A stretch of DNA of 64,000 bases from Pseudooceanicola endophyticus. GTDB lineage: Bacteria > Pseudomonadota > Alphaproteobacteria > Rhodobacterales > Rhodobacteraceae. Location: positions 1 to 64,000 of the forward strand of contig NZ_JAHIAB010000005.1 of the NCBI RefSeq assembly GCF_018760365.1, read 5' to 3'. Position 1 is the first letter of the stretch. Every line of letters begins with the position of its first letter. The notes beneath the pieces were generated by a model that worked only from the letters and a program-made list of their open reading frames with translations, did no database searches and was not told where the DNA came from. Below are positions 1 through 64,000 of the stretch, in pieces. The translations under genes and the position numbers were made by a program.

Positions 1-48
1 GAGCGCGCAGCTGCGCAGCGAAACATCAAGTCCGGCAAAGTATTCCAT
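1..48 (-). CDS. IS110-family transposase, first 16 codons only (cut by window edge)
   Basis: Reading leftward from the ATG at 48-46, the frame gives MEYFAGLDVSLRSCAL, the usual opening of IS110/IS1111-type DEDD transposases; the Asp in GLDVS is the first residue of the DEDD catalytic set. A strong ribosome binding site (AAGGGAG) sits just upstream at about 54-60. These enzymes move a circular intermediate using a RuvC-like fold and, in studied members, a bridge RNA. The rest of the gene lies left of the window, so intactness cannot be judged. The family call rests on 16 residues, but the opening is distinctive. Confidence 0.75.
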   Translation of the reverse strand, partial: MEYFAGLDVSLRSCAL

Positions 49-280
49 ATCTCACTCCCTTCCATTGGATCATCCGATCCTAACAGGAGCTCGACCTCTC
101 CACAGAGGCAGCCCAATTACGCATGCTCTGGGCCGGTTGGTACGCTGAGCGCGTCTCTGCGCGTGCAAGATCGGCGGGCGCGCTCTGGTCGTTTTCGGGC
201 TCGAAGCGGTCGCCTGGCCGCTTCGCTATAGGACGCGGGATCAGCTTCCAGCACCCTGCCTCCAATGGAATCTCCAGTCA
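49..280 (-). mobile_element. Non-coding end of an IS110-type element, candidate bridge RNA locus
   Basis: This stretch directly upstream of the IS110-type start codon has no convincing gene. It contains a perfect 8-bp stem-loop (CGAAGCGG at 202-209 with CCGCTTCG at 218-225) and a 10-bp inverted repeat (TTCCATTGGA at 60-69, TCCAATGGAA at 261-270) that brackets the stem-loop region. IS110-group elements are known to encode their bridge RNA in the end upstream of the transposase gene, so the position fits. The outer end of the element is not fixed by anything visible; 280 is a guess. That an RNA is made is inference. Confidence 0.4.
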
Positions 281-291
281 GATGCCAAAAA

Positions 292-576
292 CTAGAGCCT
301 TTTGCCCTTGTTCTTCAGCGCCACTTGATTGCGATGGAAGTGCCGCCGCAGGTACAAGACAACCGCGCCCAAAGCGAGAACGACGCAAGTCAGCACCAAG
401 GCAACAATACCGGAAATGACGCGCCAAGAGGCATCAGAACCAAAAATATGGGCCAGCAAGAATACTACGTATGCGACAGCATCAATGCAGGCGACTATCA
501 GCATTGCCCGAAGGATCTTGGTTCCAATGACTCGCTCGTTGTAGTCCAAGCGCTCTGAGAGTTCATCAGCGTTCAT
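292..576 (-). CDS. Small two-helix membrane protein of unknown function
   Basis: A 94-residue protein with two clear hydrophobic stretches (about residues 22-47 and 53-77), a charged N-terminus rich in Glu/Asp and a basic tail (YLRRHFHRNQ...KNKGKRL). An ideal AGGAGGT ribosome binding site lies five bases before the ATG and follows directly on the stop codon of the XRE regulator gene, so the two are very likely co-transcribed and translationally coupled. I do not recognise a family. Position behind a repressor in a mobile element suggests an accessory role such as immunity or exclusion, but that is inference only. Confidence 0.6.
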   Translation of the reverse strand: MNADELSERLDYNERVIGTKILRAMLIVACIDAVAYVVFLLAHIFGSDASWRVISGIVALVLTCVVLALGAVVLYLRRHFHRNQVALKNKGKRL

Positions 577-585
577 CGTGACCTC

Positions 586-1005
586 CTACAGCGTTGTCTC
601 AAGGTATTCCCACATCTCATCATCAGAAAAATCAGGGCGCCTCAGGAGCTGCCTGAAGAGATAAGTCGTCACGACGTCAGCCTTTTCATCCGAAAGCGCG
701 ACACCTTGCTTTTTCTCGAAGGCGCGGACGCTCCGCATGACCCTTAACATCGCCTCCTCGGCTGCCTGGGACGATACGCTGCCCACCTCGCCGTATACGA
801 GCCAGTGAAGGTCGACATCAAACTCCTGGTGGACCGTACTCACGACAGAGAGCGGCACCTCCCTGAGACCCAGTTCATAGTTCTTGTAGCCGCGGGGTGA
901 CAGACCGAGGCGTTTCGCGAAATCGACCTGCGAAAGCTCGGCGGCTTTTCGCACAGCATTCAATCGCTCTGGCAGCAGAGGGATTACCCCTTGCGGTGTA
1001 CCCAT
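586..1005 (-). CDS. XRE-family helix-turn-helix transcriptional regulator
   Basis: A 139-residue protein. A Cro/C1-type HTH occupies about residues 20-60 (LSQVDFAKRLGLSPRGYKNYE), followed by a LHWLVYGE segment typical of phage-like repressors in which the HTH leads into a short linker, and a C-terminal region with acidic helices of no family known to me. I start at the ATG at 1005, because the frame open further upstream (to 1284) runs into the divergent gene. Divergent from the excisionase-like/integrase operon and sharing a short intergenic gap with a perfect inverted repeat, it is the likely repressor of the element's excision genes and of itself. Confidence 0.8.
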   Translation of the reverse strand: MGTPQGVIPLLPERLNAVRKAAELSQVDFAKRLGLSPRGYKNYELGLREVPLSVVSTVHQEFDVDLHWLVYGEVGSVSSQAAEEAMLRVMRSVRAFEKKQGVALSDEKADVVTTYLFRQLLRRPDFSDDEMWEYLETTL

Positions 1006-1028
1006 TTGTGACCTAACATCCCAATATC

Positions 1029-1045
1029 GTGCCCCAAAAGGGCAC
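1029..1045. promoter_or_regulatory. Perfect inverted repeat, candidate XRE operator
   Basis: GTGCCC-CAAAA-GGGCAC: six-base arms around a five-base spacer, placed in the 60-72 bp gap between the divergent XRE gene (start 1005) and the first HTH gene (start 1078). The symmetry and position are as expected for a dimeric Cro/C1-type repressor controlling both directions. Only one such site is visible. Binding is inference. Confidence 0.45.
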
Positions 1046-1077
1046 CATTTCCACATCATAGCGAGATGAGGCAGGAG

Positions 1078-1302
1078 ATGGAAAGCACTTACGACACACT
1101 GGACATCCTCACACCGCGAGAGCTGGCGGCGCATAGTGGATGGCCGGAGAAACGGATCAGACAGCTGCTGAGAGATGGAAAGCTGCGCCACCTTCGCATC
1201 GGATCGAACTTTTATCTGCCGCGGAACGCGATTGAAGAGTTCATTTCCGACAACATGGTGGCACCGAGCGTGAGACCTTGCCACTCGACAGGACAGGAAT
1301 GA
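1078..1302 (+). CDS. Small helix-turn-helix (excisionase-like) DNA-binding protein
   Basis: A 74-residue protein whose core (LTPRELAAHSGWPEKRIRQLL, then LRHLRIGSNFYLP and AIEEFI) matches the winged-helix excisionase/MerR-type HTH: a helix-turn-helix, a beta wing carrying an Arg-x-Gly, and a final helix. It is read from the ATG at 1078, which has a GAGGCAGGAG purine run just upstream; an in-frame ATG at 1066 without a ribosome binding site would add four residues. It is the first gene of a three-gene unit that ends with the integrase. Likely role: recombination directionality factor or a regulator of integration. Which of the two small HTH proteins is the true excisionase is not decidable from sequence. 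Confidence 0.65.
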   Translation: MESTYDTLDILTPRELAAHSGWPEKRIRQLLRDGKLRHLRIGSNFYLPRNAIEEFISDNMVAPSVRPCHSTGQE

Positions 1303-1511
1303 AGCTCATGGCCAACTTGCAGATTCTGGCGGTTCCCGCAGGCCGGGCGGCCAAGATGCTTTCCCTGCCGACCAAAGAATTCGAACGCCTTGTTGACAAC
1401 GGGATTCTGCCGCAACCAATTCCGTTGGGGCGCAATCTTCTCTGGTCCGTCAGAGAGCTCGAGGCCGTGTTGCGCGCGGATGAGGCCGAACCCCAAGAGT
1501 TCAGAGTATGA
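1299..1511 (+). CDS. Second small HTH protein (excisionase/AlpA-like)
   Basis: A 70-residue protein from the ATG at 1299, whose start overlaps the previous stop codon (ATGA). It has an HTH-like stretch (GRAAKMLSLPTKEFERLVDNG) followed by LPQPIPLGRNLLWS and a helix with ELEAVL, the layout of MerR/excisionase-type folds that use the last motif as a wing. A TTG at 1278 could extend it, but the ATG has a GGACAGG site upstream. It ends in another ATGA overlap with the integrase gene, so all three genes are tightly coupled. Function inferred from fold and context. Confidence 0.6.
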   Translation: MKLMANLQILAVPAGRAAKMLSLPTKEFERLVDNGILPQPIPLGRNLLWSVRELEAVLRADEAEPQEFRV

Positions 1512-2755
1512 GAAAACCTGACCTTCCATACCTTGAGTACAAAACCGTAAAGGGCAGGTTCTACATATATTTTCGAAAGGGCGCGCACCGAGTCCGATTG
1601 CCACACGACCCTGACACACCTGAGTTCATGGACGCATATTGGCAAGCCCGCCGAGGGAAGGGTAAGCGAAAGAAAGAGCCGGATCGGACATGGGAAGCCT
1701 TGATCGTCGAGTACTACGGAAGCCCTGAATTCGGACAGACGAGGGACGGCACCCGAAAGAACTACAAGCGGCATTGCGAAGATATCCGCGAGAAGAACGG
1801 CGATCTGGATATTCGCAGTTTCAAGCGTTCGGATGCGATTAAAGTCCGCAATGCCCTTCAAGACACCTGGTCCAAGGCCAACGAGCGTATCGCAGTGCTG
1901 TCAATACTCCTCAAGTTTGCGGTGGACCTCGATTGGATCACAACAAATCCAGTAGTCAACATCCCCAAGCTGAAGGGGGGCGAATATCGCCATTGGCCGG
2001 ACAGCAAGCTCACCGAGTTTGAAGTCTTCTGCGATCAGAATGATCGTCAGCTTGCACGCACCGCATATGAGCTGGCGATAGGAACGGGTCAGAGGCTAGG
2101 GGACTGCATCAAGATGCGTTGGAAAGACCTCGACGATGATTACGAATTCATGTCGGTTGTACAGGAGAAGACCGGCAACAAGATCGAGGTTTACTGTCCC
2201 GAACGGCTACGAATTTACCTCAAGTCTCTGACGAAGAGTGGGCAGTACATCATAGCGAAGTCGCCATCACAGCCTATCGGCATACGCCAGGTTCAAAAGG
2301 CCATTGAAGATGTACGGAAGGCGCTTGGAGTGTTCGAGGGCGAGGATCGCCTCGTACCTCATGGGTGGCGCTACACTGCGGTCAAGGAGCTAGCAGACGC
2401 GGGCGTCGACATTTCCGACATCAAAGCTGTCACCGGGCACCAGACAACTGAAATGGCGCAAAAATATGCCTCCGGCGCAGATCAGAAGAAGGCGTCCAAA
2501 CGGGCCCAGCAGAAGCGGGAACGAAGCAAAAACAAATCGGGAAAGTGCGAAACAATCTGCGAAACCACTCCTGAATCGCAGCATCTCGAAAAGGAGACCT
2601 CGGAAAATGATCAACGATTTCAATATGGTGCGGGTGAAGGGACTCGAACCCCCACGCCAAAGGCGCCAGAACCTAAATCTGGTGCGTCTACCAATTCCGC
2701 CACACCCGCAACCGTCATGCCCCGGTGCGTCGACCGGGGCATGTGCCGCGCTTAG
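1508..2755 (+). CDS. Tyrosine-type site-specific integrase
   Basis: A phage-type tyrosine recombinase. Catalytic residues can be placed: Arg196 (GTGQRLGDC), Lys222, His285 and Arg288 (HGWRYT), His311 (TGHQT) and nucleophile Tyr320 (AQKYA). Residues 60-150 form the core-binding SAM-like domain. After about residue 345 the sequence loses protein character, and from about residue 373 the frame is reading the antisense of tRNA-Leu, giving the familiar GTRTPTP string. The functional protein is therefore about 370 residues plus a tail fixed by the attachment site; excision would replace this tail with other sequence. The gene is coupled to two HTH genes by ATGA overlaps. Confidence 0.92.
   Translation: MRKPDLPYLEYKTVKGRFYIYFRKGAHRVRLPHDPDTPEFMDAYWQARRGKGKRKKEPDRTWEALIVEYYGSPEFGQTRDGTRKNYKRHCEDIREKNGDLDIRSFKRSDAIKVRNALQDTWSKANERIAVLSILLKFAVDLDWITTNPVVNIPKLKGGEYRHWPDSKLTEFEVFCDQNDRQLARTAYELAIGTGQRLGDCIKMRWKDLDDDYEFMSVVQEKTGNKIEVYCPERLRIYLKSLTKSGQYIIAKSPSQPIGIRQVQKAIEDVRKALGVFEGEDRLVPHGWRYTAVKELADAGVDISDIKAVTGHQTTEMAQKYASGADQKKASKRAQQKRERSKNKSGKCETICETTPESQHLEKETSENDQRFQYGAGEGTRTPTPKAPEPKSGASTNSATPATVMPRCVDRGMCRA
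2626..2709 (-). tRNA. tRNA-Leu (anticodon TAG)
   Basis: Read on the minus strand, 84 nt with acceptor stem GCGGGTG/CACCCGC, D arm GCGGAATTGGTAGACGC, anticodon stem CCAGA/TCTGG with loop TTTAGGT (anticodon TAG), a long class II variable arm (CGCCTTTGGCGT), T arm with TTCGAGT, discriminator A and encoded CCA. The 3' half is overlapped by the end of the integrase frame on the other strand, as expected where a tRNA 3' end serves as attB. Confidence 0.95.
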
Positions 2756-2788
2756 TAGCAAAGCGCCCGGTCCGGGTGAAGTGCAAAA

Positions 2789-4357
2789 TCATGCGCCGGG
2801 CGTCGCGGCAGACAGCCCCGCCAGGACCCGGGGGAGGGTCTCGGGCAGGTCTTCGGCGATCAGGCCGGGGCCGAAGGCCCGGGCCGCCTCCACATGCAGC
2901 CAGGCAGCAGCGCAGGCGGCTTCGTAACAGGCCAGACCGCGGGCCAGCAGGCCGCAGATCAGCCCGGCAAGCACATCCCCGGAGCCGGCAGTCGCCAGCC
3001 AGGGCGCGCGGCGCTCCCGCAGGGCCGCATGCACGGCGCGGCGTCCGTCCGGCGCGGCGATCACCGTATCGGCGCCCTTCAGCAGAACGCAGCAGCCGCT
3101 GCGGGTGGCGGCCTCGGCCACGGCATCGAGGCGCGACCAGGCCGGGCCGGTGGTGGCCGGGGCCCGCAGTCGCGCGGCAAGGTCCGGGAACAGCCGGGCG
3201 AATTCGCCGCCATGGGGCGTCAGGACGGTTTCGGTGCCGCGTGTCAGGGCAAAAAAGTCTTCGGGCGCGTCGGACCAGCAGCCCAGGGCATCGGCATCCA
3301 GCACCTGGGCGCGGCCATGCGCCAGGGCATGCCGCAGCAGCAGCCGCGTCCGCGCATCCGGACCCATCCCGGGGCCGAGGCAGAGGGCGCCGTAGCGCGG
3401 ATCGGCCAGCAGCCGGTCCAGCTCCTCGGGGGAGTCGAGCCTGCGCAGCATCAGCGCGGTGATCTGCGCGGCGATCTCGGGGTGGGCGGCCGAGGGGGCG
3501 GCCAGAGTCACCAGCCCGGCGCCGACCCGCAGCGCTGCCCGGGCCGAGAGCCGGGCGGCGCCGCTGCGCCCCGGGCCACCGCTGAGGATCAGCGCGTGAC
3601 CGTGGCTGTACTTGTGACCCGCCGCTGCCTTGTCGCCCAGCCCGGCGGGGGCGGTCACCAGCCCCACGACGGGGCCGGCCCCGGGCGGCACGGGCGCGGC
3701 CTGCGGCAGGCCGATCGGGGCGACGACAAGCCGCCCGGTCGCGGTGCCGCCGTCCGACAGCATGTGCCCGGTGCGGGGGCGGTGGAAGGTGACGGTCAGA
3801 TCCACCGGCCCCAGTGGCGGCAAGGACCCCAGCCAGCGCCCGCTGTCGGCACAGATCCCCGACAGGATGTCGACGGAAACGCTGTGGTGCGCAATGTCCA
3901 GCGCGTGCGACAGCAGCGCCCGAAGCGCGGTCGAAAGCGGCCGCTTCAGCCCGGTGCCGAAGAGCGCATCCACCACCAGATCGGGTCGGGGCAGGGCGCG
4001 TTCAACTGCCTCAGGATCAGGCGGCAGGATGTCGCCCAGCTCTCCCCAGAGTTGGCAATTCCCTGCCGCATCGCCTGCAAGCTGCGCCCGCTCCCCGGCC
4101 AGCACGACCCGGACCTGCCAGCCGCGGGTGGCCAGCAGGCGGGCAATGACGAATCCATCCCCGCCGTTGTTGCCGGGGCCGCACAGAATCAATGCGCTGC
4201 GGTCGGGCTTTGCTGAACTGTCTGGAAAGGTTGAGTAAATGCTCTCTACTACCTGCTTTCCGGCAGTCTCCATCAGGGCGGTTCCCCGGGCCTCTCCCCG
4301 GGCCATCGCGGCCCGTTCCAGTGCCTGCATCTGGGTTCCGGTCAGCAGCTCGGGCAT
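2789..4357 (-). CDS. nnr: Bifunctional NAD(P)H-hydrate epimerase / ADP-dependent NAD(P)H-hydrate dehydratase
   Basis: Repairs hydrated NAD(P)H: the N-terminal YjeF_N domain interconverts R and S epimers, and the C-terminal ribokinase-like YjeF_C domain dehydrates the S form with ADP. Seen here: LTGTQMQALERAA at the start, CGPGNNGGDGFV (dinucleotide loop of the epimerase), and in the C-terminal half SGGPGRSGAARL, LGPGMGP, LTPHGGEF and AGSGDVLAGLI, the last being the dehydratase catalytic/nucleotide motif. The length (522 residues) is normal for the fused form. I take the ATG at 4357; a GTG at 4375 would add six residues, and neither has a strong ribosome binding site. It is divergent from glnB. 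Confidence 0.95.
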   Translation of the reverse strand: MPELLTGTQMQALERAAMARGEARGTALMETAGKQVVESIYSTFPDSSAKPDRSALILCGPGNNGGDGFVIARLLATRGWQVRVVLAGERAQLAGDAAGNCQLWGELGDILPPDPEAVERALPRPDLVVDALFGTGLKRPLSTALRALLSHALDIAHHSVSVDILSGICADSGRWLGSLPPLGPVDLTVTFHRPRTGHMLSDGGTATGRLVVAPIGLPQAAPVPPGAGPVVGLVTAPAGLGDKAAAGHKYSHGHALILSGGPGRSGAARLSARAALRVGAGLVTLAAPSAAHPEIAAQITALMLRRLDSPEELDRLLADPRYGALCLGPGMGPDARTRLLLRHALAHGRAQVLDADALGCWSDAPEDFFALTRGTETVLTPHGGEFARLFPDLAARLRAPATTGPAWSRLDAVAEAATRSGCCVLLKGADTVIAAPDGRRAVHAALRERRAPWLATAGSGDVLAGLICGLLARGLACYEAACAAAWLHVEAARAFGPGLIAEDLPETLPRVLAGLSAATPGA

Positions 4358-4852
<495 letters not shown>

Positions 4853-4911
4853 CAGTCGTGCCCAGGGGTGGGCGCGATGTGAAAAAGACTCAAAACCGAA
4901 GGGAAAAGGGA

Positions 4912-6318
4912 ATGAGCAAGGAAAGCGTTCTCAAGCTGATCGAAGAAGAGGACGTCGCATACGTCGACATCCGCTTCACCGACCCGCGCGGCAAACTGCA
5001 GCACGTGACGGTCGTCTCCGATCTGGTCGATGAGGACTTCCTCGACGAGGGCTTCATGTTCGACGGCTCGTCGATCGCGGGCTGGAAGTCGATCGAAGCA
5101 TCCGACATGAAGCTGATGCCCGACACCGAGTCGGCCTACCTCGACCCGTTCTACGCCGAGAAGACGCTGTGCATTCACTGCAACGTCGTCGAGCCCGACA
5201 CCAACGAGCCCTACGAGCGCGACCCGCGCGGCACCGCGCTGAAAGCCGAAGCCTACCTGAAGGCCACCGGCATCGGCGACGCGGCCTACATGGGCCCGGA
5301 AGCTGAATTCTTCCTGTTCGACAACGTCAAGTACTCGGTCGCCATGAACAAGGTGGCGTATGAGGTCGATGCCCTGGACGCGTCCTGGAACACCGACACC
5401 GACTACGAGATGGGCAACACCGGCCACCGTCCCGGCATCAAGGGCGGCTACTTCCCGGTCAACCCCGTCGACGACGGCCAGGACATCCGCGCCGAAATGC
5501 TCACCACCATGAAGAAGATGGGCATGAAGGTCGACAAGCACCACCACGAGGTTGCTTCCTGCCAGCACGAGCTTGGCCTGATCTTCTCGACCCTGACCAA
5601 GCAGGCGGACGAGATCCTCAAGTACAAGTACGTCATCCATAACGTGGCGCAGGCCTACGGCAAGTCGGCAACCTTCATGCCGAAGCCGATCAAGGGCGAC
5701 AACGGCACCGGCATGCACGTGAATATGTCGATCTGGAAAGACGGCAAGCCGGTCTTCGCAGGCGACAAGTATGCTGATCTCTCCGACGAAGCCCTGTACT
5801 TCATCGGCGGCATCCTGAAGCACGCGAAAGCGCTGAACGCCTTCACCAACCCGGGCACCAACTCCTACAAGCGTCTGATCCCGGGCTTCGAAGCCCCCGT
5901 TCTGCGCGCGTACTCGGCCCGCAACCGTTCCGGCTGCGTCCGTATTCCGTGGACCGAATCGCCGAAGGCAAAGCGCGTCGAAGCCCGTTTCCCCGACCCC
6001 TCGGCGAACCCCTACCTGTGCTTCTCGGCTCTGCTGATGGCCGGCATCGACGGCATCAAGAACAAGATCCACCCCGGCGAAGCCATGGACAAGAACCTCT
6101 ACGATCTTCCCCCGGAAGAGCTGGCAGAGATTCCGACCGTCTGCGGTTCGCTGCGTGAAGCTCTGGAAGAGCTGCAGAAGGACATGGACTTCCTCACCGC
6201 AGGTGACGTGTTCACCAAGGACCAGATCGATGGCTACATCGCTCTGAAGATGGAAGAGCTGGAGCTCTACGAGCACACCCCGCACCCCGTCGAATACGCA
6301 CTGTACTACTCCTGCTGA
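4912..6318 (+). CDS. glnA: Glutamine synthetase, type I
   Basis: Makes glutamine from glutamate, ammonia and ATP; a cytosolic dodecamer. 468 residues from the ATG at 4912 (an in-frame upstream ATG at 4858 has no support; AAGGGAAAAGGG precedes 4912). Signatures: [11 protein letters not shown], the metal site [26 protein letters not shown], and the adenylylation-site region [11 protein letters not shown] around Tyr397. The length and the adenylylation tyrosine mark it as the GlnE-regulated GSI-beta form rather than GmaS or GlnA-like paralogues. It is followed by a strong terminator. Confidence 0.98.
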
Positions 6319-6340
6319 TCCCTTCGGGACCGGAAGGATC

Positions 6341-6366
6341 GGGGCGCCCCTTGGGGCGCCCCTTTT
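6341..6366 (+). terminator. Rho-independent terminator after glnA
   Basis: GGGGCGCC-...-GGCGCCCC stem followed by TTTTCG, about 25 bp past the glnA stop. It is also placed to end the convergent gene at 6373. Confidence 0.8.
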
Positions 6367-6372
6367 CGTTTC

Positions 6373-7125
6373 TCAGGCCGGGGCGCTGTCCGGCGCCGGC
6401 TTTCGCATCATGTAGGTGTGGATGCCGAAGACCACGGCACGGCTGTCGGGCAGGCGCCACAGGCTCTGGCGTTCGCTGCGGATGTAGCCGCCGTGGCCGG
6501 GAAGGCGCTCGGTCCGCGGGCGCGTCTCGGAGGCGGGGGTGAAGAGCCCGGGGTCGGCATATTCGAACCAGTTCGCACGCCACAGCGGCCGGCCCGGCTG
6601 CACGCCGTCGAAGAGCCGCTGCACCCGTTTCGCCAGCGCCGCGTCGTACTCCGGCACCGGTACGTGGATCGAGACCAGCGGTCGGAGGAACTTTTCGGCC
6701 AGGCTCCACTGGGCGGGAAAGCACAGGGCGCCACCGGTCAGCACATGTTCGCCCAGCTCCTCGCTGTATTGCAGGATCAGCAGGTCCTGCTGGACCAGCC
6801 GCGCGAGCGTGCGCACCGGCGCGGCGGCGTCGACAGGGACGCGCAGGCCGTCGGGCCGGGTCACCTCGCCGGGGGCGACCCGGTAGTCGGGCCGCGCCGC
6901 CAGCTGCGTCAGCACGGTCGCCAGAAGCTCTTCGGCGGCGGGGCGGGCGGCGGGATCGAGGCGCAGCACCTCGTCCGGGCGGGTGGCGACCAGCTGGTCG
7001 CGCAGGGCCATCTGGGCCCCGAAGGTCTCGTCCACGCGGATCCAGTCGGCGGGATCGAGGGGGGCCATGCCGGGCATGCGCTGCGGCGGGCCGTGGGGAA
7101 TGGAATCGTGCAGGATCGGTGTCAT
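6373..7125 (-). CDS. DUF3445 family protein (haem-dependent oxidative N-demethylase alpha-like)
   Basis: A 250-residue protein matching PF11927 (DUF3445). Recognisable parts: MAPLDPADWIRVDETFGAQMALRDQL near the N-terminus, QEDLLIL-type QQDLLILQYSE, GGALCFPAQWSLAEK and the C-terminal RSERQSLWRLPDSRAVVFGIHTYM. Characterised members bind haem and oxidatively demethylate small amines (HODM/DmmA-type), releasing formaldehyde. Here it stands alone, with none of the partner redox or tetrahydrofolate genes of the dimethylamine monooxygenase operon, so the substrate is open. Convergent with glnA. The family is fairly sure; the reaction is inferred. Confidence 0.8.
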   Translation of the reverse strand: MTPILHDSIPHGPPQRMPGMAPLDPADWIRVDETFGAQMALRDQLVATRPDEVLRLDPAARPAAEELLATVLTQLAARPDYRVAPGEVTRPDGLRVPVDAAAPVRTLARLVQQDLLILQYSEELGEHVLTGGALCFPAQWSLAEKFLRPLVSIHVPVPEYDAALAKRVQRLFDGVQPGRPLWRANWFEYADPGLFTPASETRPRTERLPGHGGYIRSERQSLWRLPDSRAVVFGIHTYMMRKPAPDSAPA

Positions 7126-7214
7126 GGCCGCAGCCTAGTCCCGCCGCGCCGGAGCGGGGAAAGGGAAGTTCGGGGCCCCCGTGAAAAGCCTGGGCCAACG
7201 CAAGGGAAAGGCAC

Positions 7215-7242
7215 GAAAAAAGGGCGCCCCAGGGCGCCCCTT
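7215..7242 (-). terminator. Rho-independent terminator after bioY
   Basis: On the minus strand GGGCGCC-CTG-GGGCGCCC is followed by six T (the AAAAAA at 7216-7221), about 30 bp past the bioY stop. Confidence 0.85.
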
Positions 7243-7271
7243 CGGGCCCGCTTGCGGGCCTGCGGCAGGGG

Positions 7272-7874
7272 TCAGCCGCGGACGCGACCGACCAGTTTCC
7301 AGGCCAGCGGCAGCACCATGGCCGCCAGCGCCAGCTTCAGCAGGTCACCGAAGATGAAGGGCGTCAGCCCCCAGGCCAGGATCGGCTTGTCCCAGCCGTA
7401 GAGCACCCCCAGCCACAGCAGCCCCGGGATGTAGAGCACGACGTTGCCAAGCGCCATGGCCCCGGCCATCTTCGGCACCGACCGGTCCCAGCCGCGCGCT
7501 GCCAGCAGGCCCAGCACCCCGGTCGCAAGCACGTAGCCCAGCAGGTAGCCGCCGGTGCCGCCCATCATGTAGTCCAGCCCGTTCACCTCGGCCGAGGAAC
7601 TTTGGAAGACATCGAAGCCCAGCATCCCCACCAGCATGTAGCCGAGGATCGTGGCCAGCCCCAGGCGCGCCCCGTAGGCCGCCCCCAGCGACAGCACCGC
7701 GAAAGTGCCCATCGACACCGCCACCGGAGAGCCGGGCACCGGCAGCTTGATCTTGGCGGCGACCGCCAGAAGCGCGATGCCGCACAGCACGAGCGCCAGC
7801 TGCTTGATCCGGCGGGCGGTGCCCTCTGACGGGCCGAAGGCCTCGCTCAGGACGCGCGCATTGGTCTGGGACAT
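7272..7874 (-). CDS. bioY: Biotin transporter substrate-binding subunit BioY
   Basis: Integral membrane S-component for biotin uptake; some BioY proteins work without an ECF module. 200 residues, six predicted helices. Family features: KLPVPGSPVAVSMGTFAVLSLG near the first loop, GARLGLATILGYMLVGM, and GGTGGYLLGYVLA followed by KMAGAMALGNVVLYIPGLLWL. I start at the ATG at 7874, preceded by GGAGGAGGAG; an ATG ten codons upstream lies before this site and is unlikely. No BioR-type palindrome (TTATnnATAA) is visible upstream, and no bioMN or bio genes are adjacent. Confidence 0.93.
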   Translation of the reverse strand: MSQTNARVLSEAFGPSEGTARRIKQLALVLCGIALLAVAAKIKLPVPGSPVAVSMGTFAVLSLGAAYGARLGLATILGYMLVGMLGFDVFQSSSAEVNGLDYMMGGTGGYLLGYVLATGVLGLLAARGWDRSVPKMAGAMALGNVVLYIPGLLWLGVLYGWDKPILAWGLTPFIFGDLLKLALAAMVLPLAWKLVGRVRG

Positions 7875-7944
7875 GGGTTCTCCTCCTCCTTGACCCTGGG
7901 ACAATTTGCCCCTTCATGCACGTTAGGGGAGAGCGGATCAAGCC

Positions 7945-8364
7945 TCATGCCGCGTCGCGGAAATAGTCCGAGATCAGACAGTAGTCCTTCATCGGCCCGC
8001 GGACCTGCCAGCGCGCCTGCCAGGCGGGCCAGGCATCGAAGGCATAGCTGACGGCATAATGGTCGCGCAGGCACTGGTGATCCGCCGCGCTCTGGACGCC
8101 ACGCGGATCGAAGGCGTGGAAGAAGCGCCCGTCGTCGAAGAACACCTGGATGCGCGGGCCCTCCGGGGCCCAGAGGTAGCGGCGGGTGGCGCGCACGGGC
8201 AGGGCGGGGCCCAGCTGCATGAAACCGTCCTCCTGCCACAGCCAGTGGCCCTCGGGGGTGCGTTCCAGCCGGGCGGTGCCGCGGAAACGGCCGCTCTGGC
8301 CGCCGCGGCGGTCCTCGATGCGGCGGTCGATCCGCCAGTCGCCCTCGAAATCGGTGATCTGCAC
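7945..8364 (-). CDS. DUF6314 family protein
   Basis: A 139-residue soluble protein opening DFEGDWRIDRRIEDRRGGQSG, with GTARL, a central WLWQEDG..RATRRYLW and a C-terminal DHYAVSYAFDAWPAWQARWQVRGP...LISDYFR. These are features of the DUF6314 family, a lipocalin/calycin-like beta-barrel of unknown function common in Rhodobacteraceae. It lies upstream of bioY on the same strand with a 70 bp gap and is divergent from purB. The role is unknown; a small-molecule binding barrel would fit. Confidence 0.75.
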   Translation of the reverse strand: MQITDFEGDWRIDRRIEDRRGGQSGRFRGTARLERTPEGHWLWQEDGFMQLGPALPVRATRRYLWAPEGPRIQVFFDDGRFFHAFDPRGVQSAADHQCLRDHYAVSYAFDAWPAWQARWQVRGPMKDYCLISDYFRDAA

Positions 8365-8494
8365 GGCTCTGCCTCCGCTGGTTCCGGCGCCGCCCTTGCC
8401 CAGCCCCCCGTCAGGAAGTAAAGACCGCGCGAGTTCGCGTAAAGCCCCGGGGCCTTACGCATACCGAAAGCTGCGCCGCGCAAGGAGCCCGCCG

Positions 8495-9802
8495 ATGATC
8501 CCTCGCTATGCCCGCCCCGAGATGACCGCCATCTGGGAACCCGCCACCAAGTTCAAGATCTGGTACGAGATCGAGGCCTATGCCTGCGATGCCCAGGCCG
8601 AGCTGGGGGTGATCCCGAAGGAGAACGCCGAGGCGGTCTGGAAGGCGAAGGACGTGGAGTTCGACGTCGCCCGCATCGACGAGATCGAGGCCGTCACCAA
8701 GCATGACGTCATCGCCTTCCTGACCCACCTGGCCGAGCATGTGGGCAGCGAGGAAGCGCGTTTCGTGCACCAGGGCATGACCTCTTCGGACGTGCTGGAC
8801 ACCTGCCTGAACGTGCAGCTGGTGCGCGCCGCCGACATCCTGCTGGCGGATATGGACAAGGTGCTTGCCGCCCTGAAGAAACGCGCCTTCGAGCACAAGA
8901 TGACCGTGCGCGTCGGCCGCTCTCACGGGATCCATGCAGAACCCACCACCATGGGCCTGACCTTCGCCCGCTTCTACGCCGAGATGGACCGCAACAAGGC
9001 CCGTCTGCAGGCCGCGCGCGCGGAGATCGCCACCGGTGCGATCTCGGGTGCCGTCGGCACCTTCGCCAATATCGATCCGGCGGTCGAGGAACATGTCTGC
9101 GAGAAGCTGGGCCTGATCCCCGAGCCGATCAGCACCCAGGTGATCCCGCGCGACCGGCACGCGATGTTCTTCGCCACCCTTGGCGTCATCGCCTCCTCGA
9201 TCGAGAACGTCGCGATCGAGATCCGCCACATGCAGCGCACCGAAGTGCTGGAAGGCGCGGAGTTCTTCTCGATGGGCCAGAAGGGCTCGTCGGCGATGCC
9301 GCACAAGAAGAACCCCGTTCTGACCGAGAACCTGACCGGCCTTGCACGCCTGGTGCGCATGACGGTGATCCCGGCGATGGAGAACGTCGCCCTCTGGCAC
9401 GAGCGCGACATCTCGCACTCTTCCGTCGAGCGCGGCATCGCGCCGGATGCGACGATCACGCTGGACTTCGCGCTGAACCGCCTGGCGGGTGTCGTCGACA
9501 AGATGATCATCTACCCTGAGAACATGCTGGCGAACATGAACAAGTTCCCGGGTCTGGTGATGTCGCAGCGGGTGCTGCTGGCGCTGACCCAGGCCGGCGT
9601 GTCGCGCGAGGATGCCTATTCCATGGTCCAGCGCAACGCCCTGAAGGTCTGGGAAGAGCGCCTCGACTTCCGAGAGCTGCTGCTGGCGGATGCAGAGGTG
9701 GTGAAGGCGCTTGGCGTCGAGGGCATCAACGCCAAGTTCGACATGGGCTACCACACCAAGCACGTCGACACGATCTTCAAACGCGTCTTCGGCGAGTCCT
9801 GA
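8495..9802 (+). CDS. purB: Adenylosuccinate lyase
   Basis: Cleaves SAICAR and adenylosuccinate in purine synthesis. 435 residues from the ATG at 8495 (CAAGGAG upstream); an open frame to the left is non-coding extension. Seen: MIPRYARPEMTAIW at the start, TSSDVLDTC, GRSHGIHAEPT (catalytic His), and the superfamily signature GSSAMPHKKNP at about residues 265-275. It belongs to the short bacterial/thermophile-type PurB. No other pur gene is adjacent. Confidence 0.97.
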   Translation: MIPRYARPEMTAIWEPATKFKIWYEIEAYACDAQAELGVIPKENAEAVWKAKDVEFDVARIDEIEAVTKHDVIAFLTHLAEHVGSEEARFVHQGMTSSDVLDTCLNVQLVRAADILLADMDKVLAALKKRAFEHKMTVRVGRSHGIHAEPTTMGLTFARFYAEMDRNKARLQAARAEIATGAISGAVGTFANIDPAVEEHVCEKLGLIPEPISTQVIPRDRHAMFFATLGVIASSIENVAIEIRHMQRTEVLEGAEFFSMGQKGSSAMPHKKNPVLTENLTGLARLVRMTVIPAMENVALWHERDISHSSVERGIAPDATITLDFALNRLAGVVDKMIIYPENMLANMNKFPGLVMSQRVLLALTQAGVSREDAYSMVQRNALKVWEERLDFRELLLADAEVVKALGVEGINAKFDMGYHTKHVDTIFKRVFGES

Positions 9803-9806
9803 TCTT

Positions 9807-9838
9807 CATCTTTCCGCCAAATACGGCCGCCGGAGGCC
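9807..9838 (-). repeat. Dispersed intergenic repeat, family B variant (inverted copy)
   Basis: On the minus strand this reads GCCTCCGGCGGCCGTATTT then GGCGGAAAGATGAAG. It shares the GCCTCCGGCGG start and the TATTT...GATGAA end with copies at 9894, 16822 and 57065, and is placed as an inverted partner of the copy at 9894, so the pair could fold together. Confidence 0.6.
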
Positions 9839-9893
9839 CGGTGCTTCGCCAGAAGCGCCGGTTGCGACGGTCGGGGCCGGCCCTGCGGGCCGG

Positions 9894-9932
9894 GCCTCCG
9901 GCGGGGATATTTCCGGCCAGATGAAAGAGCCG
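9894..9932 (+). repeat. Dispersed intergenic repeat, family B
   Basis: GCCTCCGGCGGGGATATTT followed by CCGGCCAGATGAAAGAGCCG. Nearly identical to 57065-57104 (same strand) and 16822-16852 (opposite strand). It lies in the purB-fliG gap about 80 bp before the fliG start. Confidence 0.7.
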
Positions 9933-10011
9933 CGTCCCGCATCGGGGCGCGGTTCAGTCTTTCTTCATCGGGGGATGGTTTTCTGCCTCTCGGATTTTCG
10001 ACGAGGGGAAG

Positions 10012-11076
10012 ATGGGACAACTCGCACCTCTGGCACAGCTTGCGCCGCCGCCTTTGCCCGTGCGCGGGCAGTTGACGCGCAAGCACAAGGCCGCGGTGAT
10101 CGTGCGATTGCTGCTGAACCACGGGCTTGACGTGCCGCTGAAGGAACTGCCCGACGAGATGCAGGCCGAGCTGACGATGCTGCTGGGCCACATGCGCCAT
10201 ATCGACCGCGGGACCCTGTCCAACGTGGTGGAGGAATTCATCGAGGAGCTGGAGGCGCTTGGCCTGACCTTCCCCAAGGGGATCGCCGGGGCGCTGGCCG
10301 CCCTGGACGGCAAGATCAGCCCGCATACGGCGGCGCGGCTTCGCAAGGAGGCGGGCGTGCGCCAGACGGGTGATCCCTGGGAAAGGGTGAAGGCGCTGGA
10401 TCTGAAGAAGTTGCTGCCGATTGCCGAGAACGAGAGTGTCGAGATCGCGGCGGTCATGCTCTCGAAGCTCGATACCTCGAAGGCGGCGAAGCTGCTGGCG
10501 ATGCTGCCGGGGGCGCGGGCGCGGCGGATCACCTATGCGGTGTCGCTGACCAGCGCGATCACGCCCGAGGCGCTGGACCGGATCGGCCTGTCGCTGGCGG
10601 CCCAGCTTGACGCGCAGCCGATCTCGGTTTTCGACAAGGACCCGGTGGAGCGGGTGGGGGCGATTCTGAACTATTCCACCGCTGCCACCCGGGACGATGT
10701 CCTGGAAGGTCTGGACGAGACGGATTCGGACTTTGCCGAGAAGGTTCGCAAGGCGATCTTCACCTATGTGAACATTCCCCAGCGGATCGCGCCCCGCGAC
10801 ATTCCCAAGATCGTCCGCCAGCTGGATCCTGCGGTGCTGGTCACGGCGCTGGCGGCCTCGGTCGACCCCGAGCAGCAGAAGACCGCGGAATACATTCTGG
10901 GCAACATGTCCGCCCGCCTGGCCGACAGCCTCAAGGAGGAGGTGACCGACAAGGGCAAGGTGAAGCTCAAGGATGGGGAGGAGGCGATGAACACCGTCAT
11001 CAACGAGATCCGCGCCCTGGAGGCCGCCGGAGAGCTGCTGCTGCTGGCCGGAGACGAGGAGGAAGAGGAGGGCTGA
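10012..11076 (+). CDS. fliG: FliG-like flagellar motor switch protein, isolated gene
   Basis: 354 residues with FliG layout. Residues 20-90 resemble the N-domain (KHKAAVIVRLLLNHGL...LSNVVEEFIEEL), 130-205 the middle domain and 205-345 the C-domain (DPVERVGAILNYSTAATRDDVLEGLDE, RIAPRDIPKIVRQLDP, GKVKLKDGEEAMNTVINEIRAL). In typical FliG the middle domain carries EHPQ; the equivalent place here reads ENES (residues 139-142). The C-terminus is an acidic tail. No other flagellar gene is in the window. It may be the organism's only FliG placed away from the flagellar cluster, or a divergent paralogue. GAGGGGA precedes the ATG. Confidence 0.82.
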   Translation: MGQLAPLAQLAPPPLPVRGQLTRKHKAAVIVRLLLNHGLDVPLKELPDEMQAELTMLLGHMRHIDRGTLSNVVEEFIEELEALGLTFPKGIAGALAALDGKISPHTAARLRKEAGVRQTGDPWERVKALDLKKLLPIAENESVEIAAVMLSKLDTSKAAKLLAMLPGARARRITYAVSLTSAITPEALDRIGLSLAAQLDAQPISVFDKDPVERVGAILNYSTAATRDDVLEGLDETDSDFAEKVRKAIFTYVNIPQRIAPRDIPKIVRQLDPAVLVTALAASVDPEQQKTAEYILGNMSARLADSLKEEVTDKGKVKLKDGEEAMNTVINEIRALEAAGELLLLAGDEEEEEG

Positions 11077-11150
11077 GGGCCCGGTTTAACGGATTCTAGA
11101 GGACGGGCGGCTTTCCTGTGGGCCGGCGGAAGCGGAGAAAGGGCGATTCC

Positions 11151-12023
11151 ATGACAGTCTTGCGGGCGGCGCTGCTGACGCTGATGGTGCTGGTGGTGCC
11201 CCTGGCCAGGCCGGTGCCGCTTCGGGCCGCTGTCCAGACCGACGAGATCGCCAAGCACAAGATCAACATCGCCGGGCGGGAGCGGATGCTGGTGCAGCGC
11301 ATGGCGATGCTGACCTGTCTGGCGGGCACCGGGGTGCAGAGCCAGAGCGCGCTGGCCCGGGCTGCCGCCGCAAGCGCCCAGTTCGACACCGTGCTGACGG
11401 CGCTGCGCCATGGCGATCCGGCCCAGAACCTGCCGCCGGAAACCAACCCGCAGATCCAGGAGCAGCTGCTGGAGGTGCAGAGCCTCTGGGACGGTTATCG
11501 TGCGGCGGTCGAACGCTATATCGCCGAGGGGCACGACAACGACCTGCGCGCCATCCACGGTCGGGCAGATCCGCTGATGGAGGCGATGAACACCGCCGTG
11601 CAGCAGATGGATCATGCCTACAGCGGTGGGCTGGTTGCCGCCGAGATCGCCAACACGATCAACGTCGCGGGCGGCCAGCGAATGCTGCTGATGAAGCTGG
11701 TCAAGGAAATCTGCATGGCCGGGCGGGGCTATGACGTGAACGGCGACCGGGCGCGGCTGGCGCGCACCATGGACACATTCGCGACCCGCCTCGACGCGCT
11801 GCAGCAGGGCAATGCCAAGACCGGGGTCATCGCGCCGCCCTCCTTCGAGATCGAGATGCAGCTGGAGCTGGTCCGGATCATCTGGGACTGGATGGGGATC
11901 CCGCTTGGCGCGGCGCTTGGCGGGCTGCTGTCGGATCAGGAAAAGCTTTCGGAACTGCTATACCATGTCGAGGTCGCCCTGCAGGAGATGAACGCCGCCG
12001 TGGTGATGTACGAAGCCTATTGA
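11151..12023 (+). CDS. Periplasmic protein with two PilJ-type (type IV pili MCP N-terminal) domains
   Basis: 290 residues from the ATG at 11151, beginning with a signal peptide (MTVLRAALLTLMVLVVPLA...PLRA). Two copies of the PF13675 motif are visible, INIAGRERMLVQRMAMLTCLA and about 140 residues later INVAGGQRMLLMKLVKEICMA, each followed by a helical segment. These modules are ligand-sensing parts of PilJ/NarX-like receptors; here there is no transmembrane signalling domain, so this is a free periplasmic or exported protein. It follows the fliG-like gene by 74 bp on the same strand. Function unknown; sensing or binding is inferred. Confidence 0.75.
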   Translation: MTVLRAALLTLMVLVVPLARPVPLRAAVQTDEIAKHKINIAGRERMLVQRMAMLTCLAGTGVQSQSALARAAAASAQFDTVLTALRHGDPAQNLPPETNPQIQEQLLEVQSLWDGYRAAVERYIAEGHDNDLRAIHGRADPLMEAMNTAVQQMDHAYSGGLVAAEIANTINVAGGQRMLLMKLVKEICMAGRGYDVNGDRARLARTMDTFATRLDALQQGNAKTGVIAPPSFEIEMQLELVRIIWDWMGIPLGAALGGLLSDQEKLSELLYHVEVALQEMNAAVVMYEAY

Positions 12024-12215
12024 GGCGGGCCGGGGACTGCGTGGCCGGAGCGCGGTCCGGGCGGCGCGGCACTGCGCCTTTTCGCGGGAAATCGCCTTGT
12101 CAGGCGGGGCGCGCCGCGCGTTTCACCTTGCAACAGCGCAGGCCTGCTCATAGAAGGACGCTTGATTTCGAAGGCCGCAACTGAGGCGGCCCCCGGTATG
12201 GAAGGACAAGCGACA
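12024..12215. other. Intergenic region before tig
   Basis: 192 bp with no gene. It must hold the tig promoter. A GGAAGGA ribosome binding site lies at 12199-12205. No operator or structured RNA is evident. Confidence 0.4.
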
Positions 12216-13547
12216 ATGCAGGTCACCGAGACCCTGAAAGAGGGCCTGAAACGCGGCTACACGATCACCGTCACCGCTGCCGAACTGGACGGCAAGGTGA
12301 GCGAGAAGCTGGCAGAGGCTCAGCCCGAGATCGAACTGAAGGGCTTCCGCAAGGGCAAGGTGCCGATGGCGCTCCTGAAGAAGCAGTTCGGCCAGCGCAT
12401 GCTGGGCGAGGCGATGCAGGAAAGCATCGACGGCGCCATGAACGAGCATTTCGAAGCCACCGGCGAGCGCCCCGCGCTGCAGCCGAAGGTCGACATGGTC
12501 GACGGCGAGGACTGGAAAGAGGGCGACGATGTCGTCGTCAACCTGTCCTACGAAGCGCTGCCCGAGATCCCCGAGGTCGACTTCTCGGCCATCTCGCTGG
12601 AAAAGCTGGTTGCCAAGGCCGATGACGCCGCCGTCGACGAAGCCCTGAAGAACCTGGCCGAAACCGCCCAGGACTTCGAGGACAAGGATGGCGAAGCCGA
12701 GGAAGGCGACCAGGTCGTCTTCGATTTCGTCGGCAAGGTCGACGGTGAAGCCTTCGAAGGCGGTTCCGCCGAAGATTACCCGCTGGTGCTGGGCTCCAAC
12801 GCCTTCATCCCGGGCTTCGAGGATGGCCTGAAAGGCGTCAAGGCTGGCGACAGCAAGGACGTCGAAGTGACCTTCCCCGAGGAATACGGCGCAGAGCATC
12901 TGGCCGGCAAGGCTGCCGTCTTCGAATGCACCGTCAAGGCCGTGAAGGCGCCGAAGGCTGCCGAGATCGACGACGAGCTGGCGAAGAAGTTCGGTGCCGA
13001 AGACCTGGCCGCCCTGAAGGGCCAGATCTCCGAGCGTCTGGAAGCGGAATATGCCGGTGCCGCCCGCGCCGTCATGAAGCGCGCCCTGCTGGACAAGCTG
13101 GACGAGACCGTGACCTTCGAACTGCCGCCGAGCCTGGTGGAAGCCGAAGCCAACCAGATCGCGCATCAGCTGTGGCACGAAGAGAACCCCGAGGTTCACG
13201 ACCACAACCACGGCGCCGTGGAAACCACCGAAGAGCACACCAAGCTGGCCGTGCGTCGCGTGAAGCTGGGCCTGCTGCTGGCCGAGCTGGGCCAGAAGGC
13301 AGAGGTCGAAGTGACCGACGCCGAGATGACCCAGGCCATCCTGAACCAGGCACGCCAGTACCCGGGCCAGGAGCGTCAGTTCTTCGAGTTCGTGCAGCAG
13401 AACGCCCAGATGCAGCAGCAACTGCGCGCGCCGATCTTCGAGGACAAGGTTGTCGATTTCGTCTTCGACAAGGCGGCGGTCTCCGAAAAGGAAACCACCA
13501 AGGACGAGCTGCAGAAGGCCGTCGAAGCGCTGGAAGACGAAGCGTAA
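12216..13547 (+). CDS. tig: Trigger factor (ribosome-associated chaperone, peptidyl-prolyl isomerase)
   Basis: Binds L23 at the ribosomal exit tunnel and holds nascent chains. 443 residues. It starts [18 protein letters not shown], with the ribosome-binding signature GFRKGKVP at about residue 45, an FKBP-type isomerase domain in the middle ([21 protein letters not shown] through [13 protein letters not shown]) and a helical SurA-like C-terminal domain. The ATG at 12216 is chosen over upstream in-frame starts because GGAAGGA lies ten bases before it. A terminator follows. Confidence 0.97.
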
Positions 13548-13582
13548 TCTCGCTCTGCCCGACGGGCGGATCACGAGACAGG

Positions 13583-13611
13583 AAAGGGCACCCCGCCGGG
13601 GTGCCCTTTTG
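13583..13611 (+). terminator. Rho-independent terminator after tig
   Basis: AAAGGGCACCCC-GC-CGGGGTGCCCTTTT, 36 bp past the tig stop; a near-perfect stem ending in a T run. Confidence 0.88.
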
Positions 13612-13704
13612 CATTCCGGAGTGCCTTGCCTTGCGGGGGAATCTGCCTCAGGTTGCGCGTGGGGCCGCGACCCGGCAGGCGGCCCGGACCCGGGAAGGGG
13701 GGCG

Positions 13705-14493
13705 ATGCAGATCCTGTTCCAGACCCGCTATTCCTTCTGGGGGCAATCCGGCTGGCGGTCCGCCGCCAGCAGGGATCCGGCGCTGCTGTTCGATCCCGCG
13801 CGGCTGGCGAAGAGGTTGCGGCTGTTCGGCGCGATCACCCTGCCGTCACTGCGCGACCAGCTGGATGCGGAGTTTCACCTGCTGGTCCTGACCTCCGCCC
13901 ATATGCCCGGCCCCGCGCTGGCGGCGCTGCAGCGGCTCTGCGGCGACATGCTGGGCGCGCGGGCCCATGTGCTGGCCGAGCCGCGGGGATCGGCGTCTCC
14001 GCCGTTTCTGGCCTGCCTGCGCCGGCTCTGTCCGCCCGGCAGCTGGGCGGTGCAATGCGTGCTGGACGATGATGATGCCGTGGCCTGCGATTTCACGGTA
14101 CGGTTGCGGCAGGAGGCCACGGCGGCGCGCAGTTGCCTGGCCCCGGGCCAGGAGGCGGTGTTCCTGTCCTTCCCGCGCGGCTACAGCCTGCTGTGGGACG
14201 ACAGGGCGCCGCCCCGGCTGTTTCGCCGTCACGTGCCCTTCACCAATCTCGGCCTGTCGCTGCTGGCCCCGGCCACGACCGCCCTCACGCCGTTTTCCGT
14301 GGCGCACAAGAAGGTTGGCCGCCGCTTTCCCAGTCGGGTGATCGACGACCTCTCGCCTTATTACCTGCGCACGCTCCATGCCCATAACGACAGCCGGGGG
14401 CTTTACGATGCCGGCAACGAAGTGCCGGCTGAGCGGCTGCCACAGCTCGAGGCGCGGTTCCCGCTGCTGAGGGGGCTTGCCGGTCAGGCATGA
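13705..14493 (+). CDS. Putative rhamnosyl/glycosyl transferase (PF11316-like)
   Basis: 262 residues. It opens MQILFQTRYSFWGQSGWR and contains FDPARLAKRLRLFGAITLPSL, DAEFHLLVLTS, a DDDDAVACDFT acid patch typical of the GT-A metal/nucleotide-sugar site (residues ~115-125), and a late AHKKVGRRFPSRVIDDLSPYYLRTLHAHNDS. This layout matches the family annotated as putative rhamnosyl transferase in Rhodobacteraceae. The acceptor is unknown. A purine run (GAAGGGGGGC) precedes the ATG. It is a single gene converging on the ribosomal protein operon and sharing its terminator. Confidence 0.72.
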   Translation: MQILFQTRYSFWGQSGWRSAASRDPALLFDPARLAKRLRLFGAITLPSLRDQLDAEFHLLVLTSAHMPGPALAALQRLCGDMLGARAHVLAEPRGSASPPFLACLRRLCPPGSWAVQCVLDDDDAVACDFTVRLRQEATAARSCLAPGQEAVFLSFPRGYSLLWDDRAPPRLFRRHVPFTNLGLSLLAPATTALTPFSVAHKKVGRRFPSRVIDDLSPYYLRTLHAHNDSRGLYDAGNEVPAERLPQLEARFPLLRGLAGQA

Positions 14494-14520
14494 AAAAACC
14501 GCGCCCGAAGGCGCGGTTTC
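14493..14520. terminator. Bidirectional terminator between glycosyltransferase and rplI
   Basis: AAACCGCGCC-CGAA-GGCGCGGTTT, a perfect 10-bp stem flanked by an A run on the left, so that on the minus strand it ends in TTTTTT. It ends the rpsF operon and probably also the convergent gene. Confidence 0.9.
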
Positions 14521-14545
14521 GAAGGCGTTGCAAAGGGAGAGAGAA

Positions 14546-15142
14546 TTACTTCTCTTCTGCCTCGCCTGCGTCTTCGTCGTCGGATGCGGCAGAGCCGATA
14601 TCCTCGAAGAGTTCCGCGATCTCGAACTCGGCAGCGGCTTCCTCTTCGGCAGCCAGCTCCTGGATCGACTTGCCCTGTGCCTGGACTTCGGCTTCCTCGA
14701 CGGAGCGCGCGACGTTCAGGATCACGGTGACCTCGACCTCGGGGTGCAGGGTCACCTTGGCTTCGTGCAGGCCCAGTTCCTTGATCGGATCGGGGATGAT
14801 CACCTGCTTGCGCTCGACGGTGAAGCCGTTTTCGGTGGCCACGATGGACACGTCACGCGGGCTGACGGAACCGTAGAGGTTGCCGCCGTCGGAGGCTGCG
14901 CGAATCACCACGAACTTCTGGCCGTCCAGCTTTTCGCCCAGGGCCTCGGCTTCCTTGCGGGTCTCGAGGTTGTTGGCTTCCAGCTGCGCCTTCTGGGTTT
15001 CGAATTGCGCGATGTTTTCCTTGGAGGCGGTCAGGGCCTTGCCCTGTGCCAGCAGGTAGTTGCGGGCGTAGCCGGGCTTGACGGAGACGACGTCGCCCAT
15101 CTGGCCGAGCTTGGCCACGCGTTCGAGAAGGATCACTTGCAT
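14546..15142 (-). CDS. rplI: 50S ribosomal protein L9
   Basis: Starts [36 protein letters not shown], the L9 signature that binds 23S rRNA, then the long connecting helix and a C-terminal domain with [12 protein letters not shown]. It has 198 residues against about 150 in most bacteria; the surplus is an acidic, Glu-rich tail (from about residue 155), common in Rhodobacterales. Third gene of rpsF-rpsR-rplI, 11 bp after rpsR. Confidence 0.98.
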
Positions 15143-15153
15143 TGGTCAGCTCC

Positions 15154-15381
15154 TCACTTCACGGCGTAGGGGAGCAGGGCGAGGAAGCGGGCGCGCTTGA
15201 TGGCGCGGGCCAGTTCACGCTGCTTCTTTGCCGAGACGGCGGTGATGCGGGACGGAACGATCTTGCCGCGCTCGGAGATGTAGCGCTGCAGCAGACGGGT
15301 GTCCTTGTAGTCGATCTTCGGCGCGTTGTCGCCCGAGAAGGGGCAAACTTTACGACGACGGAAAAACGGTTTTGCGGCCAT
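15154..15381 (-). CDS. rpsR: 30S ribosomal protein S18
   Basis: 75 residues. It contains [55 protein letters not shown] in sequence (the S18 signature), and ends ALLPYAVK. The zinc-type CxxC form is absent, as usual in this group. It lies between rpsF and rplI with short gaps. Confidence 0.98.
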
Positions 15382-15410
15382 GATTTATGTCCTTTCCTGA
15401 AACCGGGAGA

Positions 15411-15764
15411 TCAGCGACGCGAACGGCGCTCTTCGCGCTCGTCCTTTTTCTGCATCTGGACCGAGGGGCCTTCCTCGTGCGTGTCGACCTTGATGGTCAG
15501 GACGCGCATCACGTCGTCGTGCAGACGCATCAGGCGTTCCATTTCCTGGACGGCGGAGGCGGGAGCGTCCGACTTCAGGAAGGCGTAGTGGCCCTTGCGG
15601 TTCTTGTTGATCTTGTAGGCCATCGTCTTGACGCCCCAGTACTCGGATTCAACCAGCTTGCCGCCGTTGTCCGAGAGGACGGTGCCAAAATGTTCGATGA
15701 GACCTTCGGCTTGCGCGTTGGAAAGGTCCTGGCGCGAGATGAAGACATGCTCGTAGAGAGGCAT
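15411..15764 (-). CDS. rpsF: 30S ribosomal protein S6
   Basis: 117 residues from the ATG at 15764 (AGGAGT upstream), opening MPLYEHVFISRQDLS. Core motifs VESEYWGVKTMAYKINKNRKGHY and RLMRLHDDVMRVLTIKV fit S6, with a charged tail ending EREERRSRR. It is the first gene of the operon; its promoter lies in the 300 bp divergent gap with yceI. Confidence 0.98.
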   Translation of the reverse strand: MPLYEHVFISRQDLSNAQAEGLIEHFGTVLSDNGGKLVESEYWGVKTMAYKINKNRKGHYAFLKSDAPASAVQEMERLMRLHDDVMRVLTIKVDTHEEGPSVQMQKKDEREERRSRR

Positions 15765-16064
15765 GTGCACTCCTGTTTGTATCGAGGCGCATTTCATAGG
15801 TGGGTCTGACCTTCCGCGACCCGACCACGAGAGGCTGCGCGGTTGATTGCGACCTGCGGAAGGAAGCCTGCCCTTAGACCATAATGCCCCGTTGCACAAG
15901 CACCCCGAGGGCGGAAAAGACCTGCCGGCACAACCGTTGTTCGGATTTCCACATATTCTGTGGAGCCATGGCGACTTGAGGACACGGGCCCGTGAGGTGA
16001 AGTTACCGCCATGCGCTCAACCGCGTAAATGCCTCCCGCATCTTCCTGAGAGGAAAGGAAAAAC
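15765..16064. other. Divergent intergenic region rpsF / yceI
   Basis: 300 bp with no gene. It must carry the rpsF-operon promoter to the left and the yceI promoter to the right. An AGAGGAAAGGAA ribosome binding site sits before yceI. I see no clear autoregulatory RNA mimic of the S6:S18 binding site, though I could not test for one. Confidence 0.4.
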
Positions 16065-16643
16065 ATGAAATCCCTCGTGATGGCCGCCGCCCTCGCCCTG
16101 GTCGCCCCCGCCGCCTTTGCCGCCCCCGAGGCCTACACGCTGGATCCGGGCCACTCCCAGATCGTGTTCAGCTACAACCACCTCGGCTTCTCCACCGGCC
16201 ACGGCATGTTCTCGGGTTTCGACGGCACGATCCAGTTTGACCAGGAAGATCCGGCGAACAGCTCGGTCGAGGTCAGCTTCCCGGTGCGTTCGATGATCAC
16301 CGGCTTCGAACCCCGCTTCGAGCATTTCATGTCCGATGACTTCTTCGCGGCGCCCGATGGCTCCGAGAAGATGGTGACCTTCAAGTCGACCTCCATCGAG
16401 GTGACCGGCGAGGACACTGCGCTGATCACCGGCGACCTGACGCTGAACGACGTGACCAAGCCGGTGGTGCTGGACGCCAAGCTGAATCAGGCCGGCGAGC
16501 ATCCGATGGAAGGCAAGCCCTGGGCGGGCTTCAACGCGACCACCACGCTGATCCGTTCGGACTACAACCTTGGCATGTACGCGCCCTATGTCAGCGACGA
16601 GGTCAAGCTGGAGATCTCGATCGAGGCCCAGAAGGCCGAGTGA
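16065..16643 (+). CDS. Periplasmic YceI-family protein
   Basis: 192 residues with a clean signal peptide (cleavage after ...APAAFA). The mature part opens EAYTLDPGHSQIVFSYNHLGFSTGHGMFSGFDG, the YceI lipocalin-like hallmark, and ends with YAPYVSDEVKLEISIEA. YceI proteins bind polyisoprenoids or quinone-like lipids and are stress-induced in other bacteria. A second YceI domain is fused to a cytochrome b561 in the convergent gene 240 bp away, which suggests a shared lipid or quinone ligand. Confidence 0.93.
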   Translation: MKSLVMAAALALVAPAAFAAPEAYTLDPGHSQIVFSYNHLGFSTGHGMFSGFDGTIQFDQEDPANSSVEVSFPVRSMITGFEPRFEHFMSDDFFAAPDGSEKMVTFKSTSIEVTGEDTALITGDLTLNDVTKPVVLDAKLNQAGEHPMEGKPWAGFNATTTLIRSDYNLGMYAPYVSDEVKLEISIEAQKAE

Positions 16644-16668
16644 TCTTCGGATCCTGGTGGTAAATCGG

Positions 16669-16695
16669 AGGGGCGGTCCCGGGGCCGCCCCTTTT
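16669..16695 (+). terminator. Rho-independent terminator after yceI
   Basis: AGGGGCGG-TCCCGGGG-CCGCCCCT followed by TTT, 25 bp past the stop. Confidence 0.85.
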
Positions 16696-16721
16696 GCATG
16701 GCCTCTGGAGGGAAGAGAAGG

Positions 16722-16784
16722 GGGGGGCGCTGCCCCCGTCTCCCGTACCGGGAGACTCCCCCGAGGTATTTGAAACAAGAAAAT
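16722..16784 (+). repeat. Modular intergenic repeat, family A (copy 1)
   Basis: Hairpin GGGGG-CGCT-GCCCC, a second hairpin GTCTCCCG-TAC-CGGGAGAC (16738-16756), then the tail CCCCCGAGGTATTTG followed by AAACAAGAAAATG. The same tail and a similar first hairpin recur at 19356-19404 and 51854-51924. Confidence 0.65.
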
Positions 16785-16787
16785 GCG

Positions 16788-16821
16788 CAGGAGCGCCGTC
16801 CGGGGTCGGGCGGCGCTCCTG
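16788..16821. terminator. Strong hairpin between convergent yceI and cytochrome b561-yceI
   Basis: CAGGAGCGCCG and CGGCGCTCCTG form a perfect 11-bp stem around a 12-base loop. There is no T run on either side, so termination is a guess; it sits between two repeats in a convergent gap. Confidence 0.45.
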
Positions 16822-16852
16822 TCATCTGGCCAGAAATATCCCCGCCGGAGGC
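16822..16852 (-). repeat. Dispersed intergenic repeat, family B (inverted copy)
   Basis: Reverse complement reads GCCTCCGGCGGGGATATTT then CTGGCCAGATGA, matching the copies at 9894 and 57065. Confidence 0.7.
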
Positions 16853-16886
16853 ATCGCGACGGTGCCACCGGAGCTTGCTTCGGGGA

Positions 16887-18113
16887 TCAGGTGCCGGCGC
16901 CGTGCTGCGCGGTCAGCTCGAAATGGACCTGGACGGGGAAGGCCACGGTCTTCTCGTCGGGCATGTTGTCGCCGATGCCGAAGGCGCGCCGGTCGAGGGA
17001 GAAATCGGCGGCGGCCGTCGCGGTGCCGTCGGCGAGTTCGAGCTGGAAGGGGAAGTCGAGAGGCACGTCCTTGCCGCGCAGGCGGAGCGTGCCCCGGGCG
17101 ACGGGACCCTCGGGCATCCGGAAGAGGTCGGCGTCGAAAGTGGCGGTCGGATGCCCGGCGCCGTCCAGGAAATTGGCTTCGAGCGCCTGTTTGGTGACGG
17201 AGCCGAGGGTCATGGAGGGGATCGAGATCGTCACGGTGACATGGCCGGCCTTGCCCTCGGGCACGGTGTCGTCCCAGGCGATCTGCGCGGTCCAGTCGGT
17301 GAAGCTGCCGGAGACGGTCTTGCCGAACTGGGTGACCGAGAGGGCAAGGGTGCCATCCTGGACGGTCCAGTCGCTGCGGACCTGCGCGAGCTGCGGGGTG
17401 GGGGTGTTGCTGCCGTCGGAGTCGGTGGGGCGAGTGACCAGGCCGAGGGTCACGGCGAGGATCAGCACGACCAGGGCGCCGGCGGCGGGGATGGCATGGC
17501 CGGGCTGGTGCTCCGAGGGGTGCGCGGGGGTGCCGCGCCACATCCGGCGCAGGGTGGCATCATGGTCGAACAGATGGTGCTTCAGGGCGCCGGCGACATG
17601 CAGGGCCAGGGTGATCAGCAGCAGCCATGTGAAGGCCCAGTGCAGCCCCGAGAAGACGGACGAGACGGCCTCGTTTTCCGGCACGAAGGGCAGATGCTGG
17701 CCGAAGGGCCAGAGAATCGGAGCGAAGCCAGAGGTGGCGGCATGGTGGATCCAGCCGGTCAGCGGCACCGCGACCAGCAGGGCGTAGAGCAGCCAGTGCA
17801 CCAGGGCGGCGGCGCTTGCCGCCGGGGCGTGATCGCCGTTGACGAGGCCGGGACGGCGCTGTGTCAGGGCCCAGAGGATGCGCAGCAGCGAGACCAGGAA
17901 GACGGCGACGCCGAGGGTCTTGTGGACCGAAAAGAGCATGGCGGTGCGGCTGACCAGGGCGGCCTGTTCCTCGGACGGGGCGGAGGCGAGGCCTTCGGTC
18001 AGGGCATGGGCATAGAGGCCCAGCGGCCAGTCGACGAGGATGAGGAGCGCGGTCAGCCAGTGGATGAGCCGGGAAACGGCGCCGTACTGGTCCTTGCTGT
18101 CTGTCAGGGCCAT
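16887..18113 (-). CDS. Cytochrome b561 fused to a YceI domain
   Basis: 408 residues. Residues 1-195 are a four-helix di-haem cytochrome b561 (SRLIHWLTALLIL, SVHKTLGVAVFL, LVHWLLYALLVAVPLTGWI, GLHWAFTWLLLITLALHVAGALKHH, with His positions for two haems). A further hydrophobic segment lies at about 208-228 (AGALVVLILAVTLGLVT), then a YceI domain to the C-terminus (WTVQDGTLALSVTQFG ... FGIGDNMPDEKTVAFPVQVHFEL) that would be periplasmic. Cytochrome b561 passes electrons between quinol and acceptors across the membrane; linking it to an isoprenoid-binding domain suggests delivery of quinone-like substrate. The fusion itself is seen; its chemistry is inferred. Confidence 0.9.
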   Translation of the reverse strand: MALTDSKDQYGAVSRLIHWLTALLILVDWPLGLYAHALTEGLASAPSEEQAALVSRTAMLFSVHKTLGVAVFLVSLLRILWALTQRRPGLVNGDHAPAASAAALVHWLLYALLVAVPLTGWIHHAATSGFAPILWPFGQHLPFVPENEAVSSVFSGLHWAFTWLLLITLALHVAGALKHHLFDHDATLRRMWRGTPAHPSEHQPGHAIPAAGALVVLILAVTLGLVTRPTDSDGSNTPTPQLAQVRSDWTVQDGTLALSVTQFGKTVSGSFTDWTAQIAWDDTVPEGKAGHVTVTISIPSMTLGSVTKQALEANFLDGAGHPTATFDADLFRMPEGPVARGTLRLRGKDVPLDFPFQLELADGTATAAADFSLDRRAFGIGDNMPDEKTVAFPVQVHFELTAQHGAGT

Positions 18114-18392
18114 GGGAAGGGTCCTTGGATCGGGAGTTCGGAAGGGACGGGCCAGGGGGCGCCCGGAGGATGATCACAGAATAGAGAGCGGGCAGGGTGG
18201 CTCAAGTCGGGGCCTGCGCGCAGGGTCTGTGCGCGAATGCCGGGGCGCATCTGCGCGCATGGGGCGTGCCGGTGGTGCCGCCGCCGAGGCGGGGGCGGAT
18301 CGCCATGCGGATTGCCATGCCCGGCGCCATTGGCTATGCCCCCGCAAAGGCTGCCCGAAGGGGCGGAAACCGAAGATCAGAAGGAGGCCGCG

Positions 18393-19334
18393 ATGAGCCG
18401 CGCATTCGTCTTCCCGGGCCAGGGTGCCCAGACCATCGGCATGGGCCGCACCTTGGCCGATGCCTATCCGGCGGCAAAGGCCGTTTTCGAAGAGGTCGAT
18501 GACGCGCTTGGCGAGAAGCTGAGCGCGCTGATCTGGGAGGGCGAGCAGGACGAGCTGACGCTGACGCAGAACGCCCAGCCGGCGCTGATGGCGACCTCTC
18601 TGGCCGCCATGCGCGCGCTGGAGGCCGAAGGCGTCAGCATTACCGCCGCCGAGTTCGTGGCTGGCCATTCGCTGGGCGAATATTCCGCTCTGGCGGCGGT
18701 CGGCACGCTGAGCATTGCCGATGCGGCGCGTCTGCTGCGCACCCGGGGCCAGGCCATGCAGGAGGCCGTGCCGGTGGGCGTGGGCGCCATGGCGGCGCTG
18801 CTGGGGCTGAGCTTCGAGGCGGCGATGGAGGTGGCCAAGGAGGCCGCGCAGGACGAGGTCTGCCAGGCCGCCAACGACAATGATCCGGGTCAGGTCGTGG
18901 TGTCTGGTCACAAGGCCGCCGTGGAGCGTGCCGTGGAGATCGCCAAGACCCGTGGTGCCAAGCGGGCGGTGATGCTGCCGGTCTCCGCGCCCTTCCACTG
19001 CGCGCTGATGCAGCCCGCAGCCGAAGTCATGGCCGAGGCGCTGGCCGCCGTCACCTTCAAGGCGCCTGCCGTGCCGGTCGTGGCCAATGTGCGCGCCGAG
19101 GCGGTGAGCGATCCCGAGGTGCTGAAGGCGCTGCTGGTCGAGCAGGTGACCGGGTCGGTGCGCTGGCGCGAGAGCATCGCGTGGATGGCCGTGCGCGGCG
19201 TCGATGCGATCTGGGAAATCGGTGCCGGCAAGGCGCTGTCGGGCATGGTGCGCCGGATCGAGAAATCCGTGGCCTGCGCCCAGGTCGGCACGCCCGAAGA
19301 GGTGGCTGCGGCTGCCGAGGCGCTGAAGGGCTGA
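18393..19334 (+). CDS. fabD: Malonyl-CoA:ACP transacylase
   Basis: Loads malonyl groups onto ACP for fatty acid synthesis. 313 residues from the ATG at 18393 (AGGAGG upstream). Features: FVFPGQGAQTIGMG at the N-terminus, LTQNAQPALMATS, GHSLGEYSALAAVG with the nucleophilic Ser (about residue 92), and the late SAPFHCALMQPAA with the catalytic His. It is the first gene of a fabD-fabG-acpP-fabF-mltG series, all on the same strand. Confidence 0.97.
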   Translation: MSRAFVFPGQGAQTIGMGRTLADAYPAAKAVFEEVDDALGEKLSALIWEGEQDELTLTQNAQPALMATSLAAMRALEAEGVSITAAEFVAGHSLGEYSALAAVGTLSIADAARLLRTRGQAMQEAVPVGVGAMAALLGLSFEAAMEVAKEAAQDEVCQAANDNDPGQVVVSGHKAAVERAVEIAKTRGAKRAVMLPVSAPFHCALMQPAAEVMAEALAAVTFKAPAVPVVANVRAEAVSDPEVLKALLVEQVTGSVRWRESIAWMAVRGVDAIWEIGAGKALSGMVRRIEKSVACAQVGTPEEVAAAAEALKG

Positions 19335-19355
19335 GGCTTTTTGCTTGCTGTGCGG

Positions 19356-19404
19356 CCGGGGGCTGTCTGCCCCCGGACCCCCGAAGGTATTTGAAACAAG
19401 AAAA
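19356..19404 (+). repeat. Modular intergenic repeat, family A (copy 2)
   Basis: Perfect hairpin CCGGGGGC-TGTCT-GCCCCCGG (19356-19376), then the tail CCCCCGAAGGTATTTG followed by AAACAAGAAAA. It lies in the fabD-fabG gap, about 30 bp upstream of the fabG start. Confidence 0.68.
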
Positions 19405-19435
19405 GGGCAGGGAGACCTGCCGACGGGAGAGACGG

Positions 19436-20173
19436 ATGTTCGATCTGACGGGCAAGACGGCGCTGGTGACCGGCGCGAGCGGTGGCATTGGCGGGGCGAT
19501 CGCCAAGGCGCTCTACGAGGCGGGCGCGACGGTGGGGCTGTCGGGTACCCGCGTCGAGCCGCTGGAGGCGCTGGCCGCCGAGCTGGGCGAGCGCGCCCAT
19601 GTGCTGCCCTGCAACCTGGGTGATGCGGAGGCCGTCGAGGCGCTGCCGAAGGCTGCCATCGCTGCCATGGGCGGCCTCGATATCCTGGTCAACAATGCGG
19701 GCATCACCCGTGACCAGCTTTTCATGCGGATGAGCGACGAGGACTGGGCCAGCGTCATCGACGTGAACCTGACCGCGACCATGCGGCTGTGCCGGGGCGT
19801 CATGCGCCCGATGATGAAGGCCCGCTGGGGCCGGATCATCAACATCTCGTCCATCGTCGGGGCGACCGGCAACCCGGGCCAGGTGAACTATGCCGCCGCC
19901 AAGGCCGGCATGGTCGGCATGACCAAGTCGATCGCCTACGAGGTCGCGAGCCGGGGAATCACCGCCAACTGCGTGGCGCCGGGCTTCATCGCCACCGCGA
20001 TGACCGACAAGCTGAACGATGAGCAGAAGGCCAAGATCAACGCGCAGATTCCCGCCGCCCGCATGGGCAGCCCGGAAGAGATCGCCGCGGCCGTGCTCTA
20101 TCTGGCGAGCCCCGAGGCAGGTTACGTTACTGGCAGTACGCTGCACGTGAACGGCGGCATGGCCATGCTCTGA
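19436..20173 (+). CDS. fabG: 3-oxoacyl-ACP reductase
   Basis: NADPH-dependent reduction of 3-ketoacyl-ACP. 245 residues, classical SDR. Cofactor loop TGASGGIGGAIAKAL (residues 12-26), NNAG at 86-89, catalytic Ser139, Tyr152 and Lys156 (NYAAAK), and GFIATAMTDKL after the Rossmann core. GGGAGAGACGG precedes the ATG. It is separated from fabD by a 101 bp gap holding a family A repeat. Confidence 0.97.
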   Translation: MFDLTGKTALVTGASGGIGGAIAKALYEAGATVGLSGTRVEPLEALAAELGERAHVLPCNLGDAEAVEALPKAAIAAMGGLDILVNNAGITRDQLFMRMSDEDWASVIDVNLTATMRLCRGVMRPMMKARWGRIINISSIVGATGNPGQVNYAAAKAGMVGMTKSIAYEVASRGITANCVAPGFIATAMTDKLNDEQKAKINAQIPAARMGSPEEIAAAVLYLASPEAGYVTGSTLHVNGGMAML

Positions 20174-20287
20174 GCCTGCGGGCCGGGACATTGCCGCCTC
20201 GCAGCATTGGAAACAAGGGTTGCGGGGCGCGAAAGCCGAGGCGGCACCTTGCAATTTCCGCTGCAAGGGCGCAGGTCTCGAAAGCGT

Positions 20288-20315
20288 TTGCGTCGTGTGA
20301 AGCATATGCTATAGG
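20288..20315 (+). promoter_or_regulatory. Candidate promoter for acpP
   Basis: TTGCGT, a 16-base spacer, then TATAGG, within the 283 bp fabG-acpP gap and 142 bp before the acpP ATG. The long leader has a small GGGGTC-GAGA-GACCCC hairpin. The strong separate promoter fits the high demand for ACP. Unverified. Confidence 0.5.
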
Positions 20316-20456
20316 CGGCGCGTATCAGCGGGGGTCGCAAGGCCTGTCCCGCGCCTCGCTCTGCGGGGAGACCGGGGTCGAGAGACCCCATCAATCGGCC
20401 CCGCAAGGGGTGAGGCAAGAACCGGGCCGCTGGCCCACCTGACAGAGGGAAAACCT

Positions 20457-20690
20457 ATGAGCGATGTCGCAGAGCGCGTGAAGAAAATCGTTGTCGAGCA
20501 TCTCGGCGTGGAAGAAGAGAAAGTGACCGAGAACGCTTCCTTCATCGACGACCTGGGCGCAGACAGCCTCGACACCGTCGAGCTGGTCATGGCGTTCGAA
20601 GAAGAGTTCGGCATCGAGATCCCGGACGACGCTGCCGAGAACATCCAGACCTTCGGCGACGCGGTGAAGTTCATCTCCGAAGCCGCATGA
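20457..20690 (+). CDS. acpP: Acyl carrier protein
   Basis: 77 residues, acidic, with the phosphopantetheine site [20 protein letters not shown] (Ser at about residue 37). It begins [25 protein letters not shown] site lies before the ATG. Its own upstream promoter candidate and a strong terminator downstream make it a transcriptional unit within the fab block. Confidence 0.98.
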
Positions 20691-20737
20691 TCTGAGCGGC
20701 CCGCGGGCCGCGTCCAGATTGCACCCGGATGGGTGAG

Positions 20738-20769
20738 AACCCCCTGCCGTTGCGGCAGGGGGTTTGCTT
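20738..20769 (+). terminator. Rho-independent terminator after acpP
   Basis: AACCCCCTGCC-GTTG-CGGCAGGGGGTT followed by TGCTTTT; an 11-bp stem. Confidence 0.9.
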
Positions 20770-20833
20770 TTGTGCGCCCTGGCCCCATCTGGGGACCGGG
20801 GGCCGTGCCCCTGCCGTGCCGGGTCCGGTTGCG

Positions 20834-20860
20834 CCGCCGTATTTTCGGAAAGATGAAGAT
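20834..20860 (+). repeat. Partial family B-like intergenic repeat
   Basis: CCGCCGTATTTTCGG then AAAGATGAAGA, resembling the 3' half of the copy at 9807-9838. It lies in the acpP-fabF gap; the GCCTCC arm is missing. Confidence 0.45.
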
Positions 20861-20961
20861 ATTGCGGTGGCGGAGGCTTGCGGGCGGGGTCTGCGAGGCT
20901 TGCCCCTTGGGGGCGGCCTCGGGTATGAGCGGCAGTGAAGAAAATTTTGGGGGCGGATTAC

Positions 20962-22221
20962 ATGCGTCGTGTCGTTGTCACCGGGCTGGGGCTGGTTACG
21001 CCCCTGGCCGTGGGGGTCGAGGAAAGCTGGAGCCGGATTTTGGCCGGAAAATCGGGTGCGGGTCCGATCACGCAGTTCGATACCGAGGGGCTGGCCACCA
21101 CCTATGCCTGCGAAGTGCCGCGTGGTGACGGGACCGACGGGACCTGGAATGCGGACCTGTGGATGGAGCCGAAGGAACAGCGCAAGGTCGATACCTTCAT
21201 CCAGTTCGGCATCGCGGCTGCGGACATGGCCGTGGCCGACAGCGGCTGGACTCCGACCGAGGCCGAGGATCTGGAGCGCACCGGCGTCCTGATCGGCTCG
21301 GGCATCGGGGGCCTGAACTCGATCGCCAACACCGCGATCCTGATGAACGAGAAGGGCCCCCGCCGGGTGTCGCCGTTCTTCGTGCCGGGCGCGCTGATCA
21401 ACCTGATCTCGGGTCAGGTCAGCATCAAGCACGGCTTCCGCGGTCCGAACCATTCGGTGGTGACGGCGTGCTCGACCGGGGCACATGCCATCGGCGATGC
21501 GGCGCGTCTGATCCAGTGGGGCGACGCGGATGTGATGATCGCGGGCGGCGCCGAGGCGGCGATCTGCAAGATCGGCATCGCGGGCTTCAACGCCTGCAAA
21601 GCGCTGTCCACGAAACGCGCCGATGATCCCCAGGCGGCCAGCCGTCCCTATGACCAGGACCGTGACGGCTTCGTCATGGGCGAGGGGGCCGGCATCGTGG
21701 TGCTGGAGGAATACGAGCACGCGGTGGCCCGTGGCGCCAAGATCTACGGCGAATACCTGGGCTACGGCCTGTCGGGCGACGCCTATCACATCACCGCCCC
21801 GTCGGAAGACGGCGACGGCGCACGCCGCTGCATGGAGATGGCGCTGAAGCGCGCCGGCCTGACGCCGGCGGACGTGGATTACGTCAACGCGCACGGCACC
21901 TCGACCATGGCCGACACGATCGAGCTGGGCGCGGTGGAGCGTCTGCTGGGCGATCACGCCAAGAACGTCACCATGTCCTCGACGAAATCCGCGACCGGCC
22001 ACCTGCTGGGGGCGGCGGGCGCCATCGAGGCGATCTTCTCGATCCTGGCGATCCGCGATCAGGTCGCGCCGCCGACGATCAACCTGGACAACCCGGCGGT
22101 GACGCCGAAGCTGGACCTGGCGCCGAACAAGAAGGTCGAGCGCAAGATCGACGTGGCTCTGTCGAACTCCTTCGGGTTCGGCGGCACCAATGCGAGCCTC
22201 GTGTTCGGGAAAGTGCGCTGA
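20962..22221 (+). CDS. fabF: 3-oxoacyl-ACP synthase II
   Basis: Elongating condensing enzyme. 419 residues from the ATG at 20962 (GGGGGCGG upstream; a GTG nine codons earlier is the alternative). Starts MRRVVVTGLGLVTPLAVG. Catalytic Cys170 in VVTACSTGAH, first His in VNAHGTSTMAD, second His in SATGHLLGAAGA, and the C-terminal NSFGFGGTNAS. It is followed after one base by mltG. Confidence 0.97.
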   Translation: MRRVVVTGLGLVTPLAVGVEESWSRILAGKSGAGPITQFDTEGLATTYACEVPRGDGTDGTWNADLWMEPKEQRKVDTFIQFGIAAADMAVADSGWTPTEAEDLERTGVLIGSGIGGLNSIANTAILMNEKGPRRVSPFFVPGALINLISGQVSIKHGFRGPNHSVVTACSTGAHAIGDAARLIQWGDADVMIAGGAEAAICKIGIAGFNACKALSTKRADDPQAASRPYDQDRDGFVMGEGAGIVVLEEYEHAVARGAKIYGEYLGYGLSGDAYHITAPSEDGDGARRCMEMALKRAGLTPADVDYVNAHGTSTMADTIELGAVERLLGDHAKNVTMSSTKSATGHLLGAAGAIEAIFSILAIRDQVAPPTINLDNPAVTPKLDLAPNKKVERKIDVALSNSFGFGGTNASLVFGKVR

Positions 22222-22222
22222 T

Positions 22223-23377
22223 ATGTGGCGTGCCATCGCCTCGAACGGGCTGACGCTGCTGATCGTGGGCGCGGTGATGCTGGCTGGCGCCATCCTGTGG
22301 GGCAAGAACCAGTATGTCGAACCGGGTCCGCTGGCGCAGGGCATGTGTGTCCGCGTCAAGCAGGGCGAGACGATGCGCGGCCTCAGTGATGACCTGGTCA
22401 AGACCGGCGCGGTGTCGAGCGGGATGCTGTTCCGCATCGGCGCCGAATATGCCGACAAGTCCGGGGCGCTGAAGGCCGGGGCCTTTCTGGTGCCGGCCTC
22501 GGCCTCGATGTCCGATATCGTCGATATCGTGACCCGGGGCGGGGCCAGCACCTGCGGCACCGAGATCCTGTACCGGGTCGGGGTGCGGCAGTCGGACGTG
22601 CTGGTGCGTTCGGTGGATCCGGCGACCTCGCAGTATGTCGAGGAGGCGCGTTACGTGCCGGGCGAGGACAAGGCCCCTGATGTGGTGGCCAAGGTCGAGA
22701 AGGAGCCCGACACGCGCTACCGGATCGCCCTGGCAGAAGGTGTCACCGCCTGGCAGGTCGTGCAGATGCTGAACTCGGTCGATGTGCTGGATGGCGATAT
22801 CGGCGATCTGCCGAAGGAGGGCACGCTGGCGCCCGACAGCTACGAGTTCTCCAAGGGGGATACCCGGGCTGCGCTGGTCAAGCGGATGCAGGACGAGCAG
22901 ACGCAGATCCTGGATGCGGCCTGGGCCAAGAAGGCCGATGGCATTCCGCTGAAGACCCCCCAGGAGGCACTGATCATGGCCTCGATCATCGAGAAGGAAA
23001 CCGGGGTTCCCGACGAACGCCGCGTGGTCGCCTCGGTCTTCGAGAACCGCCTGGAGAAGGGGATGCGCCTGCAGACCGACCCGACGGTGATCTACGGCAT
23101 CACCAAGGGCAAGGGTGTGCTGGACCGCGGCATCCGCGCCAGCGAGCTGCGCGCGAACAATGCCTACAACACCTATGTGGTGGACGGGCTGCCGCCGACG
23201 CCGATCGCCAACCCGGGCAAGGCCTCGATCGAGGCGGCGGTGAACCCGGAGCAGACGAATTACCTGTATTTCGTCGCCGACGGATCGGGCGGGCACGCCT
23301 TTGCCTCGACCCTGGACGAGCACAACAGGAACGTCGCGAAATGGCGCCAGCTGGAGTCCGAGAAGCAGAATAACTGA
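22223..23377 (+). CDS. mltG: Endolytic murein transglycosylase MltG (YceG)
   Basis: Cleaves nascent glycan strands and sets their length. 384 residues: short cytosolic start, one membrane helix (GLTLLIVGAVMLAGAIL), then a LysM-like region and the catalytic domain with MASIIEKETGVPDERRVVASVF (active-site Glu), NRLEKGMRLQTDPTVIYG, NAYNTYVVDGLPPTPIANPG and the final YFVADGSGGHAFASTLDEHN. All match the family. The gene is coupled to fabF (stop and start one base apart) and is the conserved left neighbour of the GTA cluster. Confidence 0.96.
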   Translation: MWRAIASNGLTLLIVGAVMLAGAILWGKNQYVEPGPLAQGMCVRVKQGETMRGLSDDLVKTGAVSSGMLFRIGAEYADKSGALKAGAFLVPASASMSDIVDIVTRGGASTCGTEILYRVGVRQSDVLVRSVDPATSQYVEEARYVPGEDKAPDVVAKVEKEPDTRYRIALAEGVTAWQVVQMLNSVDVLDGDIGDLPKEGTLAPDSYEFSKGDTRAALVKRMQDEQTQILDAAWAKKADGIPLKTPQEALIMASIIEKETGVPDERRVVASVFENRLEKGMRLQTDPTVIYGITKGKGVLDRGIRASELRANNAYNTYVVDGLPPTPIANPGKASIEAAVNPEQTNYLYFVADGSGGHAFASTLDEHNRNVAKWRQLESEKQNN

Positions 23378-23404
23378 TCTGTTTCAATGGATTGACGGGC
23401 TATT

Positions 23405-23437
23405 GAAGGCGGAGCGTTAACAGAGCGTTCCGCCTTC
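23405..23437. promoter_or_regulatory. Inverted repeat with internal direct repeats upstream of the GTA promoter
   Basis: GAAGGCGGA (23405-23413) and TCCGCCTTC (23429-23437) form a perfect 9-bp stem. The loop contains GAGCGTT twice, start to start 11 bp apart, one helical turn. It lies 16 bp upstream of the GTA -35 box and 28 bp after the mltG stop. It could end mltG transcription or be an activator site for GTA; no T run follows, which favours the second. Unproven. Confidence 0.45.
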
Positions 23438-23452
23438 GTGCTTTGGGGGATC

Positions 23453-23481
23453 TTGACCCACCGCACGGTTTCCCGTATAGG
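23453..23481 (+). promoter_or_regulatory. Candidate GTA promoter with palindrome in the spacer
   Basis: TTGACC (23453-23458), exactly 17 bases, TATAGG (23476-23481). The spacer carries ACCG-CA-CGGT (about 23460-23469), a two-fold symmetric site that a repressor or activator could use. The probable transcript start near 23488 lies at the ATG of a short leader frame. It is the only good core promoter I see in the 209 bp mltG-g1 gap. Confidence 0.6.
23454..23469 (+). repeat. 16-base repeat, copy in the GTA promoter
   Basis: TGACCCACCGCACGGT, overlapping the -35 box and spacer. An exact second copy is at 25190-25205, starting with the TGA of the terminase gene. Exact 16-base identity in two non-coding positions of one operon is unlikely by chance. 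Confidence 0.65.
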
Positions 23482-23488
23482 TTGTGAC

Positions 23489-23569
23489 ATGCTGGAACAC
23501 ATGGGCAAACGGCCCGGGGGAAACCCCGAGGCCGTTTTTTCGTGCTGCGCGTCGGAGGGACAACGATAA
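23489..23569 (+). CDS. Possible 26-codon leader peptide upstream of GTA g1
   Basis: ATG at 23489 to TAA at 23567, reading MLEHMGKRPGGNPEAVFS and eight more residues. It starts within a base or two of the predicted transcript start (near-leaderless) and its codons run through the terminator-like hairpin at 23507-23540, so a translating ribosome would melt it. There is no ribosome binding site. It is reported as a hypothesis for attenuation control, not as an established gene. Confidence 0.3.
   Translation: MLEHMGKRPGGNPEAVFSCCASEGQR
23507..23540 (+). terminator. Intrinsic-terminator-like hairpin in the GTA leader
   Basis: AAACGGCC (23507-23514) pairs with GGCCGTTT (23530-23537), CGGGG (23515-23519) with CCCCG (23524-23528), with one bulged A and a GAAA tetraloop, then the T run TTTTTT (23535-23540). 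It lies between the GTA promoter and g1, so it should stop most transcripts unless read-through or antitermination occurs. It could alternatively be the distant terminator of mltG. Confidence 0.65.
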
Positions 23570-23586
23570 CGCACGAGGCAAACAAA

Positions 23587-23916
23587 ATGACAACTCGGTC
23601 CGACAGAGACGAGACCCGGCTGCGGGACACCATCGACAGGCTCGATCGCCAGATCGGCGACATCACCAGGGATCTGGAGGCGCTGCAGGACAGGGTGCGC
23701 GCCGGCGATGTCACGGCGGTCGGGGAAACGACGAAGATGTGTCAGGAGATCCGCAAATGGATCGGTTTTGCAATGGAAATGGAGGCCAAGCTCGATGACG
23801 GAAGACAGGGACAACGGGCGGGCGGAGACATCGACCTCGGGGCCGCAAGGGCTTCGATCGGGTGCCGCCTGGATCGCCTCCGCAGGTGCGGACATCCAGA
23901 ACGCATTCCTGGATGA
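23587..23916 (+). CDS. GTA g1, small terminase-like protein
   Basis: 109 residues from the ATG at 23587 (GAGGCAAACAAA upstream). The N-terminal two thirds is a strongly charged amphipathic helical region (DRDETRLRDTIDRLDRQIGDI, then LEALQDRVRAGDV), likely a coiled coil, followed by KMCQEIRKWIGFAMEMEAKL. By position it is RcGTA g1, shown in R. capsulatus to act as the small terminase (TerS). The last 40 codons overlap the start of terL in another frame, so the Arg-rich C-terminus (RRCGHPERIPG) is constrained by that gene. Function is assigned by synteny and size; the sequence alone is weakly diagnostic. Confidence 0.8.
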   Translation: MTTRSDRDETRLRDTIDRLDRQIGDITRDLEALQDRVRAGDVTAVGETTKMCQEIRKWIGFAMEMEAKLDDGRQGQRAGGDIDLGAARASIGCRLDRLRRCGHPERIPG

Positions 23917-25192
23917 CCTTGATGAGGGAGAGCTTCGTGCTCTCCCTTTTTTGCTCGAATTCTGGGCCCTGCCGCATCAGCTGCCCCCCGAGGGGGACTG
24001 GCGGTCCTGGGTGATCATGGGCGGGCGCGGCGCGGGCAAATCGCGGGCGGGTTCGGAATGGGTGCGGACCCAGGTCGAGGGCAACCTGCCGCTGGAGCCG
24101 GGGCGCTGCCGGCGCCTTGCGCTGGTGGGCGAAACCTTCGATCAGGTGCGCGACGTGATGATCTTTGGCGAAAGCGGCATCATGGCCTGTTCGCCCCCCG
24201 ATCGCCGTCCGCTGTGGAAGGCCAGCGAGCGCAAGCTGATCTGGCCCAACGGCGCCGAGGCGCAGGCGTTTTCCGCCAGCGAGCCCGAGGCGCTGCGCGG
24301 CCCGCAGTTCGACGGCGCCTGGCTGGACGAGCTGGCGAAGTGGAAGAAGGCGCAGGACACCTGGGACATGCTGCAGTTCGCGCTGCGGCTGGGCGAGGAT
24401 CCCCGCGTCTGCGTCACCACCACGCCGCGCAACGTCGGCGTGCTGAAGAAGCTGCTCGAAAGCCCCTCGACCGTGGTGACCCATGCGCCCACCGAGGCCA
24501 ACCGCGCCAACCTGGCCGACAGCTTCCTGGAGGAGGTGCGGGCGCGTTACGCGGGCACGCGGCTGGGCCGGCAGGAGCTGGACGGCATCCTGATGGCCGA
24601 TGCCGAAGGGGCGCTCTGGACCGAGGCGATGCTGAGTGCGGCGCAGGTCACGGAGGTGCCGCCGCTGGATCGCATCGTCGTGGCGGTGGACCCGCCGGTG
24701 ACGGGCCACGAGGGGTCGGATGAATGCGGCATCATCGTCGCGGGCGTCGTGCGCTCGGGGCCGGTGGGCAGCTGGCAGGCCTATGTGCTGGAGGATGCCT
24801 CGGTGCGGGCGGCCTCTCCTCGGCAATGGGCCGAGGCGGCGGTGGCGGCGATGGCGCGCCATGGGGCCGACCGGATCGTCGCCGAGGTCAACCAGGGCGG
24901 CGACCTGGTGGAAAGCGTGATCCGGCAGGTCGATCCCCTGGTGCCGCTGAAGCAGGTGCGTGCGACCCGGGGCAAGGCCGCGCGGGCCGAGCCGGTCGCC
25001 ATGCTTTACGAGACGGGCCGTGTGCATCACGTGCGCGGCCTTGGCGCGCTGGAGGATCAGCTGGCCCAGATGACCACCCGGGGCTGGGAGGGCAAGGGCA
25101 GCCCGGACCGGCTGGATGCGCTGGTCTGGGCGCTGCACGAGCTGGTGCTGTCGCAGCGCAGCAGCGCGCGTCCCCAGCTTCGGGCCATCTGA
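23795..25192 (+). CDS. terL: GTA g2, large terminase subunit
   Basis: DNA-packaging ATPase and nuclease. 465 residues from the ATG at 23795 (GGAGG nine bases upstream). ATPase: Walker A GGRGAGKS at 76-83, Walker B GAWLDE at 174-179, coupling motif VTTTPRN at about 207-213. Nuclease: VVAVDPPVTG (Asp299) and the C-terminal DRLDALVWAL. The N-terminal AFLDDLDEGELRALPFLLEFWALPHQLPPEG is typical of GTA-type TerL. It begins 122 bases inside g1. Known GTA terminases package headfuls without sequence specificity. The stop codon starts the second copy of the 16-base repeat. Confidence 0.96.
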   Translation: MTEDRDNGRAETSTSGPQGLRSGAAWIASAGADIQNAFLDDLDEGELRALPFLLEFWALPHQLPPEGDWRSWVIMGGRGAGKSRAGSEWVRTQVEGNLPLEPGRCRRLALVGETFDQVRDVMIFGESGIMACSPPDRRPLWKASERKLIWPNGAEAQAFSASEPEALRGPQFDGAWLDELAKWKKAQDTWDMLQFALRLGEDPRVCVTTTPRNVGVLKKLLESPSTVVTHAPTEANRANLADSFLEEVRARYAGTRLGRQELDGILMADAEGALWTEAMLSAAQVTEVPPLDRIVVAVDPPVTGHEGSDECGIIVAGVVRSGPVGSWQAYVLEDASVRAASPRQWAEAAVAAMARHGADRIVAEVNQGGDLVESVIRQVDPLVPLKQVRATRGKAARAEPVAMLYETGRVHHVRGLGALEDQLAQMTTRGWEGKGSPDRLDALVWALHELVLSQRSSARPQLRAI

Positions 25193-25205
25193 CCCACCGC
25201 ACGGT
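25190..25205 (+). repeat. 16-base repeat, copy at the terL stop
   Basis: TGACCCACCGCACGGT, identical to 23454-23469, in the 117 bp terL-portal gap. No matching -10 box lies at 17 bases here, so it is not simply a second copy of the promoter; an AT-rich TTTAAT follows at 25219-25224. Confidence 0.65.
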
Positions 25206-25309
25206 GGTCTGAGGCGAATTTAATCCATTTGCAGCACATTCCTCGCACGGCCCGGGACGAACCCGGCCACCGCCCGGGGGCGGGACGCGACGCAAGCAAG
25301 GAGAGACGC

Positions 25310-26503
25310 ATGGGGGTCATCGACTATTTCCGCAAGGATGCCGGGTCGTCCGACAAGGGCGCGCCGGAGCGGAAGGCCTCGGCCACGGGGCGCATCGTTG
25401 CCTATGCCAGCGGCGGTCGTGTCGCCTGGTCCGCGCGCGATACCGCAAGCCTGACGCGGACCGGCTTTACCGCCAACCCCGTGGTCTTTCGCGCGGTGAA
25501 GCTGGTGGCCGAGGCCGCAGCCTCTCTGCCGCTGATCCTGCAGGACGAGGCGCGCCGCTATGACCAGCACCCGGTGCTGTCGCTGCTGCGCAACCCCAAT
25601 CCGATGCAGGGCCGGGCCGAGCTGTTCGAGGCGCTTTATGGCCAGATGCTGCTGACCGGGAATGCCTACATGGAGGCCGTCGCCGCCGAGGAAGGCACGC
25701 CGGTCGAACTCTACGTCCTGCGCTCGGACCGGATGAGCCTGGTGCCCGGCGCGGATGGCTGGCCGGTGGCTTTCGATTACACGGTGAATTCCAGCAAGGT
25801 GCGCTTCGACGTGTCGGGGCCGCGCTCTCCGATCCTGCATCTGAAGACCTTCCATCCGCAGGATGACCATTACGGGCTGTCGCCGCTGCAGGCGGCGGCG
25901 CAGGCGCTGGACGTGCACAACTCGGCCTCGCGCTGGTCGAAGGCGCTGCTGGACAATGCCGCACGGCCCTCGGGGGCGATCGTCTACAAGGGCACGGATG
26001 GCGAAAGCACCATGAGCCCCGACCAGTTCGACCGCCTCGTGGCCGAGATGGAGATGTACCATCAGGGCGCCGCCAATGCCGGCCGGCCGATGCTGCTGGA
26101 GGGGGGGCTGGACTGGAAGCCCATGGGCTTCAGCCCCTCGGACATGGAGTTCCACAAGACCAAGGAGGCCGCCGCGCGCGAGATCGCGATTGCCCTGGGC
26201 GTGCCGCCCATGCTGCTGGGCATCCCCGGAGAGGCCACCTATGCCAATTACCAGGAGGCCCACCGCGCCTTCTTCCGCCTGACGGTGCTGCCGTTGGTGA
26301 CCCGTGTCACCGCCGCCGTGGCCGAATGGCTGGAACGTTTCAGCGGTGAACAGCTGGAGTTGCGCCCGGATCTGGACCGTGTGCCGGCGCTGTCGGCGGA
26401 ACGCGACAGCCAGTGGAAGCGCATCGGCGAGGCCGATTTCCTGACCCGTGCCGAGAAGCGCGCCGCCCTTGGCCTGCCGCCTCTGGACGATGGCGATGCC
26501 TGA
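25310..26503 (+). CDS. GTA g3, phage portal protein
   Basis: Twelve-fold ring at the capsid vertex through which DNA is pumped. 397 residues from the ATG at 25310 (AAGGAGAGACGC upstream). HK97-type portal features: VVFRAVKLVAEAAASLPL, LLRNPNPMQGRAELFEALYGQMLLTGNAY in sequence, VYKGT..., EFHKTKEAAAREIAIALGVPPMLLGIPGEATYANYQEA (the clip/wing region) and a C-terminal WLERF. Length is as expected. It overlaps the next small gene. Confidence 0.95.
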   Translation: MGVIDYFRKDAGSSDKGAPERKASATGRIVAYASGGRVAWSARDTASLTRTGFTANPVVFRAVKLVAEAAASLPLILQDEARRYDQHPVLSLLRNPNPMQGRAELFEALYGQMLLTGNAYMEAVAAEEGTPVELYVLRSDRMSLVPGADGWPVAFDYTVNSSKVRFDVSGPRSPILHLKTFHPQDDHYGLSPLQAAAQALDVHNSASRWSKALLDNAARPSGAIVYKGTDGESTMSPDQFDRLVAEMEMYHQGAANAGRPMLLEGGLDWKPMGFSPSDMEFHKTKEAAAREIAIALGVPPMLLGIPGEATYANYQEAHRAFFRLTVLPLVTRVTAAVAEWLERFSGEQLELRPDLDRVPALSAERDSQWKRIGEADFLTRAEKRAALGLPPLDDGDA

Positions 26504-26723
26504 TCCGCGTCCCGTCTACGAGGATTTCGAATGCGGCCCGTCGCTGCGGCTGCAATCGCACGAGAAGGTCTCGAAGTTGCAGAACGACGCGCTGCACGAG
26601 CGCATCGCCCGGCTGGAGGCCCTGGTCGAGCGGCTGGAAAAGCGCCTCTGGCTGACCGTCTTCGGCATCGTCGGCGCGATCCTTGCCCAGGCCTTCCAGT
26701 CCATCCTGGACCAGCTTCCCTGA
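26496..26723 (+). CDS. GTA g3.5, small head-formation protein
   Basis: 75 residues (ATG at 26496; an in-frame ATG at 26490 would add two). PDPRPVYEDFECGPSLRLQSHEKVSK opens the protein, a coiled coil follows (LHERIARLEALVERLEKRL), and a hydrophobic segment ends it (LWLTVFGIVGAILAQAFQSIL), probably a membrane anchor. This matches the rcc01685-like family between portal and protease genes in GTAs. The start overlaps the g3 stop by eight bases. Role uncertain. Confidence 0.8.
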   Translation: MPDPRPVYEDFECGPSLRLQSHEKVSKLQNDALHERIARLEALVERLEKRLWLTVFGIVGAILAQAFQSILDQLP

Positions 26724-26732
26724 TCGGAGACC

Positions 26733-27311
26733 ATGACCATGTACGAACAGATGAAAGAGGCGGCCTCGGGGCTGGAGCAGAAGTTCTGCCGTTTTGACGA
26801 GGACCTGACGGTGCAGGCCGACGGGCTGACCATCGAGGGCTATGCCTCGCGCTTCGGGGCCTGTGATCAGGGCGGCGACATCGTTCAGGCGGGGGCCTAC
26901 AAGTCCAGCCTGGCGCGGCTGATGGCCGAGGGGCGGCGGGTCAAGATGCTGTGGCAGCATGATCCCGCCCAGCCCATCGGCATCTGGGACGAGATCCGCG
27001 AGGATGCCACGGGCCTCTGGGTCAAGGGGCGCCTTCTGGAGGGTGTCGCGCGGGGTCGCGAGGCCGCCGAGCTGATCCGTGCCGGGGCCATCGACGGGCT
27101 GTCGATCGGCTATCGCACGAAGCGCTCGGCCAAGGATGACGGGGGCCGCAGGCTCCTGACGGAACTGGAGCTGTGGGAGGTGTCGCTGGTGACCTTCCCG
27201 ATGCTGCCCAGTGCGCGGGTGGCCGCCAAGGGGTTCGACCCCCTGGAAGAGCCGCTGCGCGAATTGGCAGCGGCCCTGAGGGCCGCAGGGGCCGAGTTGG
27301 GCGGCCGCTAG
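26733..27311 (+). CDS. GTA g4, HK97-type prohead protease
   Basis: Matures the capsid by cutting off the g5 N-terminal scaffold part. 192 residues. Family features: LTIEGYASRFGACDQGGDIV, KMLWQHDPAQPIGIWDEI (catalytic His), GLWVKGRLL, and IDGLSIGYRT (catalytic Ser in GLSIGY), then ELWEVSLVTFPMLPSARV. A second ATG two codons in is an equally good start. It lies directly upstream of the capsid gene, as in HK97 and RcGTA. Confidence 0.94.
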   Translation: MTMYEQMKEAASGLEQKFCRFDEDLTVQADGLTIEGYASRFGACDQGGDIVQAGAYKSSLARLMAEGRRVKMLWQHDPAQPIGIWDEIREDATGLWVKGRLLEGVARGREAAELIRAGAIDGLSIGYRTKRSAKDDGGRRLLTELELWEVSLVTFPMLPSARVAAKGFDPLEEPLRELAAALRAAGAELGGR

Positions 27312-27343
27312 GGCGCTCTCACCTTCCAATCGAGGAGTAGTCG

Positions 27344-28528
27344 ATGGGTATGACCGAGAAGAGTTCTCGGCCCGGAGAGATCGTGTCTCCGGTCGCCGAG
27401 GTGAAATCCGCGCTGACGGATTTCGTGCGGGAGTTCAAGGACTTCCAGTTCGACATCAAGGAACGTCTTCAACAACAGGAAAGCCGACTGACCATGCTTG
27501 ACCGCAAATCCCTCTCTGCCGCACGTCCGGCACTGGCCATCGCCGCCGAGATCGAGGCGCCCCATCAGAAGGCCTTCAACGCCTATCTGCGCAACGGTGA
27601 TGACGATGGCCTGCGCGGCCTGGAGCTGGAAGGCAAGGCCATCTCGACCGTGTCGGGCGACGGCGGTTACCTGGTCGATCCGGTGACCTCCTCGACCGTG
27701 CAGTCGGTCCTGAAAAGCACCGCCTCGCTGCGTCAGATCGCCAATGTGGTGAACGTCAACGCGACCTCCTACGACGTGCTGATCGACACCACCGACATCG
27801 GCGCGGGCTGGAACGACGAAAGCTCGGTCTCGGAAACCTCGACCCCCTCGATCGACCGCATCTCGATCCCGCTCTACGAGCTCTCGGCGCTGCCCAAGGC
27901 CTCGCAGCGGCTGCTGGATGACAGCGCCTTCGACATCGAGGGCTGGCTGGCCGAGCGCATCGCCGACAAGTTCGCCCGCGCCGAGGCCGCCGCCTTCATC
28001 TCGGGCGATGGCTCGGACAAGCCGACCGGGTTCCTCGACCACACCTCGGTCGCCAACGGGTCCTGGACCTGGGGCAACCTGGGTTACATCGCCACCGGCA
28101 CCTCGGGGGATTTCGACCCCTCGGACCCGGCGGATTCCATCGTCGAGCTGGTCTATGCGCTTGGTGCCCGCTACCGCGCCAACGGCACCTTCGTGATGAA
28201 CTCGAAGACCGCCGGTTCGGTGCGCAAGCTGAAGGATGCCGACGGCCGTTTCCTGTGGTCGGATGGCCTTGCCGCGGGGGAGCCCGCACGCCTGATGGGC
28301 TATCCGGTGCTGGTGGCCGAGGACATGCCGGACATCGCGGCGGGCAGCTTCTCGGTCGCGTTCGGCGACTTCCATGCCGGCTACACCATCGCGGAGCGCC
28401 CGGACCTGCGCGTGCTGCGCGATCCCTTCAGCGCCAAGCCGCATGTCCTGTTCTACGCCACCAAGCGCGTCGGCGGTGACGTCAGCGATTTCGCGGCGAT
28501 CAAGCTGCTGAAGTTCGCCGCCTCCTGA
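27344..28528 (+). CDS. GTA g5, major capsid protein
   Basis: 394 residues, HK97 fold. Residues 1-110 are the charged, coiled-coil scaffold (delta) domain, removed by g4 in RcGTA; the mature shell domain starts near AISTVSGDGGYLVDPVTS. Further landmarks: WNDESSVSETSTPSIDRISIPLYELSALPKASQRLLDD, FISGDGSDKPTGFL, GTFVMNSKTAGSVRKLKD and the C-terminal LRDPFSAKPHVLFYATKRVGGDV. GAGGAG lies six bases before the ATG. It is followed by an unusually long structured gap. Confidence 0.97.
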   Translation: MGMTEKSSRPGEIVSPVAEVKSALTDFVREFKDFQFDIKERLQQQESRLTMLDRKSLSAARPALAIAAEIEAPHQKAFNAYLRNGDDDGLRGLELEGKAISTVSGDGGYLVDPVTSSTVQSVLKSTASLRQIANVVNVNATSYDVLIDTTDIGAGWNDESSVSETSTPSIDRISIPLYELSALPKASQRLLDDSAFDIEGWLAERIADKFARAEAAAFISGDGSDKPTGFLDHTSVANGSWTWGNLGYIATGTSGDFDPSDPADSIVELVYALGARYRANGTFVMNSKTAGSVRKLKDADGRFLWSDGLAAGEPARLMGYPVLVAEDMPDIAAGSFSVAFGDFHAGYTIAERPDLRVLRDPFSAKPHVLFYATKRVGGDVSDFAAIKLLKFAAS

Positions 28529-28546
28529 GGGCGGCGGATCGGCGGG

Positions 28547-28652
28547 GCCGGGGCCTCTCGGCCTCGTCGGGCGCGTGTCTCCTGCATGCGTTGTCCAGCA
28601 GCTCCCTCCGTCCGAGCAACGTTGGGAGACACGCGTCGGGGACGGCCCCGGC
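28547..28652 (+). promoter_or_regulatory. Nested stem-loop filling the capsid-connector gap
   Basis: Outer stem GCCGGGGCC (28547-28555) with GGCCCCGGC (28644-28652); middle stem CGCGTGTCTCC (28572-28582) with GGAGACACGCG (28625-28635); inner stem CGTTG (28589-28593) with CAACG (28617-28621), capped by a loop rich in C and T. All arms are perfect. No T run follows, so it is not a plain terminator. It could stabilise the capsid mRNA, act as an RNase site or reduce read-through to g6, matching the excess of capsid needed. Confidence 0.65.
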
Positions 28653-28699
28653 GCGCGGGTTGAGGACGGGCAGGGGCCCGGGATCACGGGAGAATTCGG

Positions 28700-29299
28700 A
28701 TGTTACTTGTCGAAATCAATCAGGTCGCGAGCACGCTGCTTCCCATCGAAGCCTTCCGCGATCACCTGCGGCTTGGCTCTGGCTTTGCCGAGGACGGGCT
28801 GCAGGACGGTGTGCTGGAAGCCTATCTGCGGGCAGCCATTGCCGCGCTTGAAGGACGCACCGGCCAGGCCTTCCTGCAGCGGGACTTCATCTGGACGCTG
28901 GAGGAATGGAGCGATCCGGAGGGCGTGCGCGTGCCGGTGACACCGGTCCGGTTCATTCAGGAAGTGCGGATCTACGAGGACGAAGCCACCTATTCCGCGA
29001 TCACCGGGGACGAATTCCGGATCACCGCGGATTCCTATTTCCCTGTGTTCCGCCGGACCTCGGGCCTGCTGCCGACGATTCCGGACAACGGCAAGGCCGA
29101 GGTGCTGATGACGGCGGGGGCCGCCACCGAATGGGCGGTGCTGCCCGGCGATCTGGCCCAGGCTGTGCTGCTGCTGGCGGCGCATTACTACGAGTACCGC
29201 AACGACCCGGGACTGTCGCGCGGCTGCATGCCGTTCGGGGTGACAGCGCTGATCGAACGTTACCGTCCGATCCGTCTTGGCAAGGGAATCCGTGCATGA
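28700..29299 (+). CDS. GTA g6, head-tail connector protein
   Basis: 199 residues. It matches gp6-like head-tail connectors: FRDHLRLGSGFAEDGLQDGVLEAYLRAAIAALEGRTGQAFLQRDF in sequence near the N-terminus, a central beta region (VPVTPVRFIQEVRIYED) and the closing LLAAHYYEYRNDP. It forms the ring under the portal in RcGTA. GGGAGAATTCGG precedes the ATG. The gene overlaps g7 by four bases (ATGA). Confidence 0.93.
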   Translation: MLLVEINQVASTLLPIEAFRDHLRLGSGFAEDGLQDGVLEAYLRAAIAALEGRTGQAFLQRDFIWTLEEWSDPEGVRVPVTPVRFIQEVRIYEDEATYSAITGDEFRITADSYFPVFRRTSGLLPTIPDNGKAEVLMTAGAATEWAVLPGDLAQAVLLLAAHYYEYRNDPGLSRGCMPFGVTALIERYRPIRLGKGIRA

Positions 29300-29631
29300 G
29301 CCCGCGACTGAATCGCAAGCTGGTGCTGGAGGCGCGCAGCCATGTCGACGACGGGGCTGGCGGCAGCACCACGAGCTGGATCGCCCTTGGCACCCTCTGG
29401 GGCGAGATCGCGGCCCGCAGCGGCGGTCCCGGCAGCGAGGGCGGTCAGCAGATCCACGCGCAGCGTGTCCGGATCACCGTGCGGGGGGCGCCGGTTGGCG
29501 CCACGAACCGCCCGGTTCCCGGAGAGCGTTTCCTTTGCGACGGCCATGTCTACCTGATCGACGCGGTGAGCGAGGCCGATGCGGGCGGGCAGTATCTGAC
29601 CTGCCTGGTCCACGAGGAGCTGGCACCATGA
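29296..29631 (+). CDS. GTA g7, head closure (head-tail adaptor) protein
   Basis: 111 residues with the Phage_H_T_join/SPP1 gp16-like fold: LNRKLVLEARSHVDDGAGG, SWIALGTLWGEIAARSGG, HAQRVRITVRGAPVGATNRPVPGERF and the final YLIDAVSEADAGGQYLTCLVHEE. It starts in an ATGA overlap with g6 and ends in an ATGA overlap with g8. Confidence 0.92.
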   Translation: MSPRLNRKLVLEARSHVDDGAGGSTTSWIALGTLWGEIAARSGGPGSEGGQQIHAQRVRITVRGAPVGATNRPVPGERFLCDGHVYLIDAVSEADAGGQYLTCLVHEELAP

Positions 29632-30032
29632 GCTATGCCGTCTCCGCAGCCCTGCAGACTTCGCTTTACCAGGCGCTCTGCGCCGATGCCGCGCTGGTGG
29701 CCCTGGTTGGCACCGCGATCTTCGACGCGCCGCCTCAGGGGACGCCGCCGGCGCTCTGGGTGGCGCTTGGTCCCGAGACCGTGAAGGACAGTTCTGACAA
29801 GAGCGGCGCCGGGGCGCTGCACGAGCTGGAAATCTCGGTCGTGGCCTCGGCGGACGGGTTCCATGCCCTCAAGACCGTGGCCGGCGCCGTGTCCGATGCC
29901 CTGGCCGGAGAGATCCCGGCCCTGGGGCGCGGCAATCTCATCTACCTGAATTTTCTCAAGGCCCGGGCGCGGCGGGAGGGGCGGCTGCGCCGCATCGACC
30001 TGACCTTCCGCGCCCGCGTGCAAGACAGCTGA
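29628..30032 (+). CDS. GTA g8, tail terminator protein (DUF3168)
   Basis: 134 residues. DUF3168 features: SAALQTSLYQALCADAALVALVGTAIFDAPPQGTPPALWVALG in sequence, HELEISVVASADGFHALKTVAGAVSDAL and LARRE-like RARREGRLRRIDLTFRARVQ. It caps the tail tube and joins it to the head in RcGTA. Confidence 0.93.
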   Translation: MSYAVSAALQTSLYQALCADAALVALVGTAIFDAPPQGTPPALWVALGPETVKDSSDKSGAGALHELEISVVASADGFHALKTVAGAVSDALAGEIPALGRGNLIYLNFLKARARREGRLRRIDLTFRARVQDS

Positions 30033-30053
30033 TCCCTGGACGGAGTGACGAAC

Positions 30054-30467
30054 ATGGTGGCCCAAAGCGGCAAGGACCTTCTGATCAAGGTGGACATGAC
30101 GGGCGCGGGTGCGTTCCAGACACTGGCGGGGCTCAGGGCTTCGCGGCTCAGCTTCAACGCCGAGAGCGTCGATGTGACGAGCCTCGACAGTACCGGGGGC
30201 TGGCGCGAGCTGCTGGCGGGTGCCGGGGTGCGCTCGGCGGGGCTCAGCGGTTCGGGCGTGTTCCGGGATGATGCAAGCGACGAACGCGCCCGGCAGATCT
30301 TCTTCGACGGAGAGACGCCGGCCTTCCAGGTGATCATTCCGGATTTCGGCATCGTCGAAGGGCCCTTCCTGATCACCTCGATCGAATATGCCGGCGCCCA
30401 TGACGGCGAGGCGACCTACGAGCTGGCGATGGCCTCGGCCGGGGCGCTGGCCTTCACGGCGCTCTGA
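30054..30467 (+). CDS. GTA g9, major tail (tube) protein
   Basis: 137 residues, TP901-1/Phage_tube_2 type: GKDLLIKVDMTGAGAFQTLAGLRASRLSFNAESVDVTSLDSTGGWRELLAGAGVRS in sequence, SGSGVFRDDASDERARQIFF and EGPFLITSIEYAGAHDGEATYELAMASAG. Stacked hexamers form the tail tube. Start at the ATG at 30054 (GGAG eight bases upstream); the stop overlaps the next ATG by one base. Confidence 0.94.
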   Translation: MVAQSGKDLLIKVDMTGAGAFQTLAGLRASRLSFNAESVDVTSLDSTGGWRELLAGAGVRSAGLSGSGVFRDDASDERARQIFFDGETPAFQVIIPDFGIVEGPFLITSIEYAGAHDGEATYELAMASAGALAFTAL

Positions 30468-30790
30468 TGGCGAACCCGCTGGCCGGAGAAGTGGCGCTGA
30501 TCCTCGACGGAGAGCGCCGGGTCATGAAGCTGACCCTCGGCGCCCTGGCCGAGCTGGAGGCGGGTCTTCACAGCGGATCGCTGGCCGAACTGGTCGAGCG
30601 GTTCGAGAGCGGCAGCTGCTCCAGCCGCGATGTGCTGGCGCTGATCGTGGCCGGATTGCGCGGCGGCGGCTGGGGAGGGCAGGCCCGCGATCTGCTGAGC
30701 GCGGAGATCGAGGGCGGTCCGCTGGAGGCCTCGCGTCGTGCGGCAGAGCTGCTGGCCCGCGCCTTCGTGCTGCCGGGAGAGGCAGGATGA
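30467..30790 (+). CDS. GTA g10, tail assembly chaperone-like protein
   Basis: 107 residues. GTA gp10 family: GEVALILDGERRVMKLTLGALAELEAGLHSGSLAELVERFESGS in sequence, then LIVAGLRGGGW and SRRAAELLARAFVLPGE. In phages the pair of small genes between tube and tape measure makes tail chaperones, often with a frameshift. Here g10 and g10.1 are separate frames with an ATGA overlap, so coupling rather than frameshifting is expected. Confidence 0.9.
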   Translation: MANPLAGEVALILDGERRVMKLTLGALAELEAGLHSGSLAELVERFESGSCSSRDVLALIVAGLRGGGWGGQARDLLSAEIEGGPLEASRRAAELLARAFVLPGEAG

Positions 30791-30987
30791 GCGCCCTCGA
30801 TTGGCCGGCGCTGATGCGGGCCGGGATCTGTGGCCTGCGGCTGCGGCCCGAGGAGTTCTGGCGCCTGACGCCGGCGGAGTTGCGCTTGATGCTGGGTGAT
30901 CAGCCCGGTGCCGCGCCTGTCCTCGGCAAGGGGCGCCTGCAGGAGCTGCTGGCGGCTTTTCCGGACGCTCCGGCACAAGATGAGTAA
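30787..30987 (+). CDS. GTA g10.1, small phage tail assembly chaperone (DUF2376/TAC)
   Basis: 66 residues: LDWPALMRAGICGLRLRPEEFWRLTPAELRLML, the conserved core of the rcc01693-like family, then an Ala/Pro-rich tail. ATGA overlap with g10. Probably helps load the tail tube protein on the tape measure. Confidence 0.88.
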   Translation: MSALDWPALMRAGICGLRLRPEEFWRLTPAELRLMLGDQPGAAPVLGKGRLQELLAAFPDAPAQDE

Positions 30988-31014
30988 CCGGGTGCGCCCG
31001 GCAGGAGGAATGAG

Positions 31015-31635
31015 ATGGCGGATGTAAACGGTGTCAATGCGCTGCAATCCCAGGTCGACAGCCTGGATGACAGCTTTGTCGCGGCGGCGGAAATGGCGGC
31101 CGGGTTCGGCGCCGAGCTGCAGCGAGTCCGGGCGGCGCTGGAGGAAACCGGCAAGGACGCCCAGACGCTGGAGCGTGGCCTCAGCCGTGGCCTGCGCCGG
31201 GCGCTGGATGGCGTTCTGTTCAACGGTGCCTCTGCAGGAGAGGCGCTGAGAGGCGTTGTCGGCACAGCGGGGCGTGTCGCTTATTCCGCCGCTGCCCGCC
31301 CGATCACCGACCAGTTCGGCGGGCTGATCGCCCAGTCGCTGGGCAGCCTCGTGCAAAGCGTTACCCCCTTCGCCAAGGGGGGCATCGTCAATGCACCGAC
31401 CTATTTTCCGATGCGCGGTGGGGCGGGGCTGATGGGCGAGGCCGGCCCCGAGGCCATCGTGCCGCTGAGCCGGGGCCCGGATGGGCGGCTGGGCATCCGC
31501 AGCGCCGGTGCGGCGCAGCCCGTCCAGGTGGTGATGAACATCTCGACCCCGGATGCCGACGGGTTCCGCCGCTCGCAATCCCAGATCGCCGCGCAGATGA
31601 GCCGAGCCATCGCCCGCGGCCAGCGCAACCGCTGA
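31015..31635 (+). CDS. GTA g11, tail tape measure protein
   Basis: 206 residues, very short for a tape measure protein but normal for GTAs, consistent with a short tail. A helical N-terminal half (LQSQVDSLDDSFVAAAEMAAGF, LEETGKDAQTLERGLSRGLRRALDGVLF) is followed by SLVQSVTPFAKGGIVNAPTYFPMRGGAGLMGEAGPEAIVPLSRGPDGRLG, the conserved C-terminal motif of lambdoid/GTA tape measures, and VVMNISTPDADGFRRSQSQI. AGGAGGAATGAG precedes the ATG. Confidence 0.93.
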   Translation: MADVNGVNALQSQVDSLDDSFVAAAEMAAGFGAELQRVRAALEETGKDAQTLERGLSRGLRRALDGVLFNGASAGEALRGVVGTAGRVAYSAAARPITDQFGGLIAQSLGSLVQSVTPFAKGGIVNAPTYFPMRGGAGLMGEAGPEAIVPLSRGPDGRLGIRSAGAAQPVQVVMNISTPDADGFRRSQSQIAAQMSRAIARGQRNR

Positions 31636-31645
31636 GGAGCATCCC

Positions 31646-32278
31646 ATGAGCTTTCACGAGATCCGGTTTCCCACCACGCTCTCCTTCGGCTCGACCGGGG
31701 GGCCGGAGCGGCGCACCGACGTGGTGACCCTGGCCAGTGGCCACGAGGAGCGCAACGCCCGCTGGCAGCATTCGCGGCGGCGCTACGATGCCGGGGTGGC
31801 CATGCGCTCCATCGACGATCTGGCGGCGCTGATCGCCTTCTTCGAGGCCCGCAGCGGCCAGCTTTACGGTTTTCGCTGGAAGGATTGGTCCGATTACAAG
31901 TCGTGTCTCCCGACCGCGACGGTCGGTGCCTCGGACCAGCTGATCGGCACCGGCGATGGCAGTTCGACCATCTTCGCGCTGAGCAAGCTCTATGCTTCGG
32001 GGAACGCGAGCTACACGCGGCCGATCAGCAAACCCGTCATGGGCACGCTGCGTGTTGCGGTTTCGGGGGCTGAGAAGGCCGAGGACACGGATTTCACGGT
32101 CGATTACGCCAGCGGCGTGATCACCTTCGCCGTGGCCCCGGCGCTGTCGGCCACGGTGACCGCCGGGTTCGAATTCGACGTGCCGGTGCGTTTCGATACC
32201 GATCATATCCATGTCTCGGTTGCGTCCTTCCAGGCTGGCGACGTGCCCAGCGTGCCGGTGGTGGAGGTGCGGATCTGA
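31646..32278 (+). CDS. GTA g12, distal tail protein (DUF2460)
   Basis: 210 residues, TIGR02217/DUF2460: FHEIRFPTTLSFGSTGGPERRTDVVTLASGHEERNARW in sequence at the start, YDAGVAMRSIDDLAALIAFFEARSGQLYGFRWKDWSDYKSC in the middle, and VPVRFDTDHIHVSVASFQAGDVPSVPVVEVRI at the end. It begins the baseplate block; the stop overlaps the g13 start by one base. Confidence 0.95.
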   Translation: MSFHEIRFPTTLSFGSTGGPERRTDVVTLASGHEERNARWQHSRRRYDAGVAMRSIDDLAALIAFFEARSGQLYGFRWKDWSDYKSCLPTATVGASDQLIGTGDGSSTIFALSKLYASGNASYTRPISKPVMGTLRVAVSGAEKAEDTDFTVDYASGVITFAVAPALSATVTAGFEFDVPVRFDTDHIHVSVASFQAGDVPSVPVVEVRI

Positions 32279-33162
32279 TGAGCTTCGACCCTTCCCTTTC
32301 CGCCCATCTGGCCACCGGCGTCACCACCACCTGCAACGCCTGGGCGATCGCCCGGGCCGACGGGGTGGTCCTTGGTTTTACCGATCACGACGTGGACCTG
32401 TCCTTCGACGGTATCGATTTTCGCGCCGAGACGGGTCTGACGGCCAGCGCCCTCCAGCAGGGTACCGGCGTTTCGGTCGACAACAGCGAGGCCATGGGCG
32501 CGCTGAGCGATGCCGCCATTTCCGAGGCCGACATCGCGACGGGGCGTTTCGACGGTGCCGAGGTCCGTGCCTGGCTGGTCAACTGGGCCGATGTATCGGC
32601 CCGCCAGATGATCTTTCGTGGCACGATCGGAGAGATCACCCGCGCGGGTGGCGCCTTCCGGGCCGAGCTGCGCGGCCTGACCGAGAGGCTGAACCAGCCG
32701 GTAGGGCGGTCCTACCAGGCACCCTGTGCGGCAATGCTGGGAGATGCGCTGTGTCAGGTCGATCTGACGGATCCGGCCTTTGTCGTGACCGCGAGCGCAG
32801 CTTCGGTCGAGGAGGCGCGGGTCTTCCGTTTTGCCGGGCTGACCAGCCACGAGGCTGGCTGGTTCGCGCGCGGCATGATGCACATCCTCGACGGCACGGC
32901 GGCGGGGGTCACGGTGCCGGTCAAGCGCGACTGGATGGAGGGCGCGACCCGGGTCATCGAACTCTGGACGCCGTTGTCGGTCGATCCCGGACCCAGCCCC
33001 GCGGTTCGGCTGGAGGCGGGCTGCGACAAGCGGCTCGCCACCTGCCGGGACAAGTTCGCCAATGTCCTCAACCATCAGGGTTTCCCGGATATTCCCGGGG
33101 ACGACTGGCTGATGGTGGTGCCCTCGCGCTCGGGCCAGTCCTCGGGCGGGAGCCTGAGATGA
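32278..33162 (+). CDS. GTA g13, tail hub protein (DUF2163)
   Basis: 294 residues, TIGR02218/DUF2163: LATGVTTTCNAWAIARADGVVLGFTDHDVDLSFDGIDF in sequence, ATGRFDGAEVRAWLVNWAD, LTERLNQPVGRSYQAPCAAMLGDALCQVDL, then a C-terminal part with LEAGCDKRLATCRDKFANVLNHQGFPDIPGDDWLM. The Cys positions (about 163, 171, 246, 253) are those reported to bind an iron-sulfur centre in RcGTA hub proteins. ATGA-type overlap with g14. Confidence 0.94.
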   Translation: MSFDPSLSAHLATGVTTTCNAWAIARADGVVLGFTDHDVDLSFDGIDFRAETGLTASALQQGTGVSVDNSEAMGALSDAAISEADIATGRFDGAEVRAWLVNWADVSARQMIFRGTIGEITRAGGAFRAELRGLTERLNQPVGRSYQAPCAAMLGDALCQVDLTDPAFVVTASAASVEEARVFRFAGLTSHEAGWFARGMMHILDGTAAGVTVPVKRDWMEGATRVIELWTPLSVDPGPSPAVRLEAGCDKRLATCRDKFANVLNHQGFPDIPGDDWLMVVPSRSGQSSGGSLR

Positions 33163-33602
33163 ACGGGGCGGGGATCGTCACCCTGGCGCGTGGCTGGATC
33201 GGCACGCCCTACCTGCATCAGGCCTCGGTGCGGGGGGCCGGGACGGATTGCCTGGGCCTGCTGCGCGGTCTCTGGAGGGATCTGTACGGCGCCGAGCCCG
33301 AGAGCGTGCCGGCCTATACGCCCGACTGGTCCGAGCCGCAGCGCGAGGAGCGTCTTTGGCAGGCTGCCTGCAGGCATCTGCTGCAAAAGCCCCCGGGCCA
33401 GGAGGCGCCGGGGGACGTGCTGCTGTTCCGGATGCGCTCGGGCGGGGTTGCCAAGCATCTGGGTATCGCCGCCGAGGTCGGCCCCCGGGCCAGCTTCATT
33501 CATGCCTATTCCCGTCACGCGGTCGTCGAAAGCCCGCTGAGCGCCCCCTGGCGCCGCCGCATCGTCGCCCGTTTCACCTTTCCGCCGCAGGAGGAGACCT
33601 GA
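33159..33602 (+). CDS. GTA g14, NlpC/P60-family cell wall peptidase
   Basis: 147 residues. Catalytic Cys31 in GAGTDCLGLLRGLWRDLYG and His100 in GGVAKHLGIAAEVG. In RcGTA this tail-associated peptidase helps the particle cross the recipient's peptidoglycan. It overlaps g13 by four bases and abuts g15 with no gap. Confidence 0.95.
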   Translation: MNGAGIVTLARGWIGTPYLHQASVRGAGTDCLGLLRGLWRDLYGAEPESVPAYTPDWSEPQREERLWQAACRHLLQKPPGQEAPGDVLLFRMRSGGVAKHLGIAAEVGPRASFIHAYSRHAVVESPLSAPWRRRIVARFTFPPQEET

Positions 33603-36600
33603 ATGGCCACCATCATCCTGTCCGCTGCCGGGGCCGCCATCGGCGGCTCCATCGGAGGCACGGCCCTTGGTCTGTCCTCGGTCGCAATCGGGCGCTTTGT
33701 CGGCGCCGCGATCGGTCAGTCGATTGACCAGCGGATCCTGGGCACGGGCTCGGACGCGGTCGAGAGCGGCCGGGTCGAACGGTTCCGCCTGTCGAATGCC
33801 GGCGAGGGCGATGCGGTCGCCCGTGTCTATGGCCGGATGCGGATTGCGGGGCAGGTCATCTGGGCCTCCCAGTTCACCGAAAGCAGCACGACGACGGGCG
33901 GCGGCAAGGGCACGGGTTCTGCGCCCCAGGTCACGCAATATGCCTATACGGTGAACCTGGCCGTGGCGCTGTGCGAGGGCGAGATCTCGGGTCTGGGGCG
34001 GGTCTGGGCGGATGGCGCCGAAGTTTCTGCCGAGACGCTGAACATGCGGCTTTATACTGGCAGCGCCGACCAGCTGCCCGATCCCCGGATGGAGGCCATT
34101 GAGGGCGCCGGAGAGGTGCCCGCCTATCGTGGCACGGCCTATGTGGTCTTCGAGGATCTGGACCTGTCGCCCTTCGGCAACCGGGTGCCGCAGTTCACCT
34201 TCGAGGTGTTGCGGCCCGCACCGCTGTCCTTGCCGGGCGCCGCCGAGGAACCTTCCCATGCGATCCGCGGCGTGGCGATGATGCCGGGCAGCGGTGAATA
34301 TGCCCTGGCGACGACGCCGGTGCGCCACGATTATGGCGGCGGCACGGGGCGGCTTCAGAACGTCAACACGCCCTCGGGCAAGAGCGACCTTGAGACCTCT
34401 CTTGATCAGCTGGAGGCCTCCCTTCCCAACAGCGGCGCGATTTCCCTGATCGTGAGCTGGTTCGGCAACGACCTGCGCTGCGGCAGCTGCGAGCTGCGCC
34501 CGAAGGTCGAGCAGATCGAGTTCGACGGTGCCGAGATGCCCTGGTCGGTCAGCGGCCTGACCCGTGACACCGCCGAGGTGGTGGCGGGGGATGGTGGCGG
34601 GCGTCCGATCTACGGCGGCACGCCCACCGACCTCTCGGTGATCGAGGCCATCCGCGAGATGAACGCGCGCGGTCAGGCGGTGATGTTCTATCCCTTCATG
34701 CTGATGGACCAGACCGAGGGCAACACGCTGCCCGATCCCTGGAGCGACGCGACCTTCCAGCCGCCCTTGCCCTGGCGGGGGCGGATCACCTGTGCAGAGG
34801 CGCCGGGGCGCACGGGCTCTCCGGACGGGACCGCGCAGGCGGCGAGCGAGGTGGCGGATTTCTTCGGCACGGCGCAGGCCTCGGACTTTGCCATCTCGGG
34901 CGATGAGGTCACCTATTCCGGTCCTGCGGAATGGCGCTACCGGCGCTTCGTGCTGCATTGCGCGGCGCTGTGTGCGGCGGCGGGCGGCGTCGACAGCTTC
35001 TGCATCGGCTCCGAGATGGTCGGGCTGACGCAGATCCGGGGCGCGGCCAACAGCTTTCCGGCGGTGGCGGCCTTCCGGGCTCTGGCCGCCGAGGTCCGCG
35101 CGATCCTGGGGCCTTCGGTCAAGCTGGGCTATGCGGCGGACTGGAGCGAATACTTCGGCTACCAGCCGGGCGATGGCTCGGGCGACCGGTTCTTCCATCT
35201 CGACCCGCTCTGGGCCGATGCGGAGATCGATTTCATCGGGATCGACAACTACATGCCGCTGTCGGACTGGCGCGACGGGTCCGAGCATCTGGATGCCGAA
35301 ACGCATCCCTCGATCTACGACGGGACCTACCTGGCCACCAATGTCGAGGGCGGAGAGCTGTACGACTGGTACTATGCCTCGCAAGCGGACCGGGATGCAC
35401 AGATCCGCACGACGATCACGGACGGGCAGGGGGAACCCTGGATCTGGCGCGTCAAGGACATCCGGAACTGGTGGCTGAATGCCCATCACGAACGGATCGG
35501 CGGCGTGCGGCAGGCCACGGCCACCCCCTGGGTGCCGCAATCGAAACCTGTCTGGTTCACCGAACTGGGCTGCGCGGCCATCGACAAGGGCACCAACCAG
35601 CCAAACAAGTTCCTTGACCCGAAAAGTTCCGAATCCGCGCTGCCTTACTATTCGGACGGCCAGCGCGACGAGCTAATGCAGCAGCGCTACCTGTCGGTCA
35701 TGCACGGCTACTGGAACGATCCGGGCCACAACCCTGTGTCGTCGGTCTATGGCGCCAGCATGATCGACATGTCGCGCGCCTTCGTCTGGGCCTGGGATGC
35801 GCGGCCATTTCCCTATTTCCCGGGCAACCTCGACCTCTGGAGCGATGGCGAGAACTATCTTGCCGGGCACTGGATCACGGGCAGGGTCGGCGGGCGGTCT
35901 CTGGCTCTCGTGGTCGAGGAAATCTGCCGCGAGGCCGGAGTGGAGGAGATCGATACCTCGGACCTGCAGGGCTATGTCGGTGGTTTCCTGATGGATGAAG
36001 TCACGGCGCCCCGCGCCGCGCTGCAATCGCTGATGCTGCGCTACGGCTTCGACGCGGTGGAACGCGATGGGGTGCTGCGCTTCCTCATGCGCAACGGGCG
36101 GGTCGATGCGATGCTTGATCCCGATGCGCTGGCCGTTGTCACGGAGATCGAGGGCGAGACCGAGCGCCGGCGCGCACCGGAGGCCGAGATCGCGGGCCGG
36201 ATGCGGCTGCGCTTCATCGAGGCGGATGCCGACTACGACGCGGTGACCGAGGAGGCGATCCTGCCCGGCGACACCAGCCGCGTCGTCTCGGGCAGCGAGC
36301 TGTCGCTGCTGATGAGCCGGACCGAGGCGCGCCAGGTGCTGGAGCGCTGGCTTGGCGAAACCCGGGTGTCCCGCGACAGTCTGCGCTTTGCCCTGCCGCC
36401 GTCGCGGCGCGACATCGGACCGGGGGACGTGGTGGGGCTGGAGGACGCCTTCTACCGGATCGATCGGGCCGACTTCACCGAGGCCGGCCTGTTCGAAGCC
36501 ACCCGGATCGAGCCCGAGGTCTACGACCGGGCCGCCCTGGCTGAGATCTTGCCGAAAGGTCCGGTCTATGCCGCGCCGGTGCCGGTGCTGCCGCTGTTCC

Positions 36601-37514
36601 TGGACTTGCCGCTGATGCGCGGTGACGAGGTGCCCCATGCGCCCCATATCGCGGTGACGGCGGAACCCTGGAGCGGCGGTGCGGCGCTTTATGCTGCGGC
36701 CTCGGATGCGGGGTATCAGCTGGACCGGGTACTGGCGACGCGTGCGGTGATCGGCCTGACGACCAGCGTCCTGGAGCGCGCGGCGCCGGGGCGACCGGAT
36801 CGGGGCGCGGGGCTGGAGATTGCGCTGACCTCGGGCAGCCTGTCCTCGACCGATGCGGCGGGGCTGCTGGCCGGTGCAAACCTGATGGCCATCGGCGATG
36901 GCACCCCGGGCAACTGGGAGCTGTTCCAGTTCCGCGATGCGGAGGTCATCGGCCCCCGGGCCTATCGACTGGGCCATCGGCTGCGAGGGCAACTTGGCAC
37001 CGATGCGGGGATGCCCGACACTTGGCCCGTGGGGTCCTATGTGGTGCTGATGAACGGCGTGCCCGAGCAGATCTCCCTGGCGCCCAGCCAGCGGCGGCTG
37101 GCGCGGCATTACCGGATCGGGCCGGCGCAGAAGCCGGTGGACGACCCGAGCTATCGTCACGAGGTGCTTGCCTTCGACGGCAAAGGCCTGCGGCCCTACG
37201 CGCCCTGCCACCTGCGCGCCGCGCCTCAGACTTCGGGCGAGATCGCCTTCAGCTGGGTGCGCCGGGGCCGGATCGACGCCGATGCCTGGGACCTGGCCGA
37301 GATCCCACTGGGCGAGGACAGCCAGGCCTTCCGGGTCCGGCTGCGCAGCGCGGGCAGCCTGTTCCGCGAGGTGGAGGTGGCTGAAACCGGCTGGGTCTAT
37401 TCGGTGGCAGACCAGGCCAGCGACGGGATTTCCGGACCTGTGGATCTGGAAGTATCACAGATTTCAGCCACATACGGTCCCGGCAGCCCCGGGATGCTGA
37501 CCTTCGACCTTTGA
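33603..37514 (+). CDS. GTA g15, host-contact 'megatron' protein with TIM-barrel-like domain
   Basis: 1303 residues, the normal GTA g15 size. The N-terminus has Gly/Ala-rich hydrophobic stretches (SAAGAAIGGSIGGTALGLSSVAIGRFVGAAIG). From about 340 to 710 lies the glycosidase-like TIM-barrel (GYAADWSEYFGYQPGDG, EIDFIGIDNYMPLSDWRDG, WWLNAHHER, KPVWFTELGCAAIDKG). Then come the Phage-tail_3 region and C-terminal beta domains (from RGAGLEIALTSG on). It forms the tip and fibre base that penetrates the recipient. It is the last gene of the cluster, with cysE 96 bp downstream. Confidence 0.96.
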   Translation: MATIILSAAGAAIGGSIGGTALGLSSVAIGRFVGAAIGQSIDQRILGTGSDAVESGRVERFRLSNAGEGDAVARVYGRMRIAGQVIWASQFTESSTTTGGGKGTGSAPQVTQYAYTVNLAVALCEGEISGLGRVWADGAEVSAETLNMRLYTGSADQLPDPRMEAIEGAGEVPAYRGTAYVVFEDLDLSPFGNRVPQFTFEVLRPAPLSLPGAAEEPSHAIRGVAMMPGSGEYALATTPVRHDYGGGTGRLQNVNTPSGKSDLETSLDQLEASLPNSGAISLIVSWFGNDLRCGSCELRPKVEQIEFDGAEMPWSVSGLTRDTAEVVAGDGGGRPIYGGTPTDLSVIEAIREMNARGQAVMFYPFMLMDQTEGNTLPDPWSDATFQPPLPWRGRITCAEAPGRTGSPDGTAQAASEVADFFGTAQASDFAISGDEVTYSGPAEWRYRRFVLHCAALCAAAGGVDSFCIGSEMVGLTQIRGAANSFPAVAAFRALAAEVRAILGPSVKLGYAADWSEYFGYQPGDGSGDRFFHLDPLWADAEIDFIGIDNYMPLSDWRDGSEHLDAETHPSIYDGTYLATNVEGGELYDWYYASQADRDAQIRTTITDGQGEPWIWRVKDIRNWWLNAHHERIGGVRQATATPWVPQSKPVWFTELGCAAIDKGTNQPNKFLDPKSSESALPYYSDGQRDELMQQRYLSVMHGYWNDPGHNPVSSVYGASMIDMSRAFVWAWDARPFPYFPGNLDLWSDGENYLAGHWITGRVGGRSLALVVEEICREAGVEEIDTSDLQGYVGGFLMDEVTAPRAALQSLMLRYGFDAVERDGVLRFLMRNGRVDAMLDPDALAVVTEIEGETERRRAPEAEIAGRMRLRFIEADADYDAVTEEAILPGDTSRVVSGSELSLLMSRTEARQVLERWLGETRVSRDSLRFALPPSRRDIGPGDVVGLEDAFYRIDRADFTEAGLFEATRIEPEVYDRAALAEILPKGPVYAAPVPVLPLFLDLPLMRGDEVPHAPHIAVTAEPWSGGAALYAAASDAGYQLDRVLATRAVIGLTTSVLERAAPGRPDRGAGLEIALTSGSLSSTDAAGLLAGANLMAIGDGTPGNWELFQFRDAEVIGPRAYRLGHRLRGQLGTDAGMPDTWPVGSYVVLMNGVPEQISLAPSQRRLARHYRIGPAQKPVDDPSYRHEVLAFDGKGLRPYAPCHLRAAPQTSGEIAFSWVRRGRIDADAWDLAEIPLGEDSQAFRVRLRSAGSLFREVEVAETGWVYSVADQASDGISGPVDLEVSQISATYGPGSPGMLTFDL

Positions 37515-37560
37515 AAGATCGGAATTTGTGAACCCGGAGGCCACGGCTTTGCGTTTTCCA

Positions 37561-37591
37561 TGAGGGGCGGGATCTGATATCCTGCCCCTCA
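37561..37591. promoter_or_regulatory. 13-bp inverted repeat between g15 and cysE
   Basis: TGAGGGGCGGGAT (37561-37573) and ATCCTGCCCCTCA (37579-37591) pair along their full length with one G-U, around a CTGAT loop. It lies 20 bp before the cysE ATG. As RNA it would hinder GTA read-through or cysE start access; as DNA it could be an operator. There is no T run on the plus strand. Confidence 0.55.
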
Positions 37592-37610
37592 AACATTGGG
37601 AAAACATGCC

Positions 37611-38414
37611 ATGGCCAACACGCAAGCAAAGCTCGCCGAGCTGGATCCCGTTTGGGACCGTATCACCCGCGAGGCGAAGGTCGCCATTGCGGATGAGCCG
37701 CTGCTCGGCGGTATGGTTCATTCAACCATCCTGCACCACGCCTCCTTCGAACGCGCGCTGTCCTATCGGATCGCGATGAAGCTGGCTTCGGACGACATGC
37801 CCGGGCAGCTGCTTCGAGAGATTTGCGACGAGGCGATCAGCGCCGATCCCGCGATCCCCGAAGCCGCGCGGGCAGATATCGTCGCGATCTACGACCGCGA
37901 TCCGGCCTGCCATCGCTTCCTTCAGCCGCTTCTCTATTTCAAGGGTTTCCAAGCCGTGCAGGCCTATCGCATCGGCCACTGGCTGTGGGAGCAGAAACGC
38001 GTCGACCTGGCCTATTTCTTCCAGATGCGCTCCTCCGAGGTCTTCGGGGTCGATATCCATCCGGCGGCCCGGATGGGCAAGGGGATCATGATCGACCATG
38101 CCCATTCCATCGTGGTGGGCGAAACGGCCGTGGTGGGCGATAACGTGTCCATGCTGCATTCGGTGACGCTGGGCGGCACCGGCAAGGAAGAGGAAGACCG
38201 CCATCCGAAGATCGGCAACGGGGTCCTGATCGGGGCCGGGGCCAAGGTGCTGGGCAATATCAGCATCGGTCACTGCTCGCGGATCGCGGCGGGGTCTGTG
38301 GTGCTGAACGAGGTGCCGCCCTGCACGACCGTCGCAGGGGTGCCCGCCCGCATCGTCGGGGAGGCGGGCTGCGATCAACCCTCGATCAAGATGGACCAGA
38401 TCCACGGCGTCTGA
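37611..38414 (+). CDS. cysE: Serine O-acetyltransferase
   Basis: First step of cysteine synthesis from serine and acetyl-CoA. 267 residues from the ATG at 37611. The helical N-terminal domain has DPVWDRITREAKVAIADEPLLGGMVHSTILHHASFERALSYRI; the left-handed beta-helix hexapeptide part has GVDIHPAARMGKGIMIDHAHSIVVGETAVVGDNVSMLHSVTLGGTG and KVLGNISIGHCSRIAAGSVVLNEVPPCTTVAGVPAR (catalytic His in IDHAH). It is the conserved right neighbour of GTA clusters in this order. Confidence 0.96.
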   Translation: MANTQAKLAELDPVWDRITREAKVAIADEPLLGGMVHSTILHHASFERALSYRIAMKLASDDMPGQLLREICDEAISADPAIPEAARADIVAIYDRDPACHRFLQPLLYFKGFQAVQAYRIGHWLWEQKRVDLAYFFQMRSSEVFGVDIHPAARMGKGIMIDHAHSIVVGETAVVGDNVSMLHSVTLGGTGKEEEDRHPKIGNGVLIGAGAKVLGNISIGHCSRIAAGSVVLNEVPPCTTVAGVPARIVGEAGCDQPSIKMDQIHGV

Positions 38415-38442
38415 CCCGCATCTGATCACGCGTGTTCTTCAG

Positions 38443-38475
38443 ACCCCGCCTTTTTTCTGAGGCGGGGTTTTGCTT
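38443..38475 (+). terminator. Rho-independent terminator after cysE
   Basis: ACCCCGCC-TTTTTTCTGA-GGCGGGGT then TTTGCTTTG, 29 bp past the stop. Confidence 0.85.
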
Positions 38476-38580
38476 TGTCTGGGGGAACGGCCAGTTTCGA
38501 ACTTTTTTAGAAAGTTTTTTACCAATTTGGCCGCAAATCTCTCTCATCGAGAAAACAATGCTGAAAGAGGCGGGACATCG

Positions 38581-39243
38581 ATGAGCAGAACCTGGGATCA
38601 AGAAACCGAACGCACGGTGATCGAAATCGCGCTGAAGCGTCCGGAGGGCAGTCAGGACTGGTTCCTGGACTGGATGAAGGTGCGTTGGCAGGGGGCGTGC
38701 AACGTCGTGCGCTGCACGGCGCCCGAGCCGGTGGAAAGCGCCTTCGTTCCGGCCTTCGGGGCTTTGATGCGGCCCTACCTGCCGCCGCGGGGCGCGACCC
38801 CGGCGCTGCTGGCCGCCGAGGGGCCGTTTCCCTGCGACATGGTGCAGCTGGCGCAGCTGCGGGTGCTGATCGGCCAGCCGCGCGAGGGGGCCGATCACAT
38901 GATGCTGCGCTTCCAGCATGCCCTGGGACCGGCGCTGTCGATCCTGGCGCCACGGCTGCGCCCGCAGGAGGCCAGCGCCAGCCAGATGGAGACCCAGGCC
39001 GCGCGGATGCTGGCGGACCTTCTGGACCCCTGCCTGAATCTGGCGGCGCTGGATCCGGAGACCGGACGCGATCATGTCCAGGCGGTGGCGGCACAGCTGG
39101 AGGCGCTGCGGGGCCGTCATGAGGAGATGAGCTTTTTCAGCCACCTGCTGCGCCGCTTCCTGAGCCACGGGCCGCAGGCCTTCGGGCGGGCGGTGGCCGG
39201 GCCGGAGCCTGCCACGCCAAGGCTGCGGGAGCTGCAGCTGTAA
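38581..39243 (+). CDS. Hypothetical protein
   Basis: 220 residues; no family recognised. It starts WDQETERTVIEIALKRPEGSQDWFLDWMKVRWQGACNVVRC, is rich in Ala, Leu, Arg and Pro, and looks mainly helical and soluble with no signal peptide or membrane segment. The middle (FPCDMVQLAQLRVLIGQPREGADHMMLRF) and end (EEMSFFSHLLRRFLSHGPQAFGRAV) are amphipathic. It stands alone between cysE and the convergent pdh operon. Codon use is like its neighbours, which supports a real gene. An AAAGAGGCGGG run precedes the ATG. Confidence 0.65.
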   Translation: MSRTWDQETERTVIEIALKRPEGSQDWFLDWMKVRWQGACNVVRCTAPEPVESAFVPAFGALMRPYLPPRGATPALLAAEGPFPCDMVQLAQLRVLIGQPREGADHMMLRFQHALGPALSILAPRLRPQEASASQMETQAARMLADLLDPCLNLAALDPETGRDHVQAVAAQLEALRGRHEEMSFFSHLLRRFLSHGPQAFGRAVAGPEPATPRLRELQL

Positions 39244-39248
39244 CGCAA

Positions 39249-39274
39249 AAGGCCCGCTCCGGAGAGCGGGCCTT
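39249..39274. terminator. Bidirectional terminator between the 38581 gene and pdhC
   Basis: AAGGCCCGCTC-CGGA-GAGCGGGCCTT, a perfect 11-bp stem; the A run on its left gives TTTT for the minus-strand pdh operon. Confidence 0.85.
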
Positions 39275-39300
39275 CGAGCCGTTGCGGGGCAGGCCCCGGA

Positions 39301-40629
39301 TCAGGCCAGCATCATCATCGGGTTCTCGAGGTTCTCGACGATAACCTTCAGCAGGTCGGCGCCAAGCGCCCCGTCGATCACGCGGTGATCGACCGACATG
39401 GTGACGGACATGACCGTTGCGACCTCGATCTCGCCCGCATCATTGACGACGGGCTTCTTGACGCCCGAGCCGACGGCCAGGATGCCTGCATGCGGCGGGT
39501 TCACGATGGCGTCGAAATTGTCGATGCCGAACATGCCGAGGTTGGAGATCGCGAAGGAGCCGCCCTGGTATTCATGCGGCGCGAGCTTGCGGTCGCGGGC
39601 CCGTTTGGCCAGGTCCTTCATCTCTGCCGAGAGGGCGGAGAGCGACTTCATGTCGGCATCCTTCAGCACCGGGGTGAACAGGCCACCCTCGATCGCCACG
39701 GCGACGGCAACGTCGGAGGGCTTGAGCTGGAGGACGCGATCACCCGCCCAGACCGCGTTGGCGGTGGGCACGGCCTGCAGCGCCAGCGCCACGGCCTTGA
39801 TGATGAAGTCGTTGACCGAGAGCTTCACACCGCGCCCTTCGAGCTGCTTGTTCAGCTGCGAGCGGAACTTCAGCAGCGCGTCGAGCTTGATGTCGCGGCG
39901 CAGGTAGAAGTGCGGGATGGTCTGCTTGGCCTCGGAAAGACGCGCGGCGATGGTCTTGCGCATGCCGTCGAGCTTGACCTCTTCGAAGTCGCGGCCCTCG
40001 TACATCTTGATGACCTGCTCGGCGGTGGGGCCGGCGGCGGCCGCCTTGGCAACCGGGGCCTCGGCCTTCGGGGCGGGCGCGGCGGCAGCCGGTGCGGCGG
40101 CGGGTTTCGCCACGGCGTTTTCCACGTCGGCCTTGACGATGCGGCCATGCGGGCCCGAGCCCGTCAGGGTCGCGAGGTCGAGGCCCTTCTGGGCGGCGAT
40201 GCGGCGTGCCAGCGGCGAGGCGAAGATGCGCCCGCCATCGGCGGCCTTCGGCGCGGCCGGGGCCGGGGCCGGGGCCGCGGAGCCCCCTGCGGGGGCCGCC
40301 TTGGCCCCGGCGTCGGCGGCGGGGGCCGCCTCCGGCGCAGCGGCAGCGGCTTGCGCGGGGGCGGCGCCGATGTCATCGGCACTTTCACCCTCTTCCAGCA
40401 GGATGGCGATGGGTTCGTTGACCTTCACGCCTTCCGTGCCTTCCGCGATCAGGATCTTGCCGACAATGCCTTCGTCGACGGCTTCGAATTCCATCGTCGC
40501 CTTGTCGGTCTCGATCTCGGCCAGCAGGTCGCCGGCGGCGACGGTGTCGCCTTCCTTGACCAGCCATTTCGCCAGGGTGCCTTCCTCCATGGTCGGAGAG
40601 AGGGCAGGCATCAGGATTTCCGTGGGCAT
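39301..40629 (-). CDS. pdhC: Pyruvate dehydrogenase E2, dihydrolipoamide acetyltransferase
   Basis: Core of the pyruvate dehydrogenase complex. 442 residues. Lipoyl domain 1-80 with Lys43 in [12 protein letters not shown]; an Ala/Pro-rich linker; E3/E1-binding domain at about 135-170 ([36 protein letters not shown]); a second Ala/Pro linker; and the catalytic domain with [36 protein letters not shown] and the C-terminal [14 protein letters not shown] (catalytic His). It is the third gene of pdhABC, 12 bp after pdhB. Confidence 0.97.
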
Positions 40630-40641
40630 GACTCTCTTCCC

Positions 40642-42015
40642 TTACCGGTAGGTGACTTTCTTCACCGCCGCGATCACCTCGTCCGTGGTGATCAGCGCCA
40701 GCTTCTCGAGGTTGGCCGCGTAGGGCATCGGCACGTCCTTGCCGGTGCAGTTGATCACGGGCGCATCGAGGTAATCGAAGGCGTTTTCCATGATGTAGGC
40801 CGAGAGGTGGTTGCCGATCGAGGCCACCGGGAAGCCCTCTTCCACGGTCACGCAGCGGTTGGTCTTCATGACCGAGGCGATCAGCGTGTCATAGTCGAGC
40901 GGGCGCAGGGTGCGCAGGTCGATGACCTCGGCAGAGATGCCCTCTTCGGCCAGCTTGTCCGCAGCTTCCAGGGCGTATTTCATGCCGACACCGAAGGAGA
41001 CGATGGTGACATCGCTGCCTTCGCGCCAGATCTTCGCCTTGCCGAAGGGGATGGTGAAGTCATCCACGTCCGGAACGTCGAAGGACTGGCCGTACATCAG
41101 CTCGTTCTCGAGGAAGATGACCGGGTTCGGATCGCGGATCGCGGTCTTCAGCAGGCCCTTCGCATCGGCGGCGGAGTAGGGCATGACGACCTTCAGGCCG
41201 GGGATCTGCGCATACCAGGCGGCGTAGTCCTGCGAGTGCTGCGCGCCGACGCGGGCGGCGGCACCGTTGGGGCCACGGAAGACCATGGGCGCGCCCATCT
41301 GGCCGCCGGACATGTAGAGCGTCTTGGCCGCCGAGTTGATGATCTGGTCAATCGCCTGCATGGCGAAGTTGAAGGTCATGAACTCGACGATGGGCTTCAG
41401 CGTACCGAAGGCGGCGCCGACGGCGATGCCGGTGAAGCCGTGCTCGGTGATCGGCGTGTCGATGACGCGCTTCTCGCCGAACTCGTCCAGCAGACCCTGG
41501 GAGACCTTGTAGGCGCCCTGGTACTCGGCGACTTCCTCGCCCATGAGGAAGACCGTCTCGTCCGAGCGCATCTCTTCGGCCATCGCGTCGCGCAGCGCTT
41601 CACGGACCGTCTGGGTCTTCATCGGGGTGCCTTCGGGCCAGTCGGGGCTGGCGTTCGACTTCGGCGCGGCGGGGGCGGGCTCGGCCGCCTTGGCGGGGGC
41701 GGGGGCTTCGGCCTTGGGGGCCTCTTCCACGGGCGCGGCGGCGGGGGCGCTGCCGATGTCGTCGGCGGATTCACCCTCTTCCAGCAGCACGGCGATCGGG
41801 GCGTTGACCTTCACGCCCTCGGTGCCTTCCGCGATCAGGATCTTGCCGATGACGCCTTCGTCGACGGCTTCGAATTCCATCGTTGCCTTGTCGGTCTCGA
41901 TCTCGGCCAGGATGTCGCCCGAGCTGACGGTGTCGCCTTCCTTGACGAGCCACTTCGCAAGGGTGCCTTCCTCCATCGTCGGAGAGAGGGCGGGCATCAG
42001 GATTTCGGTGGGCAT
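40642..42015 (-). CDS. pdhB: Pyruvate dehydrogenase E1 component, beta subunit, with N-terminal lipoyl domain
   Basis: 457 residues from the ATG at 42015. Residues 1-80 are a lipoyl domain almost identical to that of E2 (Lys43), then an Ala/Pro-rich linker, and from about 130 the E1-beta core ([45 protein letters not shown], then [22 protein letters not shown]). Fusion of a lipoyl domain to E1-beta is a known trait of alphaproteobacteria. The near-identity of the two lipoyl segments suggests recent conversion or strong constraint. Confidence 0.97.
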
Positions 42016-42029
42016 TCTTCTCGTCTCCC

Positions 42030-43046
42030 TCAGGCGTCTTGCTCTTGCGGCGCCACTTCGGCGTAGATGTCGGTCCACAGTTCCTCGAGCGCCGGCTCGG
42101 GGCTTTCCTTGGAGAACTCGGCCGAGGCGTTGACGATCTCCTTGATCGTCTTGTCGATGGCCTTCAGATCGTCCTCGGTGGCGTGTTCACCGGTCAGCAG
42201 CATCTGGCGGACGGCCTCGATCGGGTCGTGCTTCTCGCGCATGTTCTGCACTTCCTCGCGGGTCCGGTACTTCGCCGGGTCCGACATGGAGTGGCCGCGG
42301 TAGCGGTAGGTCTTGACCTCGAGGATATAGGGGCCGTCGCCGGCACGGCAGTGCGCGATGGCCTTCTCGCCGGCGGCCTTGACGGCCAGCACGTCCATGC
42401 CGTCCACCTGCTCACCGGGGATGCCATAGGCCTCGCCACGCTTGTAAAGCTCGGCCGAGGAGGTCGAACGCTTCTGCGCGGTGCCCATGGCGTACTGGTT
42501 GTTCTCGATCACGAAGATCACCGGCAGCTTCCACAGGGCGGCCATGTTGAAGGTCTCGTAGACCTGGCCCTGGTTCGCCGCGCCGTCGCCGAAATAGGCG
42601 AAGGTGACGCGCTTGTTGTCGAGGTACTTGTCCGCGAAGGCGAGGCCCGCGCCGATCGGCACCTGGGCGCCGACGATGCCGTGGCCGCCATAGAAATGCT
42701 TCTCTTTCGAGAACATGTGCATGGAGCCGCCCTTGCCCTTGGAATAACCGCCCTCGCGGCCCGTGAGCTCGGCCATGACGCCGTTGGGGTCCATGCCGCA
42801 GGCCAGCATGTGGCCGTGGTCGCGGTAGGAGGTGACGCGCTTGTCGCCCTCTTCCGCGGCGGCCTCGAGGCCGACGACAACGGCTTCCTGGCCGATGTAG
42901 AGGTGGCAGAAGCCACCGATCAGCCCCATGCCATAGAGCTGGCCGGCCTTCTCTTCGAAGCGGCGGATCAGCAGCATGTCGTGGTAGTACTGTTTCAGCT
43001 CATCGGCCGAAACGTTCGGCTTGGCTGCAGCTTTGCGGGTCGCCAT
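42030..43046 (-). CDS. pdhA: Pyruvate dehydrogenase E1 component, alpha subunit
   Basis: Decarboxylates pyruvate with thiamine diphosphate. 338 residues from the ATG at 43046 (GGGGAGGACACC upstream). Features: [55 protein letters not shown] [13 protein letters not shown], and the ThDP motif [31 protein letters not shown]. It is the first gene of the operon; the palindrome at 43092-43117 lies 46 bp upstream. Confidence 0.97.
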
Positions 43047-43091
43047 CAGGTGTCCTCCCCGTATGTGAACCGTGGAATCGGTAAGCGATCT

Positions 43092-43117
43092 GGGATAGTT
43101 TAGTATTAAACTATCCC
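43092..43117. promoter_or_regulatory. Perfect palindrome in the pdhA promoter, candidate operator
   Basis: GGGATAGTTTA-GTAT-TAAACTATCCC: 11-base arms, four-base spacer, AT-rich core in a GC-rich genome. It lies 46 bp upstream of pdhA and overlaps the likely -10 region, the position of a repressor site. It does not match the enterobacterial PdhR site; MarR-, GntR- or FadR-type regulators would be candidates. Confidence 0.65.
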
Positions 43118-43296
43118 CTACAGCAATTCCCGGCGGGATGCGAGTGCGAATTTGACGCAAGCACAGGGTAGGGAAGGTTTCCTGAGCTGCAAGAGGGATT
43201 TGCGCGGCATTCGCGCGGCCCTGCCCGGGGAATGCCGATGCTGCGCTGCGGCATGAGGCGGGCCGGCCCTTCGGGAATGGCGACTTCGTACCTGTG

Positions 43297-43322
43297 AAAA
43301 AGGCCCGGACGGAGCCGGGCCT
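43297..43322 (-). terminator. Rho-independent terminator after ftsB
   Basis: On the minus strand AGGCCCGG-CTCCGT-CCGGGCCT followed by TTTT. Confidence 0.88.
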
Positions 43323-43376
43323 GCATCGGGAACTGATCCTGGGTGTGCCGCAGTGCGGCAAGAGTGCCTGGGCGGA

Positions 43377-43676
43377 TTACTGGAGGACGAATTCGTCGCC
43401 GCGGATCTGGCCCAGCATGTCGCGCGACTGCTGGTCGAGCAGGTCGATATCAAGGAACTCGTCCGAGAGCCGGCGGGTGCGGTTCTCCATCACGGCGATC
43501 TGGTTGTTCAGCCCGTCGAGCCGCGTTTGCAGCTGCTGGCTGTCGGCCTCGACCTCGGCGCGGGCGAAGATGCCGAATTCCCCCTGCACGGCGGCGAAGG
43601 TGAAATAGAGGCCCAGCATCAGCACGATGCTGAAGTAGATGAACATCCCGAAGCCCGGGCGTGACTGCGCGCTCAT
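43377..43676 (-). CDS. ftsB: Septum formation initiator, FtsB/DivIC family
   Basis: 99 residues: a membrane helix (MFIYFSIVLMLGLYFTFAAVQG) after a short cytosolic start, then a periplasmic coiled coil (AEVEADSQQLQTRLDGLNNQIAVMENRTRRL) and DLLDQQSRDMLGQIRGDEFVL, the usual FtsB C-terminus. FtsB joins FtsL and FtsQ in the divisome. It lies upstream of pdhA on the same strand, an arrangement common in alphaproteobacteria, but a terminator separates them here. Confidence 0.9.
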   Translation of the reverse strand: MSAQSRPGFGMFIYFSIVLMLGLYFTFAAVQGEFGIFARAEVEADSQQLQTRLDGLNNQIAVMENRTRRLSDEFLDIDLLDQQSRDMLGQIRGDEFVLQ

Positions 43677-43785
43677 GGTCTACTGCTCCTGTCGGCCCTG
43701 GCCGGCTCTCGTCTCTGCGGACGTCTTGGGGGCACTATGGCACAGCCCGGGGGGCGTGGGAATCCCAAAGGCGGGCGGAAATGCG

Positions 43786-43811
43786 AAGGGGGGCGGTGAT
43801 CCGCCCCCCTT
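43786..43811 (-). terminator. Hairpin after the aldolase gene
   Basis: AAGGGGGGCGG-TGAT-CCGCCCCCCTT, a perfect 11-bp stem 23 bp past the aldolase stop; no long T run follows, so efficiency is uncertain. Confidence 0.6.
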
Positions 43812-43833
43812 CGGTGGTTCTTTCGGCACGGGC

Positions 43834-44757
43834 TCAGCCGGCGACGGAGGCCTTGTAGATGCCCTCGATGGTGGCGGCCAGCGTGGCGTCGAACTCCGCG
43901 TCCGACTGCTGGGCCGACAGGCCCTCGGTCAGCGCGCGAGAGAAGGAGGCGATCATGCCGGTCTGACGCGACAGGCGGTCATTGGCCTCTTCGCGCGAAT
44001 AGCCGCCCGACAGCGCCACGACCTTCATGACCTTCGGGTGATCGACCAGCGCCTTGTACTGGTTGTCGACCTCGGGGATGGTCAGCTTCAGCATGACCTC
44101 GATGCCCTCGGGCAGGGCGTCCAGATGCGCCAGGATCTCGTCGCGCAGCAGGGTCTCGGCCTCGGCCTTGTCGGCGATGGAGATCGTCACCTCGGGTTCG
44201 ATGATCGGGATCAGCCCGTAGGACAGGATCTTCTTGCCGACTTCGAACTGCTGTTCGACGATCTTCTTGATGCCGACCGGGTTCGCCGCATCGACGACCG
44301 AGCGCATCTTGGTGCCGAAGATGCCCTTCGACACGGCCTTGGCCAGCAGAGCGTCGATTTCGGGCATCGGCTTCATCAGCTTGACGCCGTCCTCGGCCTC
44401 GTCCAGGCCCTTGTCGACCTTCAGGAAGGGCACGACCTGGGTCTCTTTCCAGAGGTATTCTGCGGTGGGCACGCCGTCGATCTCACCATCCATGGTGCGT
44501 TCGAACAGGATCGCGCCGATCACCTTCTCGCCGTTGAAGGCCGGGGACTTGATGATCCGGGCACGCATGTCGTGCATCAGCTGGAACATCTCTTCCTCGG
44601 AGGAATAGGCGTCTTCCTCGATACCGTAGAGCTTCAGCGCCTTCGGGGTTGAGCCGCCGCTCTGGTCGAGGGCCGCAATGAAGCCGTCGCCGCTGCGGAT
44701 CTGTTCGGCCATCGCCGGATCGGTCTTGACCTTTTCGGCCTGCATCGTGTCGCTCAT
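43834..44757 (-). CDS. fda: Fructose-bisphosphate aldolase, class I
   Basis: Cleaves or forms fructose 1,6-bisphosphate without metal. 307 residues. Class I features: [22 protein letters not shown] near the N-terminus, [38 protein letters not shown] (Schiff-base Lys) and [14 protein letters not shown] (phosphate binding). It resembles the staphylococcal/plant-like class I enzyme rather than the metal-dependent FbaA. Start at 44757; a second ATG four codons in is possible. It lies downstream of pgk on the same strand with 138 bp between. Confidence 0.95.
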
Positions 44758-44895
44758 GTCAATCGCCTGAAATTATAAGGGTTCATGAAAAGGCGGGGCA
44801 CTCCTCCGCCCGCTTCCCCCTGTCTAGGCGACAGGGGGACCATCTGCAATTGAGGTTGCGCTAACGCACCTCCTGCGGGCGGACATTCCGCCGGA

Positions 44896-46065
44896 TCAGG
44901 CCTCCAGCGCCGCAACGCCGGGCAGAACCTTGCCCTCCATCCACTCCAGGAAGGCACCGCCCGCGGTGGAAATATAGGTGAAGTCCGCCGCCGCGCCCGA
45001 GGCGTTCAGCGCCGCCACCGTATCGCCGCCACCGGCAACCGAGGTCAGCGAACCGGCTCTGGTCAGTTCCGCCGCCTTGAGGGCCGCGGCATTGGTCGCG
45101 GTGTCGAAGGGCGCGATCTCGAAGGCGCCGAGCGGGCCGTTCCAGATCAGTGTCTTGGCCTCCTCGAACGCCTGGGAGATCCGCGCGACCGCCTCGGTGC
45201 CCGCATCGAGGATCATCGCATCCTCGGGGCATTCGCCCGCGCCCACGGTCTCGCAATCTGCACCGGCCTTGAATTCGCGCGCGACCACGACGTCGGAGGG
45301 CAGGATGATCTCGCAGCCGATGTCCTGGGCCTTCAGCATGATCTTCTGGGCGGTGTCGGCCATGTCTGTCTCGGCCAGGGACTTGCCGATGGGCAGGTGC
45401 TGGGCGACCAGGAAGGTGTTGGCCATGCCGCCACCGATCACCAGCTTGTCGACCTTCTCGATCAGGTTCTCCAGCAGGTCGAGCTTGGTCGAGACCTTGG
45501 CGCCGCCGACGACCGCTATCACCGGGCGTACCGGATCGCCAAGCGCTGCTTCCAGCGCCTCAAGCTCGGCCTGCATCAGGCGCCCGGCGCAGGAGGGCAG
45601 CTCGCGCGCGATGGCCTCGGTGCTGGCATGGGCGCGGTGCGCGGCGGAAAACGCATCGTTGCAGTAGATGTCGCCAAGGGCGGCGATTTCCTTGGCGAAG
45701 GCGGGGTCGTTCTTTTCCTCGCCCGGGTAGAAGCGGATGTTCTCCAGCAGCACCACGTCGGCCTCGATCCCGGCGAGCGCGGCGAAATCCTCCGCGAAGG
45801 CAACGTCCTGACCAAGCGCCGCTTCCAGCGCGGGCAGGGTGACCTTCAGGCTCATCTCGGGGACGACCTTGCCCTTGGGGCGGCCGAAATGCGCGATGAG
45901 CAGCGCCTTGCCGCCCTTGGCCACGATGTCCTTCACGGTGGGCACGATTCGCTCGATCCGGGTCGCGTCGGTGACGCGGCCATCTTCGACGGGGACGTTG
46001 ATGTCGACCCGCACCAGAACGCGCTTGCCTGAAATATCCATGTCATCAAGGGTTTTCCAGCCCAT
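44896..46065 (-). CDS. pgk: Phosphoglycerate kinase
   Basis: 389 residues from the ATG at 46065 (AAAGGAGAGGACC upstream). Signatures: [88 protein letters not shown] and the C-terminal [12 protein letters not shown]. It catalyses ATP formation from 1,3-bisphosphoglycerate. Divergent from the cyclophilin pair with a 126 bp gap. Confidence 0.97.
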
Positions 46066-46191
46066 GAGGTCCTCTCCTTTAACCAATTCCGGTGATTTCT
46101 CGCCCGCCGTAACGCGAGGGTCAACAGGCTGTGCTTGGCAATCGGCGCGTCAGTTAATATTGCTGGCGCAAACATGTGGAAGGAGAGGCAA

Positions 46192-46698
46192 ATGGCCGAA
46201 ATCAAGGATCCCGAAAACACGATCCTCATGGAGCTCAAGGGCGGCACGGTCGTGATCGAGCTTCTGCCCGACGTGGCCCCCAAGCACAGCGAGCGCATGA
46301 AGGAACTGGCGCGCTCGGGTCAATACGACGGGGTGGTCTTCCACCGCGTGATCGAAGGCTTCATGGCGCAGACCGGCGACGTGGCCAACGGCAACAAGAC
46401 CGGCGACTTCAACCTGCGCATGGCGGGCACGGGCGGTTCCGACCTGCCGAACCTGCCGGCGGAATTCTCGCGTCTGCCGCATGACCGTGGCACCCTGGGT
46501 GCCGCGCGCAGCCAGAACCCGAACTCGGCCAACAGCCAGTTCTTCATCAACTTCACCGACAACCACTTCCTGAACGGTCAGTACACGGTCTACGGCCGCG
46601 TCATCGACGGCATGGAACATGTGGACGCGATCGTGCGCGGCGAGCCGCCTGCGGATCCCGACATCATGATCTCGGTGAAGGTTGCCGCGGATGCGTGA
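46192..46698 (+). CDS. Peptidyl-prolyl cis-trans isomerase, cyclophilin type (cytoplasmic)
   Basis: 168 residues from the ATG at 46192 (AGGAGAGGC upstream). Cyclophilin core: VVIELLPDVAPKHSERMKELA, GVVFHRVIEGFMAQTGDV (catalytic Phe/His/Arg cluster), GTLGAARSQNPNSANSQFFINF, and FLNGQYTVYGRVIDGMEHVD. No signal peptide. The stop overlaps the start of a second cyclophilin gene by eight bases. Confidence 0.95.
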   Translation: MAEIKDPENTILMELKGGTVVIELLPDVAPKHSERMKELARSGQYDGVVFHRVIEGFMAQTGDVANGNKTGDFNLRMAGTGGSDLPNLPAEFSRLPHDRGTLGAARSQNPNSANSQFFINFTDNHFLNGQYTVYGRVIDGMEHVDAIVRGEPPADPDIMISVKVAADA

Positions 46699-47245
46699 GC
46701 TTCTGCTGGCCGTTGCGTGCATGGGGGGGCTTGCCGGCCCCGCCCTGGCGACCGGCCTGGACATCCAGATCGCGGGCGAGGCCAACGGCACCGTCCATAT
46801 CGATCTGTATGACAAGAAAGCTCCGAAGAACGTGGCGCAGGTGGTCGAGCTGGCGAAGGAAGGGGCATATGACGATGTCTACTTCCACCGCGTGATCGAC
46901 GGCTTCATGGCGCAGACCGGCGATGTCGAATACGGCAAGGTCGGCGGCGACATGCGCATGGCCGGTCGTGGCGGCTCGCATCTGCCCGACCTGCCGGCGG
47001 AATTCACCGACATCCCCTTCAAGCGGGGCACGGTGGGCATGGCGCGCAGCCAGGATCCGAACTCGGCCAACAGCCAGTTCTTCATCATGTTCGCCCCGGG
47101 CGACTTCCTGAACGGCCAGTACACGGTCATCGGCGAAGTGACCAAGGGGATGGATGTGGTCGACAAGATCAAGCGCGGCATGGGCCAGAACGGCTCTGTC
47201 ACCGGAGAGCCGGACCGCATGGTCAAGGTCACCGTGACCGAGTGA
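46691..47245 (+). CDS. Peptidyl-prolyl cis-trans isomerase, cyclophilin type (periplasmic)
   Basis: 184 residues from the ATG at 46691 with a signal peptide (MRELLLAVACMGGLAGPALA). The mature domain repeats the cyclophilin motifs (DVYFHRVIDGFMAQTGDVEYG, GTVGMARSQDPNSANSQFFIMFA, FLNGQYTVIGEVTKGMDVVDKI). Very similar to the cytoplasmic copy just upstream, from which it likely arose by tandem duplication with gain of a signal. Overlap suggests coupled translation. Confidence 0.94.
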   Translation: MRELLLAVACMGGLAGPALATGLDIQIAGEANGTVHIDLYDKKAPKNVAQVVELAKEGAYDDVYFHRVIDGFMAQTGDVEYGKVGGDMRMAGRGGSHLPDLPAEFTDIPFKRGTVGMARSQDPNSANSQFFIMFAPGDFLNGQYTVIGEVTKGMDVVDKIKRGMGQNGSVTGEPDRMVKVTVTE

Positions 47246-47266
47246 CCCGGAGCAGGATCTGCGGCG

Positions 47267-47290
47267 CGGGCGGGGATTTCCCCGCCCGTT
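47267..47290 (+). terminator. Hairpin after the cyclophilin pair
   Basis: CGGGCGGGGA-TT-TCCCCGCCCG followed by TT, 21 bp past the stop; a perfect stem but a weak T run. Confidence 0.55.
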
Positions 47291-47377
47291 CGCGTTTCGA
47301 AGGGCGCTCGGGGCCCGTCCCGAAAGCGTTGCCGCAGAAAGACTTTTCCCGGAAAGCCTTGCCTCGAAAGATCCGTC

Positions 47378-48154
47378 TCAGGCGCCTTCGCGGGCCGGGG
47401 TGGCGGGATCGGGCAGGATCAGTTCTTCTTCGCGCTGGTGATTGCAGTAGAGGCAGTAGGTCAGGCTGGTTTCGCGGTCTGCCCGGCGGTCGATCTGCCG
47501 GCGCAGCCCGCCGCGGCGGCGGCAGTTCGGACAGGGCTGGGCGGCCAGCCGCATCAGGTTGACCCGGCGCCGCATCATCGCCAGCAGCCCGGCCACCGCA
47601 AAGATCACGGCGGCCACGTAGTGCAGCGGTGCGGGCTGGCCGTCGGCACGCTGCCCCTCGGCGAAGGGCCGGGCGATGCGGTCACGGGCGGCCAGCGCCC
47701 CGGCGATCAGCCCGTCGCCGATCCGGCCCTGCCGCGCCGCCGGCAGCACGGTGTCCGCGACGATGTCGCGGGCGATCCGGTCCCAGTGCCGGTTATAGCC
47801 TGCGCCCAGCTCGATCCGGGCCTCCAGCGGGGCGGCGATCAGCAGCAGCAGGATGCCGTCCTGCCGGCGGATATCGCCGATCTCCCAGTCGCGCAGCATC
47901 CGCTGGCTGAACTGCAACAGGCTTTCCCCGCTGTCGAAATGGCGCAGGTCGGGCAGCGCGACGACGTCGATCTGCGCCCCGGTCATGCGCCGGGTCACCT
48001 GCAGCTCGTGGCGCAGTGCCTCGGCGCGGTCGGGCGGCAGCACCCCCGCGAAATCGTTCAGATAGCTGCAGACCGGATCCGGCAGGTCCTGCGCCACCGC
48101 CGGAGCCGCCGCACAGGCGGCCAGCAGGGCGAGAAGGCGCAGGGCGCGCCTCAT
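47378..48154 (-). CDS. TPM-domain protein with membrane helix and C-terminal CxxC zinc-ribbon-like motif
   Basis: 258 residues from the ATG at 48154, with a signal peptide (LRLLALLAACAAAPAVAQ). The TPM_phosphatase domain follows: VCSYLNDFAGVLPPDRAEALRHEL, DVVALPDLRHFDSGESLLQFSQRMLRDWEIGDIRRQDGILLLLI and ELGAGYNRHWD. After it come a membrane helix (YVAAVIFAVAGLLAMM) and a cytosolic tail with two CxxC pairs (PCPNCRRRG and YCLYCNHQ) that could bind zinc. The ATGA overlap with the upstream enzyme gene shows coupling. TPM proteins are linked to membrane protein repair or quality control; the role here is inferred. Confidence 0.82.
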   Translation of the reverse strand: MRRALRLLALLAACAAAPAVAQDLPDPVCSYLNDFAGVLPPDRAEALRHELQVTRRMTGAQIDVVALPDLRHFDSGESLLQFSQRMLRDWEIGDIRRQDGILLLLIAAPLEARIELGAGYNRHWDRIARDIVADTVLPAARQGRIGDGLIAGALAARDRIARPFAEGQRADGQPAPLHYVAAVIFAVAGLLAMMRRRVNLMRLAAQPCPNCRRRGGLRRQIDRRADRETSLTYCLYCNHQREEELILPDPATPAREGA

Positions 48155-48975
48155 TCCGATGCGGCCCCGGCTTCCAGCATGTGATCGACCGCCTCTCCGG
48201 CCACCGATTTCTTCAGCCGCGAGAAGGAGCCATCCTCGTAGACCTCGTTCATCGCATCCAGGATTGCCCGGTGGGTCACCCGCGCCAGCGCCGAGCCGAG
48301 CGAGATCCGCGCCACCCCGATACGGGCGAAATCGGCGCGCGCGTAGCTGGCCAGCGTCCCCATGGCCAGGGCGTTGACCGGGGCGCCGGCCTCCTGCACC
48401 ACGCGTTCCAGATCCTCGAAATGCGCGAGCCCCGGCACATAGACGCAATCGGCCCCGGCCTCTGCGAAGGCGCGGACGCGGGCGATCGCCTCGTCCAGGT
48501 CGTAATGGCCCTGCACCAGCCCGTCGGCGCGCGCCACCAGCACCATGTCGCGGGGCAGGGCGCGGATCTGGGCGGTGGCGGCGCGGATGCGCTCCAGCGC
48601 CAGGGCGTGATCATAGGCGGCGGCGCCGCCCCGGGTGACATCCTCGATCGAAAGCCCGGCCAGGCCGGTCTCGGCGGCCAGGCGCAGGGTCTCGGCGACG
48701 GTCTCGGGATCGTCGCCGAAGCCGTTCTCGAAATCGCCCGAGACCGGCAGGTCGGTGGCGGCCACCATCGCCTCGGCATGGGCCAGGGCCTCGTCGCGGG
48801 TGACTGCGCCGTCGGGCTTGCCGACGGTGAAGCCGAAGGCGGCGGAAGAGGTGCCGATGGCCTGGGCGCCCATCGCCGCCAGCATCCGGGCCGAGCCCAG
48901 GTCCCAGGCATTGGCCAGGACGAAGGGGTGGCCGGGCTGGTGAAGCGCGCGGAACGCGGGGCCGGGATCGTGCAT
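48151..48975 (-). CDS. Isocitrate lyase/PEP mutase family enzyme
   Basis: 274 residues from the ATG at 48975 (AGGAGGCGAACC upstream). Features: PFVLANAWDLGSARMLAAMGAQAIGTSSAAFGFTVGKPDG in sequence, PVSGDFENGFGDDPETV (metal-binding Asp), GLSIEDVTRGG, LVARADGLVQG and CVYVPGLAHFEDLERV. It belongs to the superfamily that cleaves or forms C-C or P-C bonds next to a carboxylate. The classic KKCGH of isocitrate lyase is absent, so it is a 2-methylisocitrate lyase/PEP-mutase-like relative of unknown substrate. Confidence 0.88.
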   Translation of the reverse strand: MHDPGPAFRALHQPGHPFVLANAWDLGSARMLAAMGAQAIGTSSAAFGFTVGKPDGAVTRDEALAHAEAMVAATDLPVSGDFENGFGDDPETVAETLRLAAETGLAGLSIEDVTRGGAAAYDHALALERIRAATAQIRALPRDMVLVARADGLVQGHYDLDEAIARVRAFAEAGADCVYVPGLAHFEDLERVVQEAGAPVNALAMGTLASYARADFARIGVARISLGSALARVTHRAILDAMNEVYEDGSFSRLKKSVAGEAVDHMLEAGAASE

Positions 48976-49080
48976 GGTTCGCCTCCTGAAGATCGGTCCG
49001 CGAAAGGGTTTCGCAGTTCTTTCGGCAGTGCAAGGGGTTTGCGCTTGCCACAATGACGCGGACCGGCAAGGCTTCGCGCC

Positions 49081-49860
49081 ATGAGGACGCTTGCGACAAG
49101 ACGATTTGCGCCCCTGGGGGGCCGGTTCGCGGTACTGGCCGATATTCACGGCAATGCCGATGCCCTGCGCGCCGTGCAGGCAGATATGGCGCAGTTCCAG
49201 CCCGAGGACGTGCTGGTGCTGGGCGATCACTTCAGCGGGCCGCTGGATGCGGCGGGCACGGCGGGGCTGCTGCTGCGGCACCGCATCCTGGCGCTGCGCG
49301 GCAATCATGACCGCTACCTGCTGGAGCAGTCCCCGACCGAGATGGGGCGTTCGGACCGGGTGGCTCTGGAGGCACTGGAGGATGTTGCGCTGGACTGGTT
49401 GGCGGGCCTGCCCGAGGTGATGGATTTCGGCGATGTCTGGGCCTGCCACGCGATGCCGGGCTGCGACGATGTCTACTGGACCCACGAGGTCGCCCGCGAC
49501 GGCACCGTCAGCCTGCGCCATGTCGACGACATCGCCGCCGAGGTCGCGGCGGCGGGCATCGGGGCCTCTCTGATCCTGTGCGCCCATACCCATCTGCCGG
49601 TGACGCTGCGCCTGCCCACCGGGCAGATCCTGCTGAACCCCGGATCGGTGGGCTGCCCGGCCTACGAGGACGAGCTTCCGGTGCCTCATGTGATCGAGAC
49701 CGGCCATGCCCATGCCGCCTGGGCGCTGGTGGAGCGCCAGGGCGATCACTGGTCGATCACGCAGCGCTTCGTGCCCTATGACACCACCCAGATGGTGGCC
49801 CGGGCCCGCGCCCATGCCCGCTGGGACTGGGCGCGCGCGGTGGAGACCGGGTTCCTCTAG
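49081..49860 (+). CDS. Metallophosphoesterase (calcineurin-like)
   Basis: 259 residues. Metal motifs: VLADIHGNADAL, VLVLGDHFSG, LALRGNHDRYLLE, CHAMPG and CAHTHLPVTL, then LLNPGSVGCPAY. This is the YfcE/ApaH-like two-metal phosphodiesterase fold found in small stand-alone enzymes. Substrate unknown. Its stop codon shares the CTAG with the stop of the convergent gene. Confidence 0.9.
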   Translation: MRTLATRRFAPLGGRFAVLADIHGNADALRAVQADMAQFQPEDVLVLGDHFSGPLDAAGTAGLLLRHRILALRGNHDRYLLEQSPTEMGRSDRVALEALEDVALDWLAGLPEVMDFGDVWACHAMPGCDDVYWTHEVARDGTVSLRHVDDIAAEVAAAGIGASLILCAHTHLPVTLRLPTGQILLNPGSVGCPAYEDELPVPHVIETGHAHAAWALVERQGDHWSITQRFVPYDTTQMVARARAHARWDWARAVETGFL

Positions 49861-50204
49861 TCCGGGCGCGGCGCCAGCATCGCCTGGACCTTTTTCGGCA
49901 GGCCCGCGCGGATCAGGTCGTAGGACAGCAGCACCCTGTCGCGCATCAGCCCTTCGTCGCAGCCCCAGGGCAGCAGCACCCAGCTGGCATGAAGGTAGGG
50001 CGCGCGTTCGGCCGTGCCGTCCTCGATCAGCAGGCGGGCGAAGGCGGTGTCGCTGCACTTGACCGAAACGCCCCGGTCCTGCGCGCCGATGCTGGCAAAG
50101 ATCTTGCCGCCCACCTTCCAGACCGCATGGCCGCCGCCCCAGGGGTCGGAAACAGCAGCCCCCGGCAGCGGCTGGCAGATCGAGGTGACGAAAGCGCGGC
50201 TCAT
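49857..50204 (-). CDS. MmcQ/YjbR family protein
   Basis: 115 residues: FVTSICQPLPGAAVSDPWGGGHAVWKVGGKIFASI, then GVSVKCSDTAFARLLIEDG and HASWVLLPWGCDEGLMRDRVLLSYDLIRAGLPKKVQA. These match the YjbR fold (double-wing DNA-binding-like, CyaY-like topology). The start ATG at 50204 is the second of two in frame. Function unknown. The convergent stop codons overlap within CTAG. Confidence 0.85.
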   Translation of the reverse strand: MSRAFVTSICQPLPGAAVSDPWGGGHAVWKVGGKIFASIGAQDRGVSVKCSDTAFARLLIEDGTAERAPYLHASWVLLPWGCDEGLMRDRVLLSYDLIRAGLPKKVQAMLAPRPD

Positions 50205-50438
50205 GCCCCGCAGCATTGCCACGCTTGGGTGACAAATCAAGGCTTGGCAGGGGCGGGGGGCTTCGTTATGAACGCGGCCATGACGAAGCGCTGCATCATT
50301 ACCGGCTGCATTATCCCCTGCTGAGATACTTCTCGCGGGCCGCTTCTCGTTTCCCCTCTCAAAGGATCCTGTAAGCCGCCCGCGGGCGGAGTGCCTTTGC
50401 GGACATGCCCGGCCCGAGCGGCCCGACAGGAGCGAGAC

Positions 50439-51833
50439 ATGGTCGAGATCAAGCTGCACAACTCCCGCACGCGGAAGAAGGAGATTTTCACTCCGATTAC
50501 CGCCGACAACGTGCGGATGTATGTCTGCGGGCCGACGGTCTATGACCGCGCGCACCTGGGCAATGCGCGGCCCGTGGTGGTCTTCGATACGCTCTACCGC
50601 CTGCTGCGCCATGTCTACGGCACGGATCACGTGACCTATGCGCGCAACTTCACCGACGTCGACGACAAGATCAACGCGACCGCGCTGGCGCGCAAGGAAG
50701 CGGGGGCTGCGGGCACGCTGGAAGAACTGATCGCCGAACGCACCGCCGAGACGATCGCGTGGTATCATCAGGACATGGATGCGCTTGGCACCCTGCGTCC
50801 GGATCACGAACCCCGCGCCACCGCCTTCATCGGCCAGATGGTCGAGATGATCTCCGGGCTGGTCGAAAACGGCCATGCCTACGAGGCCGAGGGGCATGTG
50901 CTGTTCTCGGTCGCAAGCTACAAGGCCTACGGCGCACTTTCGGGGCGTTCGGTCGAGGACATGATCGCCGGTGCCCGGGTCGAGGTCGCGCCCTACAAGC
51001 GCGATCCGATGGATTTCGTGCTCTGGAAACCCTCGTCCGATGATCTGCCGGGCTGGGCCAGCCCCTGGGGCCGGGGCCGTCCGGGCTGGCATATCGAATG
51101 CTCGGCCATGAGCTACGAGCTGCTGGGCGAGAGCTTTGACATCCACGGCGGCGGCATCGACCTGCAGTTCCCCCACCACGAGAACGAGATCGCCCAGAGC
51201 TGCTGCGCCCACCCGGAGGCGGGTTTCGCGCGCTTCTGGCTGCACAACGAGATGCTTCAGGTCGAGGGCAAGAAGATGTCCAAGTCGCTGGGCAACTTCT
51301 TCACCGTGCGCGATCTTCTGGACAGGGGCGTGCCGGGCGAGGTGATCCGGATGGTCTTCCTTGGCACCCATTACGGCAAGCCGATGGACTGGACCGAAAA
51401 GAAGCGCGAGGAGGCCGAGACCACCCTGCGCAAGTGGCGGGTCCTGGTCGAGGGCGTCGAGGCGGGAGAGATCTCGGGTGCGGTGCTTGCGGCGCTGGCC
51501 GATGACCTGAACACCGCCGGCGCCCTGGCCGAGCTCCACCGGCTGGCCGGTGCGGGCGATGCGGCGGGGCTGAAGGCCTCGGCCGCGCTGATGGGCCTGC
51601 TGGGCGAGGAATTGGGCGATTGGGCCGCCGCCCCGGAGGCGGATCTTTCCGGGCTGGCCGGGGTGCTGGCCGCCGCCCGCGCCGCCGCGATGGAGAGCAA
51701 GGATTTCTCGGAGGTGGACCGTCTGAAGCAGGCGCTGCTTGCCGCCGGGGTCGAGGTGCGGATGTCCAAGGCCGGGGTCGAGCTGATCCCCGGTGCGGGC
51801 TTTGATGCCGCGAAGCTGGAGGGGCTGGCGTGA
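50439..51833 (+). CDS. cysS: Cysteinyl-tRNA synthetase
   Basis: 464 residues from the ATG at 50439. Class I synthetase: [40 protein letters not shown] (HIGH motif as HLGN), [25 protein letters not shown] with the zinc Cys/His, [21 protein letters not shown], and [13 protein letters not shown] (KMSKS). The C-terminal helical domain has the usual DALI fold length. It is followed by a family A repeat and cimA. Confidence 0.97.
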
Positions 51834-51853
51834 CGCATCGGGCAGGCCGGGCA

Positions 51854-51924
51854 AGGGGGCTGTCTGCCCCCTCTGGCGCGCGGGCGCGCGCCATTCACCC
51901 CCGAAGGTATTTGGAACAAGAAAA
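51854..51924 (+). repeat. Modular intergenic repeat, family A (copy 3)
   Basis: Hairpin AGGGGGC-TGTCT-GCCCCCT (51854-51872), second hairpin TGGCGCGC-GGGC-GCGCGCCA (51874-51893), then the tail CCCCCGAAGGTATTTGG followed by AACAAGAAAATGA. It lies in the cysS-cimA gap, 46 bp upstream of the cimA ATG. It has the same module order as copies 1 and 2. Confidence 0.68.
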
Positions 51925-51969
51925 TGATCAGGGCCGGGGGCCATGGTGCGCTCTGGCGGGAGGAGCCTG

Positions 51970-53598
51970 ATGGACCGTCTCTATCTTTACGACACCACCC
52001 TGCGCGACGGGCAGCAGACCCAGGGCGTGCAGTTTTCCACCGCAGAGAAGATCCGCATTGCCGGGATGCTCGACCTGCTGGGGGTCGATTACATCGAAGG
52101 CGGCTGGCCCGGGGCCAACCCCACCGACAGCGCCTTTTTCGAGGCCGCGCCCGAGACCCGGGCGCAGATGACCGCCTTCGGGATGACCAAACGGGCCGGA
52201 GTCTCGGCCGAGAATGACGACGTGCTGGCCGCGGTGGTGAATGCCGGCACCGGGGCGGTCTGCCTGGTGGGCAAGACCCATGATTTCCATGTCACCACCG
52301 CGCTTGGCATTTCCCTGGAGGAGAATGTCGAGAACATCGCGCGTTCGGTGGGCTACCTGGTGTCGCTGGGGCGCGAGGCGCTGTTTGACGCCGAGCATTT
52401 CTTCGATGGCTGGAAGGCCAACCGGGATTATGCGCTGGAATGCATTCGCGCGGCGCTGGCGGCGGGCGCGCGCTGGATCGTGCTGTGCGATACCAATGGC
52501 GGCACGCTGCCCGTCGAGACCGGGGAGATCGTGCGCGAGGTGATCGCGGCGGGCATCCCGGGGGATCGGCTGGGCATCCACACCCACAACGACACCGCCA
52601 ACGCGGTCGCCTGTTCGCTGGCCGCCGTCGATGCCGGGGTGCGCCAGATCCAGGGCACGCTGAACGGTTTGGGCGAGCGTTGCGGCAACGCCAACCTCAT
52701 CACCCTGATCCCGACGCTGCTGCTGAAGGAACCCTATGCCAGCCGCTACGAGACCGGCGTGCCGCGCAGCGCGCTGGCAGAGCTGGTGGGGGTGTCGCGC
52801 AAGCTGGACGACATCCTGAACCGGGTGCCGGTCAAGCAGGCGCCCTATGTCGGGGCTTCGGCCTTTGCCCACAAGGCCGGGCTGCATGCCAGCGCGATCC
52901 TGAAGGATCCCTCGACCTACGAACATGTCGACCCGGCGATCGTGGGCAACGAGCGGGTCATCCCGATGTCGAACCAGGCCGGCCAGTCGAACCTGCGCCG
53001 CCGCCTGGCCGATGCCGGTCTTGCCGTGCCAAAGGGCGATCCGGCGCTGGCCGGGATCCTCTCGGAGGTGAAGCGGCGCGAGGATGCGGGCTATACCTAC
53101 GACAGCGCCCAGGCGAGCTTTGAGTTGCTGGCGCGCAAGGCGCTTGGCCAGCTGCCCGCCTTCTTCGAGGTCGAGCGCTACCGTGTCACCATCGAGCGGC
53201 GCAAGAATGCGAAGGGCCAGGTGATCAGCGTCTCGGAGGCGGTGGTCGTGGTGCATGTCGACGGCGAGAAGATCCTCTCGGTCTCGGAAAGTTCGGACGG
53301 GGACGGCAATGATCAGGGGCCGGTGAACGCGCTGTCCAAGGCGCTTGGCAAGGATCTGGGCAAGTACCAGTGCATCATCGACGACATGCGGCTGGTGGAC
53401 TTCAAGGTGCGCATCACCCATGGCGGCACCGAGGCCGTGACCCGTGTCATCATCGACAGCGAGGACGGCGAGGGCCGGCGCTGGTCCACCGTCGGTGTTT
53501 CGGCCAACATAGTCGATGCCTCCTTCGAGGCGCTGGTCGATGCGGTCACCTGGAAGCTGCTGCATGCGCGCTCTGTCCAGGGGGCGGTGCAGGGCTGA
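51970..53598 (+). CDS. cimA: Citramalate synthase
   Basis: Condenses pyruvate and acetyl-CoA to (R)-citramalate for threonine-independent isoleucine synthesis. 542 residues, TIGR00977-type. Start ATG at 51970 (GGGAGGAGCC upstream). HMG-CoA lyase-like barrel: LYDTTLRDGQQTQGVQFSTAEKIRIA, DYIEGGWPGANPTDSAFF, LCDTNGGTLP and HTHNDTANAVACSLAAVDAGVRQIQGTLNGLGERCGNANL. Communication region, then a LeuA-type C-terminal dimer domain from about 390. The GGWPGANP segment favours citramalate over homocitrate or isopropylmalate synthase. Confidence 0.92.
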   Translation: MDRLYLYDTTLRDGQQTQGVQFSTAEKIRIAGMLDLLGVDYIEGGWPGANPTDSAFFEAAPETRAQMTAFGMTKRAGVSAENDDVLAAVVNAGTGAVCLVGKTHDFHVTTALGISLEENVENIARSVGYLVSLGREALFDAEHFFDGWKANRDYALECIRAALAAGARWIVLCDTNGGTLPVETGEIVREVIAAGIPGDRLGIHTHNDTANAVACSLAAVDAGVRQIQGTLNGLGERCGNANLITLIPTLLLKEPYASRYETGVPRSALAELVGVSRKLDDILNRVPVKQAPYVGASAFAHKAGLHASAILKDPSTYEHVDPAIVGNERVIPMSNQAGQSNLRRRLADAGLAVPKGDPALAGILSEVKRREDAGYTYDSAQASFELLARKALGQLPAFFEVERYRVTIERRKNAKGQVISVSEAVVVVHVDGEKILSVSESSDGDGNDQGPVNALSKALGKDLGKYQCIIDDMRLVDFKVRITHGGTEAVTRVIIDSEDGEGRRWSTVGVSANIVDASFEALVDAVTWKLLHARSVQGAVQG

Positions 53599-53607
53599 GG
53601 GGGACGG

Positions 53608-54597
53608 ATGGACGGTGATTCCTTCCGCGACCTGGTGCAGCTGGCGGTGGCGGTGGGCATTGTCCTGCCGCTGGGGCTGATCCTGTCGCAGCCGCGCGGG
53701 CGGATGCCGGGGCGTGGTGGCCTGGATTTCTCGGGGGTGCTGGCGGCGGGGCATCCGCCGCTGCCGCTCGGGCGGGTGGCGCTGCGCGACGGGCTGGAGC
53801 TGCCGGTGCGCCGCCTGGAAGGCCCCGAGGGCGCGCCGCTGGTCATCGCGCTGCATGGCTCTGGCTGGCATGGCGGGCAGTTCGACGGGCTGGCCCCGCT
53901 GCTGGCGCGCCATGCCGACGTGGTGATCCCGGATCTGCGCGGCCATGGCCGGGCTCCGGGGCGGCGCGGCGATGTCGATCACATCGGCCAGCTGGAGGAG
54001 GATATCGTCGATCTGATCGGTGCCTTCGCCCGGCCGGGCCAGAAGGTCGTGCTGCTGGGCCACAGTTCGGGCGGCGGGTTGGCGGTGCGCTTTGCCGGCG
54101 GGGCTTTCGGCAGCCGCATCCATGGCGCGGTGCTGCTGGCGCCCTATCTGGGATGGAAGGCACCCACGGCGCGGCCCGCTTCGGGGGGCTGGACGCGGGC
54201 CATGCCGCGGCGGATGATCGGCCTTGGCATGTTGAATGCCCTCCGTATCCATGCCTTCGACCGGCTGACGGTGCTGCAGCTCGACATGCCGGAGGAGGTG
54301 CTGAACGGGCCGCAGCGCGATCTGGCGCGCACCGCCTATTCCTGGCGCATGGTGCTGTCCTACGGGCCGCGCCGGGACTGGACCCGCGACGTGGCGGCGC
54401 TGCCGAAGTTCCTGCTGTTGGCGGGCGAGAAGGACGAGGCCTTCCGGGCCGGTCTTTATGCCCCCGCGATGTCCGCCGTGACCCGGCGGGGCGATTATCA
54501 CTTGCTGCCGGGGCTGGGGCATCTCGATCTGGTCGAGGCCCCGCCGGTGGCGCAACTGGTCGGAGAGTTCCTTGACCGCATCCGAAACGACGACTGA
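53608..54597 (+). CDS. Alpha/beta hydrolase with N-terminal membrane helix
   Basis: 329 residues. A hydrophobic N-terminal segment (LVQLAVAVGIVLPLGLIL) anchors or exports it. Hydrolase features: VIALHGSGWHGGQFDGLAPLL (oxyanion hole), IPDLRGHGRAPG, LLGHSSGGGLAVRFAGG (nucleophile Ser), LLLAGEKDEAFRA (Asp) and LLPGLGHLDL (His). A lysophospholipase-like fold; substrate unknown. Its end overlaps the next gene by 26 bases. Confidence 0.88.
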   Translation: MDGDSFRDLVQLAVAVGIVLPLGLILSQPRGRMPGRGGLDFSGVLAAGHPPLPLGRVALRDGLELPVRRLEGPEGAPLVIALHGSGWHGGQFDGLAPLLARHADVVIPDLRGHGRAPGRRGDVDHIGQLEEDIVDLIGAFARPGQKVVLLGHSSGGGLAVRFAGGAFGSRIHGAVLLAPYLGWKAPTARPASGGWTRAMPRRMIGLGMLNALRIHAFDRLTVLQLDMPEEVLNGPQRDLARTAYSWRMVLSYGPRRDWTRDVAALPKFLLLAGEKDEAFRAGLYAPAMSAVTRRGDYHLLPGLGHLDLVEAPPVAQLVGEFLDRIRNDD

Positions 54598-55372
54598 GTG
54601 GACCGATGATCTGACCGCCTGCGCCGAGCTGGTCGAGCGTGGCGATCCGGAGCGGTTCCGCGCCGTGATGGCCGCCCCGGTGCCGGCGCGCGCGGTGCTG
54701 TTTCCGCTCTATGCCTTCAACATCGAGGTCAGCCGCGCCCCCTGGGTCACCCAGGAGCCGATGATCGCCGAGATGCGCCTGCAATGGTGGCGTGATGCGC
54801 TGGAGGAGATCGGGCAGGGCAGTGGCATCCGCCGGCACGAGGTGGTGACGCCGCTGGCGCTGCATCTGGATGCCACCGGGGCGCATCTGCTGGACCGTCT
54901 GATCGTGGCGCGGATCTGGGATGTCTGGAAGGACCCGTTCGAGGACGAGGCGGCCTTTCGCGACTATCTGGATGCGACCTCCGGGCACCTGCTGCGTGCC
55001 GGCGCCGGGATGCTGCGCGCCGATCTGCCCGAGGCCCAGGCCCGGCAGGCCGGCTTCGTGCTGGGGCTGGCGAACTGGTTCCGCGCGGTGCCCGCGCTGG
55101 AGGGCTCGGGGCGGCAGCCGCTGGTCGATGGGCGCGAGGGGCATGTGGCGGAACTGGCGCAGGAGGCTCTGGCAGCGCTGAAGGACCTGCGTGCGGCGCG
55201 CGGCCAGGTGGACCGGGCGGCGGCGCCACTGATGTTCGGCCTGCCGATGGCCGAGGCGGTGCTGAAGCTGGTCGTGCGCACGCCCGCGCGCGTCAAGGAT
55301 GGCGCGCTCGAGGTGGCGCCCTTCGCGCAGAAGCTGGGGTTACTGAAGGCCGGCGCCTTCGGGCGCTGGTAG
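54572..55372 (+). CDS. Squalene/phytoene synthase-like protein (NDUFAF6-like)
   Basis: 266 residues, with a TTG start at 54572 as the only start that keeps the N-terminal helix; it lies inside the previous gene. It has FPLYAFNIEVSRAPWVTQEPMIAEMRLQWWRDALEEIG in sequence (shape of the synthase first helix pair), then GHLLRAGAGML and LGLANWFRAVPAL. The two DxxxD metal motifs of true squalene/phytoene synthases are not intact, which points to the non-catalytic homologues involved in complex I assembly. Role inferred from family. No carotenoid or hopanoid gene is near. Confidence 0.75.
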   Translation: MTASETTTEWTDDLTACAELVERGDPERFRAVMAAPVPARAVLFPLYAFNIEVSRAPWVTQEPMIAEMRLQWWRDALEEIGQGSGIRRHEVVTPLALHLDATGAHLLDRLIVARIWDVWKDPFEDEAAFRDYLDATSGHLLRAGAGMLRADLPEAQARQAGFVLGLANWFRAVPALEGSGRQPLVDGREGHVAELAQEALAALKDLRAARGQVDRAAAPLMFGLPMAEAVLKLVVRTPARVKDGALEVAPFAQKLGLLKAGAFGRW

Positions 55373-55435
55373 GGCGAAGGGGCTGGTAGGCGGGGGCGCG
55401 ATCAGGGCGGAGGCGTGATTAGGGTGGGCACGCGA

Positions 55436-55753
55436 TCAGGCCGGGTCGCGGGTTTCGGAGCGGACCCAGGCCTCGTGATCGGGATTGGCCTCGACCTGCC
55501 AGTGCTGCAGCGCGGGAATGGCGTAGGAATGCAGGCTGCGCACCACCGCCTCGACCTCGCGCGCCAGCGCGGGCCGGGTGAGCAGGGTCAGGGGGAACTC
55601 CTCTTCCTGCACGATCCTGCCATCGCGGCGAAACAGCGCCGCCTGGGCCATGCCGCGCGATGCCTGGGCGATCAGCCGCGCCTCGAGCAGGGTGGAGGAG
55701 ATCCGGTCGGCCTCTTCCAGGGAGGCGCAGAACAGGGTGATTTCCAGGATCAT
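55436..55753 (-). CDS. cutA: CutA1-like divalent-ion tolerance protein
   Basis: 105 residues. CutA fold: ITLFCASLEEADRISSTLLEARLIAQASR, GRIVQEEEFPLTLLTRPALAREVEAVVRSLHSYAIPALQHWQVEANPDHEAWV in sequence, aligning with the family pattern of SLEEA...LL..RL, EEE, and LH.Y..P....I......Y..W. A trimeric ferredoxin-like barrel; role in metal tolerance is classical but poorly understood. The start overlaps the stop of the MFS gene (ATGA), so the two are one unit. Confidence 0.78.
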   Translation of the reverse strand: MILEITLFCASLEEADRISSTLLEARLIAQASRGMAQAALFRRDGRIVQEEEFPLTLLTRPALAREVEAVVRSLHSYAIPALQHWQVEANPDHEAWVRSETRDPA

Positions 55754-56979
55754 CGTGCGGGGGCCTCGTCCTTGGGGCGCAGCACAAGCCAGATCAGCGC
55801 GCCGCCCGCCAGCGCGATCAGCGGCGCCATGGCCAGGTTGACCGCCGTCCAGCCAGCCTGCGGGCTGCCGCCCGAGCAGTTCATCAGCCCGCCCGAGGCC
55901 AGCGAGGCCAGCGTCACGCCGCCGAAGACGATCAGGTCGTTCAGGCCCTGCATCCGGCCGCGTTCGGCGGGGGTGTGGGAGGCGGCAAGCATCGTGGTGG
56001 CGCCGATGAAACCGAAATTCCAGCCGATGCCCAGCAGGACGAGGGCGCCGAAGAAATTGGCGACCTCGACCCCCTGAAGCGCGATGGCACCGGCGCCGGC
56101 CAGGATTGCCAGGCCGATGCCCAGGATCTTCTCGACCCCGAAGCGGGTGATCAGCGCGCCGGTGAAGAAGCTGGGGATGTACATTGCCAGCACATGCGAG
56201 GTCACGATGTCGGCGGCGGTGTCGCGCCCGTAGCCGCAGCCGACCACGGCAAGCGGCGTCGAGGTCATCACCAGGTTCATCAGCGCATAGGAGACCATGG
56301 CGCAGATCACCGCCACGGCAATGCGCGGGGTGGCGATCAGTTCGCGGCGGGTCCGGCCCGTGGGGGTGCCGGCCTTGGGGGCGTCGGGGCGTGGAATGTC
56401 GAGCGCCATGAACAGCCCCACCCCCAGCAGGTTGCAGATCACGATGGCGAGGTAGGTGCCGAGGAAGGGGATCACCATCATGTCGGCGGTCAGCTTGACC
56501 AGCTGCGGCCCGATGATCGCGGCGGCGAGGCCCCCGGCCATCACGTAGGAGATCGCCTTGGGGCGGAAGCTTTCGGAGGCGGTATCGGTGGCGGCGAAGC
56601 GGAAGAAGCCCTGGGTCGACATGTAGACCCCGGTCAGCAGCGAGCCCAGCAGGAAGACCGGGAAGGAGGCGAGGTAGAGCCCGATGGCCCCCACCAGTGC
56701 CCCGAGGCAGCCAAAGGCGGTGCCGGTCAGGAAACCCGCGCGGCGTCCGAAGCGCTGCATCAGGGCCGAGACCGGCGTCGCCGCCAGCATCGAGCCCAGC
56801 ACGATGAGCGAGATCGGCAGGGTGGCGAAGCAGGGATTGCCGGCCAGGCTTTGGCCCGCAAGGCCGCCGATGGTGAAGATCATCGGCATCTGCGCCCCCA
56901 GGATCGCCTGGGCGAGCACGAGGACGGCCACGTTGCGCTTCGCGCGGGTATCGTCGGGGAGGAGGGCGGCGTCGGTCAT
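55750..56979 (-). CDS. MFS transporter
   Basis: 409 residues from the ATG at 56979, about 12 membrane helices. It begins with a short charged cytosolic tail (LLPDDTRAKRNVAVLVLAQAILGAQMPMIFTIGGLAG), has MQRFGRRAGFLTGTAFGCLGALVGAIG (the MFS loop 2-3 motif region) and a mid-loop of polar residues (PRPDAPKAGTPTGRTRRELI). No specific substrate motif. Coupled to cutA by an ATGA overlap, which might hint at an exporter, but that is weak. Confidence 0.9.
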   Translation of the reverse strand: MTDAALLPDDTRAKRNVAVLVLAQAILGAQMPMIFTIGGLAGQSLAGNPCFATLPISLIVLGSMLAATPVSALMQRFGRRAGFLTGTAFGCLGALVGAIGLYLASFPVFLLGSLLTGVYMSTQGFFRFAATDTASESFRPKAISYVMAGGLAAAIIGPQLVKLTADMMVIPFLGTYLAIVICNLLGVGLFMALDIPRPDAPKAGTPTGRTRRELIATPRIAVAVICAMVSYALMNLVMTSTPLAVVGCGYGRDTAADIVTSHVLAMYIPSFFTGALITRFGVEKILGIGLAILAGAGAIALQGVEVANFFGALVLLGIGWNFGFIGATTMLAASHTPAERGRMQGLNDLIVFGGVTLASLASGGLMNCSGGSPQAGWTAVNLAMAPLIALAGGALIWLVLRPKDEAPAR

Positions 56980-57064
56980 GCGCCAAGGCCTAGCCCGGGT
57001 TTTGCACTGCGGCAAGGGGCGGGCGTTGCGCGGGCTGCGGCGAATGGCGCGCCGGGGCGCGCCA

Positions 57065-57104
57065 GCCTCCGGCGGGGATATTTTTGGCCAGATGAGAGAG
57101 CCGG
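57065..57104 (+). repeat. Dispersed intergenic repeat, family B
   Basis: GCCTCCGGCGGGGATATTT followed by TTGGCCAGATGAGAGAGCCGG. Near-identical to 9894-9932. It lies between the MFS gene start and the end of cobB, running into the cobB stop. Confidence 0.7.
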
Positions 57105-57118
57105 GGTGGTTCGGGGTG

Positions 57119-58408
57119 TCAGCGGCGGTCGATGAGATGGGCGAAGCTGCCCATCGCATGGCCCCGGATCAGGCCCATGGGCGGGAGGGGCGTGCCTTCG
57201 GCATCGCGGGCCTGGAAGAGGGGCGTGCCTTCGGCGCGCAGCGTGGTGGCATAGTGGAACTCGTGCCCCGCCCAGGAGCCGGCGAAGGGCGCCTGGGTCG
57301 TTGTCAGGGTGCGGTAGCCCAGGTGCAGGCGGCGGGTGGCAAAGCTGGTGTCCAGCGGCAGCAGGCCCGCCATGCGGTGGGTCGTGCCTTCGGCATCGGT
57401 CAGCGTCTCGCCCAGCAGCATGTAGCCGCCGCATTCGCCGTAGAGGGGTTTGGTGGAGGCGTGGCGGCGCAGGCTGTCGAGGGTGGTGCTGTTGGCGGCA
57501 AGGCGGCCGGCGTGCAGCTCCGGGTAGCCGCCGGGGAGGAAGGCGAAATCGGCGTCGGGGACGGGATCGTCGGCGAGCGGCGAGAAGAAGGAGAGCGTGG
57601 CGCCCATGGCCTGCCAGTGCCGCAGCTGGTGCGGATAGGCGAAGGCGAAGGCGGCGTCCCGGGCCACGGCGATGGTCTGGGCGGGGGGCGGCAGCAGCGG
57701 GGCTTCGGGGGCGTCGGGCAGGGGCCGGGCGAGGGCGCGCAGGGTATCGGTGTCGAAGGGGGCGTCGCCGGGGGTGCCTTCGGAAAGGGCGTCGGCAGCA
57801 CGGTCGAGGAAGGCCGAGAGGTCTCCGGTCTCTTCCGCCTGCACGAGGCCCAGGTGGCGCGAGGGCAGGGCCAGGTCGGCACGCCGTGGCAGGGTGCCCA
57901 GCACCGGCAGGCCCAGCGGGGCCAGGGCCTTGCGCAGCATCGCCACGTGGCGGGCGGAGCCGGTGCGGTTGAGGATGACGCCCGCTATGCAAACCTGCGG
58001 GTCATGGTTTGCAAAGCCGGCGACCAGCGGTGCGATGCTTTGCGCCATGCGGCCCGCATCGACCACCAGCACCACCGGCAGGCCCAACTGGCGGGCGAGG
58101 TCGGCGACGGCGCCGCGCCCCTCGGGGGGGGCGCCGTCGAAGAGGCCCATGGCGCCCTCGATCACCAGAAGATCGGCGGGATCGGCACTGGCGAGCTGGG
58201 CGATGCGGGCGGACGCCATGGCCCAGGCATCGAGGTTGAGCGAAGGGGTGCCGCAGGCGGCTTCGTGAAAGCGCGGGTCGATGTAGTCGGGGCCGGATTT
58301 CGCACCGCGCACCTTCAGCCCTTGCCGGGCGAGATGGCGCAGCAGCGCCAGCGTCAGGGTGGTCTTGCCCGCGCCCGAGGAGGGCGCGGCGAGGATCAGC
58401 CCCTTCAC
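57119..58408 (-). CDS. cobB: Cobyrinic/hydrogenobyrinic acid a,c-diamide synthase
   Basis: ATP-dependent amidation of corrin side chains a and c. 429 residues from a GTG at 58408 that overlaps the cobA stop (GTGA). N-terminal dethiobiotin synthetase-like domain with Walker A PSSGAGKTTLTLALL and GPDYIDPRFHEAACG, LLVIEGAMGLFDG; C-terminal class I glutaminase with LPGGYPELHAGRLAANST and KPLYGECGGYMLLG (nucleophile Cys) and WAGHEFHYAT. Whether it works on cobyrinate or hydrogenobyrinate cannot be told here. Confidence 0.95.
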   Translation of the reverse strand: MKGLILAAPSSGAGKTTLTLALLRHLARQGLKVRGAKSGPDYIDPRFHEAACGTPSLNLDAWAMASARIAQLASADPADLLVIEGAMGLFDGAPPEGRGAVADLARQLGLPVVLVVDAGRMAQSIAPLVAGFANHDPQVCIAGVILNRTGSARHVAMLRKALAPLGLPVLGTLPRRADLALPSRHLGLVQAEETGDLSAFLDRAADALSEGTPGDAPFDTDTLRALARPLPDAPEAPLLPPPAQTIAVARDAAFAFAYPHQLRHWQAMGATLSFFSPLADDPVPDADFAFLPGGYPELHAGRLAANSTTLDSLRRHASTKPLYGECGGYMLLGETLTDAEGTTHRMAGLLPLDTSFATRRLHLGYRTLTTTQAPFAGSWAGHEFHYATTLRAEGTPLFQARDAEGTPLPPMGLIRGHAMGSFAHLIDRR

Positions 58409-59253
58409 AGGGTCTCGGCCGGCAGGCCGCGTCCGAGCGGATCGAGGTTGCGGGGGCTTTCGCCTGCCGCCAGCGCCTGCCAGTCCAGCACCTGACGCAT
58501 CAGCACAGAGCGCCCGATGCACAGGATCGCCGGGGGCTCCAGCCCGGAGCTGTCGATATCGTCCGCCAGCCGGCCCAGCGTGGTTTCCAGAACCTGCTGA
58601 TTGGGGGTGGTGGCGTTGCAGACCACGGCGGCGGGCTCCTCTGCGGGGCGGCCCGCGTCCATCAGCGCCTCGGCGATGCGGCGGGCGTGTTTCATGCCCA
58701 TGTAGATCACCAGCACCTGGGCGCCTTCGGCAATGGCGCGCCAGTTGAGCGATCCGGGGGTTTCGCCGGACTGGTCATGGCCGGTGACGAAGGTCACCGA
58801 CTGGTTCACGTCGCGATGGGTCACCGGGATGCCGGCATAGGCCAGCCCGCCGATTCCGGCCGAGATGCCGGGGATGATGCGGAAGGGCACGCCGTGCTGG
58901 ATCAGCGTCTGGGCTTCCTCTCCGCCGCGGCCGAAGACGAAAGGATCGCCGCCCTTGAGGCGCAGCACGCGCTTGCCGGCGCGGGCCAGTTCCACCAGAT
59001 GCAGCGAGATGTCGCGCTGTTTGGCCGAGGGTTTGCCGCCGCGCTTGCCGGCGTAGACATGCTCGGCCTTCGGGGCCCAGGACAGGATCTCTTCGGACAC
59101 CAGGGCGTCGTAGATCACCACATCGGCCTGGCGCAGCGCGTTCAGCGCATGCAGCGTCAGCAGGCCGGGATCGCCGGGACCGGCCCCGCAGAGCCAGACC
59201 CAGCCGGGTTCGAGGACCGGCCAGGCGCCGGAGGGAAGCATCGAGTCGTTCAT
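58405..59253 (-). CDS. cobA: Uroporphyrinogen-III C-methyltransferase
   Basis: Makes precorrin-2 by methylating C2 and C7. 282 residues. SAM-dependent tetrapyrrole methylase features: VWLCGAGPGDPGLLTLHALNALRQADVVIYDALVSEEIL in sequence, AGKRGGKPSAKQRDIS, VLRLKGGDPFVFGRGGEEAQTL and PGISAGIGGLAYAGIPVTHRD. It is a stand-alone CobA form without the CysG dehydrogenase domain. It is translationally coupled to cobB and divergent from cbiD. Confidence 0.95.
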   Translation of the reverse strand: MNDSMLPSGAWPVLEPGWVWLCGAGPGDPGLLTLHALNALRQADVVIYDALVSEEILSWAPKAEHVYAGKRGGKPSAKQRDISLHLVELARAGKRVLRLKGGDPFVFGRGGEEAQTLIQHGVPFRIIPGISAGIGGLAYAGIPVTHRDVNQSVTFVTGHDQSGETPGSLNWRAIAEGAQVLVIYMGMKHARRIAEALMDAGRPAEEPAAVVCNATTPNQQVLETTLGRLADDIDSSGLEPPAILCIGRSVLMRQVLDWQALAAGESPRNLDPLGRGLPAETL

Positions 59254-59448
59254 GGTGCGATTATGCGCGCGGGCGCCGGCGCGGGAAAGAGGGGGAGCGG
59301 AATAAGTCTTGGGGTCCGGGGGCTTGGGGCGGCGTGGGAGATCGGGCCCCGGCTCGGCTGTCCCGCCGGGAGGATGATCCCGAGGTCAGAGCCGGGATGG
59401 ACCAGATTCCCGTGGCGTCCGGGGCGGCGCGCCCTATGATCGCGCCCG

Positions 59449-60486
59449 ATGAGCCGGATGCCCCAGACCCCCCTGCGCCGTGGCTGGACCACGGGCGCCT
59501 GCGCCACCGCTGCCCTGAAGGCGGCGTTGCTGGCGCTGTGGGACGCGGCGCCGGACAGGGTCTCGATCACCCTGCCGCGGGGCGAGGTGCCGGTTTTCGA
59601 CGTGGCCGAGCTGCGTCAGGGGCCGGGCTGGGCCGAGGCGGGGATCGTCAAGGATGCGGGCGATGATCCGGACGTGACCCATGGGGCGCTGATCCGGGTG
59701 CGGGTGGTGCCGGGGGGCGCGGGCATCCGGTTTCGCGCCGGCGAAGGTGTGGGCACGGTGACGCGCCCCGGCCTGCCGCTGGCGGTGGGCGAGCCGGCGA
59801 TCAACCCGGTGCCCCGGCAGATGATGGAAGAGGTGCTGCGCGATCTGGCGGCGGCGCGGGGCCGGGATCTGGATGCGGAGATCACCGTGTCGATCCCCGG
59901 CGGCGCGGCGCTCGCGGCGCAGACCTGGAACCCGCGCCTCGGTATCCTGGGCGGGCTTTCTGTGCTGGGGACCACGGGCGTGGTGCGGCCGTTTTCCTGT
60001 TCGGCCTGGATCGCCTCGATCCACCGGGGGGTGGATGTGGCGCGGGCGGCGGGGCTTTCCCATGTGGCGGGCTGTACCGGGGCGACCTCGGAGCGGGTGG
60101 TGCGGGGGCTGCATGACCTGCCCGAGATCGCCATGCTGGACATGGGGGATTTCGCCGGGGGGCTGCTGAAATACGTGGCCGCGCATCCGGTGGCGCGGGT
60201 GAGCATCGGTGGCGGGGTCGGCAAGCTGGTGAAGCTGGCGCAGGGGGCGGGGGATCTGCATTCGGGGCGCTCTCAGGTGGATTTCGCGCGGCTGGCAGCG
60301 GATCTGGGCGTGGCCGAGGTGGCCGGGATGCGCACCGCGCTGGAGGTGCTGGAGACGGTGCCGGGCTTTGGGGCCTATGTCGCCGAAGGGGCCCTGGGCG
60401 AGGTGCGGCGGCGGCTGGGGCCGGGAATTGCCGCCGACGTGGTGGCGATCGACCGGGCCGGAACCATCGTGGGGCGCGCGGGATGA
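59449..60486 (+). CDS. cbiD: Cobalt-precorrin-5B C1-methyltransferase
   Basis: 345 residues, CbiD family: LRRGWTTGACATAALKAALLAL at the start, GEGVGTVTRPGLPLAVGEPAINPVPRQMM, VSIPGGAALAAQTWNPRLGILGGLSVLGTTGVVRPFSCSAWIASI, GLKLAAQ-like KLVKLAQGAGDLHSGRSQVDF. It methylates C1 of the corrin ring; this is the anaerobic-type enzyme that replaces CobF. Paired with the next gene, cobK, by an ATGA overlap. Confidence 0.95.
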   Translation: MSRMPQTPLRRGWTTGACATAALKAALLALWDAAPDRVSITLPRGEVPVFDVAELRQGPGWAEAGIVKDAGDDPDVTHGALIRVRVVPGGAGIRFRAGEGVGTVTRPGLPLAVGEPAINPVPRQMMEEVLRDLAAARGRDLDAEITVSIPGGAALAAQTWNPRLGILGGLSVLGTTGVVRPFSCSAWIASIHRGVDVARAAGLSHVAGCTGATSERVVRGLHDLPEIAMLDMGDFAGGLLKYVAAHPVARVSIGGGVGKLVKLAQGAGDLHSGRSQVDFARLAADLGVAEVAGMRTALEVLETVPGFGAYVAEGALGEVRRRLGPGIAADVVAIDRAGTIVGRAG

Positions 60487-61211
60487 TCCTGCTGCTGGGC
60501 GGCACGGCAGAGGCGCGGGTGCTGGGGGGCAAGCTTGCCGAGGCGGGCAGGCCCGCCGTCGTCTCGCTTGCGGGGGCGGTGCTGCGCCCCGCCCCCCAGC
60601 CCCTGCCCACACGGATCGGCGGGTTCGGCGGCGATGCGGGCTTTGCGGCGTACCTGATGTCCGAGCGGATCAGCGCGGTGCTGGACGCGACGCATCCCTT
60701 TGCCGCGCGGATCACCGCGCGCGCGGCGCGGATCTGCGGCGATCTGGGCCTGCCCTATGCCCGGCTGTCGCGGCCCGGCTGGCAGGAAGGCCCCGGGGAT
60801 CATTGGCACCGGATCGACCGTGCGGAGGAGGCGGCGCGGATCATTCCCGAGACCGCCCATGTCTTCCTGGCGTCGGGGCGGCTGGGGCTGGCGGCCTTTG
60901 CGGGGCTTGCGGGGCGGCAGTTGACCGTGCGGGTGGTCGAGGACCGGGGCGATCCCTTTCCCCATCCGAACGGGCGCTGGCTGGTGGCGCGTCCGCCCTT
61001 CACGCAAGCCGCCGAAGTGGCGCTGTTCCGCGATCTGGGAATCGACTGGATCGTCGCGAAGGAGTCGGGCGGGTCGGGGCGGGCCAAGCTGGACGCGGCG
61101 CGGCAGCTCGGCCTGGGTGTCGTGCTGCTGAACCGTCCGCCCGAGCCGCCGGGCGTGCCGCTCTTCCGTGACGTGGAGAGCGCGCTGCACTGGCTGGAGG
61201 CCCTGCCATGA
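60483..61211 (+). CDS. cobK: Precorrin-6A reductase
   Basis: 242 residues. NADPH-binding start ILLLGGTAEARVLGGKLAEAG; further on, VLDATHPFAARITARAARICGDLGLPYARLSRPGW, VFLASGRLGLAAFAGL and IDWIVAKESGGSGRAKLDAARQLGLGVVLLNRPPEP. It reduces the macrocycle after ring contraction. ATGA overlaps at both ends tie it to cbiD and to the DNA glycosylase gene. Confidence 0.94.
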   Translation: MILLLGGTAEARVLGGKLAEAGRPAVVSLAGAVLRPAPQPLPTRIGGFGGDAGFAAYLMSERISAVLDATHPFAARITARAARICGDLGLPYARLSRPGWQEGPGDHWHRIDRAEEAARIIPETAHVFLASGRLGLAAFAGLAGRQLTVRVVEDRGDPFPHPNGRWLVARPPFTQAAEVALFRDLGIDWIVAKESGGSGRAKLDAARQLGLGVVLLNRPPEPPGVPLFRDVESALHWLEALP

Positions 61212-61831
61212 CCCGGATCGAGACGCTGGAGGATGTCGCCGAGGGGGTGGCCTGGCTGGCCGCGCGCGATCCCGGCATGGCGCGGATCGCGCAAACCCTG
61301 CCGCTGCCGCCGCTGCGCCGCCGCCCGCCGGGCTATGCGGCGCTGTTGCAGATCATCACCGGGCAGCAGGTCTCGACCGCCAGTGCCGCCGCGATCTGGG
61401 CGCGGCTGGAGGACGCCGGCCTGACCGAGCCGAATGAGGTTCTGAAGGGCGGCGAGGAGGCCCTGCGCAGCTGCGGCCTGTCGCGCCCGAAGATCCGCTA
61501 TGCCCTGGCCATTGCCGAACGCGCGCCCGATTTCGCCGCCCTCGCCCGGCAGCCCGGGGAAGAGGTCATCGCGGCGCTCATCGCGCTTCCCGGCATCGGG
61601 CGCTGGTCGGCCGAGATCTATGCGCTGAGCGCCCTTGGCCACGGCGATGTGCTGCCGGCGGGCGATCTGGCCTTGCAGGAGGCCACGCGCCTCCTCTACG
61701 GATTGGACGCACGGCCGGGCGAGGCCGATCTGCGCGCGCGCGGCCTGCTGTGGTCGCCCTGGCGCAGCATCGCCGCCCGCCAGCTCTGGAGCTGGTACCG
61801 GGCCGAAACGAAAAGAGAAGGGCTGCAATGA
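61208..61831 (+). CDS. DNA-3-methyladenine glycosylase (AlkA-like, HhH-GPD)
   Basis: 207 residues: PPGYAALLQIITGQQVSTASAAAIWARLE (family entry helix), LRSCGLSRPKIRYALAIAE, the helix-hairpin-helix IALPGIGRWSAEIYALSALG, and the catalytic Asp in LPAGDLALQEA, ending with WSPWRSIAARQLWSWYR. It lacks the AlkA N-terminal domain, like other short AlkA proteins. It overlaps cobK and the next esterase gene by four bases each, an operon by layout rather than function. Confidence 0.9.
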   Translation: MTRIETLEDVAEGVAWLAARDPGMARIAQTLPLPPLRRRPPGYAALLQIITGQQVSTASAAAIWARLEDAGLTEPNEVLKGGEEALRSCGLSRPKIRYALAIAERAPDFAALARQPGEEVIAALIALPGIGRWSAEIYALSALGHGDVLPAGDLALQEATRLLYGLDARPGEADLRARGLLWSPWRSIAARQLWSWYRAETKREGLQ

Positions 61832-62493
61832 CACGGGTTCTGAACGCGGAAAGACGCGAGGCACTATCGGGAGAGACGCGCTCGGCCGTGGTTTTCCTGC
61901 ATGGCTACGGGGCGAATGGCGCCGATCTGCTGGGCCTGGCCGATCCGCTGGGCGAACACCTGCCCGACACGATGTTCATCGCCCCCGACGCGCCCGAAAG
62001 CGTGCCCGGTGCGCCCTTCGGCTTCCAGTGGTTCCCGATCCCCTGGATGGATGGCTCCTCCGAGGAGGAATCCGAGCGCGGCCTGCTGGCGGCGGTCGAG
62101 GACCTGAACGCCTTCCTCGATGCGCTGATGGTGGACGAGGACCTGCTGCCCGAACAGGTGGCGCTGGTGGGTTTCTCGCAGGGGACGATGATGTCGCTGC
62201 AGGTGGCGCCGCGCCGCGAGGATCCGCTGGCCGGGGTCGTCGGCTTCTCGGGGCGGGTGCTGCGCCCGGAACTGCTGGAGGACGAGGTGCAATCGACCTT
62301 CCCGGTGCTGCTGGTGCATGGCGACATGGACGAGGTGGTGCCGCCGCAGAACCTGCCCGTGGCCATCGAGACGCTTCAGGGTGCCGGCTTCAAGGAGGTC
62401 TTTGCCCATGTCGAGAAGGGCACCGGCCATGGCATCGCCCCGGACGGGCTGTCGGTGGCGCTTGCCTTCCTGCGTGACAAGTGCGGCTTCTGA
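61828..62493 (+). CDS. Carboxylesterase/phospholipase-type alpha/beta hydrolase
   Basis: 221 residues from the ATG at 61828. Features: VVFLHGYGANGADLLGLADPLG, FIAPDAPESVPGAPFGFQWFP, ALVGFSQGTMMSLQVAPRR (Ser in GFSQG), LVHGDMDEVVPPQN (Asp) and GTGHGIAPDGL (His). It resembles the YpfH/phospholipase-carboxylesterase family. An internal ATG seven codons later is possible. Substrate unknown. Confidence 0.92.
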   Translation: MTRVLNAERREALSGETRSAVVFLHGYGANGADLLGLADPLGEHLPDTMFIAPDAPESVPGAPFGFQWFPIPWMDGSSEEESERGLLAAVEDLNAFLDALMVDEDLLPEQVALVGFSQGTMMSLQVAPRREDPLAGVVGFSGRVLRPELLEDEVQSTFPVLLVHGDMDEVVPPQNLPVAIETLQGAGFKEVFAHVEKGTGHGIAPDGLSVALAFLRDKCGF

Positions 62494-62580
62494 GCCGCGC
62501 TTTCCGGTGATCCCGCGGCCGCCGCGCCGCGGGGGTACGGCGCTGTTGCACGGTGTCCGGGCCGGGGATAGAACTCCCGC

Positions 62581-63084
62581 ATGACGATAAACCTGGATAC
62601 CATCCTCTACCGTTGGATCAACAGCGTGGCCTTCCTGTCGCGCAAGCACATGGCCGAGCTTTTCGGTGCCAACGGGCATGACGTGACCCATGAGGAATGG
62701 GTCTACCTGCTGATCCTGTCGGTGGAGGGCGAGCGCAGCGCCAGCGAACTGGCCGAGGCCACGGCACGCGATCGCACCACGGTGACGCGGATCCTCGACG
62801 GGCTGGTGCGCAAGGGGCTGGTCAGCCGCAACCAGGACACCGGGGACCGGCGCCGCTGGGTGACCCAGCTGACGGAGAAGGGCCGTTCTTCCATGGACGA
62901 GCTGCTTGTGCTGGCCCGCTACCTGGACGGCCACACGATGCGCGGCGTCTCGGCCGAGGACCTGGAGGTCACGGTGCGGACCCTGCGCCACATCACCGGC
63001 ACCCTGTCCGAACCCGCCATGGCGCTGCTGATGCGGCGCGGCGATGTCCTGCGGCTGGATCCGGACCCGGGCCCGGCGGATTAG
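62581..63084 (+). CDS. MarR-family transcriptional regulator
   Basis: 167 residues: a dimerisation helix (DTILYRWINSVAFLSRKHMAEL), then the winged helix (ERSASELAEATARDRTTVTRILDGLVRKGLVSRNQDTGDRRRWVTQLTEKG in sequence) and a helical C-terminus. Regulators of this family often bind AT-rich palindromes and act on genes nearby; the neighbours are an esterase gene and a convergent VOC gene. It stands alone with an 87 bp upstream gap. Confidence 0.9.
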   Translation: MTINLDTILYRWINSVAFLSRKHMAELFGANGHDVTHEEWVYLLILSVEGERSASELAEATARDRTTVTRILDGLVRKGLVSRNQDTGDRRRWVTQLTEKGRSSMDELLVLARYLDGHTMRGVSAEDLEVTVRTLRHITGTLSEPAMALLMRRGDVLRLDPDPGPAD

Positions 63085-63114
63085 CTGCGCCGGTTTGCCT
63101 GCGCAGCCTAGGGA

Positions 63115-63543
63115 TCAGGCATCGGGGAACCACAGGCGCGGTTCCGAGAATTCCAGCGAATTGCCGGCGGGATCGCGGAAGTAGATCGAACGCGCGCCGT
63201 TCGGCCAATGGAAATCCGCCTCGATCGCGATGCCGCAGGCCGACAGGCGATCGGCCCAGGCCTGGATCTCGGGGGCGGTGGCGGCGAAGCAGACGTGGCC
63301 TTCGCCCGTGGCGCCATGCGGCGGCACCGGCAGCGACAGGTCCGAGGCGCCCAGCTGCGTCGCATCGGCCCGGAAGATCAGCAGCATCATCGGCCCGATG
63401 CGGAAGAAAACGTGGCGCCCCTCGGCGCGGGTGACGCGCTGCAGGCCCAGGACCGTACCGTAGAAATTCTCGGCCGCGCCCAGGTCGTCGGCGTAAAGCG
63501 CGGCTTCCAGCAGGGCCTGCGGGGCAGGGATCGTCTCGGTCAT
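63115..63543 (-). CDS. VOC (glyoxalase/bleomycin resistance) family protein
   Basis: 142 residues from the ATG at 63543 (AGGAGA upstream). Glyoxalase fold: LLEAALYADDLGAAENFYGTVLGLQRV, HVFFRIGPMMLLIFRAD, GHVCFAATAPEIQAWADRLSACGIAIEAD and SIYFRDPAGNSLEFSEP (metal Glu). The set of metal ligands is complete. Substrate unknown; convergent with the MarR gene. Confidence 0.9.
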   Translation of the reverse strand: MTETIPAPQALLEAALYADDLGAAENFYGTVLGLQRVTRAEGRHVFFRIGPMMLLIFRADATQLGASDLSLPVPPHGATGEGHVCFAATAPEIQAWADRLSACGIAIEADFHWPNGARSIYFRDPAGNSLEFSEPRLWFPDA

Positions 63544-63674
63544 GGCAGCGTCTCCTGGCAAACTGCTCCTGATGTAGGCGGGACAGCGGGCATTTCAGCC
63601 CCCGGGACATGCGCATTACCGGAACGTTTGTCATTTGTGCGTTACCAGGGGAGGATAGGTGTTCCTGCGGATAT

Positions 63675-63718
63675 CTATATATCATGAGGCTTGTCAGGTT
63701 ATTGCCGCGATATATAGT
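63675..63718 (+). promoter_or_regulatory. Promoter with flanking inverted repeat upstream of the HNH gene
   Basis: TTGTCA (63691-63696), 16 bases, TATAGT (63713-63718). CTATATATC (63675-63683) and GATATATAG (63709-63717) are perfect 9-bp inverted copies placed just before the -35 and over the -10. It is a very AT-rich patch in GC-rich DNA. Likely a real promoter; the repeat may be an operator pair. Confidence 0.55.
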
Positions 63719-63788
63719 TGAACCAAGCTGGGGCGGGTTCCCCGCTCTGGTGCCAATGCAGGCAGACAGGGCAGGAACGGAGTCGCAG

Positions 63789-64000
63789 ATGGACGGAGAT
63801 TTCAGAACGGAATTCGTGAGAGAGCCAGCGGCTCTGAAACAGCACCCGGCCTTGGTGCTGAACGCGGATTACCGCCCCCTGTCATATTATCCCCTCTCGC
63901 TCTGGCCCTGGCAGGAGGCGATCAAGGCCGCCTGGCTCAACCGGGTCGACATCGTGGCCGAATACGATGCCTGGGTCCGAAGCCCCAGTACCGAGATACG
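63789..64000 (+). CDS. HNH endonuclease, N-terminal part (cut by window edge)
   Basis: The first 70 codons of a longer frame. It reads PALVLNADYRPLSYYPLSLWPWQEAI and AAWLNRVDIVAEYDAWVRSPSTEIR, the typical start of the HNH endonuclease family found as single genes in alphaproteobacteria (VLNADYRPLS is a hallmark). The catalytic HNH part lies right of the window. The start ATG follows an ACGGAG run. Confidence 0.85.
   Translation, partial: MDGDFRTEFVREPAALKQHPALVLNADYRPLSYYPLSLWPWQEAIKAAWLNRVDIVAEYDAWVRSPSTEI

Follow-up and report, generated by a model that had tools for sequence, protein, structure and literature searches.

The 64,000-nucleotide stretch of the Pseudooceanicola endophyticus genome analyzed here (hereafter, the window) carries a GTA cluster in which mltG (YceG family), terL, portal, protease, and capsid genes are neighbors. 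The sequence TGACCCACCGCACGGT occurs in the window in two exact copies, at 23454-23469 and 25190-25205, the same two places reported in a preliminary description of this DNA. Copy 1 lies in a promoter of the form TTGACC-N17-TATAGG, and copy 2 begins on the terL stop codon, TGA (25190-25192), both as previously described. With up to three mismatches allowed, the window holds the two exact matches and three with three mismatches each, compared to a mean of 0.86 and a maximum of 3 in shuffled sequence (0 of 100 shuffles reach 5). The two copies are the only exact ones in the 5.2-Mb assembly (46 contigs), and seven further places in the genome match at two mismatches, compared to four for a reversed-pattern control. 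The conserved part common to both copies is an 8-base core, CGCACGGT. The remaining eight letters form part of the -35 element in copy 1 and part of the stop codon in copy 2, and we take their identity between the copies for coincidence. Chance repetition was also considered for the core itself and is ruled out by the fixed-offset counts in terL-portal gaps given below. The features of the locus are listed in Table 1.

Table 1. Features of the promoter, leader, terL, and terL-portal gap in the window
Feature	Position	Strand	Basis or remark
-35 of the GTA promoter, TTGACC	23453..23458	+	TTGAC conserved at 99-100% in 97 leaders
Spacer core CGCACGGT, within the dyad ACCG-CA-CGGT (23460-23469)	23462..23469	+	Proposed loading site for the GafA C-domain (GafZ type)
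-10 of the GTA promoter, TATAGG	23476..23481	+	First two positions T 94%, A 100% in 97 leaders
CATGCT within the start-site block CANGCTRGAAGA	23488..23493	+	Candidate sigma pause element; predicted start site
T1, predicted leader intrinsic terminator (hairpin and six T)	23507..23540	+	Folding of the window; covariation in relatives
g1, presumably the small terminase, start ATG 23587	23587..23916	+	Own reading of the frame
terL (g2) open frame, start codon provisional	23708..25192	+	ORF list; family match
T2, terminator-like hairpin within the terL codons EGELRALPFL (six T)	23924..23952	+	Fold scan; codon test
Site 2 core CGCACGGT	25198..25205	+	Comparison of terL-portal gaps
TTAA at offset 22, counted from the first base of the site 2 core	25220..25223	+	Comparison of terL-portal gaps
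-10-like box CACATT	25235..25240	+	Second A 98%, final T 71% in 41 loci
g3 (portal), first gene past the proposed second promoter	25310..26503	+	Family match

Generic scans of the window listed neither the GTA promoter nor the leader hairpin, the former because TATAGG lacks a final T and the latter because the hairpin has a bulge, and the case therefore rests on comparison. A terL gene was found in 20 of 22 genomes of the same genus, the window's own included, and in 175 of 198 genomes of the family. From 173 genomes of other genera we took the 80 loci with the highest scores and 20 more from lower ranks; these 100, together with the window's own locus and 19 same-genus loci, give a set of 120. 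One same-genus genome (G005) has a second, partial terL relative (L029), which was dropped. An additional set of named loci was gathered via the solved portal protein of Rhodobacter capsulatus, with 80 loci kept of 125 confirmed.

The comparison reveals a conserved leader unit in Rhodobacteraceae, which consists, in order, of TTGAC, CGNNCGGT in the spacer, a -10, the CANGCTRGAAGA block at the predicted start site, a covarying hairpin, and a T-run. A leader profile of 49 rows, many of them from genomes also among the 120, detects the unit in 97 of the 120 loci; in the named loci, which are nearly independent of the profile, it is found in 78 of 80, including R. capsulatus. The window's own leader as the sole query finds matches in 44 of 198 family genomes. 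The leader went undetected in 23 of the 120 loci (one contig ends there), and all 23 of these genomes have a DUF6456 match. Across the 97 leaders, the spacer core reads C (90%), G (99%), two free positions, C (100%), G (93%), G (66%), and T (87%), and the second A and final T of the CANGCT block, which correspond to positions 2 and 6 of a -10, are invariant. The suggestion of a two-fold symmetric operator in the spacer is thus borne out to the extent that the spacer word is a conserved element, but the left dyad arm, ACC, is not conserved family-wide in the main promoter. Both copies of the repeat are kept in relatives, contrary to the outcome that the preliminary description had named as refuting its reading, namely that neither copy would be conserved in close relatives. 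An open frame starting at GTG 23484 runs over the leader and is probably a false call, as its match falls into pieces over the leader in several relatives. With g1 starting at ATG 23587, the leader between the promoter and g1 is about 100 bases long. In one genome (G076), terL matches over residues 9-209 only and has two internal stops; its leader nonetheless scores 87.7 bits.

The hairpin and T-run of the leader, T1, is by folding and covariation a predicted intrinsic terminator before g1. The predicted fold of the window's own leader has a free energy of -31.2 kcal/mol (z, -3.7), and folding gives a hairpin with a T-run for 170 of the 175 leaders detected, a count that is partly circular because the leader profile contains the hairpin. 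Among the 161 leaders that contain the start block, 153 rows are distinct; over eight consensus pairs, 94.4% of cells are paired, compared to a shuffled maximum of 86.9%, and double changes that keep the pairs fill 99 cells, compared to a shuffled maximum of 38; these shuffles do not keep relatedness among rows. A 40-row alignment contains 40 double changes against a shuffle mean of 15, and 0 of 500 shuffles are as high. When one arm of this alignment is slid by one column, 35 double-change cells remain against 40, and the pairing cells fall to 54% from 85%.

A short, structured, and conserved leader with its own promoter could also be a regulatory small RNA some 50 nt long, with the GTA operon read from elsewhere or by leak. 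We consider this quite improbable, as the leader, where detected, stands a short distance upstream of terL, and the available text on R. capsulatus assigns the transcription start of the GTA operon to the probe containing the GTA promoter (PMC6363796). An Rfam search of the window brought tRNA alone to threshold and left the leader without a known RNA family. The small RNA StsR of R. sphaeroides was considered as an identity for the leader and set aside, with no link in the accessible portion of one paper. A search for a phage origin gave no leader match up to an E value of 0.01 among 50,697 phage records.

Besides T1, the only terminator-like site on the plus strand between 22 and 38.4 kb of the window is T2, which is encoded within terL. 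The generic scan also lists T2, but 0.9 such sites are expected by chance in the scanned stretch. We compared T2 across 98 of the 120 loci, with L013 left out as a near copy and 21 not alignable, and resampled synonymous codons for each terL. All nine pairs are present in 46 of the 98 loci, compared to 0.075 expected, and at least eight pairs followed by at least five T in 37, compared to 0.34 expected. Amino acid changes at T2 are matched in the opposite arm (GAG with GCT, GGG with GCC, and GCG with GCG). T2 begins 8 bases past the stop codon of g1, close to the beginning of terL translation, and where all nine pairs form, the tail is short of five T in 11 of the 46 loci. Both observations would suit a hairpin that serves translation, by way of start or coupling, rather than termination. 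We regard such a role as somewhat unlikely, since a T-run usually follows the hairpin and the combination of pairs and T-run exceeds expectation as given above. T2 is absent from all 52 named loci that were compared (the other 28, R. capsulatus among them, are not alignable), and its association with site 2 is weak (Fisher P of 0.014 overall and 0.31 in other genera alone). A terminator kept within codons across many genera would itself be unusual. The next terminator-like site after T2 lies just beyond the GTA cluster, where a strong plus-strand hairpin with a T-run (38441-38472) is accompanied by a weaker hairpin (38406-38455).

The second copy of the core marks a different arrangement, which we call site 2. 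The pattern CGNNCGGT-N14-TTAA, with TTAA at offset 22, occurs in 21 of 112 terL-portal gaps, compared to 2 or fewer at every other offset from 8 to 60. A relaxed motif with TTAA at offset 22 occurs in 30 of the 112, compared to 3 or fewer at other offsets; these comprise 14 of 20 same-genus gaps and 16 of 92 gaps from other genera. The reverse strand gives 3 or fewer at any offset, and shuffles average 0.015. Among 41 loci selected for matching 9 or more of the 10 letters in the core and TTAA, the -10-like box is conserved with A at +38 (98%) and T at +42 (71%). The TTAA resembles a CtrA half-site. The site 2 pattern is missing from all 80 named loci.

The preliminary description had proposed that a second operator inside the operon could act by looping or roadblock and so separate the terminases from the virion genes. 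The identity of the core with the promoter copy would be in keeping with an operator alone at copy 2. The fixed spacing of a -10-like box and TTAA, in a layout like that of the gafA promoters described below, argues against it, and we find an operator alone highly improbable and looping or roadblock unsupported. On the same grounds, a second promoter is the simpler account. Judged from its conserved spacing, site 2 probably serves g3 and the genes after it as a promoter that depends on GafA, and the suggested separation survives in the sense that it is compatible with a promoter between g2 and g3.

Terminators are also found in the terL-portal gaps, in 75 of 192 overall compared to 9 shuffled and 8 antisense. 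They are present in 55 of the 80 named loci, compared to 20 of the 112 gaps in the genus and family set. The window's own gap gave no terminator-like hairpin in the plus-strand scan. In three site 2 loci, the predicted gap hairpin overlaps site 2 itself. Two R. capsulatus strains and R. viridis (L165, L166, and L167) lack the site 2 pattern and have a predicted intrinsic terminator in the terL-portal gap. A genome-wide regulon was sought with the strict pattern CGNNCGGT-N14-TTAA, which gave two genome matches compared to eight for a reversed control, and hence no regulon can be called.

The candidate regulator is GafA. This genome encodes a DUF6456 protein in a 402-amino-acid open frame (E value, 2.3e-59), with N-terminal helix-turn-helix matches solely below the cutoff. 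DUF6456 is present in 20 of 22 same-genus and 178 of 198 family genomes and is found in Caulobacter too. We examined 50 sequences upstream of gafA (the window's own genome, 19 same-genus, and 30 from the family), in which the relaxed core is followed by TTA(T/A) at offset 22 in 15 and by CAAT at offset 36 in 16, with the next best offset for CAAT at 2. The next peak of TTA(T/A), 9 at offset 54, is a TTAA box that resembles the CtrA site described upstream of gafA in R. capsulatus, according to the available text (PMC6363796).

Published binding data for R. capsulatus fit this motif at the level of fragments. By our reading of the gene starts, CGGACGCT lies 120-113 bases before g1 and CGAACGCT lies 145 bases before gafA, where offset 22 reads TTAG and not TTA(T/A). 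GafA bound one of five GTA probes, the one 76-125 bases upstream, as reported in the accessible sections of the source (PMC6363796), and CGGACGCT falls within this sole bound probe. At gafA, the corresponding sections of a second paper state that the C-terminal part, GafA-C, bound one of three 50-bp fragments, said to hold the -35, and that the N-terminal domain binds the fragments flanking the C-domain site (PMC9638019). By our own reckoning of the fragment order from what is printed, the fragment bound by GafA-C is the distal one, which contains CGAACGCT.

On balance, we think it probable that CGNNCG(G/C)T is the site of the GafZ-like domain of GafA, used for antiterminator loading at the main promoter and for activation at g3 and gafA. 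The motif would be read by the C-terminal (GafZ-like, DUF6456) domain, and at the main promoter GafA would be bound in the spacer, between the -35 and the -10. Polymerase would start and probably pause over the -10-like CANGCT block. If GafA is absent, transcription would end some 50 nt downstream, at T1, with T2 in terL as an added checkpoint. With GafA, the spacer-bound protein would be handed to the paused polymerase and would carry it through the stops in a Q-like processive antitermination. Copy 2 would lie upstream in a promoter of its own, dependent on GafA and equipped with TTAA and a -10 box, from which g3 and the genes after it are transcribed, and the similarly arranged gafA promoter would provide autoregulation. 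In the simplest account, a single domain of GafA thus recognizes a single core at three promoters. At the main promoter the core is inside the spacer, as are the loading sites of Q- and GafZ-type antiterminators; at g3 and gafA it stands about 49 bases ahead of the predicted start, a position used by activators. Sites, fixed spacings, conservation, covariation, and codon bias are observed here, and the identity of the protein, the start sites, the pausing, the termination, and the readthrough are inferred.

The main promoter runs into built-in stops, so that making particles probably requires a protein that lets RNA polymerase run past them. GafA might instead merely recruit polymerase at both promoters, with the leader hairpin as a passive insulator or background limiter and with no antitermination. 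This reading agrees with what is available of the R. capsulatus work, in which GafA acts via the omega subunit of polymerase, binds it, and activates the promoter (PMC9638019). It nevertheless seems unlikely to us, because a plain activator leaves the stops unexplained: a strong conserved terminator follows a near-consensus -35, T2 is present in terL of many loci, and terminators follow terL in the gaps counted above. The preliminary description was right in pointing to an element in the promoter at this locus, and it overlooked the terminators.

We offer antitermination by GafA, in its wider form, only tentatively, as a possible circuit in Rhodobacteraceae GTAs in the style of phage late genes, with a ready promoter, a Q-like loading site, a sigma pause, and serial terminators, one of them in terL codons. 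The packaging enzymes would need an antiterminated polymerase, and the virion genes would have their own GafA promoter. The Rhodobacter/Paracoccus line has no site 2 promoter and often a terminator between terL and portal, and its whole virion operon would accordingly, under the same tentative circuit, depend on antitermination. GTA production is confined to a small share of cells. In Caulobacter, GTA producers die on release, according to the available text (PMC11150451). A ready but terminator-gated promoter, if true, would explain both the tight silence and the all-or-none firing.

The closest known parallel is the GafY/GafZ system of Caulobacter crescentus. In the accessible parts of its description, GafZ is an antiterminator with a palindromic element between the -35 and the -10, and the system shares with the present locus the spacer palindrome, a DUF6456 regulator, an early terminator in the cluster, and an untranslated leader (PMC11150451). 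This precedent contradicts, for copy 1, the earlier statement that no element of this kind has been described in GTAs. The two systems differ in that the Caulobacter terminator consists of three GC-rich 150-bp repeats after the first gene, in contrast to the leader hairpin and a further one inside terL found here; the Caulobacter -35 is degenerate and needs GafY with IHF, whereas the -35 here is TTGAC; and a GafY/GafZ pair takes the place of one fused GafA (PMC11150451, same parts). The Caulobacter element as printed, GCGCCCG-CTGGCGC, matches CGNNCGCT only if the hyphen marks no bases, and its contiguous form occurs in 0 of 341 loci and, in a search of 385 genomes that used a guessed spacing to the -10, in none.

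Lambda Q and AlpA, antiterminators loaded at the promoter, likewise have a spacer binding site, a -10-like sequence just past the start, and an early terminator, and in the available text GafZ models show no similarity to these antiterminators (PMC11150451). For RcGTA of R. capsulatus, the promoter region and the protein family are the same and GafA binding at fragment level fits the motif, as far as the accessible text goes; sites are not mapped to the base, the main texts mention no terminator, and a promoter before g3 is not mentioned in the available portions (PMC6363796 and PMC9638019). Tran and Le, in the sections available, suggest that GafA may have an unrecognized antitermination activity and note that GafA sites are unmapped (PMC11150451). 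Within the accessible text of these sources, antitermination by GafA is something previously speculated in print only. The open-licence literature, with most subscription papers outside it, yielded no description of a terminator in a Rhodobacteraceae GTA leader or terL. Antitermination in the Bartonella GTA was reportedly treated by Korotaev in 2025. The present comparison makes the published speculation on R. capsulatus GafA as an antiterminator testable, as it yields a base-level binding motif, two candidate terminators, and a predicted second start site.

Beyond the family, a covariance model of the leader (E value of 0.001, strict filters) matches 13 of 385 genomes of the class. Three of the five same-family genomes in this set are matched, at full strength only the window's own and G076, and every other match reaches 28.2 bits or less. 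One locus of another family, represented by the overlapping pieces L307 and L318, shows the promoter part only. A terL gene was found in 110 of the 385 genomes, with 26 non-family loci returned. At 507-582 bases before the terL match, four of these 26 (L318, L320, L322, and L338) carry TTGAC and a word reading ACGGT or CGCT, together with a start block of the form CANRCTC; inspection by eye shows no hairpin with a T-run after this block. In a search with the start block of L320, the other three score 15-17, compared to a shuffled maximum of 13; the 19/19 of L320 is by construction because its own block was the query. The terminator may be younger than the start-site block. The start block of L320 is followed by GAGAATTGGGTC. 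In L305, whose 3.1-kb locus gave no terL match, a leader-like promoter, hairpin, and T-run lie at about positions 1500-1580, in a 1.5-Mb genome, with a 182-amino-acid frame downstream.
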